Shown: positions 1-54,472 of the stretch, piece after piece
Position numbering within the stretch: position 1 is the first letter of the stretch
How the letters are laid out: each line of letters begins with the position of its first letter
Assembly (NCBI GenBank): GCA_943359485.1
Contig: CALRHR010000004.1
Coordinates: 1 to 54,472 of the forward strand
Source of the DNA: Candidatus Nomurabacteria bacterium
Lineage (GTDB): Bacteria; Patescibacteriota; Minisyncoccia; Phycocordibacterales; UBA9973
Reading direction: 5' to 3'
DNA: 54,472 nt
Made by a program: the position numbers and the translations under genes
The notes under the pieces: generated by a model
Databases searched by the model: none
What the model was told of the DNA's origin: nothing
Seen by the model: only the letters and a program-made list of their open reading frames with translations

Positions 1-1
1 A

Positions 2-142
2 TATTTCCCAAAGGGAACAGATTTTACTACAATACATGATGACGAACTGGCGGAAGTCGAATACCGCCTTAACTCTCGGCCAAGAAAACGCCTTGGCTGG
101 TTGAGTCCATTACAAGCAGTGAGTGTTGCACTTGGGGGTTGA
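2..142 (+). CDS. IS30-family transposase, C-terminal fragment (cut by window start)
   Basis: An open frame runs in from the left edge and ends at TGA 140-142, giving 46 residues. It includes the stretches IHDDELAEVEYRLNSRPRK and RLGWLSPLQA. This matches the end of IS30 transposases, where the last catalytic Glu lies before a conserved LNxRPRKxLGWxxP motif. The family catalyses DDE-type transposition. The rest of the element lies outside the window. The next gene, folD, is convergent and ends 27 bp away, so the IS end sits against the folD 3' end. The family call rests on the motif alone. Confidence 0.8.
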   Translation, partial: YFPKGTDFTTIHDDELAEVEYRLNSRPRKRLGWLSPLQAVSVALGG

Positions 143-168
143 ACTCAGGGAATTCTGCCTTGACCAGG

Positions 169-1005
169 TCAAGGTAAGTGTGATCTTTTCGCTACAGTCA
201 AAACATTTTGAAGTAGCATCGCCACCGTCACTGGCCCAACGCCACCGGGTACGGGAGACACAAAGCCCGCTATATCTTTCACTGATTCTAGGTCAACATC
301 CCCCACTATGCCGGCATCCGATTCAGAAGTTCCCGCGTCTATCAGCACTGCCCCATCTTTTATTATTTCACCTGTAATATATTTTCCCTGTCCCATGCCA
401 GAAATTATAACATCAGCATTTTTTATAAGCTCGATTTTGTTTTTAGTTTTACTTGTAATTATTTCAGGATTTAACCCCCGAAATTTTAGTAATGCTGTTA
501 CCGGTTTCCCCACTAACATCCCCTGCCCCAAGACAACAATATTTTTATTCTTTAAATCCAAATTGACCGAATCAAGGAGCGCCATGCAGGCCAGCGCCGT
601 CGGAAAACCAATATTAATTTCACCATTATAAAATTTTTCGCTCGCCACCGTTCCCAGACAGTCCACATCCAGATCTGAATCAATAGCATCTAAAACAGCT
701 CGCCCGCCCAAATGCTCTGGCAATGGTAACTGAATTATTATCCCACACATATTTTTTATTTTATTTAAAACTTTTATTTCTTTGACCAATTCTTCAGTAG
801 TAATAGATGACGGAAAGTCCGCATGATGAAAATGTATCCCCACGCGTTCTGCCATCTGCGCCTTCATGCCCACATACTGCACACTGGCTGGATCCGTACC
901 CACCAAGACATCACAAAAGACTGGTTGAAAATTTAGTTTCATCACTTCCACTCTAAGTTCCTCTAATATCTCCTTTTGAATTTTTCTTCCATTAATTATG
1001 TTCAT
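169..1005 (-). CDS. folD: Bifunctional methylenetetrahydrofolate dehydrogenase/cyclohydrolase FolD
   Basis: The 278-residue protein has the normal FolD length. It interconverts 5,10-methylene-THF and 10-formyl-THF, the one-carbon donor used by PurH, which is also in this window. Visible signatures are the N-terminal catalytic region with VGTDPASVQYVGMKAQ (Tyr and Lys of the active site), IIIQLPLPEHL, the NADP-binding region VVLGQGMLVGKPV and the C-terminal PVPGGVGPVTVAMLLQN. The last residues (SHLP) run to a TGA close to the IS30 end and may have been altered by that insertion. A TAGGC-type repeat lies just upstream of the start. Confidence 0.95.
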   Translation of the reverse strand: MNIINGRKIQKEILEELRVEVMKLNFQPVFCDVLVGTDPASVQYVGMKAQMAERVGIHFHHADFPSSITTEELVKEIKVLNKIKNMCGIIIQLPLPEHLGGRAVLDAIDSDLDVDCLGTVASEKFYNGEINIGFPTALACMALLDSVNLDLKNKNIVVLGQGMLVGKPVTALLKFRGLNPEIITSKTKNKIELIKNADVIISGMGQGKYITGEIIKDGAVLIDAGTSESDAGIVGDVDLESVKDIAGFVSPVPGGVGPVTVAMLLQNVLTVAKRSHLP

Positions 1006-1007
1006 AA

Positions 1008-1088
1008 TTAGGTTCTAGGTTCTAGTGACTAGTTTCTAGGGATTTTAATTAATCTAGCCCCTAGCACCTAGCTACTAGCACCTAATTA
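1008..1088. repeat. TAGGCNN-type palindromic repeat between folD and rodA
   Basis: Degenerate copies of a CTAG-rich unit (TTCTAGGTTCTAGTGACTAG, then CCCTAGCACCTAGCTACTAG) form two complementary arms around a short AT spacer. It is the first of about a dozen loci of the same heptad-periodic family in the window. It fills the whole gap between the rodA stop and the folD start. Confidence 0.75.
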
Positions 1089-1090
1089 AC

Positions 1091-2239
1091 TCATGCTCCT
1101 AAAAATTCATTCCGCATATCATCTCGATGTGCACTCCTCGCATGCCTCCTCGAGCTCATTAAAATCCCCAAAGCAATAAATTCAGTCAGAAGATGTGAGC
1201 CACCGTAACTCATAAATGGTAATGGTATGCCGGTTATCGGCATCAGCCCCAGATTCATGCCGATATTTACGAGTATATGGCTCATGAAGAAAATAGCAAC
1301 CCCCATGCCAAAAAATATCTCAAAGTTATGTGCACCTAGGGTCGCCGAAGAGAGAATTCTCCAGATCACCGCCCCGTAAAGAAAAAGAACTAGAATTGAA
1401 CCAACAAAACCCCACTCTTCCGCAAAAGCAGCAAAGATAAAATCTGATTGGGGTTGTGGTAAAAATTTCAATCGCGATTGGGTGCCGAAACCCAGGCCCT
1501 TGCCGGTGATCTCGCCTGAACCCACCGCGACGGTAGATTGAAATGCATTATACCCACTACCCCTGATATCGGTGATTGGATTTATAAAATTAAGAATACG
1601 GGCTTTTTGGTAGGGCGCAAAAACGAAAAACCAAAGTGAAATAAAAATCAAAATCCCCGTGGTGAAAACTGCAAATAGATGCGTCTTAGAAATCCCAGAA
1701 ACAAGCACCATACCGAACCATATAAAGAATATAATCATCGCAGAACCAAAATCCGGCTGAAGTAAGACCAAGACCAGTGGTATAAATGCATAGAATAGTG
1801 AAATAAAGATATGTTTGACATCTCTGATTTCTACATGGCGACGAGAAAAATATTTAGCCAAAATTAAAATTAAGACAGGCTTCATGATGTCGACCGGCTG
1901 ATAAGAAAAAAAACCGAAATCAAACCAGCTCTTGGCTCCGTGAGACACATACCCTAAAACAAAAAGCAACAACAATACCAGGCAATTAATAAGATAAAGA
2001 AACACCAAGACATCAGTTCGTTTTAAAAAACGAAAATCTATAAAAGAAAAGACAAAAAAAATAACTGCACCAAATAATAGCCAAATGATCTGTTTACCAA
2101 AAAAATCTCCGGAATTCTCTACTGGCACAAAATTCTTCATGGTCACCAGACCGAAAAATATTATCGGCAACAAAAACAAAACAAGCACCCAATCTATCCC
2201 GCTGGAGATTTTTTTCGCAAAATTTTGTGATAATTCCAT
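1091..2239 (-). CDS. rodA: SEDS-family peptidoglycan glycosyltransferase, RodA type
   Basis: This 382-residue polytopic membrane protein has about ten hydrophobic segments. SEDS proteins polymerise lipid II glycan strands together with a class B PBP; RodA does so for sidewall growth. Diagnostic stretches are PYQKARILNFINP, GSGYNAFQSTVAVGSG, LPQPQSDFIFAAFAEEWG and PLPFMSYGGSHLL, which fit RodA better than FtsW. The ATG follows immediately after the TAA of the upstream gene, so the two are co-transcribed and probably translationally coupled. No PBP gene is in the window. Confidence 0.9.
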   Translation of the reverse strand: MELSQNFAKKISSGIDWVLVLFLLPIIFFGLVTMKNFVPVENSGDFFGKQIIWLLFGAVIFFVFSFIDFRFLKRTDVLVFLYLINCLVLLLLFVLGYVSHGAKSWFDFGFFSYQPVDIMKPVLILILAKYFSRRHVEIRDVKHIFISLFYAFIPLVLVLLQPDFGSAMIIFFIWFGMVLVSGISKTHLFAVFTTGILIFISLWFFVFAPYQKARILNFINPITDIRGSGYNAFQSTVAVGSGEITGKGLGFGTQSRLKFLPQPQSDFIFAAFAEEWGFVGSILVLFLYGAVIWRILSSATLGAHNFEIFFGMGVAIFFMSHILVNIGMNLGLMPITGIPLPFMSYGGSHLLTEFIALGILMSSRRHARSAHRDDMRNEFLGA

Positions 2240-3022
2240 TTACTTTAATTTAATTGAAAAAATGTTATATAAAGGGATGATTTCTTTGGTGAAAATTGGT
2301 GCCGAAAATGGCTCTGGCCAAGTAAACGAAACATCCTTCGCTCCTTCGGGAGATAGAGAATCCAGATAAGTACGGCTAGAAGAAACAGCATTATGGTTCT
2401 CATCATACAAAATCGCAATTACAATTAATTCAGGAATAGTAAAAAAGGAATTGTTTTTGATCGTAGCGGAGAGTGTTGGGCTCGTCATCTCGTCAAGGAG
2501 AAGAATATCCGAGACAAATACCTGAAGTTGATTCTTTTTTTCTTGTGAAATCGTTACCCACTTCGGAGTCTGAGTAAATTCAAATGTAGTATAAACAGGA
2601 ATAGAGTAACCCAGATCCAAAGCCGGTTCAAAAATTGCAAATTTCCCCGCTGGAGGAATAAAAGTACTACCTTCGCGTTTGCCTATGTAAATATTGTCTT
2701 TATCCGCAAAATGAAACCTGTAGTTTATTTTATTGACTGCAACATTTTTATTGTGATTCTCTAGATAAGCGACAGCATTGTACCGCCCAGGCAGCACTTG
2801 AAAAGATCTAGCCCAGAGCACTGAGACCTCATCTACTTGTGCAATACAAGCTTGAGCACAAGACCCACCGCAGTCCACGCCACTTTCATTGCCATTCTGT
2901 TTCCTGTCCGTACAAGTCGGCGCCCTATTCAAGCTCGGACGAATAATCAAAAACCCGAAAACTAAAACAAACGCAATGAGAACAAAAACATAAACCATCT
3001 GCCTTTTTAAAGCCCAAGTCAT
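2240..3022 (-). CDS. Membrane-anchored protein with a Cys-rich CTDRKQNGxESGVDCGG motif
   Basis: I chose the ATG at 3022 (260 aa) over a longer frame because the longer version would start inside the rRNA terminator and because a TATAAT lies 7 nt before this ATG. One N-terminal helix (MVYVFVLIAFVLVFGFLII) is followed by a Cys-rich segment, RAPTCTDRKQ ... SGVDCGGSC, and an extracytoplasmic region that looks like a beta-sandwich. The function is unknown. Its stop abuts the rodA start, suggesting an envelope-related role (inference). Confidence 0.7.
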   Translation of the reverse strand: MTWALKRQMVYVFVLIAFVLVFGFLIIRPSLNRAPTCTDRKQNGNESGVDCGGSCAQACIAQVDEVSVLWARSFQVLPGRYNAVAYLENHNKNVAVNKINYRFHFADKDNIYIGKREGSTFIPPAGKFAIFEPALDLGYSIPVYTTFEFTQTPKWVTISQEKKNQLQVFVSDILLLDEMTSPTLSATIKNNSFFTIPELIVIAILYDENHNAVSSSRTYLDSLSPEGAKDVSFTWPEPFSAPIFTKEIIPLYNIFSIKLK

Positions 3023-3041
3023 GAAAAATATTATAGCACAA

Positions 3042-3073
3042 AAATAAAAAACCCGTTCGTTAAACGAGAGCAA
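3042..3073 (-). terminator. Intrinsic terminator downstream of the 5S region
   Basis: On the minus strand CUCGUU can pair with AACGGG across a 5-nt loop, followed directly by UUUUUU. The site lies just past the last 5S-like helix and ends the rRNA transcript before the next gene starts. Confidence 0.6.
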
Positions 3074-3172
3074 ATTTCCTATTGAATACATTGTTCTGGC
3101 GCCTAGCTACTTTGTCACAGTCAAAGTCTACTGACTTTGCTCGCGACCCCGCCTCAGCACCAACGCGCTTCC

Positions 3173-3412
<240 letters not shown>

Positions 3413-3840
3413 TTGAGCACTGAAAGTGCGAAAGGTGTACAGCTCCTGTAAGGAGGAGATGTGCCCAAACAAAGCACCAGAACATTGTACTCGAAAATAC
3501 GAAGCAAATTAATATTTTATTAGTCGCGTAGGACCCACCCGTACTCGGGAAGGGTAAAGCGCGAATAAAATTTTAATTTGCGTAGTTTTTATTTCATGTG
3601 GTTCCCAAATTTCTTAACAGGAATCGAAACATTAGTACTTCTCAGCTGAACGCATTACTGCGCTTACACTTAAAGCCTATCAACCTGATCATCTCTCAGG
3701 GTTCTTAACGATTCCTAATCTTGAAGCTGGCTTCCCTCTTAGATGCTTTCAGAGGTTATCCATTCCCGACATAGCTACCGAGCAGTGCCCTTGGCAGGAC
3801 AGCTCGTACACCAGAGGTCAGTTCACTCCGGTCCTCTCGT

Positions 3841-4684
3841 CGCGTGATTAAACACAATTTTAAAACGTGTGTAAAATCCTCCCCTATTTCTAGGAGTGCA
3901 GACTATATCTTCACCTTTCTCGATATGAGTTAAGGTGTTGGCGTATTACAAGCATAAGCCTGTTTCTCAAAAAAACTTTTGAAAGAAACTTTCCAGCATT
4001 ATGCAAGTCCGTCTTGATTTAAAAAATCAAGAACAAGTCGTTACGGGGTCAAACCTAAAATTTTACGCAATTCACTTTTTGTTTTCTTCTTTTTAGTAAC
4101 ATAGTTTTCACTTTGAATTACTAGCATGATATCAACAAGTTTAGATAATTGCTTTTTTGTTAGCTTTTTAAACTTAGTACTAGATAATGCTTCGCACGCT
4201 TTTAAAAGCGCGTGAGCTTGAAGTTTTTTGAATCGAATATATGGTAATAAATTTTTAAGAATTTCTCTTATTTGTTCATATCCATTTATCCGCAGTTCGG
4301 TCATTCCGTCATTTCTGTTGGAAATATAGCCGATACCCAAAACTTCTTGTATCCAGTATAAAGTCTTTTTGTGCCGTGTATCCTGATAAAAACAAATTGT
4401 AGCCATTAAACGAATTGCTCGTTTGCTATCGCTTCGGCGTTTCAGCTGAAGCATTAGGCTACCATCGCCATCAAGAAAACCGGCAATATATGCTAACTCA
4501 ATTTTTTTAGATCGACTTCCCACGGTATTATCTTATCATATTTCTGGTCCTCAAGCGAATCATAATATCAAGGATCGAATGATAGTATAATTCTAAAACT
4601 AGAAACATTAATGAAGACTTCACCGTTATTAGCCACTTTTTCATCACAAATTTCTTCGTGAAGTAGCAAAGCCCTAAAGGGCCT
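3841..4684 (-). other. Group I intron in the 23S sarcin-ricin loop, with LAGLIDADG gene
   Basis: The exons join as CTCCTAGT|ACGAGAGG, restoring the sarcin-ricin loop (about E. coli position 2656). The intron follows a U and ends in G, as group I introns do. Near its 3' end the minus strand has GAAGATATAGTCTG, the typical P7/P3 core signature. It is 844 nt long and carries an open frame at 4041-4523. Splicing is required to rebuild the elongation-factor binding site of the ribosome. Confidence 0.85.
4041..4523 (-). CDS. LAGLIDADG homing endonuclease, intron-encoded
   Basis: The 160-residue protein carries one LAGLIDADG-type motif, ELAYIAGFLDGDGSLML, near the N-terminus, so it would act as a homodimer. 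Such enzymes cut the intronless 23S allele at the insertion site and promote intron homing; some also act as maturases. The frame is wholly inside the group I intron. The basic C-terminus (TKKKKTKSELRKILGL) fits DNA or RNA binding. A single-motif enzyme of 160 residues is normal for rRNA-intron endonucleases. Confidence 0.9.
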   Translation of the reverse strand: MGSRSKKIELAYIAGFLDGDGSLMLQLKRRSDSKRAIRLMATICFYQDTRHKKTLYWIQEVLGIGYISNRNDGMTELRINGYEQIREILKNLLPYIRFKKLQAHALLKACEALSSTKFKKLTKKQLSKLVDIMLVIQSENYVTKKKKTKSELRKILGLTP

Positions 4685-4751
4685 ACTAGGAGCAAATCTT
4701 CTCAAGAATCAACGAGTGCAGTAGATAGGAGACCAACCTGTCTCACGCATC

Positions 4752-4866
4752 TACATGCTAGGCTTTAGGCACTAGGCCTTAGGCTTTAGCAATTTCCATT
4801 ATTACTAATGGGATTGGACTGTGACTTTAACTAGGCTCTAGGCTTTTAGGCCATAGGCATTAGTTA
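4752..4866. repeat. TAGGCNN heptad repeat inside the L2593 intron (3' side)
   Basis: Successive heptads TAGGCTT, TAGGCAC, TAGGCCT and TAGGCTT are followed after a spacer by TAGGCTC, TAGGCTT, TAGGCCA and TAGGCAT. All lie within the intron near its 3' splice site. They face complementary GCCTA arms at 5142-5216 across the intron. Confidence 0.8.
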
Positions 4867-5141
4867 TCTAACATTCAGTCTCTACGGGTGAGTTTTGAAA
4901 AAACTCATGGTGAGTATTTTCGAACCACTCTTCCCTCGGCGTTGTCCTCGCGTGAGCTTTAGCTTTTACGCGATAGGATTTCTCCGATATAAGTTAGCTT
5001 CTCTTTATATATTTCTATACAAAGCCGCCGTGATCCCGTGATCGCAATACGATTTTACGGGATGGTTAATTTCGATTAAAACAGTAGTTCACTTTCGTTC
5101 ACTATTCCTCTGAGGGTTCAAACTGTCTCGAAGACAAGGCT

Positions 5142-5216
5142 TTAGCTGTTAGGCTTTAGGCTCTAGCAGAATTAAATGCTAATGCCTAGCGCCTAAGAAC
5201 CTAGTGCCTATCTCTT
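5142..5216. repeat. TAGGCNN heptad repeat inside the L2593 intron (5' side)
   Basis: Left-arm heptads (TAGCTGTTAGGCTTTAGGC) are followed by complementary units (TGCCTAGCGCCTAAGAACC) within 5 nt of the 5' splice site. The repeat lies inside excised RNA, so it should not affect the mature rRNA. Confidence 0.75.
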
Positions 5217-5883
5217 CAAAACGGTCTGAACCCAGCTCGCGTACCTTTTTAATTGGCGAACAGCCAAACGCTTGGCAGCTTCTCCACCGCCGCGCTAAGG
5301 TGAGCCGACATCGAGGTGCCGAACTCCGCCGTCGATATGAACTCTTGGGCGGAACTAGCCTGTTATCCCTAGAGTAGCTTTTATCCGTTAATCTCCCCCC
5401 GCATCTAATGCGAAAGGTCGGTTCACTATGTTCTGCTTTCGCACCTGCTTGGGATGTACCCCTTACAGTCAAGCACTCTTGTGCCATTACACTATCGGCA
5501 CGGTTTCCATTCGCGCCTAGAGTACCTTTAAACCCCTCCTTTACTTTTTAGGAGGGTACAGCCCCAGTAAAACTATCCACCATATACTGTCTCAATGCGT
5601 TTTTGCCACATTGGTTAGAACATGCCTTCGAAAAGAATGGTATTTCACTGACGAGTAGAATTCAACCGAAATCAAATCCATCAGACCTCTCCCATCTATG
5701 CTACGCAGTTAAAAAACATGCTCAATATAAAGTTATAGTAAAGCTTCTAGGGTCTTTTCGTCTAACTGCACTTAACCGGCATCTTCACCGGTATTGTATT
5801 TTCACCGAGCTGGTCCCCGAGACAGTTTTCCAGTCATTACACCATTCGTGCGCGTCGGAACTTACCCGACAAGGTATTTCGCT

Positions 5884-6097
5884 CTTCTATACCTAAGAAG
5901 GACTCTATCTTCATCCTGAGATTTTTTGCAAAATTTTAGGACGCTTGACGCTGGTCTCTCGTTAGCCAAGTTTTGACTGTCTGTACATTACTGCACAGCA
6001 GGTAGCATTCGAATCGTCTAATAATTTTTTAATTTAATTGTTTACCTTTTTCTTAACGGTCCCAGTCATTCCACGCGCAACTTGCGTTATGCGCAGA
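5884..6097 (-). other. Small group I intron in 23S at about position 1931
   Basis: The exons join as GGTCCTAAGGT|AGCGAAATACC, the L1931 site recognised by I-CeuI-type enzymes in other genomes. The 5' exon ends in U and the intron in G. The minus strand carries GATGAAGATAGAGTCC at 5898-5916, a P7 signature like that of the larger intron. At 214 nt and without an open frame it is close to the minimum for a group I ribozyme. Confidence 0.8.
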
Positions 6098-6132
<35 letters not shown>

Positions 6133-6287
6133 CAGGGCTTATATAGCTCACCATCTCATCTTGCGACAAAACAACGGCCATATTTGACCTTCTGGCATTG
6201 GTCAGGTGTCACCCCCTATACATCCTCTTGCGAGTTCGCAGGGAGCTGTGTTTTTGGTAAACAGTTGCCAGAAAAACTTTCGCTGCG

Positions 6288-6423
6288 CCCCGTGCATCAC
6301 GCTACGCGCGATGCAGGCAGTAGGCCTTAGGCGCTAGGCATTAGCAAAAATGCAATTCGCATTCGCTAGAGCCTAAAGCCTAGTTTCCTAGAGCCTGCAT
6401 CACATGCAATGTGATGCACGGGG
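6288..6423. repeat. Hairpin insert A in 23S with TAGGCNN repeats
   Basis: The outer arms CCCCGTGCATCAC and GTGATGCACGGGG close a stem inside domain IV/H63-like sequence of the 23S. Inside are a GCATCACAT/ATGTGATGC palindrome, heptad TAGGC units and complementary GCCTA units. Bases 6332-6417 are identical to 7968-8053. The site is a variable helix where intervening sequences are tolerated. The insert may be removed by RNase III-type cleavage or kept as an expansion helix. Confidence 0.85.
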
Positions 6424-7676
6424 AAGCCTTATCCCGAAGTTACGGCTGCTTTTTTGCCGAGTTCCTTGGGGACCACTCACTCGTTCGTCTTGGTCTAATC
6501 GACCTGATCACCTGTGTCGGTTTGCGGTACGGATTCTATATTCATAAGTTTAGAGAATTTTCTTGGAAGCGCGCTTTGTATCATTGCCCTAGGCCGTAGC
6601 CTAAAACTTTTCATTTACCTTGGATTCACTATTAAAAGTAGCGTGCGGATTTTCCTACACATCATCCTAAATAAACAAACTTCAAATCCAATAATGAGCG
6701 ATACATACTGCACTCCGTCCTCCCATCACAAAATACAAAAGTACTGGAATATTAACCAGATGTCCATCGAGTACGGCTTTCGCCATTCCCTTAGGCCCGA
6801 CTAACCCTTGGCTGATTGACATTACCAAGGAAACCTTGATCTTTCGACGTGACGCGTTCTCAGCGTCATTGCGGTTACTTGTGCCAACATTCTTGCTTCC
6901 AAACGCTCCAGAGTCTCTCACGAGTACTCCTTCACTGCAGATTGGAACACTCTCCTACCACGCGATTTTCTCGAAAGAAAATCGCATCCTCAAATTCGGT
7001 AATATACTTAGCCCCAATTATTTTCGACGCAAAATCTCTAGATGAGTGAGCTGTTACGCTATCTTTAAAGGATGGCTGCTTCTAAGCCAACCTCCTCATT
7101 GTTTGAGAAATCTCACCTTCTTGTCTTACACTTAGTATATATTTAGGGACCTTATTTTGAGATCCGGGCTGTTTCCCTTTTCACCAATGGAGCTTCGCCC
7201 CCACGGTGTAACTGCCAAGTTATGGCCTCTCGTATTCGGAGTTTGATAAGTTTCGCGAGATTGCTCCCTGTCGAAACTTTCCAGTGCTCTACCCCGAGAG
7301 GTAACACTTGACGCTAGCCCTAAAGCTATTTCGGAGAGAACCAGCTATTACCAGGTTCGATTAGCTTTTCACTCCTTACCACAAGTCATCCGAAGACGTT
7401 GTACGATCTACCGGTTCGGTCCTCCATAGGTCTTTCGACCTACTTCAACCTGCTCATGGCAAGCTCACCTGGCTTCGGGTCTTATGCATGTTACCAATTA
7501 CGCGCTATTAACACTCGGTTTCCCTATGGCTGCGTGGTTTTAGCCCACTTAGCCAGCAACATGAATAAACTCGTTGGCTCATTCTTCAATAGGCACGCTG
7601 TCGCAGATATAAATACCTGCTCCAACTCCTTGTAGACATACGGTTTCAGGTCTATTTCACCGCCCTAATCGGGCTG

Positions 7677-7713
<37 letters not shown>

Positions 7714-7920
7714 ATCTTTAAGAGTATTTAGCCTTAGCGGTTAGTTCCGCTAGATTCCCCCCGGCCATTTGTGTCCTGGGGTACTCAAGAATAACAATAA
7801 AAGAGATAAAATATTTTCGCTCACAGGACTATCACCCTCTATGGTGTCGCTTTCCAGCAACTTAAGCTAATATTTTATTTTTTGACTCTTCTCTAATTAA
7901 ATAAAAATTGTCATCTTACA

Positions 7921-8061
7921 ACCCCGAAGCATCACGCTGCGCGCGATGCCAGGCATTAGGCCTTAGACGCTAGGCATTAGCAAAAATGCAATTCGCATTC
8001 GCTAGAGCCTAAAGCCTAGTTTCCTAGAGCCTGCATCACATGCAATGTGATGCTTCGGTTT
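7921..8061. repeat. Hairpin insert B in 23S with TAGGCNN repeats
   Basis: The second copy lies in domain I of the 23S, near the E. coli 270-290 helices. Outer arms AACCCCGAAGCATCAC and GTGATGCTTCGGTTT differ from copy A only in the closing pairs. The inner 86 bases (7968-8053) are identical to copy A. Identity within one rRNA molecule points to a recent transposition or to gene conversion. Confidence 0.85.
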
Positions 8062-8589
8062 GGGCTTCTTCCTTTTCGCTCGCCGCTACTTGGGAAATAC
8101 ATATTTGTTTCTACTCCTCCTGGTACTGAGATGTTTCACTTCCCAGGGTATGCTCTTTTATCATAAAGATAAAAATTATCTTGGTTTACAAGATAGGGTT
8201 TCCCCATTCGGAAATCTCCGGATCAAAGGTTGCTTTGCACCTCCCCGAAGCTTATCGCAGCAACGCCACGTCCTTCATCGCCTCTTAAAGTCAAGGCATC
8301 CACCGTACGCCCTTAAATTTCCTGTTAAGAAATTTGAAAACCACAAATCCTGACATTACATCAGGACAAAACAAAGCCGAAATTAACTTTCGTAAAATAT
8401 CTTTCACGACCGCTCGCTACTTGAATATTTTTTTCGACTTTTTCTTATCTCCTAAAAAGACCCCAACAGACAAATTGCCTGTTAGAAAATAGGGATAAGA
8501 ATTAAGTTTTCAAAGTGTCATTCGGTCTGATTTATTTCACCCCTCGCTTTTGCTCGGGATCCTCGATTTTAATGAATCAAAATCGGGAC

Positions 8590-8640
8590 AAAAAAACCGC
8601 CTTTTAGGCGGCTCTCCCAGACAAAAGAAAAGTCTGTTAG
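8590..8640 (-). terminator. Terminator-like hairpin in the rRNA leader
   Basis: The minus strand has CCGCCTAAAAGGCGG followed by TTTTTTT, with a second hairpin (CAGACTTTTCTTTTGTCTG) just before it. It sits between the promoter at 8688-8716 and the 23S 5' end, so it would stop transcription early unless antitermination occurs. Attenuation of the rRNA unit is inferred. Confidence 0.55.
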
Positions 8641-8687
8641 GGCCGGCCTTTTAAACTGTTTCTTATGATATTCATACTGATAAATAG

Positions 8688-8716
8688 ATACTATCCTAAA
8701 GCAAAAAAGATGTCAA
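8688..8716 (-). promoter_or_regulatory. Sigma-70-type promoter of the 23S-5S unit
   Basis: The minus strand has TTGACA (8711-8716), a 17-nt spacer and TAGTAT (8688-8693), close to the full consensus. It lies about 350 nt before the 23S 5' end with no 16S between, so the 23S and 5S are transcribed apart from the 16S. The -35 box is embedded in the stem of the adjacent terminator hairpin. Confidence 0.8.
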
Positions 8717-8745
8717 CCAGTATAATCTGGGGACATCTTTTTTGT
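8702..8745. terminator. Bidirectional terminator hairpin before the rRNA promoter
   Basis: AAAAAAGATGTC and GACATCTTTTTT form a symmetric stem with an inner CCAG/CTGG pairing. A and T tracts on both sides let it work in either direction. It ends the upstream minus-strand genes and insulates the rRNA promoter. Confidence 0.8.
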
Positions 8746-8779
8746 ATTTCGTCTTGTTTAAAAAATTAAATTTCAACCA

Positions 8780-8884
8780 TTATTTTTCATGCCTGCTTTT
8801 CTTTGCAAGCATTACTAAAAGTATAATTGCTATAGCCAATAGGGCACCGAGTATATACATATTTATCATAAAGTTTATATCCAT
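8780..8884 (-). CDS. Small single-pass membrane protein (34 aa)
   Basis: This short frame reads MDINFMINMYILGALLAIA then IILLVMLAKKSRHEK. It consists of one transmembrane helix and a short basic tail. It begins 10 nt after the stop of the 63-residue membrane protein and ends before the bidirectional terminator, so the two may form a small operon. No family is recognised and there is no clear ribosome binding site. Confidence 0.45.
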   Translation of the reverse strand: MDINFMINMYILGALLAIAIILLVMLAKKSRHEK

Positions 8885-8894
8885 AAATTAATTA

Positions 8895-9086
8895 TTAATA
8901 TTTTTGATTAATAACATAAATCGACCAAAAGACAATTGACAAAATAAGCCCTGCAAGTACAGCAAAATAATTTACTGTATCCCCCATCAAACTTGTAAGA
9001 AAAACTGAGGCGAAGAAGATCTGTCCAAGATCTTTACTTATTTCCCCTAAAGCTTTTGGATTTATAAAAATATTCTTCGTATCCAT
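8895..9086 (-). CDS. Small membrane protein, two transmembrane helices (63 aa)
   Basis: I take the ATG at 9086; a longer frame would run back through a terminator into the MscS-like gene. The protein begins MDTKNIFINPKALGEISKDL, then has helices at about 21-35 and 40-58 (YFAVLAGLILSIVFWSIYV). A TATAAT lies 6 nt before the ATG on the minus strand, implying a leaderless mRNA. The layout resembles small conserved membrane proteins of the DUF6722 kind, but this is uncertain. Confidence 0.7.
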   Translation of the reverse strand: MDTKNIFINPKALGEISKDLGQIFFASVFLTSLMGDTVNYFAVLAGLILSIVFWSIYVINQKY

Positions 9087-9117
9087 ATTTGTATAATAGC
9101 ATAAAACAGCCACAACA

Positions 9118-9147
9118 CAAAAAAGATGCCATCTGGCATCTTTTTTG
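9118..9147. terminator. Bidirectional terminator after the MscS-like gene
   Basis: AAAAAAGATGCC and GGCATCTTTTTT flank a 4-nt loop. It ends the MscS-like transcript, and reads symmetrically on both strands. Confidence 0.85.
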
Positions 9148-9174
9148 GCTAAACCTGTATTTAAAAAGTTTAAT

Positions 9175-9870
9175 TTACCCCTTGTGAGACATTTCTTCCC
9201 CAAGCTTTGAGAAAAACCTGGAAGCATGGTCTTTCGCACCCAAGCCAAAAGCCAAAGCACCACCGAGAGCAAGCATTGCAATAATTCCAGTAAACAGAAC
9301 ACTCATGTAGTATTCCGCGACTCCGAGTTGCCCCAAGGCAATAATGAAAGCAAACACCCAGACAGCATACTTGGCAACAGCGCCGAGCATATTTGCTGAT
9401 GTTAGGTTCATAGTTTTTGCGGAAGCTGAAACTGCTTTTGAAAGACCTTCGGAAACAATTGTAGCAATAATAAGAACAAGAGCGGCTACTACAACTCTAG
9501 GCAGGAACCCAAGCACATCATCTTTTAGGAAAGACGCAATTGAATCCAAGCCGACTAAGTTAAGTGAAGGAAGAAGGAAAACAATAATCACAAACCACTT
9601 TACTACTTGCCCGACAAAATATCCGGTATCAAGAGTCATCCCCGCTTTTCTAAATAAATTATCCACTCCGATAGAAGTGAAGAGTTTGTCTATTTTAAGA
9701 GCGCTGAAAACCTGTTCCAATGCTCTAGCGACGATATTACCTAATGCCCAACCAACTGCAAAGAATACAACCGCCACGATAAGCCTCGGAGCGAATTGTA
9801 TCAAACCCCACCATAAATCTTGAAGCGACGCATTAAAAACATCACCCCATGTCATCCAAATATTATTCAT
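9175..9870 (-). CDS. MscS-like small-conductance channel / TM-helix repeat protein
   Basis: The 231-residue protein (ATG at 9870; the frame extends 4 codons to a TTG) has hydrophobic helices at about 20-45, 80-105, 122-145 and 165-200. It has the conserved MscS-related TM-helix features VVVAALVLIIATIVSEGLSKA and LGGALAFGLGAKDHASRF. It lacks the MscS C-terminal cytoplasmic domain. Members are predicted to act as mechanosensitive or osmotic safety channels. The gene stands alone between palindromic elements. Confidence 0.75.
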   Translation of the reverse strand: MNNIWMTWGDVFNASLQDLWWGLIQFAPRLIVAVVFFAVGWALGNIVARALEQVFSALKIDKLFTSIGVDNLFRKAGMTLDTGYFVGQVVKWFVIIVFLLPSLNLVGLDSIASFLKDDVLGFLPRVVVAALVLIIATIVSEGLSKAVSASAKTMNLTSANMLGAVAKYAVWVFAFIIALGQLGVAEYYMSVLFTGIIAMLALGGALAFGLGAKDHASRFFSKLGEEMSHKG

Positions 9871-9886
9871 ATGATTTTGCAAATCA

Positions 9887-9951
9887 CATCGCGTAAGTGA
9901 TTCTGTGAATCATGTCGTATTCTCCTTTAAAATACGACGGCGCGATGCAAA
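9887..9951. repeat. Three-way-junction palindrome upstream of the MscS-like gene
   Basis: The outer stem CATCGCG/CGCGATG encloses two hairpins: TGATTCTGTGAATCA, and GTCGTATT with AATACGAC. The layout is cloverleaf-like. Two other elements in the window (13795-13915 and 30654-30732) share this outer-stem-plus-two-hairpins plan but not the sequence. Confidence 0.6.
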
Positions 9952-10050
9952 TTATTTAATAAAAAACTTTTAAGTTTCGACCTCGTAAAGTTCTAATTTA
10001 TATTATAACAAATAATAACTATTTTTTAAGGCGTGCGAATAGACTGTGTG

Positions 10051-10205
10051 GATAACTCGCACACTTATTGCAAAGATGCTCCAAAGGAGCGTTATTTTAT
10101 AACTTCTTTGCGATAAGTGTGGGGGATAACTCGCACACTTACTTTGGTAATACGCCAAAGGCGCGTAGTAACCTACTTTGCCAAAGTAAGTGTGCGAGAT
10201 AACTC
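10051..10205. repeat. Tandem hairpins bounded by GATAACTC direct repeats
   Basis: GATAACTC occurs at 10051, 10125 and 10198, and between successive copies lies one long hairpin. Hairpin 1 pairs CACACTTATTGCAAAGA with TCTTTGCGATAAGTGTG. Hairpin 2 pairs GCACACTTACTTTGG with CCAAAGTAAGTGTGC. The arm of hairpin 2 overlaps the 3' end of the next gene and encodes its last residues. Confidence 0.7.
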
Positions 10206-10763
10206 TTTTGCCTGCAAAAGAATTTCATGAGGATAGTCTAGAATATCTCGAATAAGTTTATCGTACATACTAAGTCGATAAATAAATTCTTTGGTTTCAA
10301 AAACGGCGTAAACAAGCTCCGCGCCGATTTCGGCTTCCAGCCTACGAACCCCGTCCTCGATCTTCCCTCGTTTCATTCTATCTCCGACTATAAGCAAATC
10401 CACCCGGCTATTATTATTTTTAATGAAAACACCGGAAGCTATGACGAGTTTCACTCTTCCAACTTTTCTAAAATAATCCAGCAATTTTTCTTTGTTTAAA
10501 TTATCAGACCTCACTAAAAGGTCTTCAAATTCCCCCGCATATTTAAAAGAAGAATCGAAAAACCACTCAAGAGGAGTCCTGAGACGCTTTTTAATAAAAT
10601 TAACAGAGGCCAACACTCGAAGCTCTCTTTGAACTACATCCGATCTGACTCGACTCCGTTTTATGATATCTTTAGTTTTAAAACTCTTACTCTTATTCAG
10701 TAAAAATAATCTCATTATTTTTACTCTTGCTTCGTTGCCCAATATTTTCCCCAGAATTTCCAT
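10173..10763 (-). CDS. Winged-helix regulator with nucleotidyltransferase-like C-terminus
   Basis: In this 196-residue protein, residues 1-70 form a winged-helix fold (LGNEARVKIMRLFLLNKSK, then VVQRELRVLASVNFIKKR). Residues 85-150 resemble the nucleotidyltransferase-like region of CPR regulators (KLVIASGVFIKNNNSRVDLLIVGD). A TAGAAT box lies 6 nt before the ATG. The C-terminal LSRTLTLAK is encoded by the arm of an inverted repeat, so the natural end may have been replaced. The regulated target is unknown. Confidence 0.65.
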   Translation of the reverse strand: MEILGKILGNEARVKIMRLFLLNKSKSFKTKDIIKRSRVRSDVVQRELRVLASVNFIKKRLRTPLEWFFDSSFKYAGEFEDLLVRSDNLNKEKLLDYFRKVGRVKLVIASGVFIKNNNSRVDLLIVGDRMKRGKIEDGVRRLEAEIGAELVYAVFETKEFIYRLSMYDKLIRDILDYPHEILLQAKELSRTLTLAK

Positions 10764-10806
10764 CTTCGTATTCTAGTACTTTCCAAATAAAAAACAAGGG
10801 GAAAAT

Positions 10807-12090
10807 TTAATTAGATATTATATTAAAATAACTATCACTGGAGTCACAAATATCTGTGCCAGACCGACAAACTTGCATCGTGTATGCACCACTTGCGATG
10901 TCAAAATTCGAAGAACAGAGACTATTGGCAGTACAATTTGGAATCACCCAATCATATGAAAAACCGTAAACACCTTTCCCTACAGTGCGTAATTCACCAC
11001 CAGAACAAACATCCCCGCTACAGGTTGGCTTCGAGTACAAAGAAATATCATAAGAAAAACCTGCCCAAGTACAATAAGATCCGGAAGGACAAGTTGCGCC
11101 TTCTTTGTCTTGCCATTTTATCGTCTGTGTTGTCCCTTTTGTCCATATTTCTCCACCATTTGGTCTGGAAACGGTGACAGAGTTTGTGGGAATAGGAGGA
11201 TTAGTCGAATCTCCCACATTCACACTCAAGCTTGTCTGCGCAGTTCCACTATTTGAAAAACACGGAGCTTGAATACATCGTATCGTATTTTCACTTGTGA
11301 CAGTAAAGACAGGTTTGTATGTGCCTGCTTGTGAGTAACTATGAGTAAAAGTTACAGACTGTGTGCCCAATGCTGCGCCAATGTTATTTGCTGAATATGC
11401 TCTAACAGATTCATCTCCCCAAACAACAGCATAAGCAAGATTACCACCATCTCTACTAGAAGCCTGAACAGTCCAAGTCCCTTGCTCATTAACCTTTAAT
11501 GTTTGCGGTCCAGAAACTCCACTGATAACTACTGAAGACTTACTGTATATTGGTTTCTCTGGACAAGAGTGACTAACATTTCCATTTATATCTATTAACA
11601 AAGGACATGGAACTGGGGGTTGAACTACAACACCACCCGTACCAACGATCTCGTTATCATCTCTAAAATCTTTTACAGCTCGGGCTGTTATTCTTCCATA
11701 TTTGCCATCAATCTTTCCAAAATAATAACTTTCATCTTTTAAAAATTGCTGAAGAGACTTTACATCCTCTCCTATCATGCCAACTTTAAAAGTACTTTTA
11801 AATAAAGAATTAAACTTCGCCACAACCACAGAATCACTATCGGTATAAGTATTTTCCCCACAAGCTTGACCAGTAACAGGACTAAATAAATAACCTTTTT
11901 GACACCCGACAACATTAACTGGATTAACACAGAGTTTTCCTGTGGTAACACTATATGGTCCACCCTTATTACAACCCGCATCATAACCTGGTTCATTATA
12001 TGGGCCAGTTGCACCAACAGAATTAACATTAAAAGTAAATAAGCCTAAAACAAAGACAAAAGTAAATAAAAACAATACATATTTTTTCAT
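10807..12090 (-). CDS. Secreted protein: peptidoglycan-binding-like, PKD and C-terminal beta domain
   Basis: The 427-residue protein has a signal peptide at 1-27 (KKYVLFLFTFVFVLGLFTF). Next come short Cys-containing repeats (GPYSVTTGKLC, GYLFSPVTGQAC). A peptidoglycan-binding-like domain follows at about 98-145 (VGMIGEDVKSLQQFLKD), then a PKD-type domain at 185-290 (VTFTHSYSQAGTYKPVFTV). The last domain, from about 303, starts VSRPNGGEIWTKGTTQTIKW, like Ser/Thr-rich anchored surface proteins. It is probably cell-surface or S-layer associated. A TATAAT lies 6 nt before the ATG. Exact function unknown. Confidence 0.75.
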   Translation of the reverse strand: MKKYVLFLFTFVFVLGLFTFNVNSVGATGPYNEPGYDAGCNKGGPYSVTTGKLCVNPVNVVGCQKGYLFSPVTGQACGENTYTDSDSVVVAKFNSLFKSTFKVGMIGEDVKSLQQFLKDESYYFGKIDGKYGRITARAVKDFRDDNEIVGTGGVVVQPPVPCPLLIDINGNVSHSCPEKPIYSKSSVVISGVSGPQTLKVNEQGTWTVQASSRDGGNLAYAVVWGDESVRAYSANNIGAALGTQSVTFTHSYSQAGTYKPVFTVTSENTIRCIQAPCFSNSGTAQTSLSVNVGDSTNPPIPTNSVTVSRPNGGEIWTKGTTQTIKWQDKEGATCPSGSYCTWAGFSYDISLYSKPTCSGDVCSGGELRTVGKGVYGFSYDWVIPNCTANSLCSSNFDIASGAYTMQVCRSGTDICDSSDSYFNIISN

Positions 12091-12127
12091 GGTGAGATTA
12101 TATCATATTTAACTTAAATTTACCAAT

Positions 12128-13780
12128 CTAATGCTGATAAAAACCTCTTGCTTCAGAATCCGGTAACATAATCAAATTCACACCTTTTTGTTTGCAAAGC
12201 TCTGCAACTTCCTCGTCTTTCACCGAACCACTGGTGGAGAAAATAGTTTTTATTCCTCGATCGATTAAAACCTGTGGCGCATCGGGAAAAGGAAAGAAGC
12301 TGTCGCTGTAGGCTGTGGCGTTTTCTAAATCTGCTTTTTCTGTTTTTGGATCAACAAATTTGGCTGCATCGTCAGCGCGAAAGATAGCGAGCTTCGCAGC
12401 GCCGACTCGGTCCTGCTGTCCGACGCCGTTACCATACAGCCTGCCCTCTTTAACTAAGGTTATCGTATTACTATTTGAGGTACAACCAACCGCCCAAGCC
12501 AAGATAATATCCCTTAGTGCTCCCTCTCCCCCTGCCAAGGGGGAGATTAAGAGGGGGTCGAATTCTGGCACGAAAGTATAATTCGGCTGAGTCAAAAATC
12601 CGCCCCGCACATATCTAAACCTGCTCGCAAAATCCAGAGAATTACTTCCAGCTTTTTCTATCGCGGGGTTTACTAAAATTCTGCATTTACCTTTCTTGCG
12701 AGCAAGTATTTCAATGGCTTCAGGAGAAAATGACGGCGCAGCGACAATGTCGAGTAGACGCCGCACACCTTCCGGAGAAAATTTGTGAATTAATTCGTCG
12801 GCAATTTTTTCATCTACCGGAAAGTTCAGCATGACTGAACCGCCAAAAATCGCCCGCAGGTCACCTTGGAGCATTTTATCAACTGCTTCTTGCCAAAGTC
12901 CGACTTTGGCAATGCCTGCTCCGCAAGCATTGCCATGTTTGGCACCGATAGCCACAAAAGGTATCTCAGAAAAATTTTTTTCGAACCCAGCTCCAATATG
13001 GGTCATAGTTTGGATCATGCGATCTACATCGCAAATATTGTTGTAAGAAAGTGGACTGCCGGCAACGAGTTTCCAACTAGCAATTGCAAGACTGTCAGGT
13101 GACCCAGAATCCGGGTGTCCAACACCTGATACGAATAGACTTGCTGGCTTCTGGTAAGCATTTTCGCCATAGGCACATTCGATTTTTTTCTCTCCCAAAA
13201 GACCCTCATATGTCCCCTCACTATGATATTTACCAGAGAGCAGACAATATTTTGAAATAATTATTTCAGTTTTAGCAGCGAGACTGTTTAAAAATTCATC
13301 CTTATTTTCTTCTCCATTTTTTAGCCAATTAATAACTTTTTCTCTGTCATCAAAATCGCAAACTGTGATTCTCCTCCCTTTGGCGCTCGAACGCAGAAGC
13401 GCTACCCCACCCATGTCGGTTTTTTCTATTACAGATTCTCTGGTCGCGTCTTTTTTATTTATTTCTTCTTCTAATGGATACAAATCCACGCACACCAAAT
13501 CAATCCACGGAATTTCATATTTTTCTAGTTCAGCTAAATGCTCTCTTGTATCGAGAGCCAAAAGTCCTCCATTAATTTTTGGGTGAAGAGTCAGAACCCG
13601 GTGACTTAAAATAGGTGGCATCCCCGTAATTTCCGCAACATCGGTCACAGGGATCCCAGCGTCAGATAAATGTTTAGCAGTACCGCCAGAAGAAATTATT
13701 TTCCAACCCAAAGCTACCAAACTTTTTGCAAAGTCTGTGATGCCTTCTTTATTATAAACAGAGATTAGGGCAGTTTTCAT
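12128..13780 (-). CDS. purH: Bifunctional AICAR transformylase / IMP cyclohydrolase PurH
   Basis: The 550-residue enzyme makes the last two steps to IMP using 10-formyl-THF. The N-terminal MGS-like cyclohydrolase domain (ALISVYNKEGITDFAK, SSGGTAKHLSDAGIPV, LSHRVLTLHPKINGGLL) is followed by the transformylase domain (KHGNACGAG, NSNTITLVKEG, GVGQQDRVGAAKLA, SDSFFPFPD). Two segments look inserted: GVGHPDSGSPDS (about residue 223), encoded by a palindrome, and LLISPLAGGEGA (about 405-418), encoded by a G/C-rich repeat. Both keep the frame. A TATAAT lies 6 nt before the ATG. Other purine genes are absent from the window. Confidence 0.95.
   Translation of the reverse strand: MKTALISVYNKEGITDFAKSLVALGWKIISSGGTAKHLSDAGIPVTDVAEITGMPPILSHRVLTLHPKINGGLLALDTREHLAELEKYEIPWIDLVCVDLYPLEEEINKKDATRESVIEKTDMGGVALLRSSAKGRRITVCDFDDREKVINWLKNGEENKDEFLNSLAAKTEIIISKYCLLSGKYHSEGTYEGLLGEKKIECAYGENAYQKPASLFVSGVGHPDSGSPDSLAIASWKLVAGSPLSYNNICDVDRMIQTMTHIGAGFEKNFSEIPFVAIGAKHGNACGAGIAKVGLWQEAVDKMLQGDLRAIFGGSVMLNFPVDEKIADELIHKFSPEGVRRLLDIVAAPSFSPEAIEILARKKGKCRILVNPAIEKAGSNSLDFASRFRYVRGGFLTQPNYTFVPEFDPLLISPLAGGEGALRDIILAWAVGCTSNSNTITLVKEGRLYGNGVGQQDRVGAAKLAIFRADDAAKFVDPKTEKADLENATAYSDSFFPFPDAPQVLIDRGIKTIFSTSGSVKDEEVAELCKQKGVNLIMLPDSEARGFYQH
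12528..12560. repeat. G/C-rich palindrome inserted in frame in purH
   Basis: CTCCCTCTCCCCCTGCCAAG and its partner GGGGGAGATTAAGAGGGGG form a hairpin. It belongs to the family that flanks the DUF559 genes and encodes the LLISPLAGGEGA stretch of PurH. Confidence 0.75.
13091..13131. repeat. Second palindrome inserted in frame in purH
   Basis: TCAGGTG and CACCTGA bracket ACCC ... GGGT in this 40-bp palindrome. It encodes the Gly/Pro/Ser/Asp-rich GVGHPDSGSPDS between the two PurH domains. Its sequence is unlike the other families here. Confidence 0.6.
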
Positions 13781-13794
13781 TGCTACATTATATC

Positions 13795-13915
13795 AAAACT
13801 TCGTCGTGGGCGTACTTTTTAGAAGGCCTTTCGTAGCGCGACGGCGCGAGAAGTTCGCTGGCACAGCAGTGCCAGATAGATTGCCTAATAAAAAGTATGC
13901 CGAGAAAGAAGTTTT
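13795..13915. repeat. Palindromic element between purH and the rplL region
   Basis: Nested arms AAAACTTC/GAAGTTTT and GCGTACTTTTTA/TAAAAAGTATGC enclose a CTGGCACAGCAGTGCCAG hairpin and a GC-rich hairpin. It sits directly after the rplL-tail relic and before the purH start, including part of the purH promoter region. Plan: outer stem plus two hairpins. Confidence 0.65.
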
Positions 13916-13937
13916 ATTTAAGCTCAATTTTCCCTCC
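13914..13937 (-). pseudogene. Relic of an rplL 3' end
   Basis: The minus strand reads GGKIELK and TAA, exactly the last seven residues of the intact rplL next door, but five of the seven codons differ synonymously. It lies about 40 bp beyond the intact rplL stop. It may be the displaced tail of a former rplL allele. At seven codons, chance or convergent constraint is possible. Confidence 0.4.
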
Positions 13938-13979
13938 TTGCCCTTCGCATAAATGCTCAGGACTTACGGAAAGATAGAA

Positions 13980-14348
13980 TTATTTCAATTCTATCTTTCC
14001 TCCAGCCTCTTCAATCTTTTTCTTCAAGTCATTCGCTTCTTCTTTCTTCATACCTTCTTTTAAAGTTGAAGGCGCGGCATCTACTAAGTCTTTAGCGTCT
14101 TTTAGACCAAGACCCAAGACTTCTTTGACTACTTTCATCACAGCAATTTTTTGCTCACCAGCTGACGCAAGCACTACCGTGTATGTACTCTGCTCTTCGG
14201 CAGCCGGCGCGCCAGAAGCACCACCCGATCCTGCGACCGCAACAGCTTGGGCAGAAACTCCAAATTTTTCTTCAATAGCTTTAACAACTTCATTTAATTC
14301 TAAAGTTGTCGCCTTATCTAACCATTCCAATAATGTATCTTTATTCAT
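13980..14348 (-). CDS. rplL: Ribosomal protein bL12 (L7/L12)
   Basis: The 122-residue stalk protein recruits translational GTPases. It has the N-terminal dimerisation region ([20 protein letters not shown]), an Ala/Gly-rich hinge (residues 38-52) and the C-terminal domain with [19 protein letters not shown] and the terminal GGKIELK. It follows rplJ in the usual order, separated by a TAGGC-type repeat. Confidence 0.97.
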
Positions 14349-14353
14349 GTTAA

Positions 14354-14448
14354 TTTAGGTTCTAGTTGCTAGGTTGTAGCTTCTAGTATTAATTTTATAA
14401 TTTCTTTTCACTAGACCCTAGAAACTAGGCACTAGCACCTTTCTTCTT
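14354..14448. repeat. TAGGCNN-type repeat between rplJ and rplL
   Basis: CTAGTTGCTAGG-type units and their complements fill the intergenic space. The arm nearest rplJ encodes the last residues and the stop codon of L10 (GCTAGTGCCTAG). It would form a hairpin in the rplJL mRNA. Confidence 0.75.
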
Positions 14449-14916
14449 CGCTACCTCACTCACTGCAAGAGCAAATCTCTGCATAGGACTCTTGAACAGC
14501 CATGCCAATTTCGAAAGCAAGACTTCCTTGCTTGGTATTGTTGCAATCTCCATCATATATGCTGCATTTACAAATTTTCCTTCAAAAATTCCACCTAAAA
14601 TATTTAAGAGGCCTTTATGGGTTTTTTGAAAATTATAAATTTCTCTAGGAGAAGCAGTAGCATCCTTAGAATACGCGATAGAAACTTCTCCACCTAGCTC
14701 TGGTATCTCTCCTTCTGCTTTTAGAGCGAGCGCGCGCTTGAGTAATGTTTTTCTAGAAACTTTATAGTTCACCCCTTGTTCTCGAAGATCACTGCGAAGT
14801 TTTGTCTCATCACTCACTTTCATGCCATGGAAATTCAAAAATACGAGAGACTTTGATTCCTTGATTGCTTCTTCGAGCTCCTTGATCATTTCCTCCTTTT
14901 TTGATTTTAACAACAT
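14425..14916 (-). CDS. rplJ: Ribosomal protein uL10
   Basis: The 163-residue protein anchors the L12 stalk to 23S rRNA. The N-terminal rRNA-binding domain includes SLVFLNFHGMKVSDETKLR, LREQGVNYKVSRKTLLKRA and the C-terminal region that holds L12 dimers is present. The last residues (KKGASA) and the TAG stop are supplied by a heptad repeat, so the native end was probably altered. A repeat and an attenuator-like leader lie upstream. rplK and rplA are not adjacent. Confidence 0.95.
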   Translation of the reverse strand: MLLKSKKEEMIKELEEAIKESKSLVFLNFHGMKVSDETKLRSDLREQGVNYKVSRKTLLKRALALKAEGEIPELGGEVSIAYSKDATASPREIYNFQKTHKGLLNILGGIFEGKFVNAAYMMEIATIPSKEVLLSKLAWLFKSPMQRFALAVSEVAKKKGASA

Positions 14917-14968
14917 AGGCTTTAGGCTTTAGGCTTTAGCATTTTTGCTAGTGCCTAGGGCCTGTATT
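14917..14968. repeat. TAGGCNN repeat upstream of rplJ
   Basis: Three heptads (TAGGCTTTAGGCTTTAGGC) and the complementary GCTAGTGCCTAGGGCCTG form a hairpin immediately before the rplJ start, overlapping where a ribosome binding site would lie. Confidence 0.8.
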
Positions 14969-14973
14969 AAATT

Positions 14974-15090
14974 AAAAAACGGCTTTCGCCGCAAATGCAA
15001 ATATCGACCCACTAAACAGGATTTATCCTTAAATTTTATAGTCACTTTCGCTTCTTAAAATTTAGGACCTGTCTTCTTTGCGGTAAGAAT
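14974..15090 (-). promoter_or_regulatory. L10-type leader with intrinsic attenuator
   Basis: The minus-strand leader ends in CGGCGAAAGCCG followed by TTTTTT (14974-14991), a terminator placed before rplJ. Upstream ACCGCAAAG can pair with TTTGCGG that overlaps the terminator stem, giving an antiterminator-like alternative. ACAGG/CCTGT is a further possible stem. Autoregulation by L10 is common for this operon in bacteria, but the match to a defined leader family is not verified. Confidence 0.5.
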
Positions 15091-15119
15091 ACCATAGCAT
15101 GATCTTTACATTGGGGCAA
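15091..15119 (-). promoter_or_regulatory. Promoter of the rplJ-rplL operon
   Basis: The minus strand has TTGCCC (15114-15119), a 17-nt spacer and TATGGT (15091-15096). Transcription would begin at the start of the attenuator-like leader. Confidence 0.5.
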
Positions 15120-15126
15120 GCCTGGC

Positions 15127-15267
15127 TTACTTGAGAACCGGGTTTGCTGTGGGTAGATTAGAATCTTTCTTTTGATCAAAATACCCAACGATCATTACTC
15201 CAACTAGACCAAAAGCTATTATTCCCACAAAAATAATCAATGTTTTAAAAAAATGTTTTGTTATCAT
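15127..15267 (-). CDS. Small membrane protein (46 aa)
   Basis: This short frame begins MITKHFFKTLIIFVGIIAF, has one transmembrane helix (about 9-29) and ends in a polar tail, DQKKDSNLPTANPVLK. A good GGAGG lies 8 nt before the ATG, inside the last codons of the upstream gene (NGGY), so the two are translationally coupled. This is one of few clear Shine-Dalgarno sites in the window. No family recognised. Confidence 0.6.
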   Translation of the reverse strand: MITKHFFKTLIIFVGIIAFGLVGVMIVGYFDQKKDSNLPTANPVLK

Positions 15268-15269
15268 AA

Positions 15270-15458
15270 TTAGTAACCTCCATTAATCAACAATACAATT
15301 AATAAAACCACCAGAACAATAACCCATGAATGCCAAATATCCCAGTGCGCATATATGTTTCTCTTCTTTAGAAAATCAGCAAGTCTTTCAGTCCCTTCCA
15401 TTAAAAGGTAAAACGGTAGTATGGCTATCAAATACCAGATTTTAAAAATAACTTCCAT
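15270..15458 (-). CDS. Small membrane protein, two helices (62 aa)
   Basis: I chose the ATG at 15458; a longer frame would run into the terminator at 15500. The protein reads MEVIFKIWYLIAILPFYLLM, then a polar loop with ERLADFLKKRNIYAHWDIWH, then a second helix (VIVLVVLLIVLLI). A TACAAT box lies 7 nt before the ATG. It is coupled to the 46-residue protein that follows. Function unknown. Confidence 0.65.
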   Translation of the reverse strand: MEVIFKIWYLIAILPFYLLMEGTERLADFLKKRNIYAHWDIWHSWVIVLVVLLIVLLINGGY

Positions 15459-15499
15459 ATGTTTTATTGTACCATTAATAACAAAAACAAGTAAAAACA

Positions 15500-15544
15500 A
15501 CAAAAACCCTCCTTAGACAGTTTACTTAGGGAGGGTTTTGTTGT
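15500..15544. terminator. Bidirectional terminator hairpin
   Basis: CAACAAAAACCCTCCTTAG and CTTAGGGAGGGTTTTGTTG form a long stem with A/T tracts on both sides. It ends the transcript of the secreted protein at 15569-16363 on the minus strand. Confidence 0.9.
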
Positions 15545-15568
15545 CTCTAGAACTAGTTTACTAGATTT

Positions 15569-16363
15569 CTATTGCGCAGCTTGTGCGTTCATTTTGACCT
15601 TTGTTTTTGGACCGATGAGACCGTCAGCTACTAGACCGTTATCCTTTTGCCATTTCTTTATCACAGCAATTGTCTTTGGACCTAGTTTACCATCTACTAC
15701 TAAACCAAGATTTAATTTAGCATTCAAGAATCTTTGTAATTCTTTCACTCCTTCGCCTTTGCTACCATTCTTTAGTGTTGTAGTACCAAAATTATACCAT
15801 TTTGCTGATGGAGAAGCAGGTGTCGCTGGAGTAGCTGCGTTACAATTTCTGCCGGTTGAAGGACTGAATTTAAATCCAGGCAAACAATCGGTTGAGGGTG
15901 TAGTGTTAGCTGGAACAGCTGGAATAACTTTTTTAATGTTTCCTCCTCCACCACCACCGCCGCCGCCTCCAGAACCAGAAGGAGGCGTACATTCACTACT
16001 ATAAGCCGAGAGAGTTATAGTTTCTCCACTCACTCCGCCATAGATAGCAACAGTTTTCAAAAAGGCAGAACTACAGCTTTGAACAACATCTGCACTAGTT
16101 GCCCCAGAAACAACCAAGTCTCTACTAGCAGAAGTAATAGTAAAAGTACTTCCACTTGGAACAACTACATCAATGCCACCAGTGTTTACCACTAAGCTTG
16201 TTGCCGCTGAACCTGCAAGAATTGTTAAGTTAACATCAGGAGAAGAAAGATCCACAGTTTGATCAGCCGTCCAGTTAAGAGCAGCAGCATTTGCTTGGCT
16301 CACTACCCCCAAAACAAGAAGCATAGTCAGAACAAATAACCCTAATTTAGATTTATTAATCAT
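15569..16363 (-). CDS. Secreted protein with C-terminal peptidoglycan-binding-like domain
   Basis: The 264-residue protein has a signal peptide at 1-27 (LGLFVLTMLLVLGVVSQANA), a beta-rich N-terminal domain, a poly-Gly linker near residue 132, and a short Cys repeat (CLPGFKFSPSTGRNC). The C-terminal domain (190-262) has GSKGEGVKELQRFLNAKL and two DGxxGPKT motifs, typical of the peptidoglycan-binding fold. In CPR such domains occur on surface proteins. It shares the C-terminal module with its neighbours at 10807 and 18086. Confidence 0.8.
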   Translation of the reverse strand: MINKSKLGLFVLTMLLVLGVVSQANAAALNWTADQTVDLSSPDVNLTILAGSAATSLVVNTGGIDVVVPSGSTFTITSASRDLVVSGATSADVVQSCSSAFLKTVAIYGGVSGETITLSAYSSECTPPSGSGGGGGGGGGGNIKKVIPAVPANTTPSTDCLPGFKFSPSTGRNCNAATPATPASPSAKWYNFGTTTLKNGSKGEGVKELQRFLNAKLNLGLVVDGKLGPKTIAVIKKWQKDNGLVADGLIGPKTKVKMNAQAAQ

Positions 16364-16461
16364 TTTGTTTTTAAGATTTATTAGTACAGAATTCGACCCT
16401 AAAAAAGTCCTTTCTAAATTCTGTAAGTGTTAATAATGTTTAACTTAAAGAAACAAAATAA

Positions 16462-17361
16462 TTAACCTGAACAAGCAAAGGAAGCTGCAGTCTTGGTATT
16501 TGCTTGGAAGAACCAAGTAGTACCATCTGACCAGAATTCATACACATCTCCTATGTTCTCGTTGTCTGCCTCAATTGTAACAACATCTGCAGCATCACAA
16601 TCAATAGGAGCAGCACCGCCCGCATCACCTGAACCCTCTAATACATCAGATGTAGCTGGAGTAATAGTAGCATCAGTTGTAATAGATCCTGCAACTAAAG
16701 TGTAGTGTAAACCAGCTGCTACAGCCGGAAGTACAATAACAGGAGCTGTTGCCATTGTTACAAGACTACCAGACTGAGAAGCAAGTAATGTTGTAGAACC
16801 AGTAACAGCAACAACTGGCAATCTTTGACCATAAATAGTCACAGCTGAAGTAGTAGTCGCAGCACCAATAGTTACAACATGTGCAGCGGCACCTGTCGCA
16901 ATGTTAACAGTCTTAACAGCAGCACCTGTGCCGATGTTGATAGTTTGTGCACCAGTAGATGTACCGATACTTATTGCTCCAGTACCAGCTGTACCACCGA
17001 TAGCTAGAGTACCAGTAGTCTGACCAGCAAACATTGTAGTGTTAGCTGTTGTAGTGTTGTCATACAAAGAGTTTGTACCTGTTGTAACAGTACCATTTAC
17101 AACTGTGTTACCAGTTGCAGCAGCATTACCAACAGTAAACACACCAGTAGTAATAGCCGTACCAATGTTTATAGCACCAGTTGTAGTGGTGGTAAACAAG
17201 TTACCAGCAGAACCCACAGCAGTAGTAACAGTGAGTGCACCATCACTTGCTGCTGTCAAATCACCTAGAGTAAGAGCCGCATCTACAGAACCCACCCCCG
17301 CACCTAAAACAAGAGCCAAAACCAAAAAACCAAATCCTAAACTTTGAAATATTTTTTTCAT
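16462..17361 (-). CDS. Secreted Thr/Gly/Ala-rich beta-repeat protein
   Basis: I chose the ATG at 17361 (299 aa) because a signal peptide follows at once (FGFLVLALVLGAGVGSVDA) and a promoter lies at 17480-17507. Residues 30-185 are short repeats of the type GAISIGTSTGAQTINIG and VNIATGAAAHVVTIG, like beta-helical surface or tail-fibre proteins. The C-terminal domain includes VLPAVAAGLHYTLVAG and a tail with EFWSDGTTWFFQAN, similar to phage-type surface proteins. It is probably a cell-surface fibre. Function unknown. Confidence 0.75.
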   Translation of the reverse strand: MKKIFQSLGFGFLVLALVLGAGVGSVDAALTLGDLTAASDGALTVTTAVGSAGNLFTTTTTGAINIGTAITTGVFTVGNAAATGNTVVNGTVTTGTNSLYDNTTTANTTMFAGQTTGTLAIGGTAGTGAISIGTSTGAQTINIGTGAAVKTVNIATGAAAHVVTIGAATTTSAVTIYGQRLPVVAVTGSTTLLASQSGSLVTMATAPVIVLPAVAAGLHYTLVAGSITTDATITPATSDVLEGSGDAGGAAPIDCDAADVVTIEADNENIGDVYEFWSDGTTWFFQANTKTAASFACSG

Positions 17362-17479
17362 TTTAAAATTAATTATTAATTGTTTAAACTTATTTATAAT
17401 AAAGACCTGAAAACTTTGAGAAAACAAAAACCATCTAGACTAAATAAAATCTCGACCATTTTATTTATCACTAGAAATA

Positions 17480-17507
17480 ATTATACCACTTTTATTTTAT
17501 GGTGTAA
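17480..17507 (-). promoter_or_regulatory. Promoter of the beta-repeat surface protein
   Basis: The minus strand has TTACAC (17502-17507), a 16-nt spacer and TATAAT (17480-17485), giving a leader of about 110 nt before the ATG at 17361. Confidence 0.6.
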
Positions 17508-17533
17508 TAAAAATGTGGATAACTCCCAATTTT

Positions 17534-17902
17534 TTATTTAACTTGTTCTGCTAATTTTTTTGCAATAGCACTCAGAGAACTTAGTGGTCCATAAAAGACA
17601 ACATTCTTTTTTATTAGATATAGGACTTCTGGAGCCCAAAGCGCATCCTTTATGGGTTGAAGTTGAAAATTATTCTTGTTTGGATCGGTCGCGTCTTTGG
17701 TAACTTGTAAAATATACGCATCATCAAGTCTGAAATCAGGAAAAGTATCGAGTTTTCCTATATACACCTCTCCTGTTGTTAGATAAACTATAGAATAATC
17801 ATCTTTATTAATGCCTAAATTCTTTCCAAATAAGCTCACTGTAAATCCAACAACCAAAACTACCACTACAATAACTAAAATTTTTACTTTATTTTTTGAC
17901 AT
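17534..17902 (-). CDS. Membrane-anchored protein, unknown
   Basis: The 122-residue protein has one N-terminal helix (VKILVIVVVVLVVGFTVSLF) and an outside domain containing YSIVYLTTGEVYIGKLDTFP and a hydrophobic PEVLYLIKKNVVFYGPL. This pattern, in which a YLTTGEVYFG segment is followed by ...I..LA, is common in CPR small membrane proteins near surface-protein genes. No function is known to me. Confidence 0.7.
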   Translation of the reverse strand: MSKNKVKILVIVVVVLVVGFTVSLFGKNLGINKDDYSIVYLTTGEVYIGKLDTFPDFRLDDAYILQVTKDATDPNKNNFQLQPIKDALWAPEVLYLIKKNVVFYGPLSSLSAIAKKLAEQVK

Positions 17903-17980
17903 ATGATTCTTGCAAATTAAATAATAATTAAAATACTATAGTTCTATTCTATCATAAAAATAAATATAAAAAACACAAAC

Positions 17981-18010
17981 AAAAAACCACCCCGAAGGGT
18001 GGTTTTTTGA
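17981..18010. terminator. Bidirectional terminator after the large surface protein
   Basis: CCACCC and GGGTGG close a CGAA-type loop, flanked by AAAAAA and TTTTTT. It stands between the surface-protein gene at 18086 and the anchored protein at 17534. Confidence 0.9.
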
Positions 18011-18085
18011 ATACTTTTTAAGGTGTATCAGCCAGTTTGACTCAATAGTCAGAAATTTATAGCACCTAAACTATACTAAAAAGTA

Positions 18086-20083
18086 TTAGTTCTGGTTCAA
18101 GTAAAGATCTGGTGACTTGAAGTCGCCGAGGTCAAAGGTATATGAAAGAGTACCAGTGACATCAGTAAGTGCATACACTATATCAGCTAGCTGCATACTA
18201 ACAGTAGCATCAGCTGAAGGTGTTAACACAACAGTAACAGTAAATCTTTCCGTATCATCCTCTGCTACCAAGAACCTAGCATCAGCATTCGCTGTACCAG
18301 TCAAAGTAGCACCAGTAGGTGAAGTGATAGTAGCCGCATTGAGAACTGGAGTTCCCGCAGTAGCGTTAACAGTCAAGTCAAGGATAGTACCACCTCCAGT
18401 TAATGCAGGAGAAGTACCATCAATGTAAACTGCTCCATCAAATGCAGTAACATCAAATGTAACTGCGAATGTACCTTGGTCATCATCAGTTGCGACAGTT
18501 AGATCAGCTGCGTGAGATAGAACCGCTGTGCTACTTATGTATTTAAGCGCAAAGCCTACATCACGAACTGTAGATGCATCGCTGGCAGCTGTACCAGTCT
18601 TGTCTGCATCTGCAAGGTTTTCACCTGTTTCGTCTTCAGCGTCAAATGTTGCAAGATCTGTTTCAGTTTCACCAAAAGTAGCTTGGATAGTATCGTTAAG
18701 ATCAAGCGCTCCAGAGAGAGCTACGAACTTAGCCTTTACTACAAAGTTAACCTTATCACCTGCATTAATATCGAAGTCTAGGTCATCGAATACGACAACT
18801 TCAGTACTTCCATTAGCATCTGTGGTAAGTAATGTCTCTGAACCAATTTCAACTCCATCAGCAAAAAGGCGAAGGGTAGTTATAAGATCATCTGGATCGT
18901 CACCAGTTGTTTCAGTTGAAGTAAGAGTAACTGGGAGCGAATCGATGTTCACATCTGAGTCACCTTCTACTTCTATGTCAAAAGCAAGAATTGGAACATT
19001 GTCAGTGGTGTCAGTTGCGTCAACATTAATAAGGTGCGCATCATTGACTAACTCATTGGCAGATCCAGATTCTGTAATTTTAACTTCAGTGTCTTGTGAT
19101 GTTGCAAAAGATTCAAATGAGAATGTTGTTGCAGCAACTGTTGGGTCTTCAGAAGTTGAAGCTCCTGTAGCATCAACGAAACGGACAGAAGTAAAGTCAA
19201 CAGTCCATGTATCAGTAGCATCTGCAGAATCAAGATTTGATACTCCAGAAATAGCTACATATAAGGACTCTGTATCTCCTGAACCGATCATTGCACCGTT
19301 CAAAGACACAGTCCTTGTCCAGTTGTTGTCATCATTGAACTCATCTGCATCTACAGTAGCTACTTTTTTACTACCAAGCCATACAGATACCTCACTTGCG
19401 TAGTTGTCAAAGTCACTTCCTGCTGTTCCCTCGTCAAATACGAGTCTAACTGCAGTAATGTTAAGGTCTGAACTATCACCATTTTCGATTTCAAGACCAG
19501 CAACTTTAACATCTTCTCCGTCTTCACCTACTTCTTCATTAGATAGACCTGAAGCAAGATCGTACGAATCAACTGAACCAGCTCCACCAGTCAAAGAACC
19601 GTTGTTTGAAGAAGATCCACCTGAACATGACATACCTGTTGTTGGACTGTATCCAGAAGTTGAAGAACAACCAGCTGGAAGATTCGTAGAAACTGCGCAT
19701 GACATACCTGTTGTAGTACTGTATCCAGCGTTTGAAGTACAACCTGAAGGGAAGTTTCCTCCCATTCCTGAATTATTTGCTAACCAGACAGCTCGTGACA
19801 TAGGACCGAATACTCCATCGGCTACTAGTCCTGAGTTCCTCTGGAAAGACATGACAGCAGCTTTAGTCATAGGACCAAAGTTACCATCTGCTGTTAGGCC
19901 ACCCAATGCTGTTTGAAGACAAACAACTTCAGCGCCCGTAGAACCCATTCTTAATGTACTATTTATTGAACAGTCAGCAGAAGCTGTTTGCACAGCAACC
20001 AATCCGAATGTTGCGAGTACAGCTACTGCCAACACAGCGATGGCAAAGAACTTTACTCCTTTCAAATTTAATATGTTACTCAT
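18086..20083 (-). CDS. Large secreted protein with peptidoglycan-binding-like domain, putative S-layer component
   Basis: The 665-residue protein has a signal peptide at 1-36 (FAIAVLAVAVLATFGLVAV). A peptidoglycan-binding-like domain lies at 40-105 (MGSTGAEVVCLQTALGGLT and two DGxFGPM motifs). Two Cys-bounded repeats follow (GYSTTTGMSC, GYSPTTGMSC), then 500 acidic, Thr/Ser/Asp-rich residues of beta-sandwich type. Size, acidity and signal peptide fit the proposed CPR surface layer. The gene has its own promoter, a leader of about 330 nt and a strong terminator, as expected for an abundant protein. The S-layer role is inferred. Confidence 0.75.
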   Translation of the reverse strand: MSNILNLKGVKFFAIAVLAVAVLATFGLVAVQTASADCSINSTLRMGSTGAEVVCLQTALGGLTADGNFGPMTKAAVMSFQRNSGLVADGVFGPMSRAVWLANNSGMGGNFPSGCTSNAGYSTTTGMSCAVSTNLPAGCSSTSGYSPTTGMSCSGGSSSNNGSLTGGAGSVDSYDLASGLSNEEVGEDGEDVKVAGLEIENGDSSDLNITAVRLVFDEGTAGSDFDNYASEVSVWLGSKKVATVDADEFNDDNNWTRTVSLNGAMIGSGDTESLYVAISGVSNLDSADATDTWTVDFTSVRFVDATGASTSEDPTVAATTFSFESFATSQDTEVKITESGSANELVNDAHLINVDATDTTDNVPILAFDIEVEGDSDVNIDSLPVTLTSTETTGDDPDDLITTLRLFADGVEIGSETLLTTDANGSTEVVVFDDLDFDINAGDKVNFVVKAKFVALSGALDLNDTIQATFGETETDLATFDAEDETGENLADADKTGTAASDASTVRDVGFALKYISSTAVLSHAADLTVATDDDQGTFAVTFDVTAFDGAVYIDGTSPALTGGGTILDLTVNATAGTPVLNAATITSPTGATLTGTANADARFLVAEDDTERFTVTVVLTPSADATVSMQLADIVYALTDVTGTLSYTFDLGDFKSPDLYLNQN

Positions 20084-20414
20084 AATATTTTCTAATATTC
20101 TACGCCATTAATAAGTTTCGACAAAACTAAAAGCGTATTTTTCCTATCACTATTTCACCCGCCAATAAATTAATAATAAATAATAATGTAGCGGATAAAA
20201 AATAATGAACAGAGTTAAACTTAACACTGAAAACAAAACTATTTTATCCTTCGAGAAATTCTCTCAGGACTATTCAGTTTTCAATGGGCGTTTATTTTCA
20301 CAGATTTTCACTTGAGATTTTTTCGACGAAATCGCAAACGAAAACGAAGTGGAAACAAACATAACTTTTGTGAATAAACAAAACACAAAATGTGCTCTGA
20401 ATATACACAAGAGT
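20084..20414 (-). promoter_or_regulatory. Long 5' leader of the S-layer-like gene
   Basis: There is no gene here. If transcription starts at the promoter at 20415-20444, this is an untranslated leader of about 330 nt. It has one evident hairpin, GAGAGAATTTCTC (about 20258-20270), and stretches of AT-rich sequence. Long leaders stabilise S-layer mRNAs in other bacteria; that role here is an inference. Confidence 0.4.
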
Positions 20415-20444
20415 ATTATAATATAACTGCGCAAAATAGAGCAA
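20415..20444 (-). promoter_or_regulatory. Promoter of the S-layer-like gene
   Basis: The minus strand has TTGCTC (20439-20444), an 18-nt spacer and TATAAT (20415-20420). Confidence 0.55.
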
Positions 20445-20470
20445 TTATATTATGTGGATAACTTGAGCAG

Positions 20471-20615
20471 GTATTAGGCTTCTAGACGCTAGGCCTTAGC
20501 GAAATACAGTCAAAAATCCATATATATAGAATATCACGAAACGAGATAAAGAGCAACTAATTGGAGGTCTGGTTTGTTTAAAAGCTAATGCCTAACGCCT
20601 AGCTGCCTAGAGCCT
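20471..20615. repeat. TAGGCNN repeat, split arms
   Basis: The left arm TTAGGCTTCTAGACGCTAGG and right arm GCTAATGCCTAACGCCTAGC are separated by about 75 bp of unrelated AT-rich sequence. The element ends at the stop of the gene at 20618. A second copy flanks that gene on its other side. Confidence 0.8.
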
Positions 20616-20617
20616 AT

Positions 20618-21463
20618 TTATTTAACGAAATACTTACTCCAGCGTTTTTCCCCAGTTTTATAAAGGACACCATCTTTAACCATAGCTATCAACTCTCTTT
20701 GAAGAGTTTTTTCACTGCACAAGACGAGTACTTTGAGCCCCAGTCTATCAAAAAAATCTTTTGCCGATTTTTTTATCTCAGTTATAGTAAGACCATTATT
20801 ATTTGAATAATTTCTTATAACCTTTATTATTTCCTCTCGTCTCTTGTTTTTTAAAATATTAAAGTCATCTTTTTTATCGGACACAAAAGAAGTCTTATCG
20901 GACACTTCTATTCCTCTCAATGCTTTCATTAGGGTACTCCCCTTCTGAACACCAATTCTAGTTAGAATTTTATGTTCGACAATAGGTTCATTCTGCTCCA
21001 CAAAAATTGGTTTTGTTTTTTCAGGAGAAGCTTTTTGAAAAATTGATTCTTCTAAGTTTGGCTGGGAATGGAGAAAAAAGTCCCCAAGTAATTTAGGTTT
21101 CATATCTACATACTCTTGTATCGATTCCTTTAATTTAAGAAATTCTTGCTTTAAGATCGCGCAATTCATTTCCGAAACAAGATTCATAGCTGAAGCAATA
21201 TTTAAAAAAGAGACAGCTTCAGAAATTTTACTAACTGCATCTGTTGGATTAGAATGCATGTCTGATATAATCTCTGTACCCAAAATTCTTAATTTATTTC
21301 TAATTGGTTCATTCTTATCTATCATGTCTGTAACCATATACACTGCCGTAACAAGCTTATTTGTCTTTGTATAAGACACACTAACTGAGATATTTTGAAT
21401 GCCTACCCCGGAAGTCAAGGACTTCTGTTGGGAGTCTTTTATATTTTTACTATCAGTTAACAT
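20618..21463 (-). CDS. Conserved unknown protein with C-terminal winged helix
   Basis: In this 281-residue protein residues 20-135 are alpha-helical (SVSVSYTKTNKLVTAVYMVT, DKNEPIRNKLRILG, ISEAVSFLNIASAMNLVSEM). The middle is a low-complexity linker. Residues 210-281 look like a winged-helix DNA-binding domain (IIKVIRNYSNNNGLTITEIK, then LQRELIAMVKDGVLYKTG). I recognise the type from other Parcubacteria but know no function. A TATAAT lies 6 nt before the ATG. It is divergent from ftsK and flanked on both sides by TAGGCNN repeats. Confidence 0.7.
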   Translation of the reverse strand: MLTDSKNIKDSQQKSLTSGVGIQNISVSVSYTKTNKLVTAVYMVTDMIDKNEPIRNKLRILGTEIISDMHSNPTDAVSKISEAVSFLNIASAMNLVSEMNCAILKQEFLKLKESIQEYVDMKPKLLGDFFLHSQPNLEESIFQKASPEKTKPIFVEQNEPIVEHKILTRIGVQKGSTLMKALRGIEVSDKTSFVSDKKDDFNILKNKRREEIIKVIRNYSNNNGLTITEIKKSAKDFFDRLGLKVLVLCSEKTLQRELIAMVKDGVLYKTGEKRWSKYFVK

Positions 21464-21512
21464 ATGTCCATTATACTATAGGACAACAAAAAAGTCAAGG
21501 ACTCTTGGGTAG

Positions 21513-21603
21513 CAACTAGGCTTTAGGCGCTAGGCTCTAGTAAAAAAAACCCATCATACATAAAATTAATACTACAGCCTAAAGCCTAGTGCCTAATGCC
21601 TAT
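21513..21603. repeat. TAGGCNN repeat between the wHTH gene and ftsK
   Basis: The left arm CTAGGCTTTAGGCGCTAGGC and right arm GCCTAAAGCCTAGTGCCTAA surround a 35-bp AT spacer. It ends about 20 bp before the ftsK start. Confidence 0.85.
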
Positions 21604-21622
21604 TTCGTGCTAAAATACTTTT

Positions 21623-23827
21623 ATGGCAAAAAAGGAAAACAGTAACGAGAATAGTAAAAAAAATAACAAGGAACCGAACGGATTAAAAACTCAAACTAAA
21701 CACGGAATAATGGCAATAGTTTTCTTTGTTTTGGCATTGTTTTTTTTAATGTCCGCATTTGATATGACGGGAGTTGCCGGAAAATCTATCTACGAAAAAC
21801 TTTATTTCCTCCTGGGTGTGGGATACATTCTTTTGCCAATTCTGCTTGTGCTACTCGGTTCATCGTTTATGAAGTCCGTTACTCCAGACATTGGCTGGAG
21901 GAGCGCGCTAAGTGGCATTATGTTTCTGCTATCTAGTTTGGGAATGATAGACATAGCTCTGGGTAAACACAAAGGCGGATTTTTGGGGGAAATTTTACCG
22001 ACACCCCTAGTCCCTCTTTTTGATATCTATGCCAGCATAATTTTTCTTGGCACGATTTTAATAATCTCGATTCTTGTCATGTCTGATACAAAATTAGAAC
22101 TCTCATCAACCTTCGAACAAATTTGGACATTTGTGAAACAGGCACTAGGCGCTAGGCAGCTAGGCACTAGTACAAAAGTGGAGGATGGAGAAGATGCAGT
22201 TATTGATGAGAAAACTGTAAAAGACGAAGAAGTGGATAAGGCAGAAACTGTGGCTGAAAAAATTAAAAAAGTTTTGAGTACAGAAACAGATACAGAGAAA
22301 GAAGAAATGGAATTCAAAAAGCTAAAGCCTAGGGCCTATGGCCTAATGCCTAATTATATTCCTCCCCCATTGTCACTCCTCGAAGAGGATAAGGGTAAAC
22401 CAAATACCGGTGACATAAAAGCAAATGCGAATATAATAAAACGCACTCTTGCCAATTTCGGTATTGAAGTAGAGATGGATGAGATCACCATCGGACCTAC
22501 TGTCACCCGTTATTCTTTAAAGCCCGCTGAGGGAATGAAACTCTCTAGAATTATTGGTTTACAAAATGATTTGGCGCTAGCTCTTGCCGCACATCCGATT
22601 AGAATAGAAGCGCCAATCCCAGGCAAGTCTCTGGTCGGGATTGAAATTCCAAACAAAACAAAGTCTCTGGTCGGCTTAGCTACTCTCCTCTCCGACGATA
22701 AATTCCAAAATTCTCCTAAACCGCTAACTATTGCTCTCGGTCGCAATATTTCTGGTAAATCATTGTTTGGAAATCTTGCCAAGATGCCACATTGTCTCGT
22801 CGCCGGAACAACTGGTTCTGGAAAGTCGGTAACCATTCATTCTATAATTACTTCTCTCCTCTATAGAAACGGACCAGACGACCTGAAATTAATTTTAATA
22901 GACCCAAAACGAGTGGAACTCACCCTTTACAACAATATTCCGCACTTGCTTACTCCAGTCATCACTGAAGCTAAGAAAACAATCCTAGCTTTAAAGTGGG
23001 CAGCCAAAGAAATGGATCGCCGTTACAACATCTTGGAGGCAGAATCAGTACGAGATATAGAGTCTTACCACAACAATGTCTGGAACTCTCGTAAAAAAGT
23101 AGACGACAAAGATGACAACAGCACCACCGACCGTTTACCATATATTGTCATTATAATAGACGAACTCGCAGATATAATGAGTTCTTACCCTAGGGAGCTT
23201 GAATCGGCTATTGTCCGTCTGGCACAAATGTCCCGAGCCGTCGGGATACATTTAATACTCTCTACCCAAAGACCAGAAGTTAATGTCATTACTGGGCTGA
23301 TCAAAGCGAATATCCCAGCTCGTATAGCGCTCAAGGTGTCTTCACAAATTGACTCTCGTACAATCCTCGACTGTGGCGGAGCAGAAAAACTTCTTGGCGC
23401 CGGCGACATGCTCTACTCTTCGGGTGACACCCAGCCAGAGAGGTTGCAGAGCGCATTTATTTCAGAAACGGAAGTTAAAAAAGTTGTAAAATATTTAGTG
23501 AATGCATATAAGGATGAGGTGTCGGAAGAAATCGCCCTATCTACTGGATCTATTTCAGTTGATAAAAGTATTTTCGAAAGTACCCTTGAGGATGAAGATA
23601 CTGAAGATGATGATGAACTGTACGAGGAAGCTCGAGCTTGTGTGATTGAAGCGGGTCGGGCATCTACTTCATATTTACAAAGAAAACTAAAGTTAGGTTA
23701 CGCACGCGCAGCGCGACTAATGGATAAACTCGAAGAACGCGGGGTCATTGGGAAAGGAGACGGCGCCAAGCCGAGAGAAGTTCTGGAAAAAATAGAACGA
23801 ACGGAAAATGGAGAGAATGTAATTTGA
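21623..23827 (+). CDS. ftsK: DNA translocase FtsK/SpoIIIE
   Basis: The 734-residue protein has four N-terminal transmembrane helices (about 28-165), a charged linker (170-245), the alpha/beta core and ATPase (245-640) and a C-terminal winged-helix gamma domain (665-725: SYLQRKLKLGYARAARLMDK). Walker A is AGTTGSGKSVTIHS and Walker B is IVIIIDELADI. It pumps chromosome DNA through the division septum. Within the linker, two stretches (ALGARQLGTS and KPRAYGLMPN) are encoded by TAGGCNN repeat arms, inserted in frame. A TAAAAT lies 6 nt before the ATG. It heads a ftsK-(anchored protein)-recA run. Confidence 0.95.
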   Translation: MAKKENSNENSKKNNKEPNGLKTQTKHGIMAIVFFVLALFFLMSAFDMTGVAGKSIYEKLYFLLGVGYILLPILLVLLGSSFMKSVTPDIGWRSALSGIMFLLSSLGMIDIALGKHKGGFLGEILPTPLVPLFDIYASIIFLGTILIISILVMSDTKLELSSTFEQIWTFVKQALGARQLGTSTKVEDGEDAVIDEKTVKDEEVDKAETVAEKIKKVLSTETDTEKEEMEFKKLKPRAYGLMPNYIPPPLSLLEEDKGKPNTGDIKANANIIKRTLANFGIEVEMDEITIGPTVTRYSLKPAEGMKLSRIIGLQNDLALALAAHPIRIEAPIPGKSLVGIEIPNKTKSLVGLATLLSDDKFQNSPKPLTIALGRNISGKSLFGNLAKMPHCLVAGTTGSGKSVTIHSIITSLLYRNGPDDLKLILIDPKRVELTLYNNIPHLLTPVITEAKKTILALKWAAKEMDRRYNILEAESVRDIESYHNNVWNSRKKVDDKDDNSTTDRLPYIVIIIDELADIMSSYPRELESAIVRLAQMSRAVGIHLILSTQRPEVNVITGLIKANIPARIALKVSSQIDSRTILDCGGAEKLLGAGDMLYSSGDTQPERLQSAFISETEVKKVVKYLVNAYKDEVSEEIALSTGSISVDKSIFESTLEDEDTEDDDELYEEARACVIEAGRASTSYLQRKLKLGYARAARLMDKLEERGVIGKGDGAKPREVLEKIERTENGENVI
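22139..22172. repeat. TAGGCNN repeat arm inside ftsK (left)
   Basis: The sequence CACTAGGCGCTAGGCAGC and following TAGGCACTAG encodes LGARQLGTS in the FtsK linker. Its complementary arm is at 22319-22356, about 150 bp away, also in frame. Confidence 0.85.
22319..22356. repeat. TAGGCNN repeat arm inside ftsK (right)
   Basis: AAGCTAAAGCCTAGGGCC and following TATGGCCTAATGCC encode LKPRAYGLMP at the end of the FtsK linker. It is the inverted partner of the arm at 22139-22172. Confidence 0.85.
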
Positions 23828-23842
23828 GGTTTAAAATAAAGT

Positions 23843-24205
23843 ATGAACCAAAGTATAAAGAAAATATTACAAATAACGAGTCTTTCTGTTTTTTTTATTT
23901 TAATTATCATCTACGCTTTTTTCCGTGCTCATGATTTGATTGTTGGAGTAAAAATAAAAAATGTAAACCTAATTGATGGAACAAAGTTTACCGAAAGCGT
24001 CCTTAAAATCACCGGAAATGCAAAAAACGCCATAAATTTAAGCTTAAATGGAAGAGAAATTTCCATAGACCCAAAAGGAGGATTCGACGAGACAATAGCC
24101 CTGCTCTCGGGGTATAATGTGGTGACCATAAAAGCCGAGGATAAATTCGGTTATATAGATGAAAAAAATTATAAATTAATGTTAACACAGGCGCTAGGAA
24201 GCTAG
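23843..24205 (+). CDS. Membrane-anchored protein with Ig-like (glucodextranase B-type) domain
   Basis: The 120-residue protein has a transmembrane helix at about 10-28 (ITSLSVFFILIIIYAFF) and one outside beta domain (LKITGNAKNAINLSLNGREI, then GYNVVTIKAEDKFG). This resembles the glucodextranase domain B fold often seen beside ftsK and recA in Parcubacteria. It starts 15 bp after ftsK. Its last residues (ALGS) and stop TAG are supplied by a TAGGCNN repeat. Function unknown. Confidence 0.75.
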   Translation: MNQSIKKILQITSLSVFFILIIIYAFFRAHDLIVGVKIKNVNLIDGTKFTESVLKITGNAKNAINLSLNGREISIDPKGGFDETIALLSGYNVVTIKAEDKFGYIDEKNYKLMLTQALGS

Positions 24206-24262
24206 GCCTTAGGCGCTAGCCTAATCCAAAAGCTAAAGCCTAAATACCTAAAGCCTAAATAT
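24189..24262. repeat. TAGGCNN repeat between the anchored protein and recA
   Basis: GCGCTAGGAAGCTAGGCC, TTAGGCGCTAGCC and the partners GCTAAAGCCTAAATACCTA fill the gap. The repeat provides the stop of the upstream gene and ends 3 bp before the recA ATG. Confidence 0.8.
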
Positions 24263-24264
24263 TT

Positions 24265-25356
24265 ATGTTAAAAAAGAAAGAAGAAAAAAAAGACCCACGC
24301 CAAGGCGGGGCAAGTAAGACGGTGGGCATGGAGATACTCGAAGATACTTTAAAATCCATCCAGATAAAATTCGGAGAAGGATCGATAATGAAATTTGGCG
24401 ATTCACCGAAAGTTGACATTAATGTAATTCCGACCGGTTCAATCGGTCTGGATGTGGCACTCGGCGTCGGCGGTATACCGCGCGGAAGAATTATTGAAAT
24501 ATTTGGACCAGAGTCTTCTGGAAAAACTACTCTCTCACTCCACATCGTAGCCGAAGCTCAGAAAAAAGGTGGCATCTGCGCCTATATTGACGCCGAACAT
24601 GCAATGGATCCAGACTACACAAAAAAGCTTGGTGTAAATATAAATAATCTGCTCATATCCCAACCAGACAACGGTGAGCAAGCGCTCGAAATAGTAGAAA
24701 GTCTGGTGCGCACTGGGAAAATTGATGTTATCGTTGTGGATTCCGTTGCAGCACTTACTCCCAAGGACGAAATCGAGGGCGACATGGGCGCATATCATGT
24801 CGGCAAACAAGCACGGCTGATGAGTCAGGCACTTCGCAAACTCACTGCCATAGTTGCCAGAAGTAAAACCGTTGTGATATTTATCAATCAAATCCGCATG
24901 CAAATTGGGGTGATGTTTGGTAATCCGGAAACTACCCCAGGAGGTAAGGCATTAAAATTCTATACTTCCGTACGCTTGGATATCCGTAAAATTGCCCAGA
25001 TAAAAAAAGGAGAAGAAGTGGTGGGAAGTCGCACCAGAGTAAAAATAGTTAAAAACAAAGTCGCTGCACCGTTTAAACAAACAGAATTCGATATCATCTA
25101 CAACGAAGGTATTTCCAAAGAAGGTGAAATAATGGCGCTCGGAGAAAAATATAAAATCATAGAAAAAAGTGGAAATTCGTACTTTTACACACCCACAACC
25201 TCACCCCAACCCTCTCCTGAAGGGAGAGGGAGTAGAGAAGAGAAAATAAAACTCGGTGTAGGCTATGACGCAACAAGAAAATTCCTAAAAGAAGATAAAA
25301 AAATATCCGACCAAATCCTAAAAGAAATCAAGAAGAAATTCACGGAAGAAGCGTAA
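24265..25356 (+). CDS. recA: Recombinase RecA
   Basis: The 363-residue protein carries Walker [12 protein letters not shown], Walker [13 protein letters not shown], loop L1 [19 protein letters not shown], the L2 region [20 protein letters not shown] and KALKFY. It forms filaments on single-stranded DNA for strand exchange. Residues about 311-324 ([14 protein letters not shown]) are encoded by a G/C-rich palindrome inserted in frame in the C-terminal domain. The start at 24265 directly follows a repeat, so no Shine-Dalgarno site is visible. Confidence 0.97.
25194..25234. repeat. G/C-rich palindrome inserted in frame in recA
   Basis: CTCACCCCAACCCTCTCCTG pairs with AAGGGAGAGGGAGTAG. It is the family that flanks DUF559 genes later in the window. 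It adds about 13 codons to recA without a stop. Confidence 0.85.
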
Positions 25357-25357
25357 G

Positions 25358-25384
25358 ACTTGTCAACCTGCCAGGCTGACAAGT
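25358..25384. repeat. RAYT-type REP palindrome (copy a)
   Basis: ACTTGTCAACCTGCC and AGGCTGACAAGT form a near-perfect palindrome directly after recA, between it and the convergent gene at 25396. It could act as a terminator for both. Confidence 0.85.
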
Positions 25385-25395
25385 AAGTTCTGTTT

Positions 25396-26241
25396 TTAGA
25401 ACATTGACCTAAAATGAATAAATGGATCAATCCAAACTAACTCACCATCAGCTCTTGAAATAAAATTTTTTCTACATAAGTTTACAGTCATCTCATGATA
25501 ATCATTGTATACTTCGAGATCAACTCTAACATTTTCCCAAAGTGGATTATTTGAACTATCTCTTTTCATAGAAAGATAAATATTTAAATAGAATTGAAGT
25601 TGTCTAATAATCTCAAAAGTAAGCTTTAAATAATTAGAAGCGTTTTCTTCATAAGAAGTACACGATACCTGCCCAGAAGCAAAGATAAAATTGGCCATTT
25701 TTACATTTAAATCAGCTAGTCGTCTTTCTAAATCATGAGCGACGGATTGGGTCTGCAACATTTCATTTATATATGGTTGAGATATAGATTCTTTTGCTTC
25801 GCCGAATTTTCTATCTCTATGAGTCTTTATAGCGTATTTCTTACCACCAACAACTAAAATATAAAAATTTGATTGCCCACCACTTTTTATATATTCTAAA
25901 GCTCCAACAGGATTTTTATCATCATCTTCTAAAATAATTTTAGTTTGCGTAGTATTTAATTTATTTCCTTTTTCAAATATTGCTAAACCTTGATCAATCC
26001 ACTTAAGAATTCCTGGATTTTCCTTAATAAAATCTTCCCCATCGGGTGATATTAATATTCCGGCCTTTATATTTATTCCCGCTCCATCTAAATAAGCAAG
26101 TCCCTTCCCGTCTTTAGAAAATAAACCAGAAGGAATAAGTCTATTGCCGAAACGATCTCGCCCGTTTTCTTCTGGTTTAAAATGAGCTATTCCTGCACGA
26201 GAATCATTAGGAAAAAGTTCTCTTGTATATCTTTCAGACAT
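25396..26241 (-). CDS. Kinase-fold-like protein of unknown function (281 aa)
   Basis: I chose the ATG at 26241 because a TATAAT lies 6 nt before it and the longer frame would begin inside a REP. The N-terminal half includes REFKPEENGRDRFGN-like polar sequence. The centre has a beta-hairpin followed by a lysine in NFYILVVGGKKYAIKTHRDR, similar to the VAIK region of protein-kinase folds. The C-terminal half is helical. No DFG motif is evident. Function unknown; the kinase link is weak. It is divergent from the other kinase-like gene. Confidence 0.55.
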   Translation of the reverse strand: MSERYTRELFPNDSRAGIAHFKPEENGRDRFGNRLIPSGLFSKDGKGLAYLDGAGINIKAGILISPDGEDFIKENPGILKWIDQGLAIFEKGNKLNTTQTKIILEDDDKNPVGALEYIKSGGQSNFYILVVGGKKYAIKTHRDRKFGEAKESISQPYINEMLQTQSVAHDLERRLADLNVKMANFIFASGQVSCTSYEENASNYLKLTFEIIRQLQFYLNIYLSMKRDSSNNPLWENVRVDLEVYNDYHEMTVNLCRKNFISRADGELVWIDPFIHFRSMF

Positions 26242-26276
26242 AGAATTATTATAACCATGAACACCCCCACAAATCA

Positions 26277-26303
26277 ACTTGTCAACCTGCCAGGTCGACA
26301 AAT
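26277..26303. repeat. RAYT-type REP palindrome (copy b)
   Basis: ACTTGTCAACCTGCC and AGGTCGACAAATT make the same palindrome as copy a, between two divergent kinase-like genes. Confidence 0.85.
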
Positions 26304-26447
26304 TCTATTTTTACCCTATCATTTAACGTTAATTGCTTAAAACTCCTCTTCTTTTTTCTCTTTTTGCTTTTTTTATTTTTATTCATAATACTTATATTTT
26401 ACTATAAGTGTTGCAATTGATTGTTGAACTCATCAGACTTTTATTTG

Positions 26448-27332
26448 ATGTTTTGGGGGGTTATTAGTATAATTTTAATCTATATGAAATTTTATAAAGA
26501 ATCACCAAATAGTGAAGCAGAGCCAGCTCCTAAAACAGAGTCAGATGGAAATGCATTTGATGCTGAATTACCACCGAAGCAAGAATGGGAATTTCTTGGG
26601 GAAGGAGGATATGCAAAAGTTTACAAAATTCATTTAAAAGCTAATGACCCAAAAAGACCGGAGAGGAAAATCGATACATATTTTGCATTAAAAGACTATG
26701 ACACTTTTCCTGATGACCCAGACCCAGAATTAAGAACGGGTTCTATTGCTAATGCAAGACAAGCCATGGATAACTACACTTATCTGAAAAAAATGGGGGT
26801 TAGAGTCTTCCCTACTTGTAGAATATCTGACGATCAAACAAAAATCCTTATGACTTTAGGTCATAATAATGGGTGGAAAATGTTTGATCCGAATGATAGA
26901 ACAAAATACTTTGATCAGATGATGATGGTTAAACAACGAATAGCCGATAAAAATACGCGGGTAATAAATAGGGTGAATAATTTTGATTTATTTTTACAAA
27001 CAATTAAAGAAAACTTGGAATTAGTAAACAGAAACAAAGTACAACTTCCAATTGATTGTTATTTTTTTCTCAGTAAAGAGTGCGAGAAGGCTGGGGATTT
27101 TGATTTAGATTTTGTAATAGGAGACCTAGATTGTATAGATATGGATAAATTAGATAGAAGAATACCTAGTGAATCGAGAGAAAAAAAATTTGTAAAACAA
27201 AACACCATAACAACGAGATTAAGTACTAATCAATTTCTTCAAAGACACATAATGGATAAAGACTTAAAAGATCATTACATACAAAAAGTAGACGCAATGT
27301 TCCCAACACCCACTGAAAATGTAGCTAAATAG
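26448..27332 (+). CDS. Membrane-anchored protein-kinase-like protein
   Basis: I use the ATG at 26448 (294 aa); a TTG at 26421 is possible. A transmembrane helix lies at 1-16 (MFWGVISIILIYMKFY). The kinase-like domain starts with a Gly-rich loop, LGEGGYAKVYKIHLKA, then TYFALKDY with the candidate ATP lysine. A late DLDCIDMD could correspond to the metal-binding DFG region. A typical HRD loop is not clear, so it may be an atypical kinase or a pseudokinase. The neighbour at 25396 may be its relative. Confidence 0.6.
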   Translation: MFWGVISIILIYMKFYKESPNSEAEPAPKTESDGNAFDAELPPKQEWEFLGEGGYAKVYKIHLKANDPKRPERKIDTYFALKDYDTFPDDPDPELRTGSIANARQAMDNYTYLKKMGVRVFPTCRISDDQTKILMTLGHNNGWKMFDPNDRTKYFDQMMMVKQRIADKNTRVINRVNNFDLFLQTIKENLELVNRNKVQLPIDCYFFLSKECEKAGDFDLDFVIGDLDCIDMDKLDRRIPSESREKKFVKQNTITTRLSTNQFLQRHIMDKDLKDHYIQKVDAMFPTPTENVAK

Positions 27333-27335
27333 TAT

Positions 27336-27361
27336 CTGTCAACCTGGCAGGTTGACAAGGT
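27336..27361. repeat. RAYT-type REP palindrome (copy c)
   Basis: CTGTCAACCTGGC and AGGTTGACAAGG form a palindrome between two convergent genes, where it could end both transcripts. Confidence 0.85.
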
Positions 27362-28300
27362 TTAGCGCCAAGGAAAATCCATAAAAGGTGCCAAATCTGG
27401 GTGCTGCACAAGTACAGTATAAATATCACGCATATCCTTATTAGGATGGATCGAAACAATCTTTTTATTTTTATCCGCTAATATTATAAGCGTTATCTCT
27501 CCCCTCGCCACTTGTGAAGCATTTAGTCCCAACTTCTCAATTATTTCTGAATTCTTGTGATCAATACTAATAAACCACCCTTTTTGATTAAAAATAGTTT
27601 CTAAAAACATTCCACACTCAATGTATGGGCAATAACCCCTATCAGACATAGTTTCATGAACAACTATTAAATAATACTCCGGTTTTCTAATGTCTTTTTC
27701 TAAGTTCCCTAAAACGTATTTCTTTGGATCAAATGGCAATGGAGACTTTAACTTCAAATCTCCGAGCTGTGTTATTCCATCTAGCATCTTAAAATCAGCC
27801 AAATCTTTGTGTAGAGATAAAATCTCGGGTAAATCTGGCATATCTTTTTCTGGATAAACTCCGACCACTTTTGAATTTTGATCAGCCACTATTATTAATG
27901 AATTTACCTTGGAAGAATTTACTAACGGTACTGATTCTTCATATGTTGTGCCACTTCCCCCGAGCCAGCCTCGAAGCGAAGCTACAACTTCTCCATTCTT
28001 CCCACATTCTTCATTTATACATCCATACTTCATGTTTGGATTTGGACTCCATAAATAAACATAAAATTTGGACGGGGGGATCTTCTGATATGGTTTTATC
28101 TCATCCCCTGGCTTGTGTGGAGCATTATCCCCAATTTTAAATTCTCCGATTTCATTAGGTATATCTTCTGCTATATATTCTGTCTCAGGAAAATAAATAT
28201 TTGTGGATGTATGGTTAATCTTTCCTCTAATTTTAATATAAAAAATAATAAAAATGCAAAATAAACAAACAATAATCAATTTTATTTTATTTGGTTTCAT
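27362..28300 (-). CDS. Membrane-anchored protein with an internal duplication
   Basis: The 312-residue protein has one N-terminal helix (IKLIIVCLFCIFIIFYIKI). The outside part contains two related units: SLIIVADQNSKVVGVYPEKD and TLIILADKNKKIVSIHPNKD. Each unit is preceded by a Cys pair region (YGCINEEC and YCPYIEC) that could form disulfides, somewhat like a thioredoxin-type fold. Its ATG overlaps the TGA-end of the upstream transpeptidase-like gene by 4 nt, so both act together. Family not recognised. Confidence 0.65.
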   Translation of the reverse strand: MKPNKIKLIIVCLFCIFIIFYIKIRGKINHTSTNIYFPETEYIAEDIPNEIGEFKIGDNAPHKPGDEIKPYQKIPPSKFYVYLWSPNPNMKYGCINEECGKNGEVVASLRGWLGGSGTTYEESVPLVNSSKVNSLIIVADQNSKVVGVYPEKDMPDLPEILSLHKDLADFKMLDGITQLGDLKLKSPLPFDPKKYVLGNLEKDIRKPEYYLIVVHETMSDRGYCPYIECGMFLETIFNQKGWFISIDHKNSEIIEKLGLNASQVARGEITLIILADKNKKIVSIHPNKDMRDIYTVLVQHPDLAPFMDFPWR

Positions 28301-29256
28301 TTTATTACTCTCAAAACTCCGACACTTATATTATCTTTTCTGCTAATCAATAATTTTTTACAAGCTTCATTCCACTTCTCAATTTCTCTCATTGAAATAC
28401 AGCCAGCGGAAACTGAACCAGTATGAAGAAACCGGTCATCGCGTGGATCGTGTCCTATATGAAACCATACCAGTGCGAATCTTGATTTGTTTAAATATGG
28501 TCTACCTTTATCGTGGGGTACATATGGAATTTCTATGTCATAAACCCCTAAAGAAAATAAATTATTCGGATCATCATCAACACTATATTCTTCGTCACCT
28601 AAAATGAAACTTTTTTTTGATAAAGAATAAATTACTTCCAGTGGGCTTCTTTCTAAGAATCCAGTCTGTACATACGACGAACCATCTGATTTTTTCTTCA
28701 CTGAAGCCGTTTTACCTGCATAAAATCCTTCTAAAATGTTAAAATAATCTCGCTTGTTAAAAGACTTAATAAAGTTTACATTCAAAAAAGATGGCAAAGA
28801 TACTTTTTCCTTTACATTCTCAATATCCACTAAAAGCCACCCGTCTTTTGTTTCCGATAAATATCTTTCCACCTCCAGGATTTCTGCTTGTAGAAAAATT
28901 CTAAAAACTGCTGTGGCTTTAGATAAATTAATCCTTCGCTCCCTTACCTCGATTTCATATTTAAATTCCTGGCTATTTTTAGCTGTATCAATTTCAATCG
29001 TTTCTTGCAGGATTCCAACATCATTAAAAACTGGATCATCCTCAATAATTCGCAGATGAATACCTGCTTCAAATATTTTTCTATCGGTATCAAATTCACC
29101 AACTACCTTATTAAAATCTAGTGTTGTATCTACCTTTATCTTTTTTTCTACACTAAAAGGTTTTCCTAAAATATTTATTTCCAATTTAATTTTATCACCA
29201 ATTGAATCTCCAGTATATCCTATATTTTTTAATTTTAAAACAATTTTTTTGGTCAT
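28297..29256 (-). CDS. L,D-transpeptidase-like (YkuD-type) protein
   Basis: I chose the ATG at 29256 (319 aa), with TATAAT 6 nt upstream; the longer frame begins in a REP. Residues 1-140 are beta-rich without a signal peptide. The C-terminal domain has FHIGHDPRDDRFLHTG and SVSAGCISM, which match the catalytic His and Cys motif (HxG...SxGCI) of L,D-transpeptidases. These crosslink peptidoglycan or attach proteins to it. Lack of a visible signal peptide is odd for a wall enzyme. It overlaps the following membrane-protein gene by 4 nt. Confidence 0.7.
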   Translation of the reverse strand: MTKKIVLKLKNIGYTGDSIGDKIKLEINILGKPFSVEKKIKVDTTLDFNKVVGEFDTDRKIFEAGIHLRIIEDDPVFNDVGILQETIEIDTAKNSQEFKYEIEVRERRINLSKATAVFRIFLQAEILEVERYLSETKDGWLLVDIENVKEKVSLPSFLNVNFIKSFNKRDYFNILEGFYAGKTASVKKKSDGSSYVQTGFLERSPLEVIYSLSKKSFILGDEEYSVDDDPNNLFSLGVYDIEIPYVPHDKGRPYLNKSRFALVWFHIGHDPRDDRFLHTGSVSAGCISMREIEKWNEACKKLLISRKDNISVGVLRVIK

Positions 29257-29290
29257 GGATATATTATATTTAATAAGAAAAAATCTTACA

Positions 29291-30033
29291 ATGTCAACCT
29301 GCCACGTCAACAATTTTTGATTCAACAAGGTCGTTTTTCAGTGTTGCATATTCATCACCTTTTAAAAATTCACAGAGTTCTTTAATATACTCATCAGAAT
29401 TAACATCAAAAGTTTCATAAAATAAATCCTTATTAATGATCTTCGCAAATGAAGAATCTTGACCGCTAAAATAATCACGAAAACTAGACCATTTATAGTG
29501 TTTGAAAAAATCTAGCACTTTTTTTACATCTATCTTACTACGATTATCTTTTGAATAAATTAAGTCCAGTAAATTCAGATCAATATAAAAAGGGAGGTAT
29601 AAAAAATGTTTATCGTTTGTAATTTGAATTAGTTTAGCAGAATTTTGAAATAAATAACCACTAGCTTCTCTTTTAATATTGATATATTTGGTATATGCAT
29701 TACCAAGCCTTTTAACAAATTCTAAAACTCCACCATCAACTTTTTCATATAAAAGCAAGTGGTAATGATTAGGCAGTAATGTCCATTTTAAAACTTCTAC
29801 TATTTTATCCTGTTCTGGAAAATCATCCACTGATTTTCTATTGGGAGTAATCCTTAAACTTTCACTTTTATTGTTTAAGCGATATAAATTTAAAACAAAT
29901 CTTAAATAATCAGATTCGCTGTTAAAAATTTTTTCTTTTCTCATGCCCCTATTACAAATATGATAAATATCTCCAACCATCTAGCCATTTTCTCAAAATC
30001 CTCAAACCTCGTCAACCCGCCAGGTCGACATTT
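29291..30033 (-). mobile_element. RAYT element: transposase flanked by REP palindromes
   Basis: REP palindromes at 29291-29314 (GTCAACCTGCCACGTCAAC) and 30009-30033 (GTCAACCCGCCAGGTCGAC) bracket a Y1 transposase gene. Three further REP copies lie within 5 kb to the left. The REP on the 3' side overlaps the transposase C-terminus and stop. Confidence 0.85.
29294..29980 (-). CDS. REP-associated tyrosine transposase (RAYT, Y1/HUH family)
   Basis: The 228-residue protein begins with the family pattern HICNRGMRKEKIFNSESDY. It has the HUH-type motif LLPNHYHLLL and a downstream Tyr in NAYTKYINIKREASGYLFQN, the likely nucleophile. RAYTs cut and join single-stranded DNA at REP palindromes and are thought to spread them. 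The last residues, VDVAG, and the TGA stop are read from the adjacent REP. It is the obvious source of the five REP copies between 25.3 and 30.0 kb. Confidence 0.9.
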   Translation of the reverse strand: MVGDIYHICNRGMRKEKIFNSESDYLRFVLNLYRLNNKSESLRITPNRKSVDDFPEQDKIVEVLKWTLLPNHYHLLLYEKVDGGVLEFVKRLGNAYTKYINIKREASGYLFQNSAKLIQITNDKHFLYLPFYIDLNLLDLIYSKDNRSKIDVKKVLDFFKHYKWSSFRDYFSGQDSSFAKIINKDLFYETFDVNSDEYIKELCEFLKGDEYATLKNDLVESKIVDVAG

Positions 30034-30036
30034 AGC

Positions 30037-30065
30037 TTGCGAAAAAAGGCTTTATTTGCTAGGAT
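30037..30065 (+). promoter_or_regulatory. Promoter of efp, leaderless
   Basis: TTGCGA (30037-30042), a 17-nt spacer and TAGGAT (30060-30065) are followed by ATG 6 nt later, so transcription should begin at the start codon. It is the clearest -35/-10/ATG example of the leaderless pattern in the window. Confidence 0.7.
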
Positions 30066-30071
30066 ATTTTC

Positions 30072-30653
30072 ATGTCCCAACTAGAATACAGTGAAATTCG
30101 CGAAAAGAAAATAATTATCCATGATAATGAACCATGTGAAGTGGTGGAGAGCCATGTCGCCCGCACTCAACAGAGGAAACCCCAAAACCAAGTCAAACTC
30201 CGCAGTCTTATATCCGGCAAGGTCTTCCCTGCTACTTACCATGTTTCCGACAAAGCAGATGAAGCTGACATTGAAAAAAGAGAGGTTACATTTTTATATT
30301 CAAATAAAGGAGAATACTGGTTCTGTGATCCACATGAAAAAAGTAATCGATTTAAACTAGAAGAAGCACTGATGGGCACCAGTGCAAAATTTTTAAAACA
30401 AAATTCAAATGCAACAGCTCTGGTCTGGACAAATGAAGACGAAGAAGAAAAAATAATAAAAATAACTCTGCCTATTAAAATGAATTTCAAGGTTAAAGAA
30501 GCTCCGCCAGCAGTCCGAGGCGACACATCTAAGGGAGGCAACAAAGTTATCACTCTCGAAAATGGCGCAACTCTAAACGCGCCGATGTTCATAAATGAAG
30601 GCGACACAGTAAGTATCAACACCGAAACTGGAGAATATGTGGAGCGTGTTTAG
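30072..30653 (+). CDS. efp: Elongation factor P
   Basis: The 193-residue protein has the three-domain EF-P layout: an N-terminal KOW-like domain (1-65), an OB domain (70-130) and a C-terminal domain ending with GDTVSINTETGEYVERV, the EF-P signature end. It relieves ribosome stalling at proline runs. The tip of domain I, where other bacteria have a modified Lys or Arg in a PGKG or similar loop, reads ARTQQRKPQNQVKLR here. The modification site is therefore atypical, and no modification enzyme is in the window. Confidence 0.92.
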   Translation: MSQLEYSEIREKKIIIHDNEPCEVVESHVARTQQRKPQNQVKLRSLISGKVFPATYHVSDKADEADIEKREVTFLYSNKGEYWFCDPHEKSNRFKLEEALMGTSAKFLKQNSNATALVWTNEDEEEKIIKITLPIKMNFKVKEAPPAVRGDTSKGGNKVITLENGATLNAPMFINEGDTVSINTETGEYVERV

Positions 30654-30732
30654 CGCGTGAACATCTCATTCGAGTCTGAAGACTCTCAGAGTCTGAACGA
30701 CCTGAAGCTAGCAAGCTGTGGGGTCGAACGCG
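30654..30732. repeat. Three-way-junction palindrome between efp and a convergent gene
   Basis: The outer CGCGT/ACGCG stem encloses an AGTCTGAAGACT-type hairpin and a CGACC ... GGTCG stem with AGCTAGCAAGCT inside. It starts at the efp stop and ends 1 nt before the stop of the convergent gene. It probably serves as a bidirectional terminator. Confidence 0.6.
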
Positions 30733-30733
30733 T

Positions 30734-31702
30734 TTAAGAACCAAATGGATATTCAATAGGTATTACCCCCGATTCAACATCTCCCAATCCAGCGTAAAGA
30801 TACCACTGCCCATCTTTTTCATAAATACCTCCAACAAAAATCACATCTCCTAAATCAGGCTTCTTTGAAGGGCCGGAAGGAAAATCCTCTCTTGTGGCTA
30901 TGATTTTCAGAGGTGATGCAATATCACTTTCAGGGTCAAAAACAAAACTCATACCATAATAATGTTTATTTTCTTCTTCATCAAAACAAGCAATGTGTCC
31001 AATAACACCAATTTTACCACCTGGTAATAAATGTAGCTGATTTGCCCCACCCCATTCACCCAAGGCAAATTGACCTTCAATTATTTTTGCTTTTAAAAAA
31101 TTTGCACTGTCATTTAAATCTTCAAGACTGTCTAACTCTATATAACCTATCTTCCCTCCTCCATTCGTATGGCCTTGAGGTCTCGTAAATACACCGATAT
31201 GTCCATTGGGAAGTCTAATAATCCTAATATCTTTCATTTTTTCTGGACCAGTAGCAGACTTTTCTAAAGTACTCAAACTTTTACCTTTATAAAAAACAGT
31301 CCTATAAGTAAGCGAGTTGTCTTCCGAACCAAAAGGAGGGGGAGAAACTTCCACACCACCTACAATAATTTGACCGTCTATAAATGTTACAAATGGGTCT
31401 TGTAGATTAAGTGGGTTAATATCTATTTTAGTCCATACGAAGTCAGTCGAATCATTTAAACTTTTAAAAAAACATACTTCAGAGTGAGCTTGGTCTTCCC
31501 TGGCTTCAACCCGAGCGGCTATTACTAAAACTCCATCATTTAAAAATGGGGGAGTAATATTATAAATATCTTTTCCATCTATACCATAAAAAGTAAGTTT
31601 ATTTCCAATTTTCCCAGGGTCTGCTTCTCCATAATGTTGCAACAACACCTCACAAGATGTAGGATCTGGTGTTGTCTTTCTCTCTATGTTGTTTTCATCC
31701 AT
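30734..31702 (-). CDS. DUF1861-like beta-propeller protein
   Basis: The 322-residue cytoplasmic protein has repeated beta blades with DGVLVIAARVEAREDQAHSE, FVTFIDGQIIVGGVEVSPP, IRLPNGHIGVFTRPQG and LLPGGKIGVIGHIACFD. This resembles the DUF1861 family, five-bladed propellers related to GH130-type mannoside phosphorylases. Substrate and reaction are unknown. It stands alone between efp and rpsR, with a TATACT box before the ATG. Confidence 0.65.
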   Translation of the reverse strand: MDENNIERKTTPDPTSCEVLLQHYGEADPGKIGNKLTFYGIDGKDIYNITPPFLNDGVLVIAARVEAREDQAHSEVCFFKSLNDSTDFVWTKIDINPLNLQDPFVTFIDGQIIVGGVEVSPPPFGSEDNSLTYRTVFYKGKSLSTLEKSATGPEKMKDIRIIRLPNGHIGVFTRPQGHTNGGGKIGYIELDSLEDLNDSANFLKAKIIEGQFALGEWGGANQLHLLPGGKIGVIGHIACFDEEENKHYYGMSFVFDPESDIASPLKIIATREDFPSGPSKKPDLGDVIFVGGIYEKDGQWYLYAGLGDVESGVIPIEYPFGS

Positions 31703-31729
31703 ACTATTTTAGTATAAATACTATATTTC

Positions 31730-31930
31730 TTATTTCACCACAAAAGGTAGCAAGCCGAGAAATCGAGCATGCTTAATAGCACTTGTTAGAGCTCTTTGAT
31801 TTTTTGCAGTTACACCGGTGCGTTTGTGGCTTAAAATTCTGCCGGTAGGACCGAGGAATCTCTTTAAGATTTCCACATCCTTGTAATCTATAAATTTTAT
31901 ATTATTGGCGGAAAAATAATCTTGTTTCAT
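31730..31930 (-). CDS. rpsR: Ribosomal protein bS18
   Basis: The 66-residue protein includes the S18 signature IDYKDVEILKRFLGPTGRI and AKNQRALTSAIKHARFLGLLPF. It is the last gene of rpsF-ssb-rpsR; the usual fourth gene rplI is not here. A TAGGCNN repeat separates it from ssb. Confidence 0.97.
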   Translation of the reverse strand: MKQDYFSANNIKFIDYKDVEILKRFLGPTGRILSHKRTGVTAKNQRALTSAIKHARFLGLLPFVVK

Positions 31931-31931
31931 G

Positions 31932-32004
31932 GTTTAGGCTCTAGGCTTTAGGCAGTTAGGCTTTAGCTTTTGATTCGCTAGTGCCTAGGGCCTAATGCCT
32001 AATT
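31932..32004. repeat. TAGGCNN repeat between ssb and rpsR
   Basis: TTTAGGCTCTAGGCTTTAGG and following TTAGGC pair with GCTAGTGCCTAGGGCCTAAT. It occupies the whole gap and would form a hairpin in the operon mRNA. Confidence 0.85.
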
Positions 32005-32012
32005 AACTATTT

Positions 32013-32462
32013 CTAAAATGGTATATCTTCAGGATTAATGTCTTCTTCTGGGTATTCTATAGCATCAACTTCTTCGGAATTTTGTACCGGCTTGGCGACA
32101 CTGGCATTTGATACTTCACCCCCACCACCAGACCCCTTCGGACCAAATTGCGTACGATCAGCAATGACTTCCGTGCGGTATTTTTTCTCTCCACTTGTTT
32201 TATCATCCCAACTTCTTGTTTGCATTCTGCCTTCGACGAGTATCGAGCTTCCCTTCTTCATGTATTGGGCGACTGTCTCCGCTTGGCGTCCAAAGACTAC
32301 AACATTATGATAATCAGCAGCCTCCTGACGCGCTCCGCTCTTATCTTTCCAAACCCGGTTAGTAGCTAAACCAAAAGAACAGACTTTTATCCCTGATGGA
32401 AGAGACTTTAGTTCCGGATCTCGAGTTAAATTTCCTATTAAGATTGCTTTATTTAAATACAT
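32013..32462 (-). CDS. ssb: Single-stranded DNA-binding protein
   Basis: The 149-residue protein has an OB-fold (1-108: NKAILIGNLTRDPELKSLPS, ILVEGRMQTRSWDDK), a Gly/Ser-rich linker and the acidic tail EDINPEDIPF that recruits partner proteins. The AT of its ATG overlaps the end of a 14-bp inverted repeat, so the mRNA has a hairpin in place of a ribosome binding site. Confidence 0.96.
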   Translation of the reverse strand: MYLNKAILIGNLTRDPELKSLPSGIKVCSFGLATNRVWKDKSGARQEAADYHNVVVFGRQAETVAQYMKKGSSILVEGRMQTRSWDDKTSGEKKYRTEVIADRTQFGPKGSGGGGEVSNASVAKPVQNSEEVDAIEYPEEDINPEDIPF

Positions 32463-32583
32463 CCCGTTAGAGATAGGAAATCTTTAGATTTCCGTAGTTA
32501 TATTATTTTTAATAAAAATTTTCGACATAAATTATTTTTTCTATATTATTTACATTTATAAACTGTCTGATCTCTAACGGGAT
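32461..32583. mobile_element. MITE-like element between rpsF and ssb
   Basis: Perfect 14-bp terminal inverted repeats ATCCCGTTAGAGAT (32461-32474) and ATCTCTAACGGGAT (32570-32583) enclose AT-rich sequence and an internal palindrome, GGAAATCTTTAGATTTCC. It is 123 bp long with no coding capacity. It fits exactly between the two genes. Confidence 0.75.
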
Positions 32584-32590
32584 ACATTTT

Positions 32591-33094
32591 CTACACAGCC
32601 ACCATCGCGTCTATTTCTTTATCGATTTCCTCTTTATTAATTACAACAGCTGTTTCATTTTCTGTACTTCTTTTCACTGTCGGTCGCTTGTATGATTCTC
32701 CGCGCATAAATTTCTTGGTAGCTATAGTATTTTCTTTCACGGTCTTTAAAATTAAAGACCGAACGAAGTTTGAATCCAAATCAAGGTTTTTCTTTAATTC
32801 TAACACCTTTTCCGTGCTCATCATAAACTTAGTCCAGCCAAAATAAGCCGTTTTGAATTTATGGCGTATATTGGATATAACTTTTTGCATTGGATAAGCA
32901 AGTGTAAGCATCTTTGGCATCTCATCAGAAATAACTTCTCCGCCAAAAGACGAAATAAGTTCTTTTATGTTGCCATAATTTACAGGTAAATTCTCTTCGG
33001 AAATACTGGGTACCAAAAGATAGCCAAGCTCGTAAACTCGAGAATCTGTACCCTCCAACATGTTATTTTTTTTCTCAACCTCTGTGTCTTGCAT
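32591..33094 (-). CDS. rpsF: Ribosomal protein bS6
   Basis: The 167-residue protein has the S6 fold (YELGYLLVPSISEENLP, MLTLAYPMQKVISNIRHKFK). It is longer than typical S6 (about 100 residues) through an N-terminal extension and a charged C-terminal tail (RGESYKRPTVKRSTENETAV onward). It heads the rpsF-ssb-rpsR operon. TATAGA lies 6 nt before the ATG. Confidence 0.88.
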   Translation of the reverse strand: MQDTEVEKKNNMLEGTDSRVYELGYLLVPSISEENLPVNYGNIKELISSFGGEVISDEMPKMLTLAYPMQKVISNIRHKFKTAYFGWTKFMMSTEKVLELKKNLDLDSNFVRSLILKTVKENTIATKKFMRGESYKRPTVKRSTENETAVVINKEEIDKEIDAMVAV

Positions 33095-33134
33095 GTAAAC
33101 TCTATACTAGCAAAAAGACCTCAAAAACACAACC

Positions 33135-33983
33135 CTATATCCCAAATACCCTTTTAGTGTTGGACACCATGGCTTCTGCCACCTCCTCTTCTGGCAAATC
33201 TTTAATCTCAGCGATTTTTTTGACTATTTCTTTGACATACACGGGTTCGTTGCGCTTGCCTCTGTTTGGTACTGGAGCTACATAGGGAGAATCCGTCTCA
33301 GACATAATCATATCTAGTGGAGTATTTTTTATTACTTCATCATAATCATGAGTAAAAGTAATGACTCCAGTAAAAGAAAGAGTAAAACCAAAATCTAAAA
33401 ATGCCTTCGAGTCTGCCTCTGTCCCAGCAAAAAAATGCACATCACCTTTTACCTTTGAATATTTCTTTAAAATTTCTAACGAATCGGCATATGCATTTTG
33501 GTTTTTATTTTCTGGATTGTTTCTAATATGCAACATCAAGGGTTTGTCAAATTCGTTGGCTAATTCTATTTGTTTTATAAAAGCTTCTTTTTGTTTATCG
33601 ATGGATTCTTCGGTCATGTGGTAATAATCCAGTCCGCATTCCCCTATGCCGACCACTTTTTTGTCTTTTAAAAGTTCACGGTATAATTCAAGATTCTTAT
33701 CGTCTAAAACCTCTCCGCGGGAAGTAAATTCTTTTCCACCCACACCAAGCTCCTTTTCGTCATGATACGAAGCTCCTGTGTGTATCGGATGAAGGCCGAC
33801 AATTGCATACACCCCCTCCTTATATTTATTCGCCATCTCCACTGCCTTTTTGGAAGTATCCAACTGTGTGCCAACATTTATTATCCAAGTATCATTATCT
33901 AAGGCGCGTTTTATTGTAGCCTCTCGATCTTCATCAAAGGCTTTAAAGTTTACATGGCTGTGAATGTCGATGTATTTAGGCAT
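33135..33983 (-). CDS. tatD: TatD-family metal-dependent DNase
   Basis: The 282-residue TIM-barrel hydrolase has the family's metal ligands: HSHVNF near the start, GIGECGLDYYH, PLMLHIRNN, DVHFFAGT and the final SETDSPYVAP. TatD enzymes cleave DNA ends and are linked to repair. It sits upstream of rpsF in the same direction, separated by about 40 bp. Confidence 0.93.
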   Translation of the reverse strand: MPKYIDIHSHVNFKAFDEDREATIKRALDNDTWIINVGTQLDTSKKAVEMANKYKEGVYAIVGLHPIHTGASYHDEKELGVGGKEFTSRGEVLDDKNLELYRELLKDKKVVGIGECGLDYYHMTEESIDKQKEAFIKQIELANEFDKPLMLHIRNNPENKNQNAYADSLEILKKYSKVKGDVHFFAGTEADSKAFLDFGFTLSFTGVITFTHDYDEVIKNTPLDMIMSETDSPYVAPVPNRGKRNEPVYVKEIVKKIAEIKDLPEEEVAEAMVSNTKRVFGI

Positions 33984-34033
33984 GTCTGTTTTTATAAATA
34001 ATTATACCCCCTCCTCTTATTCTGCACTTTATA

Positions 34034-34532
34034 AATTATACCCCCACCCGACCTCCCCCTACCTCAGGGTGAGGAGAAATTCCTAACTCTCCTCTTATTC
34101 TTTCTAAGATTTCATTCATATTAGCACTAATTTCATTATTCCAAAAACGCAAAACTTTTATATCATTTAGCAATAAGTATTCATCTCGTTCTTTATCGTA
34201 ATCTTTATTCGCTAAATGATGAAAACCGTCCAATTCAATGCCAATTCTTTTTTCCACACAATAAAAATCTAAAATATAGGGACCGACAGAATACTGGTGA
34301 GAAAACTTGTGCCCTAAAGTTTTTCTCCGTAATTTATCCCAGAGCAGTTTTTCTTCCTTCGTTTCGTTGTGACGCAATTCTTTGCGTCTAGGTTTTAATT
34401 TTGGATCGTTGTAGATGAACATGAGTTAATTATACCCCCTCTTAATCTCCCCCTACATTAGGGGGAGGAAAAATCCCTACTGATTTTGTATTTAGCCCTC
34501 ACCCTATGTAGGGGGAGGGTTGGGTGGGGGTA
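34034..34532. mobile_element. DUF559 element 1 with G/C-rich inverted repeats
   Basis: The arms TACCCCCACCCGACC ... GGGTGAGG at 34034-34078 and CCCTCACCC ... GGGTTGGGTGGGGGTA at 34487-34532 are imperfect inverted complements of about 40 bp. They enclose a DUF559 gene. A second, inner palindrome lies at 34437-34468. The right arm abuts the metG stop codon. Confidence 0.75.
34036..34422 (-). CDS. DUF559 (Vsr-like) endonuclease domain protein, copy 1
   Basis: The 128-residue protein has the conserved pattern RRKELRHNETKEEKLLWDKL, then FSHQYSVGPYILDFYC, IGIELDGFHH and IKVLRFWNNEI. DFYC and IELDG provide the Asp and Glu-x-Asp residues of a PD-(D/E)xK-type nuclease related to Vsr. Target unknown. 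The last codons (from about HPEVGGG) are encoded in the flanking repeat. A TATAAT at the inner edge of the arm lies 6 nt before the ATG, so the element carries its own promoter. Confidence 0.85.
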   Translation of the reverse strand: MFIYNDPKLKPRRKELRHNETKEEKLLWDKLRRKTLGHKFSHQYSVGPYILDFYCVEKRIGIELDGFHHLANKDYDKERDEYLLLNDIKVLRFWNNEISANMNEILERIRGELGISPHPEVGGGRVGV

Positions 34533-36005
34533 TTAATCTTTTCTTGGAAACAATGATCTCTCTGGTTTTTTGTTTTCTTTGATTAATTTTTTTAGCAACA
34601 CATTTGTCTCCGGCATAATTGGATTTAACATTCGGGCTATAGTGTAGAGTTTCAGGACTAGCCCATTAATCATTTTTTTTCCTTTTTCTAAATCAACTTT
34701 TACAACCTTAAAGGGTTCTTCTTTTTGGATTAACTCATCTAACTCCCCTATCCTGTCCCAAATAAAATCAGTGGCTTTTTTAATTTCAAATTTATCCAAA
34801 TAATCTTTAAATTCCTGCGGTATAGAATGCTCTGGAATCTCTGGACATTTTTCTAAATACTTTTCTGAAAGAGTCAATATACGACTTGCTAAATTCCCCA
34901 ACCCATTTGCAAGATTTGCATTGTATGCATCTTTAAATCTCTCCATAGTAAAAGGACTGTCTTCAAATGTAGAAATTTCACGCAAAAGAAAATACCGCAA
35001 GGCATCCGTGCCATACTCGGCTACAACATCATTCGGGCCAATAACATTCCCAATGGACTTGGACATCCTGACTCCGCCTTCTCCAGTGACAAAACCGTGA
35101 TAGACCACAGTATCGGTTGTCGGCAGTCCGGCAGACATAAGCATCCCCTGCCACATGACAGATTGGAATTTGATCATATCTTTACCAGCCACTTGAACTT
35201 TTTCTCCATCTACCCAAAATTTTTGGAAATTATTCACCTCACCCCTACCCTCTCCTTGCAAAGGAGGGGGGGGGATACCTGACCAACCCAAAGTAGAAAT
35301 ATAATTCACAAAAGCATCAAACCAAACATACATCACCTGCTCATCGTCGTTCGGTATCGGCACACCCCAGGAGAATCTTTTTTTGTTTCGAGAAATGGAG
35401 AAATCTTCCATACCGTCTTGCACAAATTCTATCGCCTCTTGCCTCCTCCATTCTGGCAAAATAGATTTTTTGTCTGAGAGGTATTCCAAAAGTTGTTTTC
35501 TATAATTTGTCAGTTTAAAAAAATAATTTTCTTCTTCGACAACTTCCAGCACTAGGGTCGGATGAAATTCGCACTTTCCATTTACTAAATCTTTTTCAGT
35601 AATAAACTTCTCGCACCCCACACAATACATCCCTTTATACTTTTTTTTGTAAATATCCCCCTTCGTGTCACACAAACGCCAGAATTCCTGTGAAGCCTTG
35701 ATGTGTCTCCTCTCGGTGGTTCTGATAAAACCATCACTGGAAAGATTGAGCATCTCTTTGAGATTTAAATAATTTTGAGCATACTTATCTACATAACTCT
35801 GCACATCTTCGCCAGATTTTTGGCTGGCTTCCCAAATTTTCTGTCCATGTTCATCCGTGCCAGTGTTAAAAAAAACTTCCCTCCCAGCCAAACGCTGATA
35901 ACGCGCGATGGAGTCCGCCTGGACGATCTCCAACGCAAAGCCGATGTGTGGATTCGCGTTAACATACGGTATGGTAGTCGTAATGTAAAAAGATTTGTTT
36001 TTCAT
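34533..36005 (-). CDS. metG: Methionyl-tRNA synthetase
   Basis: The 490-residue class I synthetase has the HIGH motif in NANPHIGFALE, the zinc-finger region with CVGCEKF and CEFHPT, and the KMSKS motif as RMSKSIGN. It lacks the C-terminal tRNA-binding domain, as in the short bacterial form. Residues about 242-257 (SGIPPPPLQGEGRGEVN) are encoded by an in-frame G/C-rich repeat. Its TAA stop coincides with the end of DUF559 element 1. Confidence 0.95.
   Translation of the reverse strand: MKNKSFYITTTIPYVNANPHIGFALEIVQADSIARYQRLAGREVFFNTGTDEHGQKIWEASQKSGEDVQSYVDKYAQNYLNLKEMLNLSSDGFIRTTERRHIKASQEFWRLCDTKGDIYKKKYKGMYCVGCEKFITEKDLVNGKCEFHPTLVLEVVEEENYFFKLTNYRKQLLEYLSDKKSILPEWRRQEAIEFVQDGMEDFSISRNKKRFSWGVPIPNDDEQVMYVWFDAFVNYISTLGWSGIPPPPLQGEGRGEVNNFQKFWVDGEKVQVAGKDMIKFQSVMWQGMLMSAGLPTTDTVVYHGFVTGEGGVRMSKSIGNVIGPNDVVAEYGTDALRYFLLREISTFEDSPFTMERFKDAYNANLANGLGNLASRILTLSEKYLEKCPEIPEHSIPQEFKDYLDKFEIKKATDFIWDRIGELDELIQKEEPFKVVKVDLEKGKKMINGLVLKLYTIARMLNPIMPETNVLLKKLIKENKKPERSLFPRKD
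35237..35279. repeat. G/C-rich palindrome inserted in frame in metG
   Basis: CTCACCCCTACCCTCTCCTT and AAAGGAGGGGGGGGGATAC form a hairpin of the DUF559-element family. It encodes a Pro/Gly-rich loop in MetRS. Confidence 0.8.
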
Positions 36006-36017
36006 CTCAACTTATTC

Positions 36018-37088
36018 TTACTTATTACCCCTCGCTAAAGTTTTATCTCTCTCGATATCATCCAAAAACTCCATGACGATAATAGCCGTAGGAATAGCAA
36101 GTAACGCCCCCCAGACTCCAGAAAGTTCAAACCCAACCAGGATCGATAAAATTATCACAATCGGTGAAAGCCCGACAATGCTTTTAATGATAAGTGGGGC
36201 AAATAGAAATACTTCGAACTCATGAATAATAAGATAGGCCCCGGAAACCATCAGCGCACTCGAGAGCCCGCCAGAAAGATAAGAAAAAGAAAAAGCTGGA
36301 ATTAACGCAACTAATACTCCATACGGCACGAGTTCCATCACCCCAGAAATTATGGCCAAGAGAAGTGCATACTCGACCCCCAGAAGTGAAAGCACTAGAT
36401 ACACAAGGACACCCACCACCAAAGCCAAAACTACCTGCCCCTTCACCCACAATGCAATTTTTCGACTAGAACGGGTCCAAAGACCTACAATGTAATCATC
36501 ATACTTAATTGGGGTAACCAGGCGCAGGAAGCTTTCGATGCCCTTTTCCTGAACTGAAAGATAAAAGGAAATAAGCACAATTAAAATAAAATTGAAAATT
36601 CCACCGAAAGCCACGGAAAGCGTAGTAAAAAATCCACCAGAGAGATTCGTGATAAAAGCTTTAGAAACGGACATTAGGCTGGCAAGCGAGAAATCTTGGG
36701 AAAGCCCGCTGACAATGTCCTTGGCGCCAGAGAAAGCTTCATTCTGGAAATAATTCAAGAATGAAACTCCAGGAATGTATTCCGAAATAAAATTAGAAAA
36801 ATTATAAATTTCTGTAATTAAGAGTGGAGCAAAGAGGTAGAAAAGAGCGGATAGAACAAGAAGTGAAATAGCATATAAAATCACAATCCCAAAAACTCTG
36901 CCAATTCCAACTTTTCTAAAATGTGGCACAGTCGATTCAACAAAGGAAGCAATAACGATCGAGGTCAAAACCGTCAGCACTAGGTCCCGCAAGAACCAGA
37001 GCAAAAATACACCCAGAGCGACCAAAACTACCCGAATCATCGTCTCGGTGGATATGGAAATAGAGGTGGTGGTGTTGTTCCCGAACAT
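36018..37088 (-). CDS. AI-2E family transporter (PerM-like)
   Basis: The start is set at the ATG at 37088 (356 aa), with TATTAT 6 nt upstream. About eight hydrophobic segments are visible, with the family's typical second-half motif IISGVMELVPYGVLVALIPA and VGLSPIVIILSILVGFELSG. Members export small molecules such as autoinducer-2 or act as permeases; the substrate here is unknown. It lies 13 bp upstream of metG in the same direction. Confidence 0.88.
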   Translation of the reverse strand: MFGNNTTTSISISTETMIRVVLVALGVFLLWFLRDLVLTVLTSIVIASFVESTVPHFRKVGIGRVFGIVILYAISLLVLSALFYLFAPLLITEIYNFSNFISEYIPGVSFLNYFQNEAFSGAKDIVSGLSQDFSLASLMSVSKAFITNLSGGFFTTLSVAFGGIFNFILIVLISFYLSVQEKGIESFLRLVTPIKYDDYIVGLWTRSSRKIALWVKGQVVLALVVGVLVYLVLSLLGVEYALLLAIISGVMELVPYGVLVALIPAFSFSYLSGGLSSALMVSGAYLIIHEFEVFLFAPLIIKSIVGLSPIVIILSILVGFELSGVWGALLAIPTAIIVMEFLDDIERDKTLARGNK

Positions 37089-37130
37089 AAAAACATAATA
37101 ACACAAAACTGGCTAAAATTAAATGTATAT

Positions 37131-38399
37131 TTAAAACCTCAATATCCTAGCGAACTTGGTCTTTTCTTTAAACGGCCCGATTAGGGCTAAATTTAGATTT
37201 TTATTTTGGAAAATTTCTTGCGCCAGACTTTGAATTTGGCCCATTGTCACTTTGCGTATTTCTTTTATTTTTTCTTCGGCATTTTTTATTTCTTTTTTTA
37301 GAAGCTCTTGTGAACCGTAAAAATTTGCAATATCGTCGCTGGATTCTAAAGAGAGTTTCATATTGCCAATCAAACATTCTTTTACTTTATTCAATTCTTC
37401 TCTGCTCACTTGTTCATCTCTTAATTTTTTACATTCCAGAAGCACCACGCTGACAACTTCCTCTATCCTTTTATTGTTCACCCCGGCAGAAATTTGGAAA
37501 AATCCATGGTCAGTATAAGCATCGTTATAAGCCCGCACATAGTAACCCACACCCATCTCCTCGCGCAATTTCACAAAAAGTCTCGAGCTCATACCCCCAC
37601 CCAAAACTCCGCCCAAGACTGCTAGAATAATATTTTTCTTATTAAACAAATCATAACTCCGCATACCTAAGACAAAATGTGTCTGATCTGTCTTTTTAAA
37701 ATTTACTAATACTTCCGGTCTTTTTTGTTTTTCTTCTACTTTTATTTTTTTACCCTTTTCCCCGCGGGGGATCAAACCAAAAACTTTATCTACTTTCTGT
37801 AAAACTTCTTTTTCGGTTATTTTTCCTGCGACTATCAACACGGTCGCTTCTGGCAAATAATGCTCCTTTTTATATTTCACAAAATCATCACGCTTCATAT
37901 TTAAAATATTCTTTTTCTCTCCAGCAATATTCCAACCCGCAGGGGTATCCCCATAAAGAAGTTTCATCATCAAGTCTTGGACATGTCGTGCCGGCATATC
38001 TTCATACATATTTATTTCTTCTATAATCACACCTTTTTCTTTCTCCATTTCTTGCTCCGGAAAAGTAGAATTGAGATATATATCAGACACAACATCAAAA
38101 ATTTGCTTGAAATGTTTCGCGTCGGATTTAGCGTAATACCCCGTGTATTCTTGCGCGGTGAAAGCATTATATTGGCTACCGAGCGCATCTAATTCTTTGG
38201 AAATATCTACGGCTTTCGGTCTCTTAACCGTACCCTTAAAACACATATGTTCTAAAAAATGCGAGATGCCGTTTACTTTTTTTGTTTCATATTTACTTCC
38301 AGCTTCCACTAAAACCAGTACCGTTACCGTCGGGTTATCTTTCATCGGAATGGTTATCACCCGCAGACCGTTATGTAAAACTTTTTTGGAGAATTTCAT
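37131..38399 (-). CDS. M16 (pitrilysin-type) zinc peptidase
   Basis: The 422-residue protein has the inverted zinc motif HFLEH in NGISHFLEHMCFKGT and a downstream Glu in EKEKGVIIEEINMYED, then the C-terminal M16 domain (GVLGGGMSSRLFVKLREEMG). It resembles YmxG/processing-peptidase proteins found widely in bacteria. It is probably cytoplasmic or surface associated, with no signal peptide. TAGTAT lies 6 nt before the ATG. Confidence 0.93.
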   Translation of the reverse strand: MKFSKKVLHNGLRVITIPMKDNPTVTVLVLVEAGSKYETKKVNGISHFLEHMCFKGTVKRPKAVDISKELDALGSQYNAFTAQEYTGYYAKSDAKHFKQIFDVVSDIYLNSTFPEQEMEKEKGVIIEEINMYEDMPARHVQDLMMKLLYGDTPAGWNIAGEKKNILNMKRDDFVKYKKEHYLPEATVLIVAGKITEKEVLQKVDKVFGLIPRGEKGKKIKVEEKQKRPEVLVNFKKTDQTHFVLGMRSYDLFNKKNIILAVLGGVLGGGMSSRLFVKLREEMGVGYYVRAYNDAYTDHGFFQISAGVNNKRIEEVVSVVLLECKKLRDEQVSREELNKVKECLIGNMKLSLESSDDIANFYGSQELLKKEIKNAEEKIKEIRKVTMGQIQSLAQEIFQNKNLNLALIGPFKEKTKFARILRF

Positions 38400-38499
38400 A
38401 TAGCTATACTAACACAAAGAAAATAAATAATACTAATTTACTCCGTACTCAGTTTTGAGAGAATCAAAATTACCCATATTTTATTTTAATTCCAAGTAA

Positions 38500-38956
38500 A
38501 AGCACCCCACCCTAGCCCTCCCCTTGGCTAATGGGAGGGGAAATTCAACTCACTCATAACCTTTTGAAGTACACCCTCTATATTAACATTAACTTCATTA
38601 TTCCAAAAACGAATTACTTTTATACCAAATACAGTTAAATAATCCGATCGCTCACTATCATATTCTTTATTTTCAATATGCTGAAAACCATCTAATTCAA
38701 TAGCTAATTTTTTATCCGGACAATAAAAATCTAAAATGTATGGACCAATGGAATGCTGGCGCTTAAATTTAAACCCGAGCTGTTTACCTCTCAATCTAGC
38801 CCAAAGTAAAACCTCTCGTGGTGTTTGATTTTTTCTTAATTCAGTACGACGAGGTTTTAAAATTGGATGATTATGAGTAATAGTCATTCTATTTCTAGAT
38901 TTTGTATTTGAGTTCTCCTCCCCCTTCGCCAAGGGGGAGGCTGGGAGGGGGTGCTT
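38500..38956. mobile_element. DUF559 element 2 with 29-bp inverted repeats
   Basis: AAGCACCCCACCCTAGCCC (from 38500) is matched by GGCTGGGAGGGGGTGCTT (to 38956) in inverted orientation over 29 bp. A CCAAGGGG/CCCCTTGG-type hairpin lies at each end. The element holds one DUF559 gene. Its right end overlaps the TT of the glyS TAA stop. Confidence 0.8.
38528..38932 (-). CDS. DUF559 (Vsr-like) endonuclease domain protein, copy 2
   Basis: In this 134-residue protein the domain core is LKPRRTELRKNQTPREVLLW, HSIGPYILDFYCPDKKLAIE, LDGFQHIENKEYDSER and IKVIRFWNNEVNVN. Its nuclease residues are intact. The true start may be M17 (MTITHNHPILKPRR), since the first residues come from the repeat. It is about as close to copy 3 as to copy 1, so the three are paralogues spread by their repeats. 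Confidence 0.85.
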   Translation of the reverse strand: MAKGEENSNTKSRNRMTITHNHPILKPRRTELRKNQTPREVLLWARLRGKQLGFKFKRQHSIGPYILDFYCPDKKLAIELDGFQHIENKEYDSERSDYLTVFGIKVIRFWNNEVNVNIEGVLQKVMSELNFPSH

Positions 38957-40262
38957 AATTTATTTTATCTTTAATATATTTTTGTAGCTCGTCTACTTTC
39001 ACCCGAGTTTGTTCACCTGTATCCCGATCTCGCACGGTTACTGCATGGTCCATGAGTGTGTCAAAATCAATCACAATACAAAATGGAGTACCAATTTCAT
39101 CTTGACGACGATAACGCTTGCCGATATTGCCGTTGTCATCCCAAGCCACGCGACCAAACTCCATTTTAAGCGGGGCGTAAACTTTATTATTTGCATATTC
39201 CACGAGCTCTGGTTTATTTTTCAAAAGTGGTGAAACGGCACAAATAACTGGAGCCATATTTGGTTTAAATTTTAAATATGAACGCACTTCCCCATCTTTT
39301 TCGTCCTCCATATAAGCAGACAAGAGTAAAGCGAGAATAGCACGATCAACACCAAAAGTTGGTTCTATCACATGGGGAGTTATTTTTTCACCCATCTCCT
39401 CATCAATATATTCAAGTTTGTGATTCTTTAAATCAAAATCCGTTCTGTATGCAAGACCAAAAAGTTCCTTTTTGCCAAAAGGATAATCAAATTCAAAATC
39501 TACAGTTCTTTTTGAATAGTGTGCTCGATCTTCTGGAAGAACCTCGAGCTCGTGCACTTTGCCCATATCAATACCCACTTCTTCCATCCACTCTGTCATC
39601 TCGCCTTTCCAATAATCAAAATATTTTTCCCAATCAGCTGGACGAATAAAATATTCTACTTCCATCTGCTCGAATTCTCTTTGTCTAAATAAAAAATCTC
39701 TTGGGGTTATTTCATTTCTAAATGCCTTGCCGATCTGTGCCATACCAAATGGTAATTTTGGATGAAAGGCATCTACTGTATTTTTAAAATTCACAAACAT
39801 TCCTTGCGCAGTTTCCGGTCGCAGGTAAACAGTCGAGGCACTATCTTCCATCGCACCTATTTTTGTGGCAAACATCATATTAAACTGCCTCACTTCTCCC
39901 AATTTTCCTTTACACTCTGGGCATTTTTTTACATCTTCTAATTGATCAGCACGAAATCTCTTTTTACATTTTTCACACTCTACTAATGGATCCGAAAATC
40001 CTGCCACATGCCCTGAAACTTCCCAAACTTTACTATTCATGAGAATTGCTGCATCTACACCATACATATCACGGCGTCCATCCACAAATTTCTTCCACCA
40101 AGAATTTTTAATGTTATTCTTTAGTGCTACTCCAAAATGCCCCCAGTCATATGTACCAGCAAGTCCCCCATAAATCTCTGACCCCTGGAAAACAAACCCT
40201 CGCCTTTTACAAAGCGAGACTATTTTTTCCATTAAATTTTCTTCTGAATTTTTTTCCGCCAT
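38955..40262 (-). CDS. glyS: Glycyl-tRNA synthetase (single-chain, alpha2 type)
   Basis: The 435-residue class II enzyme has a zinc-like Cys4 region (CEKCKKRFRADQ, CPECKGK), motif 2 FRNEITPRDFLFRQREFEQM, motif 3 FGVDRAILALL and the anticodon-binding C-terminal domain (YRRQDEIGTPFCIVID). The single-chain form is that of archaea, eukaryotes and many bacteria including CPR. The stop codon is formed at the end of DUF559 element 2. Confidence 0.95.
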   Translation of the reverse strand: MAEKNSEENLMEKIVSLCKRRGFVFQGSEIYGGLAGTYDWGHFGVALKNNIKNSWWKKFVDGRRDMYGVDAAILMNSKVWEVSGHVAGFSDPLVECEKCKKRFRADQLEDVKKCPECKGKLGEVRQFNMMFATKIGAMEDSASTVYLRPETAQGMFVNFKNTVDAFHPKLPFGMAQIGKAFRNEITPRDFLFRQREFEQMEVEYFIRPADWEKYFDYWKGEMTEWMEEVGIDMGKVHELEVLPEDRAHYSKRTVDFEFDYPFGKKELFGLAYRTDFDLKNHKLEYIDEEMGEKITPHVIEPTFGVDRAILALLLSAYMEDEKDGEVRSYLKFKPNMAPVICAVSPLLKNKPELVEYANNKVYAPLKMEFGRVAWDDNGNIGKRYRRQDEIGTPFCIVIDFDTLMDHAVTVRDRDTGEQTRVKVDELQKYIKDKIN

Positions 40263-40265
40263 AAT

Positions 40266-42215
40266 CTATTCGACTACAAATGCTCCACTAGGAGGAAAAG
40301 CAGGATCATTGTCGAGCTGAGTTCGGAGTGCTCCTTTACTTCCTCTTACATCTACATTAGCAAAATCGTCATGCCCAGTCAAAACTGCTTCATTGATAAG
40401 TACCGGCATAGCTCCAAGTTGAGAAAGCGACGGAGTAATGGCAACCTGGAAAGCAACTTCTTTCCCCGCCCCAGTAATACCAGTACCCTTCTGAATTTTA
40501 CCAATATTCCATATAATTTCTTTAGAGGAAGGATTATAAGTCAGATCTTCGCTTGAGGGTGATATGGGACCTACGAAACGCATCCATGCGGGAATACTCG
40601 AACGAACATTTGCTTTAGAAATAGAGTTAGCCGTATTGGTGACAGACCAAACAATTGTGTAAGTAGTTTCTTTTTCGACTCTCGGAGGAATCGCACCAGT
40701 ATTTTTGAATGGTCCAGAATAATAAAGTGCTTTAGTTGCAAATCCAACATCTGAAATTACTCTAATAGTGGAAGTCTCAAAACCTTTTATATCAGAAGTC
40801 GCGTAGCCTTCAAGCATTTGTTTACCAGAAATAGAAATTTCTATATTTATTGATGGATTGGACATAATCCCACCACCAGAAGAAAAAAGAGATAATGGAG
40901 ACAATGAGAAACTGACTGTCCCGGAATCTCCTGGGGAAACCTCCCTAAATGCATTTACAGAATTTTTATCCCAAGTTATGACATCCAAGCCAGAATTATA
41001 GAAACCTTGCTGTGAGTTTATCGTTTTACGGTCTACGGCATTGCCGGAAATCTTTGCTCTAATTTCGAGATCATTTACTTTCGTATCTAAATTATTTATC
41101 CATCTAATCTCACCACGAACTGGAGTCTTGGAATCTGTGGCATATTCTCGACCGGATGCACCATTGATAGAAAGGATTGTTTCAATGAAAGGCTTTTTAA
41201 TTGAAACTGTATGTGTTAGAGAATTGAAAACCACATCAATCACAGATTTATCTACGCTCGACTGGAATCCACTTTTTATCTGGAAAGATTTCTCTTCTCC
41301 ATCAAAAACACCAACCATTCTACCGGAAATAGAAATGGTTCGTTCTGCACCCGGAGCTAGGTCGCCTAGACTCCAAATATTGTTGTCGAGAGTTGGGGTC
41401 GGTGTCGACACAGAAAATTGAAATCCAACTGGGTAATCTACTTTCAGTAATATCTTGGAAGCTGTCCGAGTGGCGTTTAAGGCTACTTTTACATCAAACT
41501 TAATGTCTTGATTTGGACTTATCGAATTAGGACCATCCACAGAAAGGTTAATGGGGGCTGAGTTTATTGTGACTTCGTGGAGTTTTTCTTTCACGAAGAT
41601 AGCATTGGAACCTTCGACTCTATACTCAATAGAAATTTTTATAGGAACGATACTCCCTTGTTCGCCAAAGAGTACTACTTTTAAATTTTCATTACGCACT
41701 ACGCCGGCTGGAATCGTCCCTAATGATATTCGGTTCCTCTCCATGGAAGAAGATACATCTGTATTGCCATTCTTTGCACTTTTGGGATACTCTACGACAA
41801 GATCAACCAAGTCAAGCGATGCACTATTTTTATTTGTTATGTTAACCACAAACGATAGCTCTTCACCGCCGGCGGTAAAATTATTCCCAAGTACAGTAAT
41901 GCTAATATTGTCATTGGAAATAATGTTGCCTCCGAGGAAAAACATATAAGCACCATACCCTAAGGCCAAAAGAAAAAAGGAAAGGGAAAAAAGGAAAAAA
42001 TTCTTAAACACTGAGGTTTTTTTAAAAAAATTTTCCCCGAAAGAAAAAGAATCAGAGTTAATTTCATTTTCGTCCCCCCAACTATCTGGTGTATCCCCTC
42101 TGTTTGTGTGTGTAAAGCTATCTCGATGCTCTATCTTCGGGTTGTAATTTTTACTGAAAAGTTTGACTTTCAGTTCCTCTATTCTGTTTAGTTTGTCCCT
42201 GTCGCCTTGTCGCAT
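40266..42215 (-). CDS. Membrane-anchored protein with Ig-like/DUF11-type repeats
   Basis: The 649-residue protein has a cytoplasmic N-terminus (1-90, charged), one transmembrane helix at 92-115 (FFLFSLSFFLLALGYGAYMF) and a long outside part of beta-sandwich domains. Examples are NNFTAGGEELSFVVNITNKN, NQDIKFDVKVALNATRTA and TYTIVWSVTNTANSISKANV. These resemble DUF11-type adhesive repeats. TATGAT lies 6 nt before the ATG. Its stop is 3 nt before the glyS start, so it is in one operon with glyS. Function unknown. Confidence 0.75.
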   Translation of the reverse strand: MRQGDRDKLNRIEELKVKLFSKNYNPKIEHRDSFTHTNRGDTPDSWGDENEINSDSFSFGENFFKKTSVFKNFFLFSLSFFLLALGYGAYMFFLGGNIISNDNISITVLGNNFTAGGEELSFVVNITNKNSASLDLVDLVVEYPKSAKNGNTDVSSSMERNRISLGTIPAGVVRNENLKVVLFGEQGSIVPIKISIEYRVEGSNAIFVKEKLHEVTINSAPINLSVDGPNSISPNQDIKFDVKVALNATRTASKILLKVDYPVGFQFSVSTPTPTLDNNIWSLGDLAPGAERTISISGRMVGVFDGEEKSFQIKSGFQSSVDKSVIDVVFNSLTHTVSIKKPFIETILSINGASGREYATDSKTPVRGEIRWINNLDTKVNDLEIRAKISGNAVDRKTINSQQGFYNSGLDVITWDKNSVNAFREVSPGDSGTVSFSLSPLSLFSSGGGIMSNPSINIEISISGKQMLEGYATSDIKGFETSTIRVISDVGFATKALYYSGPFKNTGAIPPRVEKETTYTIVWSVTNTANSISKANVRSSIPAWMRFVGPISPSSEDLTYNPSSKEIIWNIGKIQKGTGITGAGKEVAFQVAITPSLSQLGAMPVLINEAVLTGHDDFANVDVRGSKGALRTQLDNDPAFPPSGAFVVE

Positions 42216-42263
42216 CTTGTAATCATATCATTTAAATGAAAAAATCATAAGGAGCATATACTT

Positions 42264-42845
42264 CTACAGATGTGTTTCTTTTAAGGCCTTGTTGATTTCA
42301 AAAAGTATAGCTCGCCTGTTGGTTGCGGCTTCAAAAATCATGCGTTCCTCAAATGGGGACTTAGTTAAGTTTCCCAGTATTTCGTTGCCACCTATGTATC
42401 CTAAGTTGTTTATAATGCGTAAAACAATTATGGCCTCAATATTACGCAAATCCTCTTTTGTTTGTGTTTTTTCTAAAACACATAAACTATTCAATAAATC
42501 TGCAAATAAAACTTGGTTCGGCTCCACGCCCGTAAGCAGACGCCGCAAAAGCCGTGCAATATTTACAAAAACTTCAAAAGTTTCTCGCTTTTTTATAATT
42601 TCTTCGAGCTTGTTTGTTTTCGAAGCACTAGTCACTCGCCAGATATCCCGACCTTGCACAAGGTCAATTTTGACATAAGTAAAGTCTTGCAAAACAAAAC
42701 GAAGTTTAGAAGACATCTTACGCACACCCTGCGCTGTGGCATAGATCATCCCAAGATCGCGAGTAAAAATATAATAATACTTCCCCGCCTCGCCAAAGTT
42801 TTTGCTACCCAATATTATGCCTTCGGTGTGATAAATGTGGTGCAT
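42264..42845 (-). CDS. recO: DNA repair protein RecO
   Basis: The 193-residue protein has the RecO N-terminal OB-fold (EGIILGSKNFGEAGKYYYIF and GMIYATAQGVRKMSSKLRFV). It lacks the usual zinc-binding Cys cluster and is shorter than the typical 240 residues, a trimming seen in CPR. It loads RecA onto SSB-coated DNA; recA and ssb are both in this window. Confidence 0.8.
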   Translation of the reverse strand: MHHIYHTEGIILGSKNFGEAGKYYYIFTRDLGMIYATAQGVRKMSSKLRFVLQDFTYVKIDLVQGRDIWRVTSASKTNKLEEIIKKRETFEVFVNIARLLRRLLTGVEPNQVLFADLLNSLCVLEKTQTKEDLRNIEAIIVLRIINNLGYIGGNEILGNLTKSPFEERMIFEAATNRRAILFEINKALKETHL

Positions 42846-42856
42846 AAATTAATTAC

Positions 42857-42898
42857 AAAACCTCACCCTGCCCTCTCCTCCGAAGGAGAGGGTGAAAT
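42857..42898. repeat. G/C-rich palindrome between recO and the hydrolase
   Basis: CCTCACCCTGCCCTCTCCTC and GAAGGAGAGGGTGAAAT form a hairpin. The hydrolase gene reads into it for its last residues, SPSPSEERAG. Confidence 0.8.
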
Positions 42899-43462
42899 CA
42901 TACCCATTAAAGATATTAACAATTCAGAGAGTTCAAAACATTCGTTATCATCAAGATGTCCCATATTCGGAAGAATAATTTTTTGACAGTCAAGGTTTTC
43001 TGAAATAATTTTGGGGTGTTCAAGTGGAACTTTATCATCAGACTCTCCATGTATGACACAGAAGTTTTTAGACTTTTGTTTTATGGATATGTAGTCAAAT
43101 GGTGAATCTAAAAAATTATCTATCTTTCGAAGTTTTGATTCTTTATTTTCAGGATTTAGTATCGACGATGGACCAGAAACAAGAATAGCTCCGCCGATTT
43201 TTTTATTTTCTGAAAAAGTTTCTAAGTATCTCAGTATTGCTGGCACGCCGAGTGAATGTCCGACCAAAAACACTTCTTCCGGAAAATCACCAACTGCATC
43301 ACTAATAGCTTTTACCCATTCATCTCTTTGAGGATTCTCTGGATTCGGCATAGGCAACGCACATGCATATATCTTGTCTTTATTTAACTCAGCCATGAGC
43401 CACGGCCTCCAACCACCATTAGGTCTACCCATAAAGCCGTGTATAAGAAAAACTTTTTTCAT
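42863..43462 (-). CDS. Alpha/beta hydrolase (RBBP9/YdeN-like)
   Basis: The 199-residue protein begins KKVFLIHGFMGRPNGGWRPW. It has the nucleophile motif GHSLG (VFLVGHSLGVPAILRYL), an acidic residue in GESDDKVPLEH and a catalytic His in MGHLDD. This fits the RBBP9-like serine hydrolases. Substrate unknown. The C-terminus after about residue 185 is encoded by a repeat. TATAAT lies 6 nt before the ATG. Confidence 0.85.
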   Translation of the reverse strand: MKKVFLIHGFMGRPNGGWRPWLMAELNKDKIYACALPMPNPENPQRDEWVKAISDAVGDFPEEVFLVGHSLGVPAILRYLETFSENKKIGGAILVSGPSSILNPENKESKLRKIDNFLDSPFDYISIKQKSKNFCVIHGESDDKVPLEHPKIISENLDCQKIILPNMGHLDDNECFELSELLISLMGMISPSPSEERAG

Positions 43463-43484
43463 GGTTTGATTATACTATAAATAT

Positions 43485-43963
43485 AACCTCATCCCCTACC
43501 CCTTCTCCTGGAAGGCGAAGGGGTTCACCCTCTCCTTTCCAGGAGAGGGCTGGGGTGAGGTTTTACTATTTAACTTTTTTAAAACCTCCTCCAAAACTCC
43601 ATTTAAATTTCCATTAACCTCCGAATTCCAAAATCGTAAAGTTTCAATTCTCAGAAATGCAAAAAATTTATCTCTTTCTTTATCATATTCTTTGTTTTCT
43701 CTATGTTGATTCCCATCCAACTCAATCGCTATCAGCTTTTCACGGCAATAAAAATCCGCAATATAGTTTCCGATACTTATCTGCCTTCTCCATTTGTATC
43801 CCGTTTGATTGTTTCTGATTTTTAACCAAAGTAATTTTTCTTCAGGAGTTTGATTTTTTCTCAAATCCTTACGAATTTCCTTTTTAGAAAAATTGTTTAT
43901 GATTCTGGACATTTTGAATTTAGTTTCCCCTCTCCTCTCCAGGAGAGGGGCTGGGGTGAGGTT
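43485..43963. mobile_element. DUF559 element 3 with G/C-rich inverted repeats
   Basis: AACCTCATCCCCTACCCC at the left and GGGGCTGGGGTGAGGTT at the right form inverted ends. Each end carries its own CCTGGA/TCCAGG-type hairpin. The element encloses one DUF559 gene. Confidence 0.78.
43496..43912 (-). CDS. DUF559 (Vsr-like) endonuclease domain protein, copy 3
   Basis: The 138-residue protein's core is LRKNQTPEEKLLWLKIRNNQ, WRRQISIGNYIADFYCREKL, AIELDGNQHRENKEYDKER and IETLRFWNSEVNGN, with catalytic Asp and Glu-x-Asp intact. About 25 C-terminal residues (from TSPQPSPGKER) are read from the flanking repeat, the same peptide that appears inside RecA. The convergent stop positions differ from copies 1 and 2. 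Confidence 0.85.
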   Translation of the reverse strand: MSRIINNFSKKEIRKDLRKNQTPEEKLLWLKIRNNQTGYKWRRQISIGNYIADFYCREKLIAIELDGNQHRENKEYDKERDKFFAFLRIETLRFWNSEVNGNLNGVLEEVLKKLNSKTSPQPSPGKERVNPFAFQEKG

Positions 43964-43974
43964 GGGTGAGATTT

Positions 43975-44616
43975 TTAAAATTCTTCTTCTTTGTTTTCTT
44001 CAAAAGTTTTAAATACGATGTTGAATTTGGGCAGAACCATTACGGGTACTCTGTAAGCAGTACCAAAGTTGGGTCTTAACATACCATCATGTACTGGAAA
44101 ACAAAACTTCGGTTTTATCTCGAGTACATATTTCATAAAATCCCTCACCCGAGACCATGGACCAGCCACACCAACAGCAAGAATCTCTACAGATTTGCCA
44201 GGATTGTAAAAAGCATCTCCCGGATAGAACAGTCTTTTGCCAATAAAAAAGCCTGTATTCTTTACTTGCCCAAGTTCTTCAAATATTTCTTCATGCCTGC
44301 AATCATGCGCTTCCAGTTCTATGCCCAAAATTTCTTTTGCAATTTTATTCTCTAAAACTTCGTAACTAATCCCCGCCCCATCAAGCAATTTACCGACACC
44401 ATCATTTGTAATTATTTTAACATTGGGATTATTTTTTATAATTTCTTTTAAAGATTCAACATGAAAATGATCCGGGTGCTCATGTGTAATTAAAACGAGA
44501 TCAATATTTTTCTCTTGCGCTTGTTCTTCCACAGTATAAGATCCAGGATCTGTCATAACCCTTTTGCCATTAGTTTCTATCACCAAACAACAGTGCCCAA
44601 GTTTTTTGATTTTCAT
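43975..44616 (-). CDS. Metallo-beta-lactamase-fold hydrolase (UlaG-like)
   Basis: The 213-residue protein has the zinc motif THEHPDHFH, further ligands in AHDCRHEEIF and GDAFYNPG, and the C-terminal FCFPVHDGM. It fits UlaG-type metal-dependent hydrolases. Substrate unknown. TAGAAT lies 6 nt before the ATG. Confidence 0.87.
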   Translation of the reverse strand: MKIKKLGHCCLVIETNGKRVMTDPGSYTVEEQAQEKNIDLVLITHEHPDHFHVESLKEIIKNNPNVKIITNDGVGKLLDGAGISYEVLENKIAKEILGIELEAHDCRHEEIFEELGQVKNTGFFIGKRLFYPGDAFYNPGKSVEILAVGVAGPWSRVRDFMKYVLEIKPKFCFPVHDGMLRPNFGTAYRVPVMVLPKFNIVFKTFEENKEEEF

Positions 44617-44634
44617 TTTTCCATTCTATCACAA

Positions 44635-44712
44635 AACCTCATCCCCTACCCCTTCTCCTGAAAGGCGAAGGGTTCACCCTCTCCTCTCCAGGAGAGGGCT
44701 GGGGTGAGGTTA
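44635..44712. repeat. G/C-rich double palindrome at the ileS stop codon
   Basis: AACCTCATCCCCTACCCC to GGGCTGGGGTGAGGTT is an inverted-repeat pair like DUF559 element 3 but with no gene inside: a non-autonomous copy. Its right end overlaps the ileS TAA stop. Confidence 0.82.
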
Positions 44713-47700
44713 ATTTACCATAAACCCATGCAGACTGGAAATTATTGGTTTTATAGATTCATTATTTATATCTTCTGGCTTTATTTTGCATTTGGCAAAA
44801 ATTTGTTTTTCGATTCCCTTGCAACAAGCAATCAGTTCTGCTCGTCCATCTTCGGAAAAGATATCCCGTCGGTTTTGATATCGTTTCTTTGCTTCTTCCA
44901 TTCTTTCTTCAAAAGACACGACACCGTGCGGGTCAACACGCCAGTCGGCATAATTCACTATTTTGTAGGCAATATTATTTCCGTTACAATTTTTACATGC
45001 TAAAGAAAAATCAACACTATCGACAATTTTTATTATCTCCTCAGGTAAACCAAGCTCTTTCATTATCAAAATGGTCGTTTTATGTGCATTAAATCCATAC
45101 TTATTTTCATATTCCAACTTTATACTTTCCCAATAATCCAAACCTTCTGGCTTGTTGAATTCCGGAAAGTATCCTAAGTCTGCTTTTATGATATTGCCCA
45201 TGTCGTGAAGCAAACACGCACCAATAATTTCTTCTTTATTTATTGGCTCATTAAAATTATTACAAATCAAAGATGCAACAGCCGCCACGCGGAGCATATG
45301 TTCCTGTAGATTTGGCATAATTTTATATTTTTTATATATCATCAGAACCGTCATCGGCATTTTGTCTTTCGATTTAAGTCCGAGTTTTTTTCTTTTATCC
45401 TGAAGTTCTCGCATAAATTCACGATACTCACCTTCGGCCCTGAGCGCTGGAGTAATCTCTGCATCGAGCAAAATTTCTGATTCTATTTTTTTGTTCTGCG
45501 TTACATCTTTTACATTCAGTTCATCTTTTATTAATTCGATATATTCTTTTCCTAAAACAAGATTTTTTACTTCTAACCTAGTGAGTGGTTGGCGTACTGG
45601 AATATTTACTTTCTGCCTTTCAGCATTTCCAGCCGTACAAATATCACGCACAATTTGCATATCTTTCAAAACCTCCGACCGAAGGTCCCGAGTAGAAACG
45701 AGGGGCCATTTTTCTAAGTGCACGCTCTCCGCATCATCTTTAGTTTTTAATTTCAACCAAATATCTTCTGCCGTAAATGGCGCAAATGGAGCCATTATTT
45801 TCGCTAAAGTTTTCAAGACAAAATACAAAGTTTGTCTGGCCCCGTAGTGAAATTGTTCTTCGGGGTTTACAGCTTCATCTTTGATTCTCTCGCGCGAGCG
45901 ACGCAGATACCATGTAGAAAGATCCCCGACAAAATCCCTAATAGCTCTAGTCGGCTCGAGCAATTTATAGTTATCCAGATTGTCTGTAGAAGTTTTTATT
46001 AATTCATCCAGTCTAGCTAAAATCCAAACATCTAGAATATTACTAGACTCAGTACCCCCTCCGCCTTTGGCACCTCCCCCTATGTAGGGGAAGGCCGGGT
46101 GGGGGTATTCTAAATCTTTATCTCTATAAAGCTCATAAAACGCCAGCACATTGTAGAGCAAACCGAAAACTTGCTGGTACAAAAGCGCTATAGTTTTTTC
46201 ATCAAAATTTTTCGATTCGCCCGGCTGGTTGATCGAGTACATCCACAGACGCAGAGTGTCCACGCCATATTTTTCTATCATCACCCAGGGATCAACAATA
46301 TTGCCAAGCGACTTGGACATTTTTTTACCATTCGCATCAAGTAAGTGCCCAAGGCAAATTACATTTTTGTAAGCTAACCCTTTACCCATTAAAATTCCAA
46401 CAGCGTGAAGTGTATAAAACCACCCGCGAGTTTGATCTATGGCTTCAGCAATAAAGTCAGCCGGATATAAAATTTCCTGAGATTTTTTATTTCCTACTCT
46501 ATACCAAGCTTGTGAAAGTTTGGGGTTAAATGGATAATGGTCTTGCGCGAAAGGCATACATCCAGAATCAAACCATACATCCATAACTTCCTTTGTACGA
46601 GTCAAAATTGAACCATCTTCATCAACCAATTCCAGATCGTCAATAAATGGGCGATGCAAGTCCACTTGACCGAAATAGTTTCTCGGTAGTGACAAAAAAT
46701 TGCATTGTAAGACTTGTGCATTTTGAATAAATGGATATTTATTTTTCAAATTTTCTGATTCTTCTTGTTCATTTAATGCTTCATGAGAAGAGAGGAGTAA
46801 GCGTAAAGGAAGCTCATGCGAAACAACTAAAATATTTTTATCTGAATATGTTTTTTCTAAATCACACATTACGCCAACCATTCTTTTTCTGATATCTTTA
46901 TAACTTTCATCTGAAGATTTTATAGCTCGGGCTTCCCGCAACTCCTCATCGATAAAAATTTCTTCTTTGGGAATTCCAAAAATTTCTGCCACAATTTCTG
47001 CAGTTTGTCTCGTCCTGGTAAAATTAGAAGAAATTATGATATCAGGTTTTCCCTCTAACTTTTTCGCTTGTAATTTGACCTGCTCTACCCCCTCACTAGT
47101 CAAGGCATCATTTTCCTCTCCGGGTTCGAAACTACCTACATTCTTCATATTTCCGACTGAACCCCCATGCCTCATGAGCAAATATTTATTGCCAGATTTT
47201 TTTACTAATTTTTTAATTTCTTCAATACTACCAAGTACCCGAAAAGTATTATTCTGCTGATTGTCATTTTTGACCCATACTGGTAGTGGCGTACCCCAAT
47301 ACCGCTCGCGAGAAATCGCCCAATCTTTGATGTCTTTCAGCCACTCACCAAAGCGTCCGTCACGAGTATATGCTGGTTCCCAATTTATTTTTTGGTTTTC
47401 ATTAATTAATTCTTTTTTTATTTTTGGATCGGACATTTTTATATACCAAGAATCACGCGCGTAATAAATAAGCGCGGTCTTACAACGCCAACAGTGCGGA
47501 TAAGAGTGTTGATAATTTTCTTTGGCGAAAAATAAATTTTTCTCGGTTAAATATTTGATGATATCAACATCGAGTGTGGGTTTGCCCTCTTCATTTTTTT
47601 CTTTCACAAATCTGCCTTCTAAGAATCCTGTGCCTTTTACAAATTTACCTTCAAGATTTACTGTGTGATGCTTCGGCAAGCCCACCTCGGTGCCCAACAC

Positions 47701-48726
47701 AAAGTCATCCTGCCCGTACATCACGGCTGTGTGCACTATGCCTGTGCCGTCTGTGGTTGTCACAAAGTTTGCTCCGTAAACCTTGTAAGCTTTTTCTAAT
47801 TTTGGTTTTTCACTCTCTGTTATAGTCTCTGCAAGAAATGGAAACAAGGGTTCGTATTGCATCCCGACCATTTCCTTACCCTTGTGTTCGGCTACAATTT
47901 CGTACGGGTCGGTAATAACAGACAAGCGCTCTTTGGCAAGAATCAAAATTTCATCTTTAACTTTTACTTCCACATAATCAATATCTTCCCCGACAGCCAA
48001 CGCCACATTCCCTGGCAAAGTCCATGGTGTGGTTGTCCAAGCGAGAAAATATGTACTCATATTTTCTCGTCCTGAGCTTATCGAAGGACTTTTCACTTCA
48101 AACTTCACATACACCGACAAATCTTTTACATCTTCGTATCCTTGCGCAAGCTCATGACTAGAGAGCGCCGTACCACACCTAGGACACCAAGGCACAACTT
48201 TATAGTCCTTATATAAAAGTTTTTGTTCATTTACTGTTTTAACAACATTCCAAACAGATTCAATATAGTCATTGCTATATGTAACATACGGATTTTCTAC
48301 ATCCACCCAATGTCCAATTCTTTCTGTAAATTTATGCCAGATATCAACATACTCCCAGACAGATTCTTTGCACTCTTTATTAAATTTTGCAATACCATAT
48401 TCTTCTATGGCTTTCTTGGAATTAAGTCCAAGCTTTTTTTCTACTTGAAGTTCTACGGGTAATCCATGTGTATCCCACCCTCTTTTACGACGAACATGAA
48501 AACCCCGCATCGTTTTATATCTAGGAAGAGCATCTTTAAATGATCCCGGTATCAAGTGGTGAATTCCTGGCCGGCCATTTGCTGTTGGCGGGCCATCATA
48601 AAATACAAACTCTTTCTCCCCCTCTCTTTCACTCAAAGTCTTTGCAAAAATTTTATTCTCGCGCCAAAATTCTAGAATACCCTCCTCGCGCATAGCAGCC
48701 TCACTTTTTTTATTTTCTTCTTGCAT
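44710..48726 (-). CDS. ileS: Isoleucyl-tRNA synthetase fused to histidine-phosphatase and HD domains
   Basis: The 1338-residue protein carries the class I HIGH-type motif as GRPGIHHLIPG (about 50), the editing domain (about 200-420), WGTPLPVW (about 480), and KMSKS as GKKMSKSLG (about 800). Two additions are unusual. Residues about 507-680 form a histidine-phosphatase domain (LLMRHGGSVGN, ISSNFTRTRQTAEIV, NILVVSHELPLRLLL) inserted between VLGSIEEIKKL and DLHRPFIDDL. Residues about 1130-1338 form an HD phosphohydrolase domain (EHMLRVAAVAS, ACLLHDMGN, YADWRVDP). A G/C-rich repeat adds GGGAKGGGGTES near 880. A T-box lies upstream. Confidence 0.92.
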   Translation of the reverse strand: MQEENKKSEAAMREEGILEFWRENKIFAKTLSEREGEKEFVFYDGPPTANGRPGIHHLIPGSFKDALPRYKTMRGFHVRRKRGWDTHGLPVELQVEKKLGLNSKKAIEEYGIAKFNKECKESVWEYVDIWHKFTERIGHWVDVENPYVTYSNDYIESVWNVVKTVNEQKLLYKDYKVVPWCPRCGTALSSHELAQGYEDVKDLSVYVKFEVKSPSISSGRENMSTYFLAWTTTPWTLPGNVALAVGEDIDYVEVKVKDEILILAKERLSVITDPYEIVAEHKGKEMVGMQYEPLFPFLAETITESEKPKLEKAYKVYGANFVTTTDGTGIVHTAVMYGQDDFVLGTEVGLPKHHTVNLEGKFVKGTGFLEGRFVKEKNEEGKPTLDVDIIKYLTEKNLFFAKENYQHSYPHCWRCKTALIYYARDSWYIKMSDPKIKKELINENQKINWEPAYTRDGRFGEWLKDIKDWAISRERYWGTPLPVWVKNDNQQNNTFRVLGSIEEIKKLVKKSGNKYLLMRHGGSVGNMKNVGSFEPGEENDALTSEGVEQVKLQAKKLEGKPDIIISSNFTRTRQTAEIVAEIFGIPKEEIFIDEELREARAIKSSDESYKDIRKRMVGVMCDLEKTYSDKNILVVSHELPLRLLLSSHEALNEQEESENLKNKYPFIQNAQVLQCNFLSLPRNYFGQVDLHRPFIDDLELVDEDGSILTRTKEVMDVWFDSGCMPFAQDHYPFNPKLSQAWYRVGNKKSQEILYPADFIAEAIDQTRGWFYTLHAVGILMGKGLAYKNVICLGHLLDANGKKMSKSLGNIVDPWVMIEKYGVDTLRLWMYSINQPGESKNFDEKTIALLYQQVFGLLYNVLAFYELYRDKDLEYPHPAFPYIGGGAKGGGGTESSNILDVWILARLDELIKTSTDNLDNYKLLEPTRAIRDFVGDLSTWYLRRSRERIKDEAVNPEEQFHYGARQTLYFVLKTLAKIMAPFAPFTAEDIWLKLKTKDDAESVHLEKWPLVSTRDLRSEVLKDMQIVRDICTAGNAERQKVNIPVRQPLTRLEVKNLVLGKEYIELIKDELNVKDVTQNKKIESEILLDAEITPALRAEGEYREFMRELQDKRKKLGLKSKDKMPMTVLMIYKKYKIMPNLQEHMLRVAAVASLICNNFNEPINKEEIIGACLLHDMGNIIKADLGYFPEFNKPEGLDYWESIKLEYENKYGFNAHKTTILIMKELGLPEEIIKIVDSVDFSLACKNCNGNNIAYKIVNYADWRVDPHGVVSFEERMEEAKKRYQNRRDIFSEDGRAELIACCKGIEKQIFAKCKIKPEDINNESIKPIISSLHGFMVN
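46066..46108. repeat. G/C-rich palindrome inserted in frame in ileS
   Basis: CCTTTGGCACCTCCCCCTAT and TAGGGGAAGGCCGGGTGGGG form a hairpin. It encodes YPHPAFPYIGGGAKGGG in the linker before the tRNA-binding region of IleRS. Confidence 0.78.
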
Positions 48727-48752
48727 TTTTTTATAAATTAAATTTTATAAAT

Positions 48753-48995
48753 AAAAAACTCGTCCCCATACAACAATTCTTAAAAAGAATATAGTATAAG
48801 GACGAGTCTCAAGCCCGTTTACGGTGAGCTTGTCGAACCGTGGTACCACCTTTATTGCTTCTCATTTATTGGGTTCTATTTTATCACGCCATAACCTTAG
48901 CGACGGCGGACATTTCTTCCCAAAGCTCTGGGCCTTTCAGGCTCACGAAGAGGTGATAACCTCTTCAACGCTTTATGTAATCTTAACATAAGATA
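48753..48995 (-). promoter_or_regulatory. T-box riboswitch upstream of ileS
   Basis: The minus strand contains the T-box core AAAGGTGGTACCACGG (about 48839-48853), then a terminator stem GACTCGTCC/GGACGAGTTTTTT (48753-48808). The upstream part has hairpins GAAGAGGTTATCACCTCTTC (AUC is a candidate Ile specifier), GCCTGAAAGGC and CCCAGAGCTTTGGG. Uncharged tRNA-Ile would stabilise the antiterminator and allow ileS expression. Stem I seems short, so the specifier call is tentative. Confidence 0.85.
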
Positions 48996-49013
48996 CAAAA
49001 AAATGGCAAATCG

Positions 49014-49027
49014 TGTATAATTATTAA
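49014..49027 (+). promoter_or_regulatory. Leaderless promoter of the 93-aa gene
   Basis: TATAAT (49014-49019) is followed 6 nt later by the ATG at 49028. No Shine-Dalgarno site is present. Confidence 0.55.
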
Positions 49028-49309
49028 ATGATAGGAAAAGAACCAAAAATGCCACTAGAAAGCATAATAAATACTGCGATTAGGGGTCCTAGTGGAACTA
49101 TATACCAAAAAGGTGTGGGTTCAGTTGGTCATGATAACTTGCGTGATTACTTCCCAGAAATTCAAAAGGGGGCTGGTGTGGAGGGATTTTTAACTAACAC
49201 AGGTAGATTTGTATCTAGAGAAGAAGCAGCCCAAATTGCATACAAAGCTGGTCAGACAAAAGAACTACTAGATACATTAAACAGCCCAGATATTTTTGAT
49301 TTAAGATAA
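49028..49309 (+). CDS. Small unknown protein (93 aa)
   Basis: A soluble protein with SIINTAIRGPSGTIYQKGVG, GHDNLRDYFPEIQKGAGVEG and TNTGRFVSREEAAQIAYKAG. The last part resembles short proteins annotated as hypothetical in phage and bacteria (FVDREEAAxIAxxAGQ type). It is the only plus-strand gene between two aminoacyl-tRNA synthetase genes and is convergent to argS. Function unknown. Confidence 0.7.
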   Translation: MIGKEPKMPLESIINTAIRGPSGTIYQKGVGSVGHDNLRDYFPEIQKGAGVEGFLTNTGRFVSREEAAQIAYKAGQTKELLDTLNSPDIFDLR

Positions 49310-49317
49310 TGTTAAAT

Positions 49318-51057
49318 TTACATCCTCTCCGGCACTTCAATACCAAGCAAATATAAACCTTTTTTCATCACAAAAGAAAAAGCGAAGGTCAGAGCAACTT
49401 TATAGGAAGAAGTAATGTCCTTTTTGTCTACAATAATTGTATTTCCATAAAAGCTGTTGTAACTGCGCGCGAGTTCTATTAAATAAGTCGCAATGTAGTG
49501 TGGTTCGTATTCCGATGCTGCCCTTAAAATAATTTCTGGAAATTTATATAGTAATTTTTCTACTTCGAAAATTTCTGGCGGAAAAGCGTGCGGGTCCGGC
49601 AAGATGTCTTCTTTTTTCGCTTTCTCTATCACCGAATTTGCCCGTGCGTATGAATATTGCAAGTACGGCCCCGAGTCTCCTTCAAAGGAAATTGATTTTT
49701 CAAAATCAAAGGCGATATCCCCACCAGTCGACTGTTTAAGAATAGAATATTTCACTGCCGCCACACCAACATGCTGTGCAACTTTTTCTTTCTTTTCTTC
49801 ATCCCAATCGTGGTCTTTAATTTTCTCCGTTACCAACGCAATAGTATCGCGAATCAGTGACTCGCCGGTGATAACATTTCCTTTTCGAGAAGACATCTTG
49901 CCAGAGGCAAGTCGCATCATTCCGTGGGTAATGTGCTTCATTTTTGATTCATATTCCGGATGAATCAGAGAAATAGATTTGGCAACGACTTTCATATATT
50001 CCATCTGTTCATTAGCTGTAACCACAATAGAAAGATCCATATCTGGCACGGTTTTGAATTTTTCTTCTGTTAGCCCCAATTCTTTCGTCTCATATGTAGG
50101 CAAACCCTGTGAAGTAATAAAAACTCTAGTGTGAAGCTTGGAATCATGTTTTTCCGCTTTAAACACCACGGCGCCATCAGATTCTTCAAAAATCCTTCCG
50201 CCATCAGGACCTGCGGCTTTACCGATGTTTGTTCGAACGATTTCTTCACCGATCGGTGCCATTTGACTCTCTAAAAAATAGAACTCGAATTTCGTTCCGA
50301 GAATTTTATATAAATCTTCAAAAGCTTCCATTGTCACCTTAAAACCCCAGTCATATATTTCATTTATTTTTTCGTCACTTTTGTCGTAAAGTTTTTTATT
50401 TATTTCATCTATTTCCTTTTTTGCTTTTTCATCAGTTTCATATAACCCCGCGCCCTCTGAATAAGCCTTGCCGATATTTTCTGATTGTGAAAATACAGAG
50501 CCAGATTTTTCCTGGAATTTCGAATTATTTAAAAGACCATAAATTGCTTTTGCCACATGAAGACCAATATCACCTTGATAATTTGCGCGAAAAACACTTA
50601 CACCAGAATGCTCTAAAATCCTAGCCACAGATTCACCTATAGCGTTGGTCATCAAGTGACCAATATGAAAAGGCTTGAAAGGATTTGGGTCTGTATATTC
50701 CACCATTATTTTCTTGCCTTTTAATGCGTCATTTCCCCCGACACCATCTCCTTCATTTAAAATTTCCTCCACACTTCTTGAGAAAAATTTGCGAGAAAGG
50801 TGCAAGTTTATGAAGCCAAAACCAGCGACTTCCATTTTTTCTATATTGTTATCGAGATTTAGTCTCAACATTTCAGTAATTATCTTTTCCGCTAGCTCTT
50901 TTGGATTAGCTTTAATACTTTTTGCTACAGCCATAGCCACATTTGTAGAATAATCTCCCCTATTCAAATCCGCAGGGTGTTCAACTACAATTTCACTTAC
51001 CTCTATGTTGAGATTTTTAAGCGCATCTGTAATTAATTGTTTAATTTTGTTTTGCAT
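49318..51057 (-). CDS. argS: Arginyl-tRNA synthetase
   Basis: The start at 51057 gives 579 residues; ATG at 51075 is also possible. It has the N-terminal additional domain, the HIGH motif in NPFKPFHIGHLMTNAIG, the RGDI-like FRANYQGDIGLHVAK, KMSK-like GKMSSRKGNVI and the DALR anticodon domain at the C-terminus (SYNSFYGNTIIVDK). It makes Arg-tRNA. Confidence 0.95.
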   Translation of the reverse strand: MQNKIKQLITDALKNLNIEVSEIVVEHPADLNRGDYSTNVAMAVAKSIKANPKELAEKIITEMLRLNLDNNIEKMEVAGFGFINLHLSRKFFSRSVEEILNEGDGVGGNDALKGKKIMVEYTDPNPFKPFHIGHLMTNAIGESVARILEHSGVSVFRANYQGDIGLHVAKAIYGLLNNSKFQEKSGSVFSQSENIGKAYSEGAGLYETDEKAKKEIDEINKKLYDKSDEKINEIYDWGFKVTMEAFEDLYKILGTKFEFYFLESQMAPIGEEIVRTNIGKAAGPDGGRIFEESDGAVVFKAEKHDSKLHTRVFITSQGLPTYETKELGLTEEKFKTVPDMDLSIVVTANEQMEYMKVVAKSISLIHPEYESKMKHITHGMMRLASGKMSSRKGNVITGESLIRDTIALVTEKIKDHDWDEEKKEKVAQHVGVAAVKYSILKQSTGGDIAFDFEKSISFEGDSGPYLQYSYARANSVIEKAKKEDILPDPHAFPPEIFEVEKLLYKFPEIILRAASEYEPHYIATYLIELARSYNSFYGNTIIVDKKDITSSYKVALTFAFSFVMKKGLYLLGIEVPERM

Positions 51058-51093
51058 TTGATTTAACAAAATCATCCCGAGCTTTACGAGGGA

Positions 51094-51519
51094 CTATTTA
51101 TGCCCCGTACTTCCCTCCCGCCCATGACCCCGCACAGTTTCAGAAAGCTCTTCTACCTCTACAATATCACAATGCTCAAATTTTTGAATTAACATCTGTG
51201 CTACTTTTTGATCTTTGGCTATTAAAACTTCTTTATCGGAAACATTTAAAAGATTCATTACGATTTCGCCTCGATAACTCGCATCTATGACTCCGCCCAT
51301 GACTTTCAGCCCTAGATTAAAAGAAATGCTCGACTTGTCCCAGATGAGCCCCACATAGCCTTCTGGAATTTCAATCGAAAGCCCGGTATGAACCCTCTCT
51401 TGTTTGCCTGGAGGGAAAATTACATCTTCCACACAATAAAAATCCATCCCCGCATCCCCCGGATGCCCATGTGTCGGCAACTTTGCATCTTTATGAAGTT
51501 TTTTTACTTTTAGGTTCAT
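51094..51519 (-). CDS. dut: Deoxyuridine triphosphatase (dUTPase)
   Basis: With the start at ATG 51519 the protein has 141 residues, normal for trimeric dUTPases. Motifs are HPGDAGMDFYC (1), WDKSSI (2), GVIDASYRGEI (3), DQKVAQMLI (4) and the C-terminal RGHGREGSTG (5). It removes dUTP and supplies dUMP. Its 5' end overlaps the Nudix gene upstream, so they are co-transcribed. Confidence 0.95.
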   Translation of the reverse strand: MNLKVKKLHKDAKLPTHGHPGDAGMDFYCVEDVIFPPGKQERVHTGLSIEIPEGYVGLIWDKSSISFNLGLKVMGGVIDASYRGEIVMNLLNVSDKEVLIAKDQKVAQMLIQKFEHCDIVEVEELSETVRGHGREGSTGHK

Positions 51520-52003
51520 GTTTAAAAAAATATTCCGCACTTTCCTTCAGACTTGGAAGAAATACCCCGGGTGTTTCATCAAAAGCCTTAAAGATTTCGT
51601 CCCAAGAAAACCATTTAATTGATTCTACCTCACTATCCTGTTTAATTAAAGGATAGTCACTATTTATAGTTACAGTAAACCACTGAGCAAAGTAAGCATG
51701 CTTTGTTGTGCGACGAAGCTTTGGCCCCAACACTGGCTTTAAATTTTTAAGACCAATTTCCTCCTCAGCTTCTTTAATAATATTAGATTCGTAAGTCTCT
51801 CCCTCTTCAACTGTTCCTGCGACAGCTGGCCCCCAAAGGCCTGGATTTATACTTTTGTCAAAGCCCCGCTGAGCAAGAAGAACTTCCCTTTTTTCATTCC
51901 ACAACCAAAGTCCAGTAATTCTTGTTATATCAGTAGTATTTCTGTCTTTTCTATCTTTATACCCTATGATTTCATCTTGTTCATTTACAATCGGGATTTT
52001 CAT
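51491..52003 (-). CDS. Nudix hydrolase (IPP isomerase-like)
   Basis: I chose the ATG at 52003 (170 aa): TATAAT lies 6 nt before it. The Nudix box is GTVEEGETYESNIIKEAEEE with IG following, although the usual Arg is Lys. The flanking LLAQRGFDKSINPGLWGPAV resembles the Nudix subfamily of isopentenyl-diphosphate isomerase-like proteins. Substrate unknown. It overlaps dut by 29 nt. Confidence 0.85.
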   Translation of the reverse strand: MKIPIVNEQDEIIGYKDRKDRNTTDITRITGLWLWNEKREVLLAQRGFDKSINPGLWGPAVAGTVEEGETYESNIIKEAEEEIGLKNLKPVLGPKLRRTTKHAYFAQWFTVTINSDYPLIKQDSEVESIKWFSWDEIFKAFDETPGVFLPSLKESAEYFFKHEPKSKKTS

Positions 52004-52050
52004 TTTATTATTATAACCCTTTTCTTTGTAATCCACAAAAACACAAATTT

Positions 52051-52080
52051 AGCATTAGCACGCGACCGCTTGTTAATGCT
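52051..52080. repeat. 30-bp repeat left of the PaaX/Cas2-like gene
   Basis: The repeat runs AGCATTAGCACGCG ... CCGCTTGTTAATGCT. It is an imperfect palindrome identical base for base to 52659-52688. The TATAAT of the gene directly follows it. Confidence 0.9.
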
Positions 52081-52091
52081 ATAATGCATGG

Positions 52092-52655
52092 ATGAGATCC
52101 AAGGGGCCAAGAATGGGAAATCTGAAAAAGAAAATACTCTTACTTCTTACTGCTGGTTTGGCTTTGGGATTAACCAGGTCACCCAAAAAACATTGGTGGA
52201 TTTTAAAACAAATACCGAAAGAATGGAAGAAGATAAATCATCAGGCGCTTGAGAGGGCAATAAATTCTCTATATTCATCACACTTGGTCCAAGAAAAAGA
52301 TAATAAAGACGGTACTACTACCCTAATATTAACTGAAAATGGTAAAAGAAAGGCCCTGCAGTTTAATATTGAAAAGATGGAAATTAGAAAGCCGGCCATG
52401 TGGGACAGAAGATGGAGAATAGTTATGTTCGACATTCCTGAAAAATTAAAAAGGTTGCGTGATTCTTTGCGCATACATTTTCAAGAAGTAGGGTTAATTG
52501 AACTTCAAAAATCAGTCTTCGTGCATCCTTTCCCCTGCAGTGATGAAATCGAATTTATTTTAGAACTTTATAATGCGAGAAAATATGTGCGCTTTATCAC
52601 GGCTGAAGAAGTAGATAACAAACTCCATTTGATGAAAAAATTTAATTTGTGCTAA
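52092..52655 (+). CDS. PaaX-like protein: winged helix plus Cas2-like ferredoxin domain
   Basis: In this 187-residue protein residues 1-95 form a winged-helix region (KKILLLLTAGLALGLTRSPK, EWKKINHQALERAINSLYSS). Residues 105-187 look like a Cas2/PaaX ferredoxin fold (RRWRIVMFDIPEKLKRLRDS, HFQEVGLIELQKSVFVHPFP). Cas2-type proteins can bind or cut nucleic acid; PaaX proteins repress genes. No cas1 or CRISPR array is present. TATAAT lies 6 nt before the ATG. Its placement between identical repeats suggests they are its binding or cutting sites (inference). Confidence 0.8.
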   Translation: MRSKGPRMGNLKKKILLLLTAGLALGLTRSPKKHWWILKQIPKEWKKINHQALERAINSLYSSHLVQEKDNKDGTTTLILTENGKRKALQFNIEKMEIRKPAMWDRRWRIVMFDIPEKLKRLRDSLRIHFQEVGLIELQKSVFVHPFPCSDEIEFILELYNARKYVRFITAEEVDNKLHLMKKFNLC

Positions 52656-52658
52656 TTA

Positions 52659-52688
52659 AGCATTAGCACGCGACCGCTTGTTAATGCT
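52659..52688. repeat. 30-bp repeat right of the PaaX/Cas2-like gene
   Basis: This is an exact copy of 52051-52080, three bases after the gene's stop. The arms AGCATTA and TAATGCT can pair, so it may also be a terminator between convergent genes. Confidence 0.9.
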
Positions 52689-52696
52689 AAGTAGGG

Positions 52697-53290
52697 TTAT
52701 TGATGTTTGATTTTAAAATGTTTAATAATCATTTCCACAGCTTTCTTGGGAGGAAGGTTTGTGTTGTCGATTATGAAATTATTTTTTAATTTTGGTGAAG
52801 TATTGTAATCTTTTCTGGGTAATATCTGTCGCATTACTTCTTTATCTACAAGTTTGTAAAATTTCTTACGGGAAGCCATACCAACTCTTTTCAAGAGTTC
52901 TTTGGAGTTTGCCTTTAGGTGCACTGGGTAGAATTTAGCACCAAGATTGGTGAGCTTTTTCGCTAATGTTTCTACATATTTAGGATCAGAGAGGCCAGTT
53001 CTTGAAATAAAATTGTGATCATAGCAATGGGTAACGACTAAATTTATTTTTGCCTCCACGACATTTTCTAAAAAATAATATCTCAATCTATCTTTCATTC
53101 TATCGCTTAGATAATTACTCCCACCAAAGACTTCTTTAATAAAATCATTTATATGGTGATTGTGTGATAATTTATACCCCAATTTCTCACTTAAAATCTT
53201 AGCAACGGTTAATTTACCTACCGCGATAGGTCCATATATAAAAATAATTACAGACTTTTTATTTTTTGATGATTTTTTTAACTTTTTCAT
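52697..53290 (-). CDS. P-loop kinase-like protein
   Basis: The 197-residue protein has Walker A in IFIYGPIAVGKLTVAK, then HNHHINDFIKEVFGG and VVTHCYDHNFISRTG, resembling shikimate- or nucleoside-kinase-type P-loop proteins. It has a lid-like basic region (RVGMASRKKFYKLVDKEVMR). Substrate unknown. Its ATG lies inside the 3' end of tmk (32-nt overlap), so it is translationally coupled to it. Confidence 0.75.
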   Translation of the reverse strand: MKKLKKSSKNKKSVIIFIYGPIAVGKLTVAKILSEKLGYKLSHNHHINDFIKEVFGGSNYLSDRMKDRLRYYFLENVVEAKINLVVTHCYDHNFISRTGLSDPKYVETLAKKLTNLGAKFYPVHLKANSKELLKRVGMASRKKFYKLVDKEVMRQILPRKDYNTSPKLKNNFIIDNTNLPPKKAVEMIIKHFKIKHQ

Positions 53291-53957
53291 AAATTTTTTC
53301 GTGAATATCTTGTCTGGATAAAATCTCTCCCGAGGGCGCGCAGTCGATTTTAATAAAATTCGGAACTTCTTTCACGAGTTTTAGCGCGCTTTTTCTGGAA
53401 TTTATTAAAAAGTTAACATCATTCTCGTGGACATCTTTTTTCTTTTTCAAATAAGCTCTTTTCATCTTACTCGATTCTCTATGCTTCAATAGCTTCAGAA
53501 CAATCTCGGTCGGTAAATCTAAATATAAAGTAATGTCCGGTTTTGGAATATTAAATACCTCATACTCCATCTGATTGAGCCATTTGATAAAACTATCTCT
53601 TTTTTTTGCATTTTTAATTTTACCGCCCTGATGAATCTGATTGGCTGAAACATAACGGTTAGCGATAACCACATATCCTTTTTGGAGCCAATTTCTCATT
53701 TCTTTATTGGATTCAAAGCGATCTGCCGCATACAGAACCGAAGCAATTTTGGGATGCACATTTAAAAAGTTGTAATACTGCTCCGAGAGACAATGCCCGA
53801 TGAAGGCGCCGAAAAAATTCTTGTAGTATTCCGGAAAATCAACTACTTTAACAACTTTTCCTTCGTTTTTGAGTTTTTTCTCTAAAAGTTTGACTTGTGT
53901 AGCCTTCCCGGACCCATCTGTGCCATCTATTACTATAAGTTTTCCACGCTTTACCAT
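53259..53957 (-). CDS. tmk: Thymidylate kinase
   Basis: The 232-residue protein has the P-loop IDGTDGSGKATQVK, an FPEYYKNFFGAFIGH stretch, the DR motif in YAADRFESNKEM and NRYVSANQIHQGG, typical of TMP kinases. It phosphorylates dTMP to dTDP and works downstream of dUTPase, also in the window. TATATT lies 6 nt before the ATG. Confidence 0.93.
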   Translation of the reverse strand: MVKRGKLIVIDGTDGSGKATQVKLLEKKLKNEGKVVKVVDFPEYYKNFFGAFIGHCLSEQYYNFLNVHPKIASVLYAADRFESNKEMRNWLQKGYVVIANRYVSANQIHQGGKIKNAKKRDSFIKWLNQMEYEVFNIPKPDITLYLDLPTEIVLKLLKHRESSKMKRAYLKKKKDVHENDVNFLINSRKSALKLVKEVPNFIKIDCAPSGEILSRQDIHEKIYEKVKKIIKK

Positions 53958-53983
53958 ACAGAAAATATACCAGAAAAAAAGTA

Positions 53984-54397
53984 TTAAAGAAACTTGGCAA
54001 GGACTTCTTTAAAATATTTATCTAACCCAGCATTGTTATTTATTTCATCCCTAGAAAACCACCTATGTTCAGTATGATCGGAATCCAATACCACTTCGCC
54101 AGAAACCTGCCCCACATAGGTCAGACGCACCACATGTTTATCAGGACGCAAAATATCCTGCGCACACAAAAGCCTGGGCTCTCCGATCAACGCCAGCTTT
54201 GTTTCCTCGAAAATTTCCCGCTCTAAATTCTTTAGCAGTGGGATACCTATTTCTATCCTTCCACCCACAATATCCCAGAGCTCATCTTCCGCCACTTCTG
54301 GGTACTTAATCCTGCTCCTTTTTAATAAAAGAAACTCTCCTTCTTCGTTTTGTAAAATTATTTTTGTCCCGACTTGTAATTGTAATTCCATATTCAT
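53984..54397 (-). CDS. Nudix hydrolase
   Basis: The 137-residue protein has a complete Nudix box: GGRIEIGIPLLKNLEREIFE followed by ET. The N-terminus TKIILQNEEGEFLLLKRSRI is the usual first strand pair. Substrate unknown; NTP sanitation is common for this type. The alternative start M3 (54391) is possible. It lies 27 bp upstream of tmk in the same direction. Confidence 0.88.
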   Translation of the reverse strand: MNMELQLQVGTKIILQNEEGEFLLLKRSRIKYPEVAEDELWDIVGGRIEIGIPLLKNLEREIFEETKLALIGEPRLLCAQDILRPDKHVVRLTYVGQVSGEVVLDSDHTEHRWFSRDEINNNAGLDKYFKEVLAKFL

Positions 54398-54472
54398 AAA
54401 TTTATTTAAAATAATTATTGAAATTTATTTTAATCCCTAAAGTTGATATTTATAATTTTCTACACAAACTTT

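Follow-up and report, generated by a model that had tools for sequence, protein, structure and literature searches.

How an isoleucyl-tRNA synthetase (IleRS) came to house two hydrolase domains, and what they might do there, are the questions raised by the ileS locus of a Candidatus Nomurabacteria contig (CALRHR010000004.1; the window referred to below is the whole 54,472-nucleotide stretch that was analyzed). An initial annotation described a 1338-residue IleRS with an internal histidine phosphatase and a C-terminal HD domain, giving no strand; this architecture was confirmed, with the minus strand as the coding strand (Table 1). Pfam matches along the protein comprise tRNA-synt_1, His_Phos_1, Anticodon_1, part of DUF5915, and HD. 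The NCBIfam model for isoleucine--tRNA ligase (TIGR00392) scores 857 bits, above its cut-off of 621, and the top Foldseek matches are to Priestia megaterium IleRS2 (best 8c8v, E 4e-85), identifying the protein as a type-2 IleRS. AlphaFold models the first 1128 residues confidently (mean pLDDT 88). The C-terminal tRNA-binding domain is incomplete, its last ~50 residues being swapped for HD, and the DUF5915 match covers profile positions 74-144 of 195. A complete domain of this kind is a usual, non-essential feature of type-2 IleRS. The P. megaterium enzyme resembles the window protein across the whole body, including the CP1 editing domain, CP2, and the anticodon region, and the window has the GxHH signature reported for some IleRS2 (PMC10485003); however, its CP2 lacks a phosphatase and its C-terminal domain is complete.

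Table 1. Features of the ileS locus, in window coordinates.
Feature	Positions	Strand	Basis
ileS, 1338 aa; type-2 IleRS containing an internal His phosphatase and ending in an HD domain	44710..48726	-	ORF, Pfam, NCBIfam, fold match
Swapped class I signature GIHH (GxHH in place of HxGH), residues 54-57	48556..48567	-	sequence; motif in PMC10485003
Branch 1 histidine phosphatase inserted in the CP2 region, residues 513-683 (approximate), between ..GSIEEI.. and DLHRPFID	46678..47190	-	Pfam, model, alignment
Phosphatase RHG catalytic motif, Arg519-His520-Gly521	47164..47172	-	alignment
Synthetase KMSKS motif, residues 802-806	46309..46323	-	sequence; K802, K805 invariant
HD phosphohydrolase domain, residues 1129-1338 (approximate), in place of last ~50 IleRS residues	44713..45342	-	Pfam, model, junction alignment
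HD dyad His1174-Asp1175	45202..45207	-	alignment
Hairpin GACTCGTCC..GGGGACGAGTTTTTT, resembling a terminator; overlaps the T-box antiterminator	48753..48808	-	sequence, Rfam match
T-box leader of ileS	48795..48977	-	Rfam RF00230, 23.7 bits, E 0.0036
argS, upstream neighbor of ileS	49318..51075	-	ORF list; separate phosphatase gene elsewhere usually between argS and ileS

The phosphatase lies at the zinc-ribbon tip of CP2. Its His_Phos_1 match begins at residue 516 and is well above the cut-off (69.8 bits against 21.7; E 3.1e-19), and local AlphaFold confidence across the insert averages ~74-96 pLDDT per ten residues. The catalytic residues are in place: in addition to the RHG motif, the insert contains Arg571, Glu598, and His637, the last within 'VVSHELPL', so that the RHG, second arginine, acid glutamate, second histidine, and alpha/beta fold of branch 1 are all present. 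A profile search of PDB sequences identified PhoE (the Geobacillus broad-specificity phosphatase; 1ebb, 1h2e), CobC, and phosphoserine phosphatase 1 as the best solved relatives (E 5e-27); these share the RHG motif, the catalytic R/E/H residues, and the alpha-beta fold. Their substrates are phosphomonoesters. Unlike the insert, these enzymes are free-standing, and the window copy lacks a segment of ~30 residues after the LRE motif and catalytic glutamate that most of its relatives retain; the deletion is common to the window and L015, and a similar one occurs in L006. All five catalytic residues (R, H, R, E, H) are kept in 86 of the 88 IleRS inserts examined at an overall identity of 30-45%, and a few inserts (L042, L121) are broken or have lost a residue. 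Judged by its sequence, the insert is apparently a whole, catalytically complete, and working phosphatase.

A survey of domain order in ileS across the class identified the insert in 96 of 142 sampled genomes; within the genus, 10 of 80 genomes have HD fused to IleRS. The three-domain protein is not a one-off: in most of the class an IleRS with the insert is the norm, and HD is a genus-level accessory. Because the same architecture recurs in independent genomes, chance and an assembly artifact, including a frameshift fusion, are excluded. About 13 more IleRS with the insert occur in other classes of the phylum (Patescibacteria), and ~60 other IleRS loci sampled outside the phylum show no phosphatase within the synthetase. 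One contig labeled Spirochaetia (L106) does contain the insert; its phosphatase groups with those of Patescibacteria, and the contig is probably misbinned. An association of the insert with the GxHH mupirocin-resistance motif was considered and rejected, as inserts occur on 37 GxHH and 33 HxGH bodies.

Phosphatases of the same clade also exist as separate genes, abutting ileS in six loci and near it in three others; in several insert-free lineages the order is mostly argS-phosphatase-ileS. Roughly a quarter of the 142 class genomes have neither the insert nor a replacement adjoining ileS, and at least nine gain or loss changes are required for the insert state. Related phosphatases occupy the CP2 of valyl-tRNA synthetase (ValRS) in four loci, at a site homologous to that in IleRS; tandem copies occur in four loci, and one phosphatase (L075) lies at another IleRS site. 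The phosphatases of ValRS, the second IleRS site, and the tandem copies fall outside the main clade. Among the fused matches listed from 287 sampled genomes, the partners are Ile/ValRS, together with PGDH and pyruvate kinase. An IleRS with a built-in enzyme domain has a counterpart in the NCBIfam family NF040702 (ileS_w_GNAT); however, that family contains GNAT rather than a phosphatase, and the window protein scores 322 bits against its cut-off of 1999. The L075 IleRS holds both GNAT and His_Phos domains.

The insert has a history independent of the IleRS body, as indicated by sequence comparison. Inserts are 62-72% identical between bodies that are only ~46-57% identical (window-L015, 66% versus 46/52%; L010-L051, 71% versus 47/54%; L007-L023, 72% versus 46/54%), identity steps upward at the borders of the phosphatase domain, and AU tests reject one shared tree for insert and body. 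Host sisterhood was rejected as the cause of the shared inserts, since the window pair (G000-G013) is not closely related (FtsK identity 76.9%, near the genus mean of 76.7). The G011-G019 and G028-G022 pairs are close relatives (84.2 and 84.7); therefore, bodies rather than inserts may have been exchanged there.

At the C-terminus, Pfam HD exceeds its cut-off over residues 1142-1183 (E 1.2e-5), the HD part is modeled with a mean pLDDT of 92.6, and the H, HD, and D motifs named in the initial annotation correspond to metal ligands (His1143, the dyad, and Asp1261) that are invariant across 14 relatives. HD is a separate accessory gene at genus level, fused only in part of the genus, and reaches family strength in 2 of the 142 class genomes. 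The body tree forces at least six state changes for the fusion. Many separate fusions are nevertheless disfavored: seven genomes share one identical junction, with ~50 residues replaced, and all seven fused proteins have the segment REFMR directly before it, and for this reason a single fusion spread by recombination is preferred. Searching PDB sequences with the HD profile placed the HDDC2/YfbR 5'-nucleotidases nearest (E 0.004-0.4), but with matches limited to the N-terminal, metal-site part of the domain; no RelA/SpoT relative was identified by sequence in that search. By fold, small alarmone hydrolases (E about 0.29-0.4) and the YqeK-like structure 2ogi are weak matches, and VIA-align returned only generic HD/PDE matches (Z 9-10 for the helical domain). 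The separate HD homolog L009 matched neither YqeK nor any other NCBIfam family at E 1e-5.

The T-box leader upstream of ileS scores below the RF00230 gathering score of 93 both in the window and in its relatives, where matches are stronger (up to 75.2 bits, E 1.6e-14). Features expected of a T-box are nonetheless present: the antiterminator AGGTGGTACCACG, a terminator, and a position ahead of an aminoacyl-tRNA synthetase gene. In L081 and L082, which have a stand-alone phosphatase gene near ileS, the T-box lies between the two genes, so they are not under the same T-box. Nothing relevant to T-boxes of this group was identified in the open-access literature.

Our tentative reading, held at somewhat less than even confidence, is that two autonomous phosphohydrolase cassettes are tethered to isoleucine (and valine) charging, probably for clean-up of nucleotides or by-products. 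A PhoE/CobC-type phosphomonoesterase, homologous to the gene beside ileS elsewhere, would have been built into the zinc-ribbon tip of CP2, and a metal-dependent HD phosphohydrolase, originally encoded downstream of ileS, would have taken over the end of the C-terminal domain, leaving a synthetase that presumably still charges tRNA-Ile. The activity, substrate, and benefit that we infer for the phosphatase are hydrolysis of a small phosphomonoester near its origin, most likely a nucleotide or aminoacyl-adenylate by-product, as damage control. By analogy, mycoplasma NadD-YqeK offers a precedent: an enzyme of adenylyl transfer is fused to, or gene-clustered with, an HD phosphohydrolase that was shown to act in proofreading or damage control (PMC9426524); there, however, the partner is another synthetase, and NCBIfam does not recognize the window's HD family as YqeK. 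Given its free movement from one IleRS body to another, the phosphatase would need co-localization or co-expression with isoleucine charging rather than a fitted interface. The recurrent association as IleRS inserts, ValRS inserts, and adjacent genes makes a link between phosphatase chemistry and isoleucine charging, as the initial annotation supposed, plausible. The link is dispensable, because many relatives have neither insert nor adjoining replacement, and substrates may differ, given that the several captures involve different phosphatase lineages.

The independent history of the insert also fits a phosphatase with no charging role, which counts against our reading and is central to its main rival: that a general PhoE/CobC-like metabolic phosphatase gene beside ileS became embedded in a permissive synthetase loop, keeping its own unrelated job and sharing only expression. 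The interchangeability of insert and adjacent gene, the repeated gains and losses, and the zinc-ribbon tip as insertion point all agree with such hitchhiking. However, phosphatases from outside the main clade in ValRS, at the second IleRS site, and in the tandem copies imply that capture was not a single neighbor's accident, and, with the exception of PGDH and pyruvate kinase, the fused partners listed are Ile/ValRS; we regard hitchhiking as rather unlikely. That the insert is a non-catalytic structural or regulatory remnant, as the ~30-residue deletion in the window copy and the few damaged inserts could suggest, is very improbable in view of catalytic residues retained so widely amid such divergence.

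The remaining alternatives concern the substrate. Because the host enzyme binds tRNA and has given up the end of its C-terminal domain to HD, the two domains might act on tRNA-Ile that has been damaged or modified by toxins, stripping phosphates or pyrophosphates from its CCA end while the synthetase serves as the tRNA-binding platform. HD domains of the CCA-adding enzyme and small alarmone hydrolases do act on tRNA ends. However, neither domain has a tRNA-binding extension, homologs exist free-standing, and nucleotidases are nearest to HD by sequence, making tRNA-end repair improbable. The (p)ppGpp-like signaling proposed in the initial annotation, coupling charging to a stringent-type response, would suit a synthetase gene whose T-box leader makes expression responsive to isoleucine starvation. 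It is not supported: the HD motif is HDMGNI (HDM(G/A)N in relatives) rather than the HDxxED of SpoT-type hydrolases, a RelA/SpoT match by sequence is absent, most relatives lack HD, and the phosphatase family acts on monoesters, so signaling is highly unlikely. We give equally little credence to a local pyrophosphatase pulling aminoacylation forward in genomes without a soluble PPase. PF00719 is indeed missing from most class genomes (above cut-off in 28 of 142), but its presence shows no association with the insert (17 of 96 insert genomes versus 11 of 46 insert-free; Fisher p 0.38). In addition, a PPase is encoded in the genome that the window comes from, and this type of histidine phosphatase cleaves monoesters.

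Synthetases with extra domains are known, and the open-access literature searched contains no description of phosphatase or acetyltransferase fusions to IleRS. Within that scope, no earlier account was identified of a large bacterial class whose IleRS normally has an intact phosphatase built into its catalytic half. The recurrence of the phosphatase, its swapping between synthetases, and its occurrence as a neighboring gene suggest that isoleucine charging is connected, in a way not yet described, with a reaction that removes phosphate. They pose a testable question: which phosphate is removed, and what ties its removal to the isoleucine and valine synthetases in particular. Within one genus, the insert has passed as an enzyme domain from one synthetase body to another, a clear example of independent histories inside one essential protein. 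With its GxHH signature, T-box control, and HD fusion, the ileS gene of this genus offers a compact model of core-enzyme remodeling in Patescibacteria. It is possible, though less likely than not, that the sequences reflect a dedicated phosphatase module for Ile/Val-tRNA synthetases across Patescibacteria, repeatedly captured, catalytically intact, and exchanged as a cassette; if so, it would constitute an unrecognized enzymatic step tied to branched-chain aminoacylation.

The ileS product of the window joins an isoleucyl-tRNA synthetase (IleRS), a histidine phosphatase, and an HD domain in a single 1338-residue protein, as the initial annotation had proposed. Family searches matched the synthetase body to TIGR00392 (857 bits; cut-off 621), the insert to His_Phos_1 (from residue 516, E 3.1e-19), and residues 1142–1183 to HD (E 1.2e-5). 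The AlphaFold model of residues 1–1128 has a mean pLDDT of 88, with type-2 IleRS of Priestia megaterium as its best solved relatives, and the HD part modelled alone reaches 92.6. The window comes from a genome of 713 kb with 99.8% completeness. Separately, a repeat-like insertion, TTCGAYAAGCTCA, occurs in the ileS coding region (48073–48085) and again in the T-box leader (48825–48837, minus strand); a low-confidence repeat-like stretch, PHPAFPYIGGGAKGGGGTE, lies within the IleRS protein (~46060–46120, minus strand).

Coordinates of IleRS, ValRS, and leader features
Feature	Locus	Position	Strand	Remarks
ileS	window	44710-48726	minus	ORF, 1338 aa
Phosphatase insert	window	residues ~513-683		flanked by RYWGTPLPVW..GSIEEI and DLHRPFID
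GxHH signature	window	48556-48567	minus	swapped class I signature in IleRS
T-box leader of ileS	window	48795-48977	minus	Rfam match; also in L006, L008, L015, L035, L060, L091, L093, L102
ValRS, phosphatase insert	L076	1375-5160	minus
ValRS, phosphatase insert	L077	1478-4246	minus
ValRS, phosphatase insert	L083	917-4234	minus
ValRS, phosphatase insert	L084	1026-3992	minus
IleRS	L075	2138-6415	minus	GNAT acetyltransferase 641-739; histidine phosphatase 895-1043

In relatives, the insertion point in the CP2 zinc ribbon has a CxxC half on either side; the window IleRS has lost these cysteines. All catalytic residues are present in the window insert (Arg519, His520, Arg571, Glu598, His637), and 86 of 88 IleRS-borne phosphatase domains examined retain all five. 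A deletion of ~30 residues C-terminal to Glu598 is common to the inserts of the window and its relative L015. Among solved enzymes, PhoE, phosphoserine phosphatase 1, and CobC come closest. The insert was found in IleRS of 96 of 142 genomes sampled from the class, and in about 13 IleRS among ~136 genomes from the rest of the phylum; named organisms among matching loci include Nomura-, Wolfe-, Yanofsky-, and Peregrinibacteria. In the open-access papers searched, no IleRS or ValRS with a built-in phosphatase is described.

Where IleRS lacks the insert, the nearest homolog of the insert can be a separate phosphatase gene (181–209 aa) directly upstream of ileS, overlapping or abutting it in L065–L069 and L071 and close to it in L081, L082, and L175. 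The usual order is then argS-phosphatase-ileS; in the window, argS still adjoins ileS and the phosphatase is inside it. In the phosphatase tree, the class's inserted domains and its adjacent genes form one group (88 rows, support 84), and this alternation between neighbouring gene and insert is Rosetta-stone evidence. In Urinicoccus (Bacillota; L173, 7777–8382, plus strand), a histidine phosphatase ORF starts ≤10 nt past the end of ileS; this pairing may have arisen independently.

Histidine phosphatases outside the main clade occupy the homologous CP2 position of ValRS in four loci (two in tandem in L076), form a second tandem copy in IleRS of L073, L074, L117, and L120, and in L075 lie at a site other than CP2. 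Elsewhere in Patescibacteria, phosphoglycerate mutase-like histidine phosphatases are fused with 2-hydroxyacid dehydrogenase or pyruvate kinase (L079 1488–3143, L080 1764–3395, L078 1728–3179). A conserved stand-alone paralog carries VHG (ITYFVHGTTTDN) in place of the catalytic RHG, both in the window's genome (G000:C7:33552–34058, L190) and in relatives (e.g., L191, L195, L202); of the 23 stand-alone genes examined, 8 show this replacement.

The insert and the synthetase body have independent histories. Two body types exist in the genus, with N-terminal halves about 46% identical: type A, that of the window, is mostly GxHH and type B mostly HxGH. A single genus holds both signatures, of which the swapped GxHH has been linked to mupirocin hyper-resistance (PMC10485003). 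Some inserts are alike across body types, at 66% for window-L015 (bodies 46 and 52%), 71% for L010-L051 (47, 54%), 72% for L007-L023 (46, 54%), and 62% for L012-L018 (47, 57%); pairs compared within one body type share only 33–44%. Identity steps up at the insert domain borders. In AU tests, body data rejected the clades window+L015, L010+L051, and L007+L023, and insert data rejected the type-B set as a clade, with p-values from 3e-4 to far lower that are indicative, as groups were chosen after identities were seen, although likelihood differences are >500 units. At well-supported branches of the body tree, the insert state switches no fewer than nine times. The control protein FtsK (67–87% identity across the genus) suggests from its sequence that the window and genome G013 are not sisters; by the same control, genomes G011-G019 and G028-G022 are close pairs, and in these it may be the body that was swapped while the phosphatase stayed in place. 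Whichever part was exchanged, the phosphatase cassette evolves as its own unit.

Among 80 genomes of the genus, 28 match the HD profile (27 strongly), and in 10 of the 28 the domain is fused to IleRS; where HD is a separate gene, it often follows ileS immediately (L009, L052, L053, L089, L090). All seven fused proteins examined share one junction, with HD starting at IYKKYKI; fused proteins lack the last ~50 IleRS residues (...ISLVFET...KVKIEK) and carry REFMR ahead of the junction where others have REL.R. The simplest reading is a single HD fusion event, then recombination into both body types. The metal ligands are invariant (His1143, His1174-Asp1175, Asp1261), and the closest PDB sequences are the HDDC2 and YfbR nucleotidases. 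SpoT-type hydrolases have an HDxxED motif; the motif here is HDMGNI, which, with the near absence of the profile from the rest of the class, argues against the (p)ppGpp-like signalling first suggested.

The T-box leaders of the genus have a very short Stem I. Their Rfam scores reach 75 bits (E 1.6e-14), always below the gathering score of 93, and the genus's ileS T-box has therefore probably gone unannotated so far; no paper on T-boxes in these bacteria turned up.

The data show the identity of the domains, their conserved active sites, their recurrence, the gene adjacency, and the separate history of the insert. From these it is inferred that the insert and the HD domain would both be active phosphohydrolases, linked to Ile charging by tethering or by co-expression; their substrates may be small phosphorylated molecules close to the enzyme. 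That inserts pass freely from one body to another speaks against a finely fitted channel. The leading alternative is that a phosphatase of function unrelated to charging became embedded through adjacency. Removal of PPi by the insert is not supported, as PPase occurs in 17 of 96 insert-bearing vs. 11 of 46 insert-free genomes (p 0.38). For phosphohydrolases acting beside the synthetase, the closest functional precedent is YqeK fused to NadD, where YqeK serves as a repair enzyme for aberrant NadD products (PMC9426524).

Follow-up and report, generated by a model that had tools for sequence, protein, structure and literature searches.

A gene for a protein with a winged helix and a Cas2-like domain lies between two identical palindromic repeats in the genome of a Candidatus Nomurabacteria bacterium, and the question is what the repeats and the gene do for each other. 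A preliminary description of this DNA had offered two readings, a self-spreading element and an autoregulatory module that binds its repeats, together with a hint of a link to CRISPR. We analyzed the locus within a stretch of 54,472 nucleotides, called the window here. The repeats are present as had been reported: the 31-nt sequence AGCATTAGCACGCGACCGCTTGTTAATGCTA occurs in identical form and direct orientation at 52051-52081 and 52659-52689, leaving 10 nt between the first copy and the ATG of the gene at 52092-52655 and 3 nt between its stop codon and the second copy. Chance is ruled out as the source of exact copies of 31 nt about 600 bp apart. The repeat is an imperfect palindrome or hairpin (-7.3 kcal/mol when folded as DNA; z, -2.6), and in subfamily A, to which the window's copy belongs, the palindrome has a middle of 8 bp and arms of about 11 bp. 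The features of the locus are as follows.

52050 to 52689, plus strand: the whole unit of palindrome, gene, and palindrome, about 640 bp; among five copies at five addresses identity jumps at 52049 and falls past the 3' palindrome, and blastn alignments end at the palindromes
52050 to 52081, plus strand: 5' imperfect palindrome with the centre CGACCG, overlapping the promoter (match to covariance model R1, 56.2 bits)
52080 to 52085, plus strand: TATAAT, a -10-like element by its sequence, which lies across the right edge of the 5' palindrome and ends 6 nt short of the ATG
52092 to 52655, plus strand: gene for the winged-helix plus Cas2-like (PaaX_M) protein, 187 aa (profile matches, AF2 model, and Foldseek)
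52395 to 52616, plus strand: Cas2-like domain (PaaX_M match with the Pfam profile)
52431 to 52433, plus strand: codon of Asp114 in VMFDIPEK, a residue shared by all 42 sequences of the alignment
52658 to 52689, plus strand: 3' palindrome, with the sequence and orientation of the 5' copy (R1 match, 52.2 bits)
51491 to 52036, minus strand: flanking NUDIX gene, left of the insertion site; it directly adjoins the thymidylate-kinase-like gene in 8 relatives without the unit
53259 to 53957, minus strand: thymidylate-kinase-like gene, the right side of the interrupted operon, as read from the NUDIX/kinase adjacency in relatives
52697 to 53290: AAA kinase gene, between the unit and the thymidylate-kinase-like gene in the window's genome

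Elsewhere in the window (44710-48726, minus strand) lies a gene for an isoleucyl-tRNA synthetase-like protein of 1338 aa, inside which there is a histidine-phosphatase domain, with its best stretch at about residues 516-599, and an HD domain near the C terminus.

The 187-aa protein belongs to the PaaX_M domain family, since the Pfam profile PaaX_M (PF20803) matches residues 102-175 with 1.7e-20 and 73.3 bits against a cut-off of 24. It is not a full-length PaaX equivalog, since TIGR02277 is matched only at positions 62-153 of 279, with 24.6 bits against a cut-off of 264.6. Cas2 models match weakly, with TIGR01573 (3.8e-5) just under its cut-off. A sequence search of solved structures gave no useful full-length relative. 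In the AlphaFold model the mean pLDDT is 77.9, with values of 86-95 across the Cas2-like part, and Foldseek places Escherichia coli PaaX (8a39) first and Cas2 structures next, which makes the regulator PaaX the closest solved full-length relative. The residues invariant in an alignment of 42 sequences are G84, VMFDIPEK, R123, Q139, and S141; a conserved HUH motif or Tyr is absent from this alignment, as is a Y1_Tnp Pfam match from the 187-aa protein. The best conserved part of the protein is a putative metal site, Asp114 in VMFDIPEK, which we take to stand at the place of the metal-binding Asp of Cas2. Ten pairs were tried for dN/dS, four of which were saturated at synonymous sites; the remaining six, including the same-genome paralogues L169/L170 and L047/L050, gave 0.03-0.08, which, as judged from codon changes, shows strong purifying selection on the protein.

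Family matches were found in 145 of 197 relatives, with a maximum of 14 per genome, and the labels of related named contigs are those of Nomurabacteria and other Parcubacteria. Patescibacteria genomes are small and compact, yet family members are present in 90 of 286 genomes drawn evenly from the phylum. Seven matches turned up when viral contigs were scanned with one peptide pattern, and none of them was confirmed. Within the genus, 15 of 80 genomes, the window's included, hold close copies (at least 66% identity). The window's genome (G000) has seven PaaX_M loci. Among the other six, L081 and L083 have a direct flanking repeat of their own and L080 and L082 have inverted end matches; a shared flanking repeat with a score of at least 13 is also seen at L078 and L082.

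Flanking palindromes are a trait of the family rather than of this one locus. The sample comprised 149 distinct family open reading frames (ORFs) from Patescibacteria loci, one of which had too little flank for the shared-repeat test. The best ungapped repeat shared by the 5' and 3' flanks scored at least 13 in 112 of 148 family genes, compared with 25 of 515 control ORFs from the same loci and 2 of 148 mismatched pairs of ends, and at least 20 in 68 family genes, 8 control ORFs, and none of the mismatched ends. Such a repeat of score 13 is missing in 36 of the 148. A palindrome score of at least 8 at both ends was reached by 67 of 149 family genes but only 3 of 409 control ORFs. With either a palindrome of at least 8 at one end or a shared repeat of at least 13, the count is 137 of 149, under a combined criterion that has no control of its own; ten of the 149 have neither. 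The gene is thus accompanied by end palindromes in most relatives, and the repeat is not peculiar to this locus, two points on which the preliminary description had made its case depend. On the 5' side the palindrome centre has a median distance of 27 nt from the annotated start (n = 89); on the 3' side the median is 35.5 nt past the stop codon (n = 98). Most of the subfamily-A loci displayed have the palindrome and the -10-like element in the same order as in the window, and 28 of 89 family members have a TA[TGA]AAT motif no more than 25 nt 3' of the 5' centre, versus 3 of 89 at a control offset. T runs follow some palindromes (L170). Palindromes also occur in series, beside the gene or without it, with start-to-start distances of about 93-114 bp and one of 269 bp (L054, 4580-4990, which holds the longer distance; L188, 676-1010).

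Each subfamily has its own palindrome with a fixed 6-bp centre, and this centre tracks the protein tree. When six centre classes were assigned to 114 labelled members, 31 changes were needed on the tree, whereas none of 200 shuffles needed fewer than 63 (mean, 71). Where the flanks of a pair were dissimilar, and hence the places different, the centre was common to 97 of 124 pairs with at least 60% protein identity and to 435 of 3,443 with 20-40% identity. Scoring both ends of 80 elements gave the same centre at both in 67. These comparisons show a separate palindrome centre for each protein subfamily. One centre type, ATGCGGTCGTC, contains CGTC, and GTAG is absent at either edge of the listed subfamily palindromes.

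The arms behave differently from the centres. In 30 subfamily-A palindromes, from both ends in 15 genomes, 89.1% of the cells pair, and both-sided changes occur in 41 cells versus 12.6 expected from shuffles. The covariation score is 0.267, versus 0.143 ± 0.014 for shuffled data, a value that none of 500 shuffles reached, and slid versions score 0.05-0.15. The alignments thereby show arm sequences that change while their pairing is kept. In the paralogues L169 and L170 of genome G172, with proteins 89% identical, the four palindromes have four different arms and almost the same centre, and the likeness of the two loci is confined to the gene. Because the two share only the gene and all four arms differ, the palindromic ends do not accompany the gene in every case. 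For subfamily A, where copies at other addresses keep the same arms, we rejected the idea that the repeats of a mobile unit arose by random target duplication.

The edges of the unit can be read from copies at different addresses. The window's copy and four others (L033, L034, L037, and L017) lie at five addresses with unrelated neighbours, and their likeness begins at 52049 and is confined to the stretch up to the outer edge of the 3' palindrome. In blocks of 15 columns, pairs of copies have a mean identity of 0.07-0.43 beyond the unit and mostly 0.6-0.9 within it, apart from two low-identity blocks at the gene start and stop, where the copies differ in length. Pairwise blastn alignments of the four other copies likewise end at the palindromes, and the same-genome paralogues L047 and L050 are alike from outside one palindrome to outside the other. 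Because copies at five addresses are alike only between the outer palindrome edges, the unit is palindrome-gene-palindrome, and these alignments show its presence at different addresses. In the subfamily-A tree, which is poorly resolved (1 of 16 inner branches starred), the copies at other addresses form no separate clade.

Empty sites in relatives, which the preliminary description had suggested looking for, do exist. In 11 of the 15 genus copies the unit lies beside a NUDIX or dUTPase gene and the thymidylate-kinase-like gene, and in eight loci without the unit the NUDIX and kinase genes are adjacent. The same junction is occupied by a family member of another subfamily in G073 and filled with other DNA in G014 and G015; by eye, the DNA at this junction in L094 (G014:C10) resembles a helix-turn-helix/toxin pair. 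A second junction is the one where dnaE and pth meet tail to tail; 30 of its loci were examined, of 75 genomes with a match. A full subfamily-A unit is present there in G014, a single palindrome in G035, and other family members in G001, G040, and G053, with another next to pth in G043; in 8 of the 30 loci dnaE and pth are only 2-27 nt apart. Three of the members at this junction, L343 (G040), L348 (G053), and L352 (G043), are short, with 124-130 aa. In the G040 member the match to PaaX_M and Cas2 starts at residue 54, and CCATGG-centred palindromes lie on either side of this member. Y1_Tnp (IS200-like or RAYT-like) proteins are found at the junction as well, above the Pfam cut-off in L355 (G038) and just below it in L350 (G051). 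A near-identical pair of filled and empty sites was not found among these loci; the closest pairs are too diverged to place the insertion edges, or any target duplication, at an exact base. Of two solo sites compared between G202 and G203 for precise presence or absence, one is without the palindrome in G202 but has a diverged flank there, and the other is disturbed by an unrelated insertion.

Palindromes without the gene (solos) were searched as well. In the window's genome, where further copies of the repeat had been asked for, the exact 32-mer (with up to 3 mismatches allowed) occurs only at the two flanks, and the covariance model adds one diverged solo (G000:C10:21605). In relatives there are more: the model finds both flanks in 15 of 15 gene-carrying congeners, with 40 further copies in 11 of the 15, compared with 18 solo copies in 8 of the 65 congeners without a subfamily-A gene. 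Extra solos are shown by this count to be commoner in gene-carrying genomes, with a Mann-Whitney p of 1e-7 that is uncorrected for relatedness and comes from a model built on these very flanks. The number of subfamily-A solos per genome is 0-10. For a second palindrome type, 7 of the 10 genomes searched hold copies, some of which are unit flanks, and the reversed pattern has none.

The placement of solos is uneven. Forty sites, from which two miaA copies in fetched stretches were excluded, comprise 21 at convergent and 14 at co-directional junctions and none at divergent ones, with 3 more inside ORFs and another 2 at contig edges; the baseline of 541 junctions in fetched loci is 112 convergent, 318 co-directional, and 111 divergent. 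Within miaA there are seven solos, all in frame (L301-L310; G002, G014, G025, G035, G040, G043, and G057), with native codons replaced and the length unchanged; the codons concerned read GCGATCGC, GCGATAGC, or GCGGCCGC in several other congeners. Because they are in frame without a change of length, plain insertion cannot explain the miaA solos. After the miaA copies are dropped, solos remain in 11 of 15 gene-carrying and 7 of 65 gene-free genomes.

In G002, three pairs of subfamily-A palindromes (L251, L252, and L253) bracket treble-clef zinc-ribbon genes, 36-43 nt upstream and 6-8 nt downstream of the gene. The zinc-ribbon family is present in 73 of 80 congeners, with up to 20 copies per genome in the genus, and the palindrome is absent at 29 of 29 other top zinc-ribbon loci examined. 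Shared-repeat scores of at least 13 were obtained for 14 of 39 zinc-ribbon genes, largely, in our reading, from tandem zinc-ribbon copies. A general cassette system with zinc-ribbon passengers was rejected, the G002 brackets being local while the other 29 loci of so widespread a family have no palindrome.

Taken together, these results support an element that is dispersed, carries a single gene, is bounded by palindromes, and encodes a protein that would recognize its own palindrome. We think it rather probable that the gene, with the palindromes on its two sides, represents one copy of such an element, REPtron-like, with a Cas2-fold protein in the transposase's place. Of the two readings offered at the outset, the self-spreading element has the better support, from one unit at several addresses, same-genome paralogues, empty sites, a site with a single palindrome, and solos. 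In the mechanism we propose, the protein would bind its own palindrome through the winged helix, a Cas2-like dimer seated on the 6-bp centre of a hairpin or cruciform, or both; the Cas2-like domain with its invariant Asp would nick or cut the palindrome DNA; and the product would be copied or inserted elsewhere, preferably at gene tails. Solo palindromes could be left by recombination between the two direct palindromes or by partial copying. We infer cutting and movement by the Cas2-like domain because its gene is the only one in the unit, because the subfamily predicts the palindrome, and because the putative metal site is best conserved. The 5' palindrome covers the promoter, and therefore binding there probably also represses the gene. 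Many transposases limit themselves. The autoregulatory reading is thus compatible with the element, and autorepression through the 5' palindrome is likely in addition to the element role. More tentatively, and with somewhat less than even confidence, we suggest that this may be an undescribed class of minimal mobile element, in which a Cas2-fold protein itself recognizes and cuts the hairpins of its own palindromes and copies the unit and solos to gene tails. In searches of open-access PMC papers, none of the titles and abstracts listed describes the system, and no paper brought PaaX and Cas2 together.

The palindromes could instead be operators of an ordinary PaaX-like autoregulatory repressor, at its own promoter, at a site after the gene, and in a small regulon, shuffled by general recombination. 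The overlap of the 5' palindrome with the -10 region and the start fits this account, as do the closeness of the full-length fold to the repressor PaaX and the three bracketed zinc-ribbon genes of G002, at the distances given above. A regulator, however, needs neither the matched site past its own stop codon that most members have nor long arms that change in sequence with pairing kept; the unit ends abruptly at both palindromes, none of the 35 classifiable solos at gene tails is at a divergent junction (baseline, 111 of 541), and 29 of 29 other zinc-ribbon loci have no palindrome. We regard this account as unlikely. We give even less credence to another enzyme, an IS200-like Y1/RAYT transposase or Xer, moving the palindromes with the Cas2-like gene as passenger or element regulator. 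Y1_Tnp-type proteins do occur at the same dnaE-pth site in G038 and G051, the direct orientation of the hairpins resembles that of IS200/IS605 ends, and the layout, with an 8-bp middle between arms of about 11 bp, is like that of Xer sites. The Cas2-like gene, on the other hand, is the only gene always inside the unit, its presence is tracked by the solos, and its subfamily predicts the palindrome centre, a coupling not expected of a hitchhiker.

The palindromes could also serve gene ends as RNA hairpins or bidirectional terminators of transcription without any part in movement, a role that would account for the strong bias to convergent gene tails and for the T runs after some of them (L170). 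It leaves unexplained the conserved centre that tracks the protein tree, the copy upstream of the gene, and the joint boundaries at five addresses, and we consider it highly improbable. A reduced CRISPR adaptation module, with a Cas2-like protein acting on CRISPR-like repeats, is scarcely credible and was rejected, since no Cas1 was found in G000 by a search that was positive in 9 of 14 named genomes used as a control. The Cas2 fold of the domain and the short palindrome series with spacings of about 93-114 bp in two genomes speak for it. The palindrome in G000 is confined to the two flanks and one solo, and the arms differ between copies, unlike CRISPR repeats. Of the CRISPR hint, then, the Cas2 fold stands and nothing beyond the fold does; the reported absence of cas1 and arrays held, neither being found in G000.

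If the undescribed class of element suggested above is real, it would be a Cas2 counterpart of RAYT and REP, would exemplify DNA mobility in which a Cas2-like domain works with no Cas1, and would have spread through about one-third of the sampled Patescibacteria genomes. If the protein moves its own palindromes, its Cas2-like domain would itself count as a DNA-mobility enzyme, with implications for the origin of Cas2, and a gene of about 560 nt would make a very small candidate tool. The pairing of subfamily and centre makes the recognition code directly testable.

With insertion sequences and transposons in the broad sense the locus shares a defined unit found at different addresses, with empty sites. 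IS200/IS605 elements have a single transposase gene with a hairpin at each end, the two hairpins pointing the same way; they differ from the present unit in that the Cas2-like protein has no Y1/HUH domain. With the PaaX regulators (PaaX_M; E. coli PaaX, 8a39; Rv0674, 3kfw) the protein shares its domain family and fold, whereas it has 187 aa compared with the 305 residues of the 8a39 chain, and the family here is multicopy and palindrome bounded. With CRISPR Cas2 it shares the ferredoxin-like fold and the invariant Asp in the first strand. Most members here, in contrast, have a winged helix, and the CRISPR adaptation pair of cas1 with cas2 and a repeat-spacer array are both absent from G000. 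REPs with a CGTC tag, which passages of PMC3733652 describe as being without a dedicated transposase, are palindromic and extragenic, as are the palindromes here, one centre type of which, ATGCGGTCGTC, contains CGTC; in those REPs CGTC is unpaired at one end, whereas here it is central, and the likeness may be accidental.

The closest comparison is with REPtrons, described as REP palindromes with a gene for a RAYT, a REP-associated tyrosine transposase (passages of PMC3733652 and PMC3116915). RAYTs have HUH and a catalytic Tyr, in place of which there is here a winged helix and a Cas2-like domain; the GTAG tag is lacking, the conserved part being the palindrome centre; and copy numbers are low, with 0-10 solos per genome in subfamily A. 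Because there is no HUH/Tyr and no GTAG, the unit is not a REPtron. The two are nevertheless alike in having a single gene flanked by palindromes and cognate palindromes dispersed in the genome, here with one solo in G000 and additional copies in 11 of the 15 gene-carrying congeners. They also agree in having palindromes mainly at convergent or co-directional gene junctions, the placement given for REPs in the passages of PMC3733652 concerned with it, and in the repeat-specific pairing of gene and palindrome.
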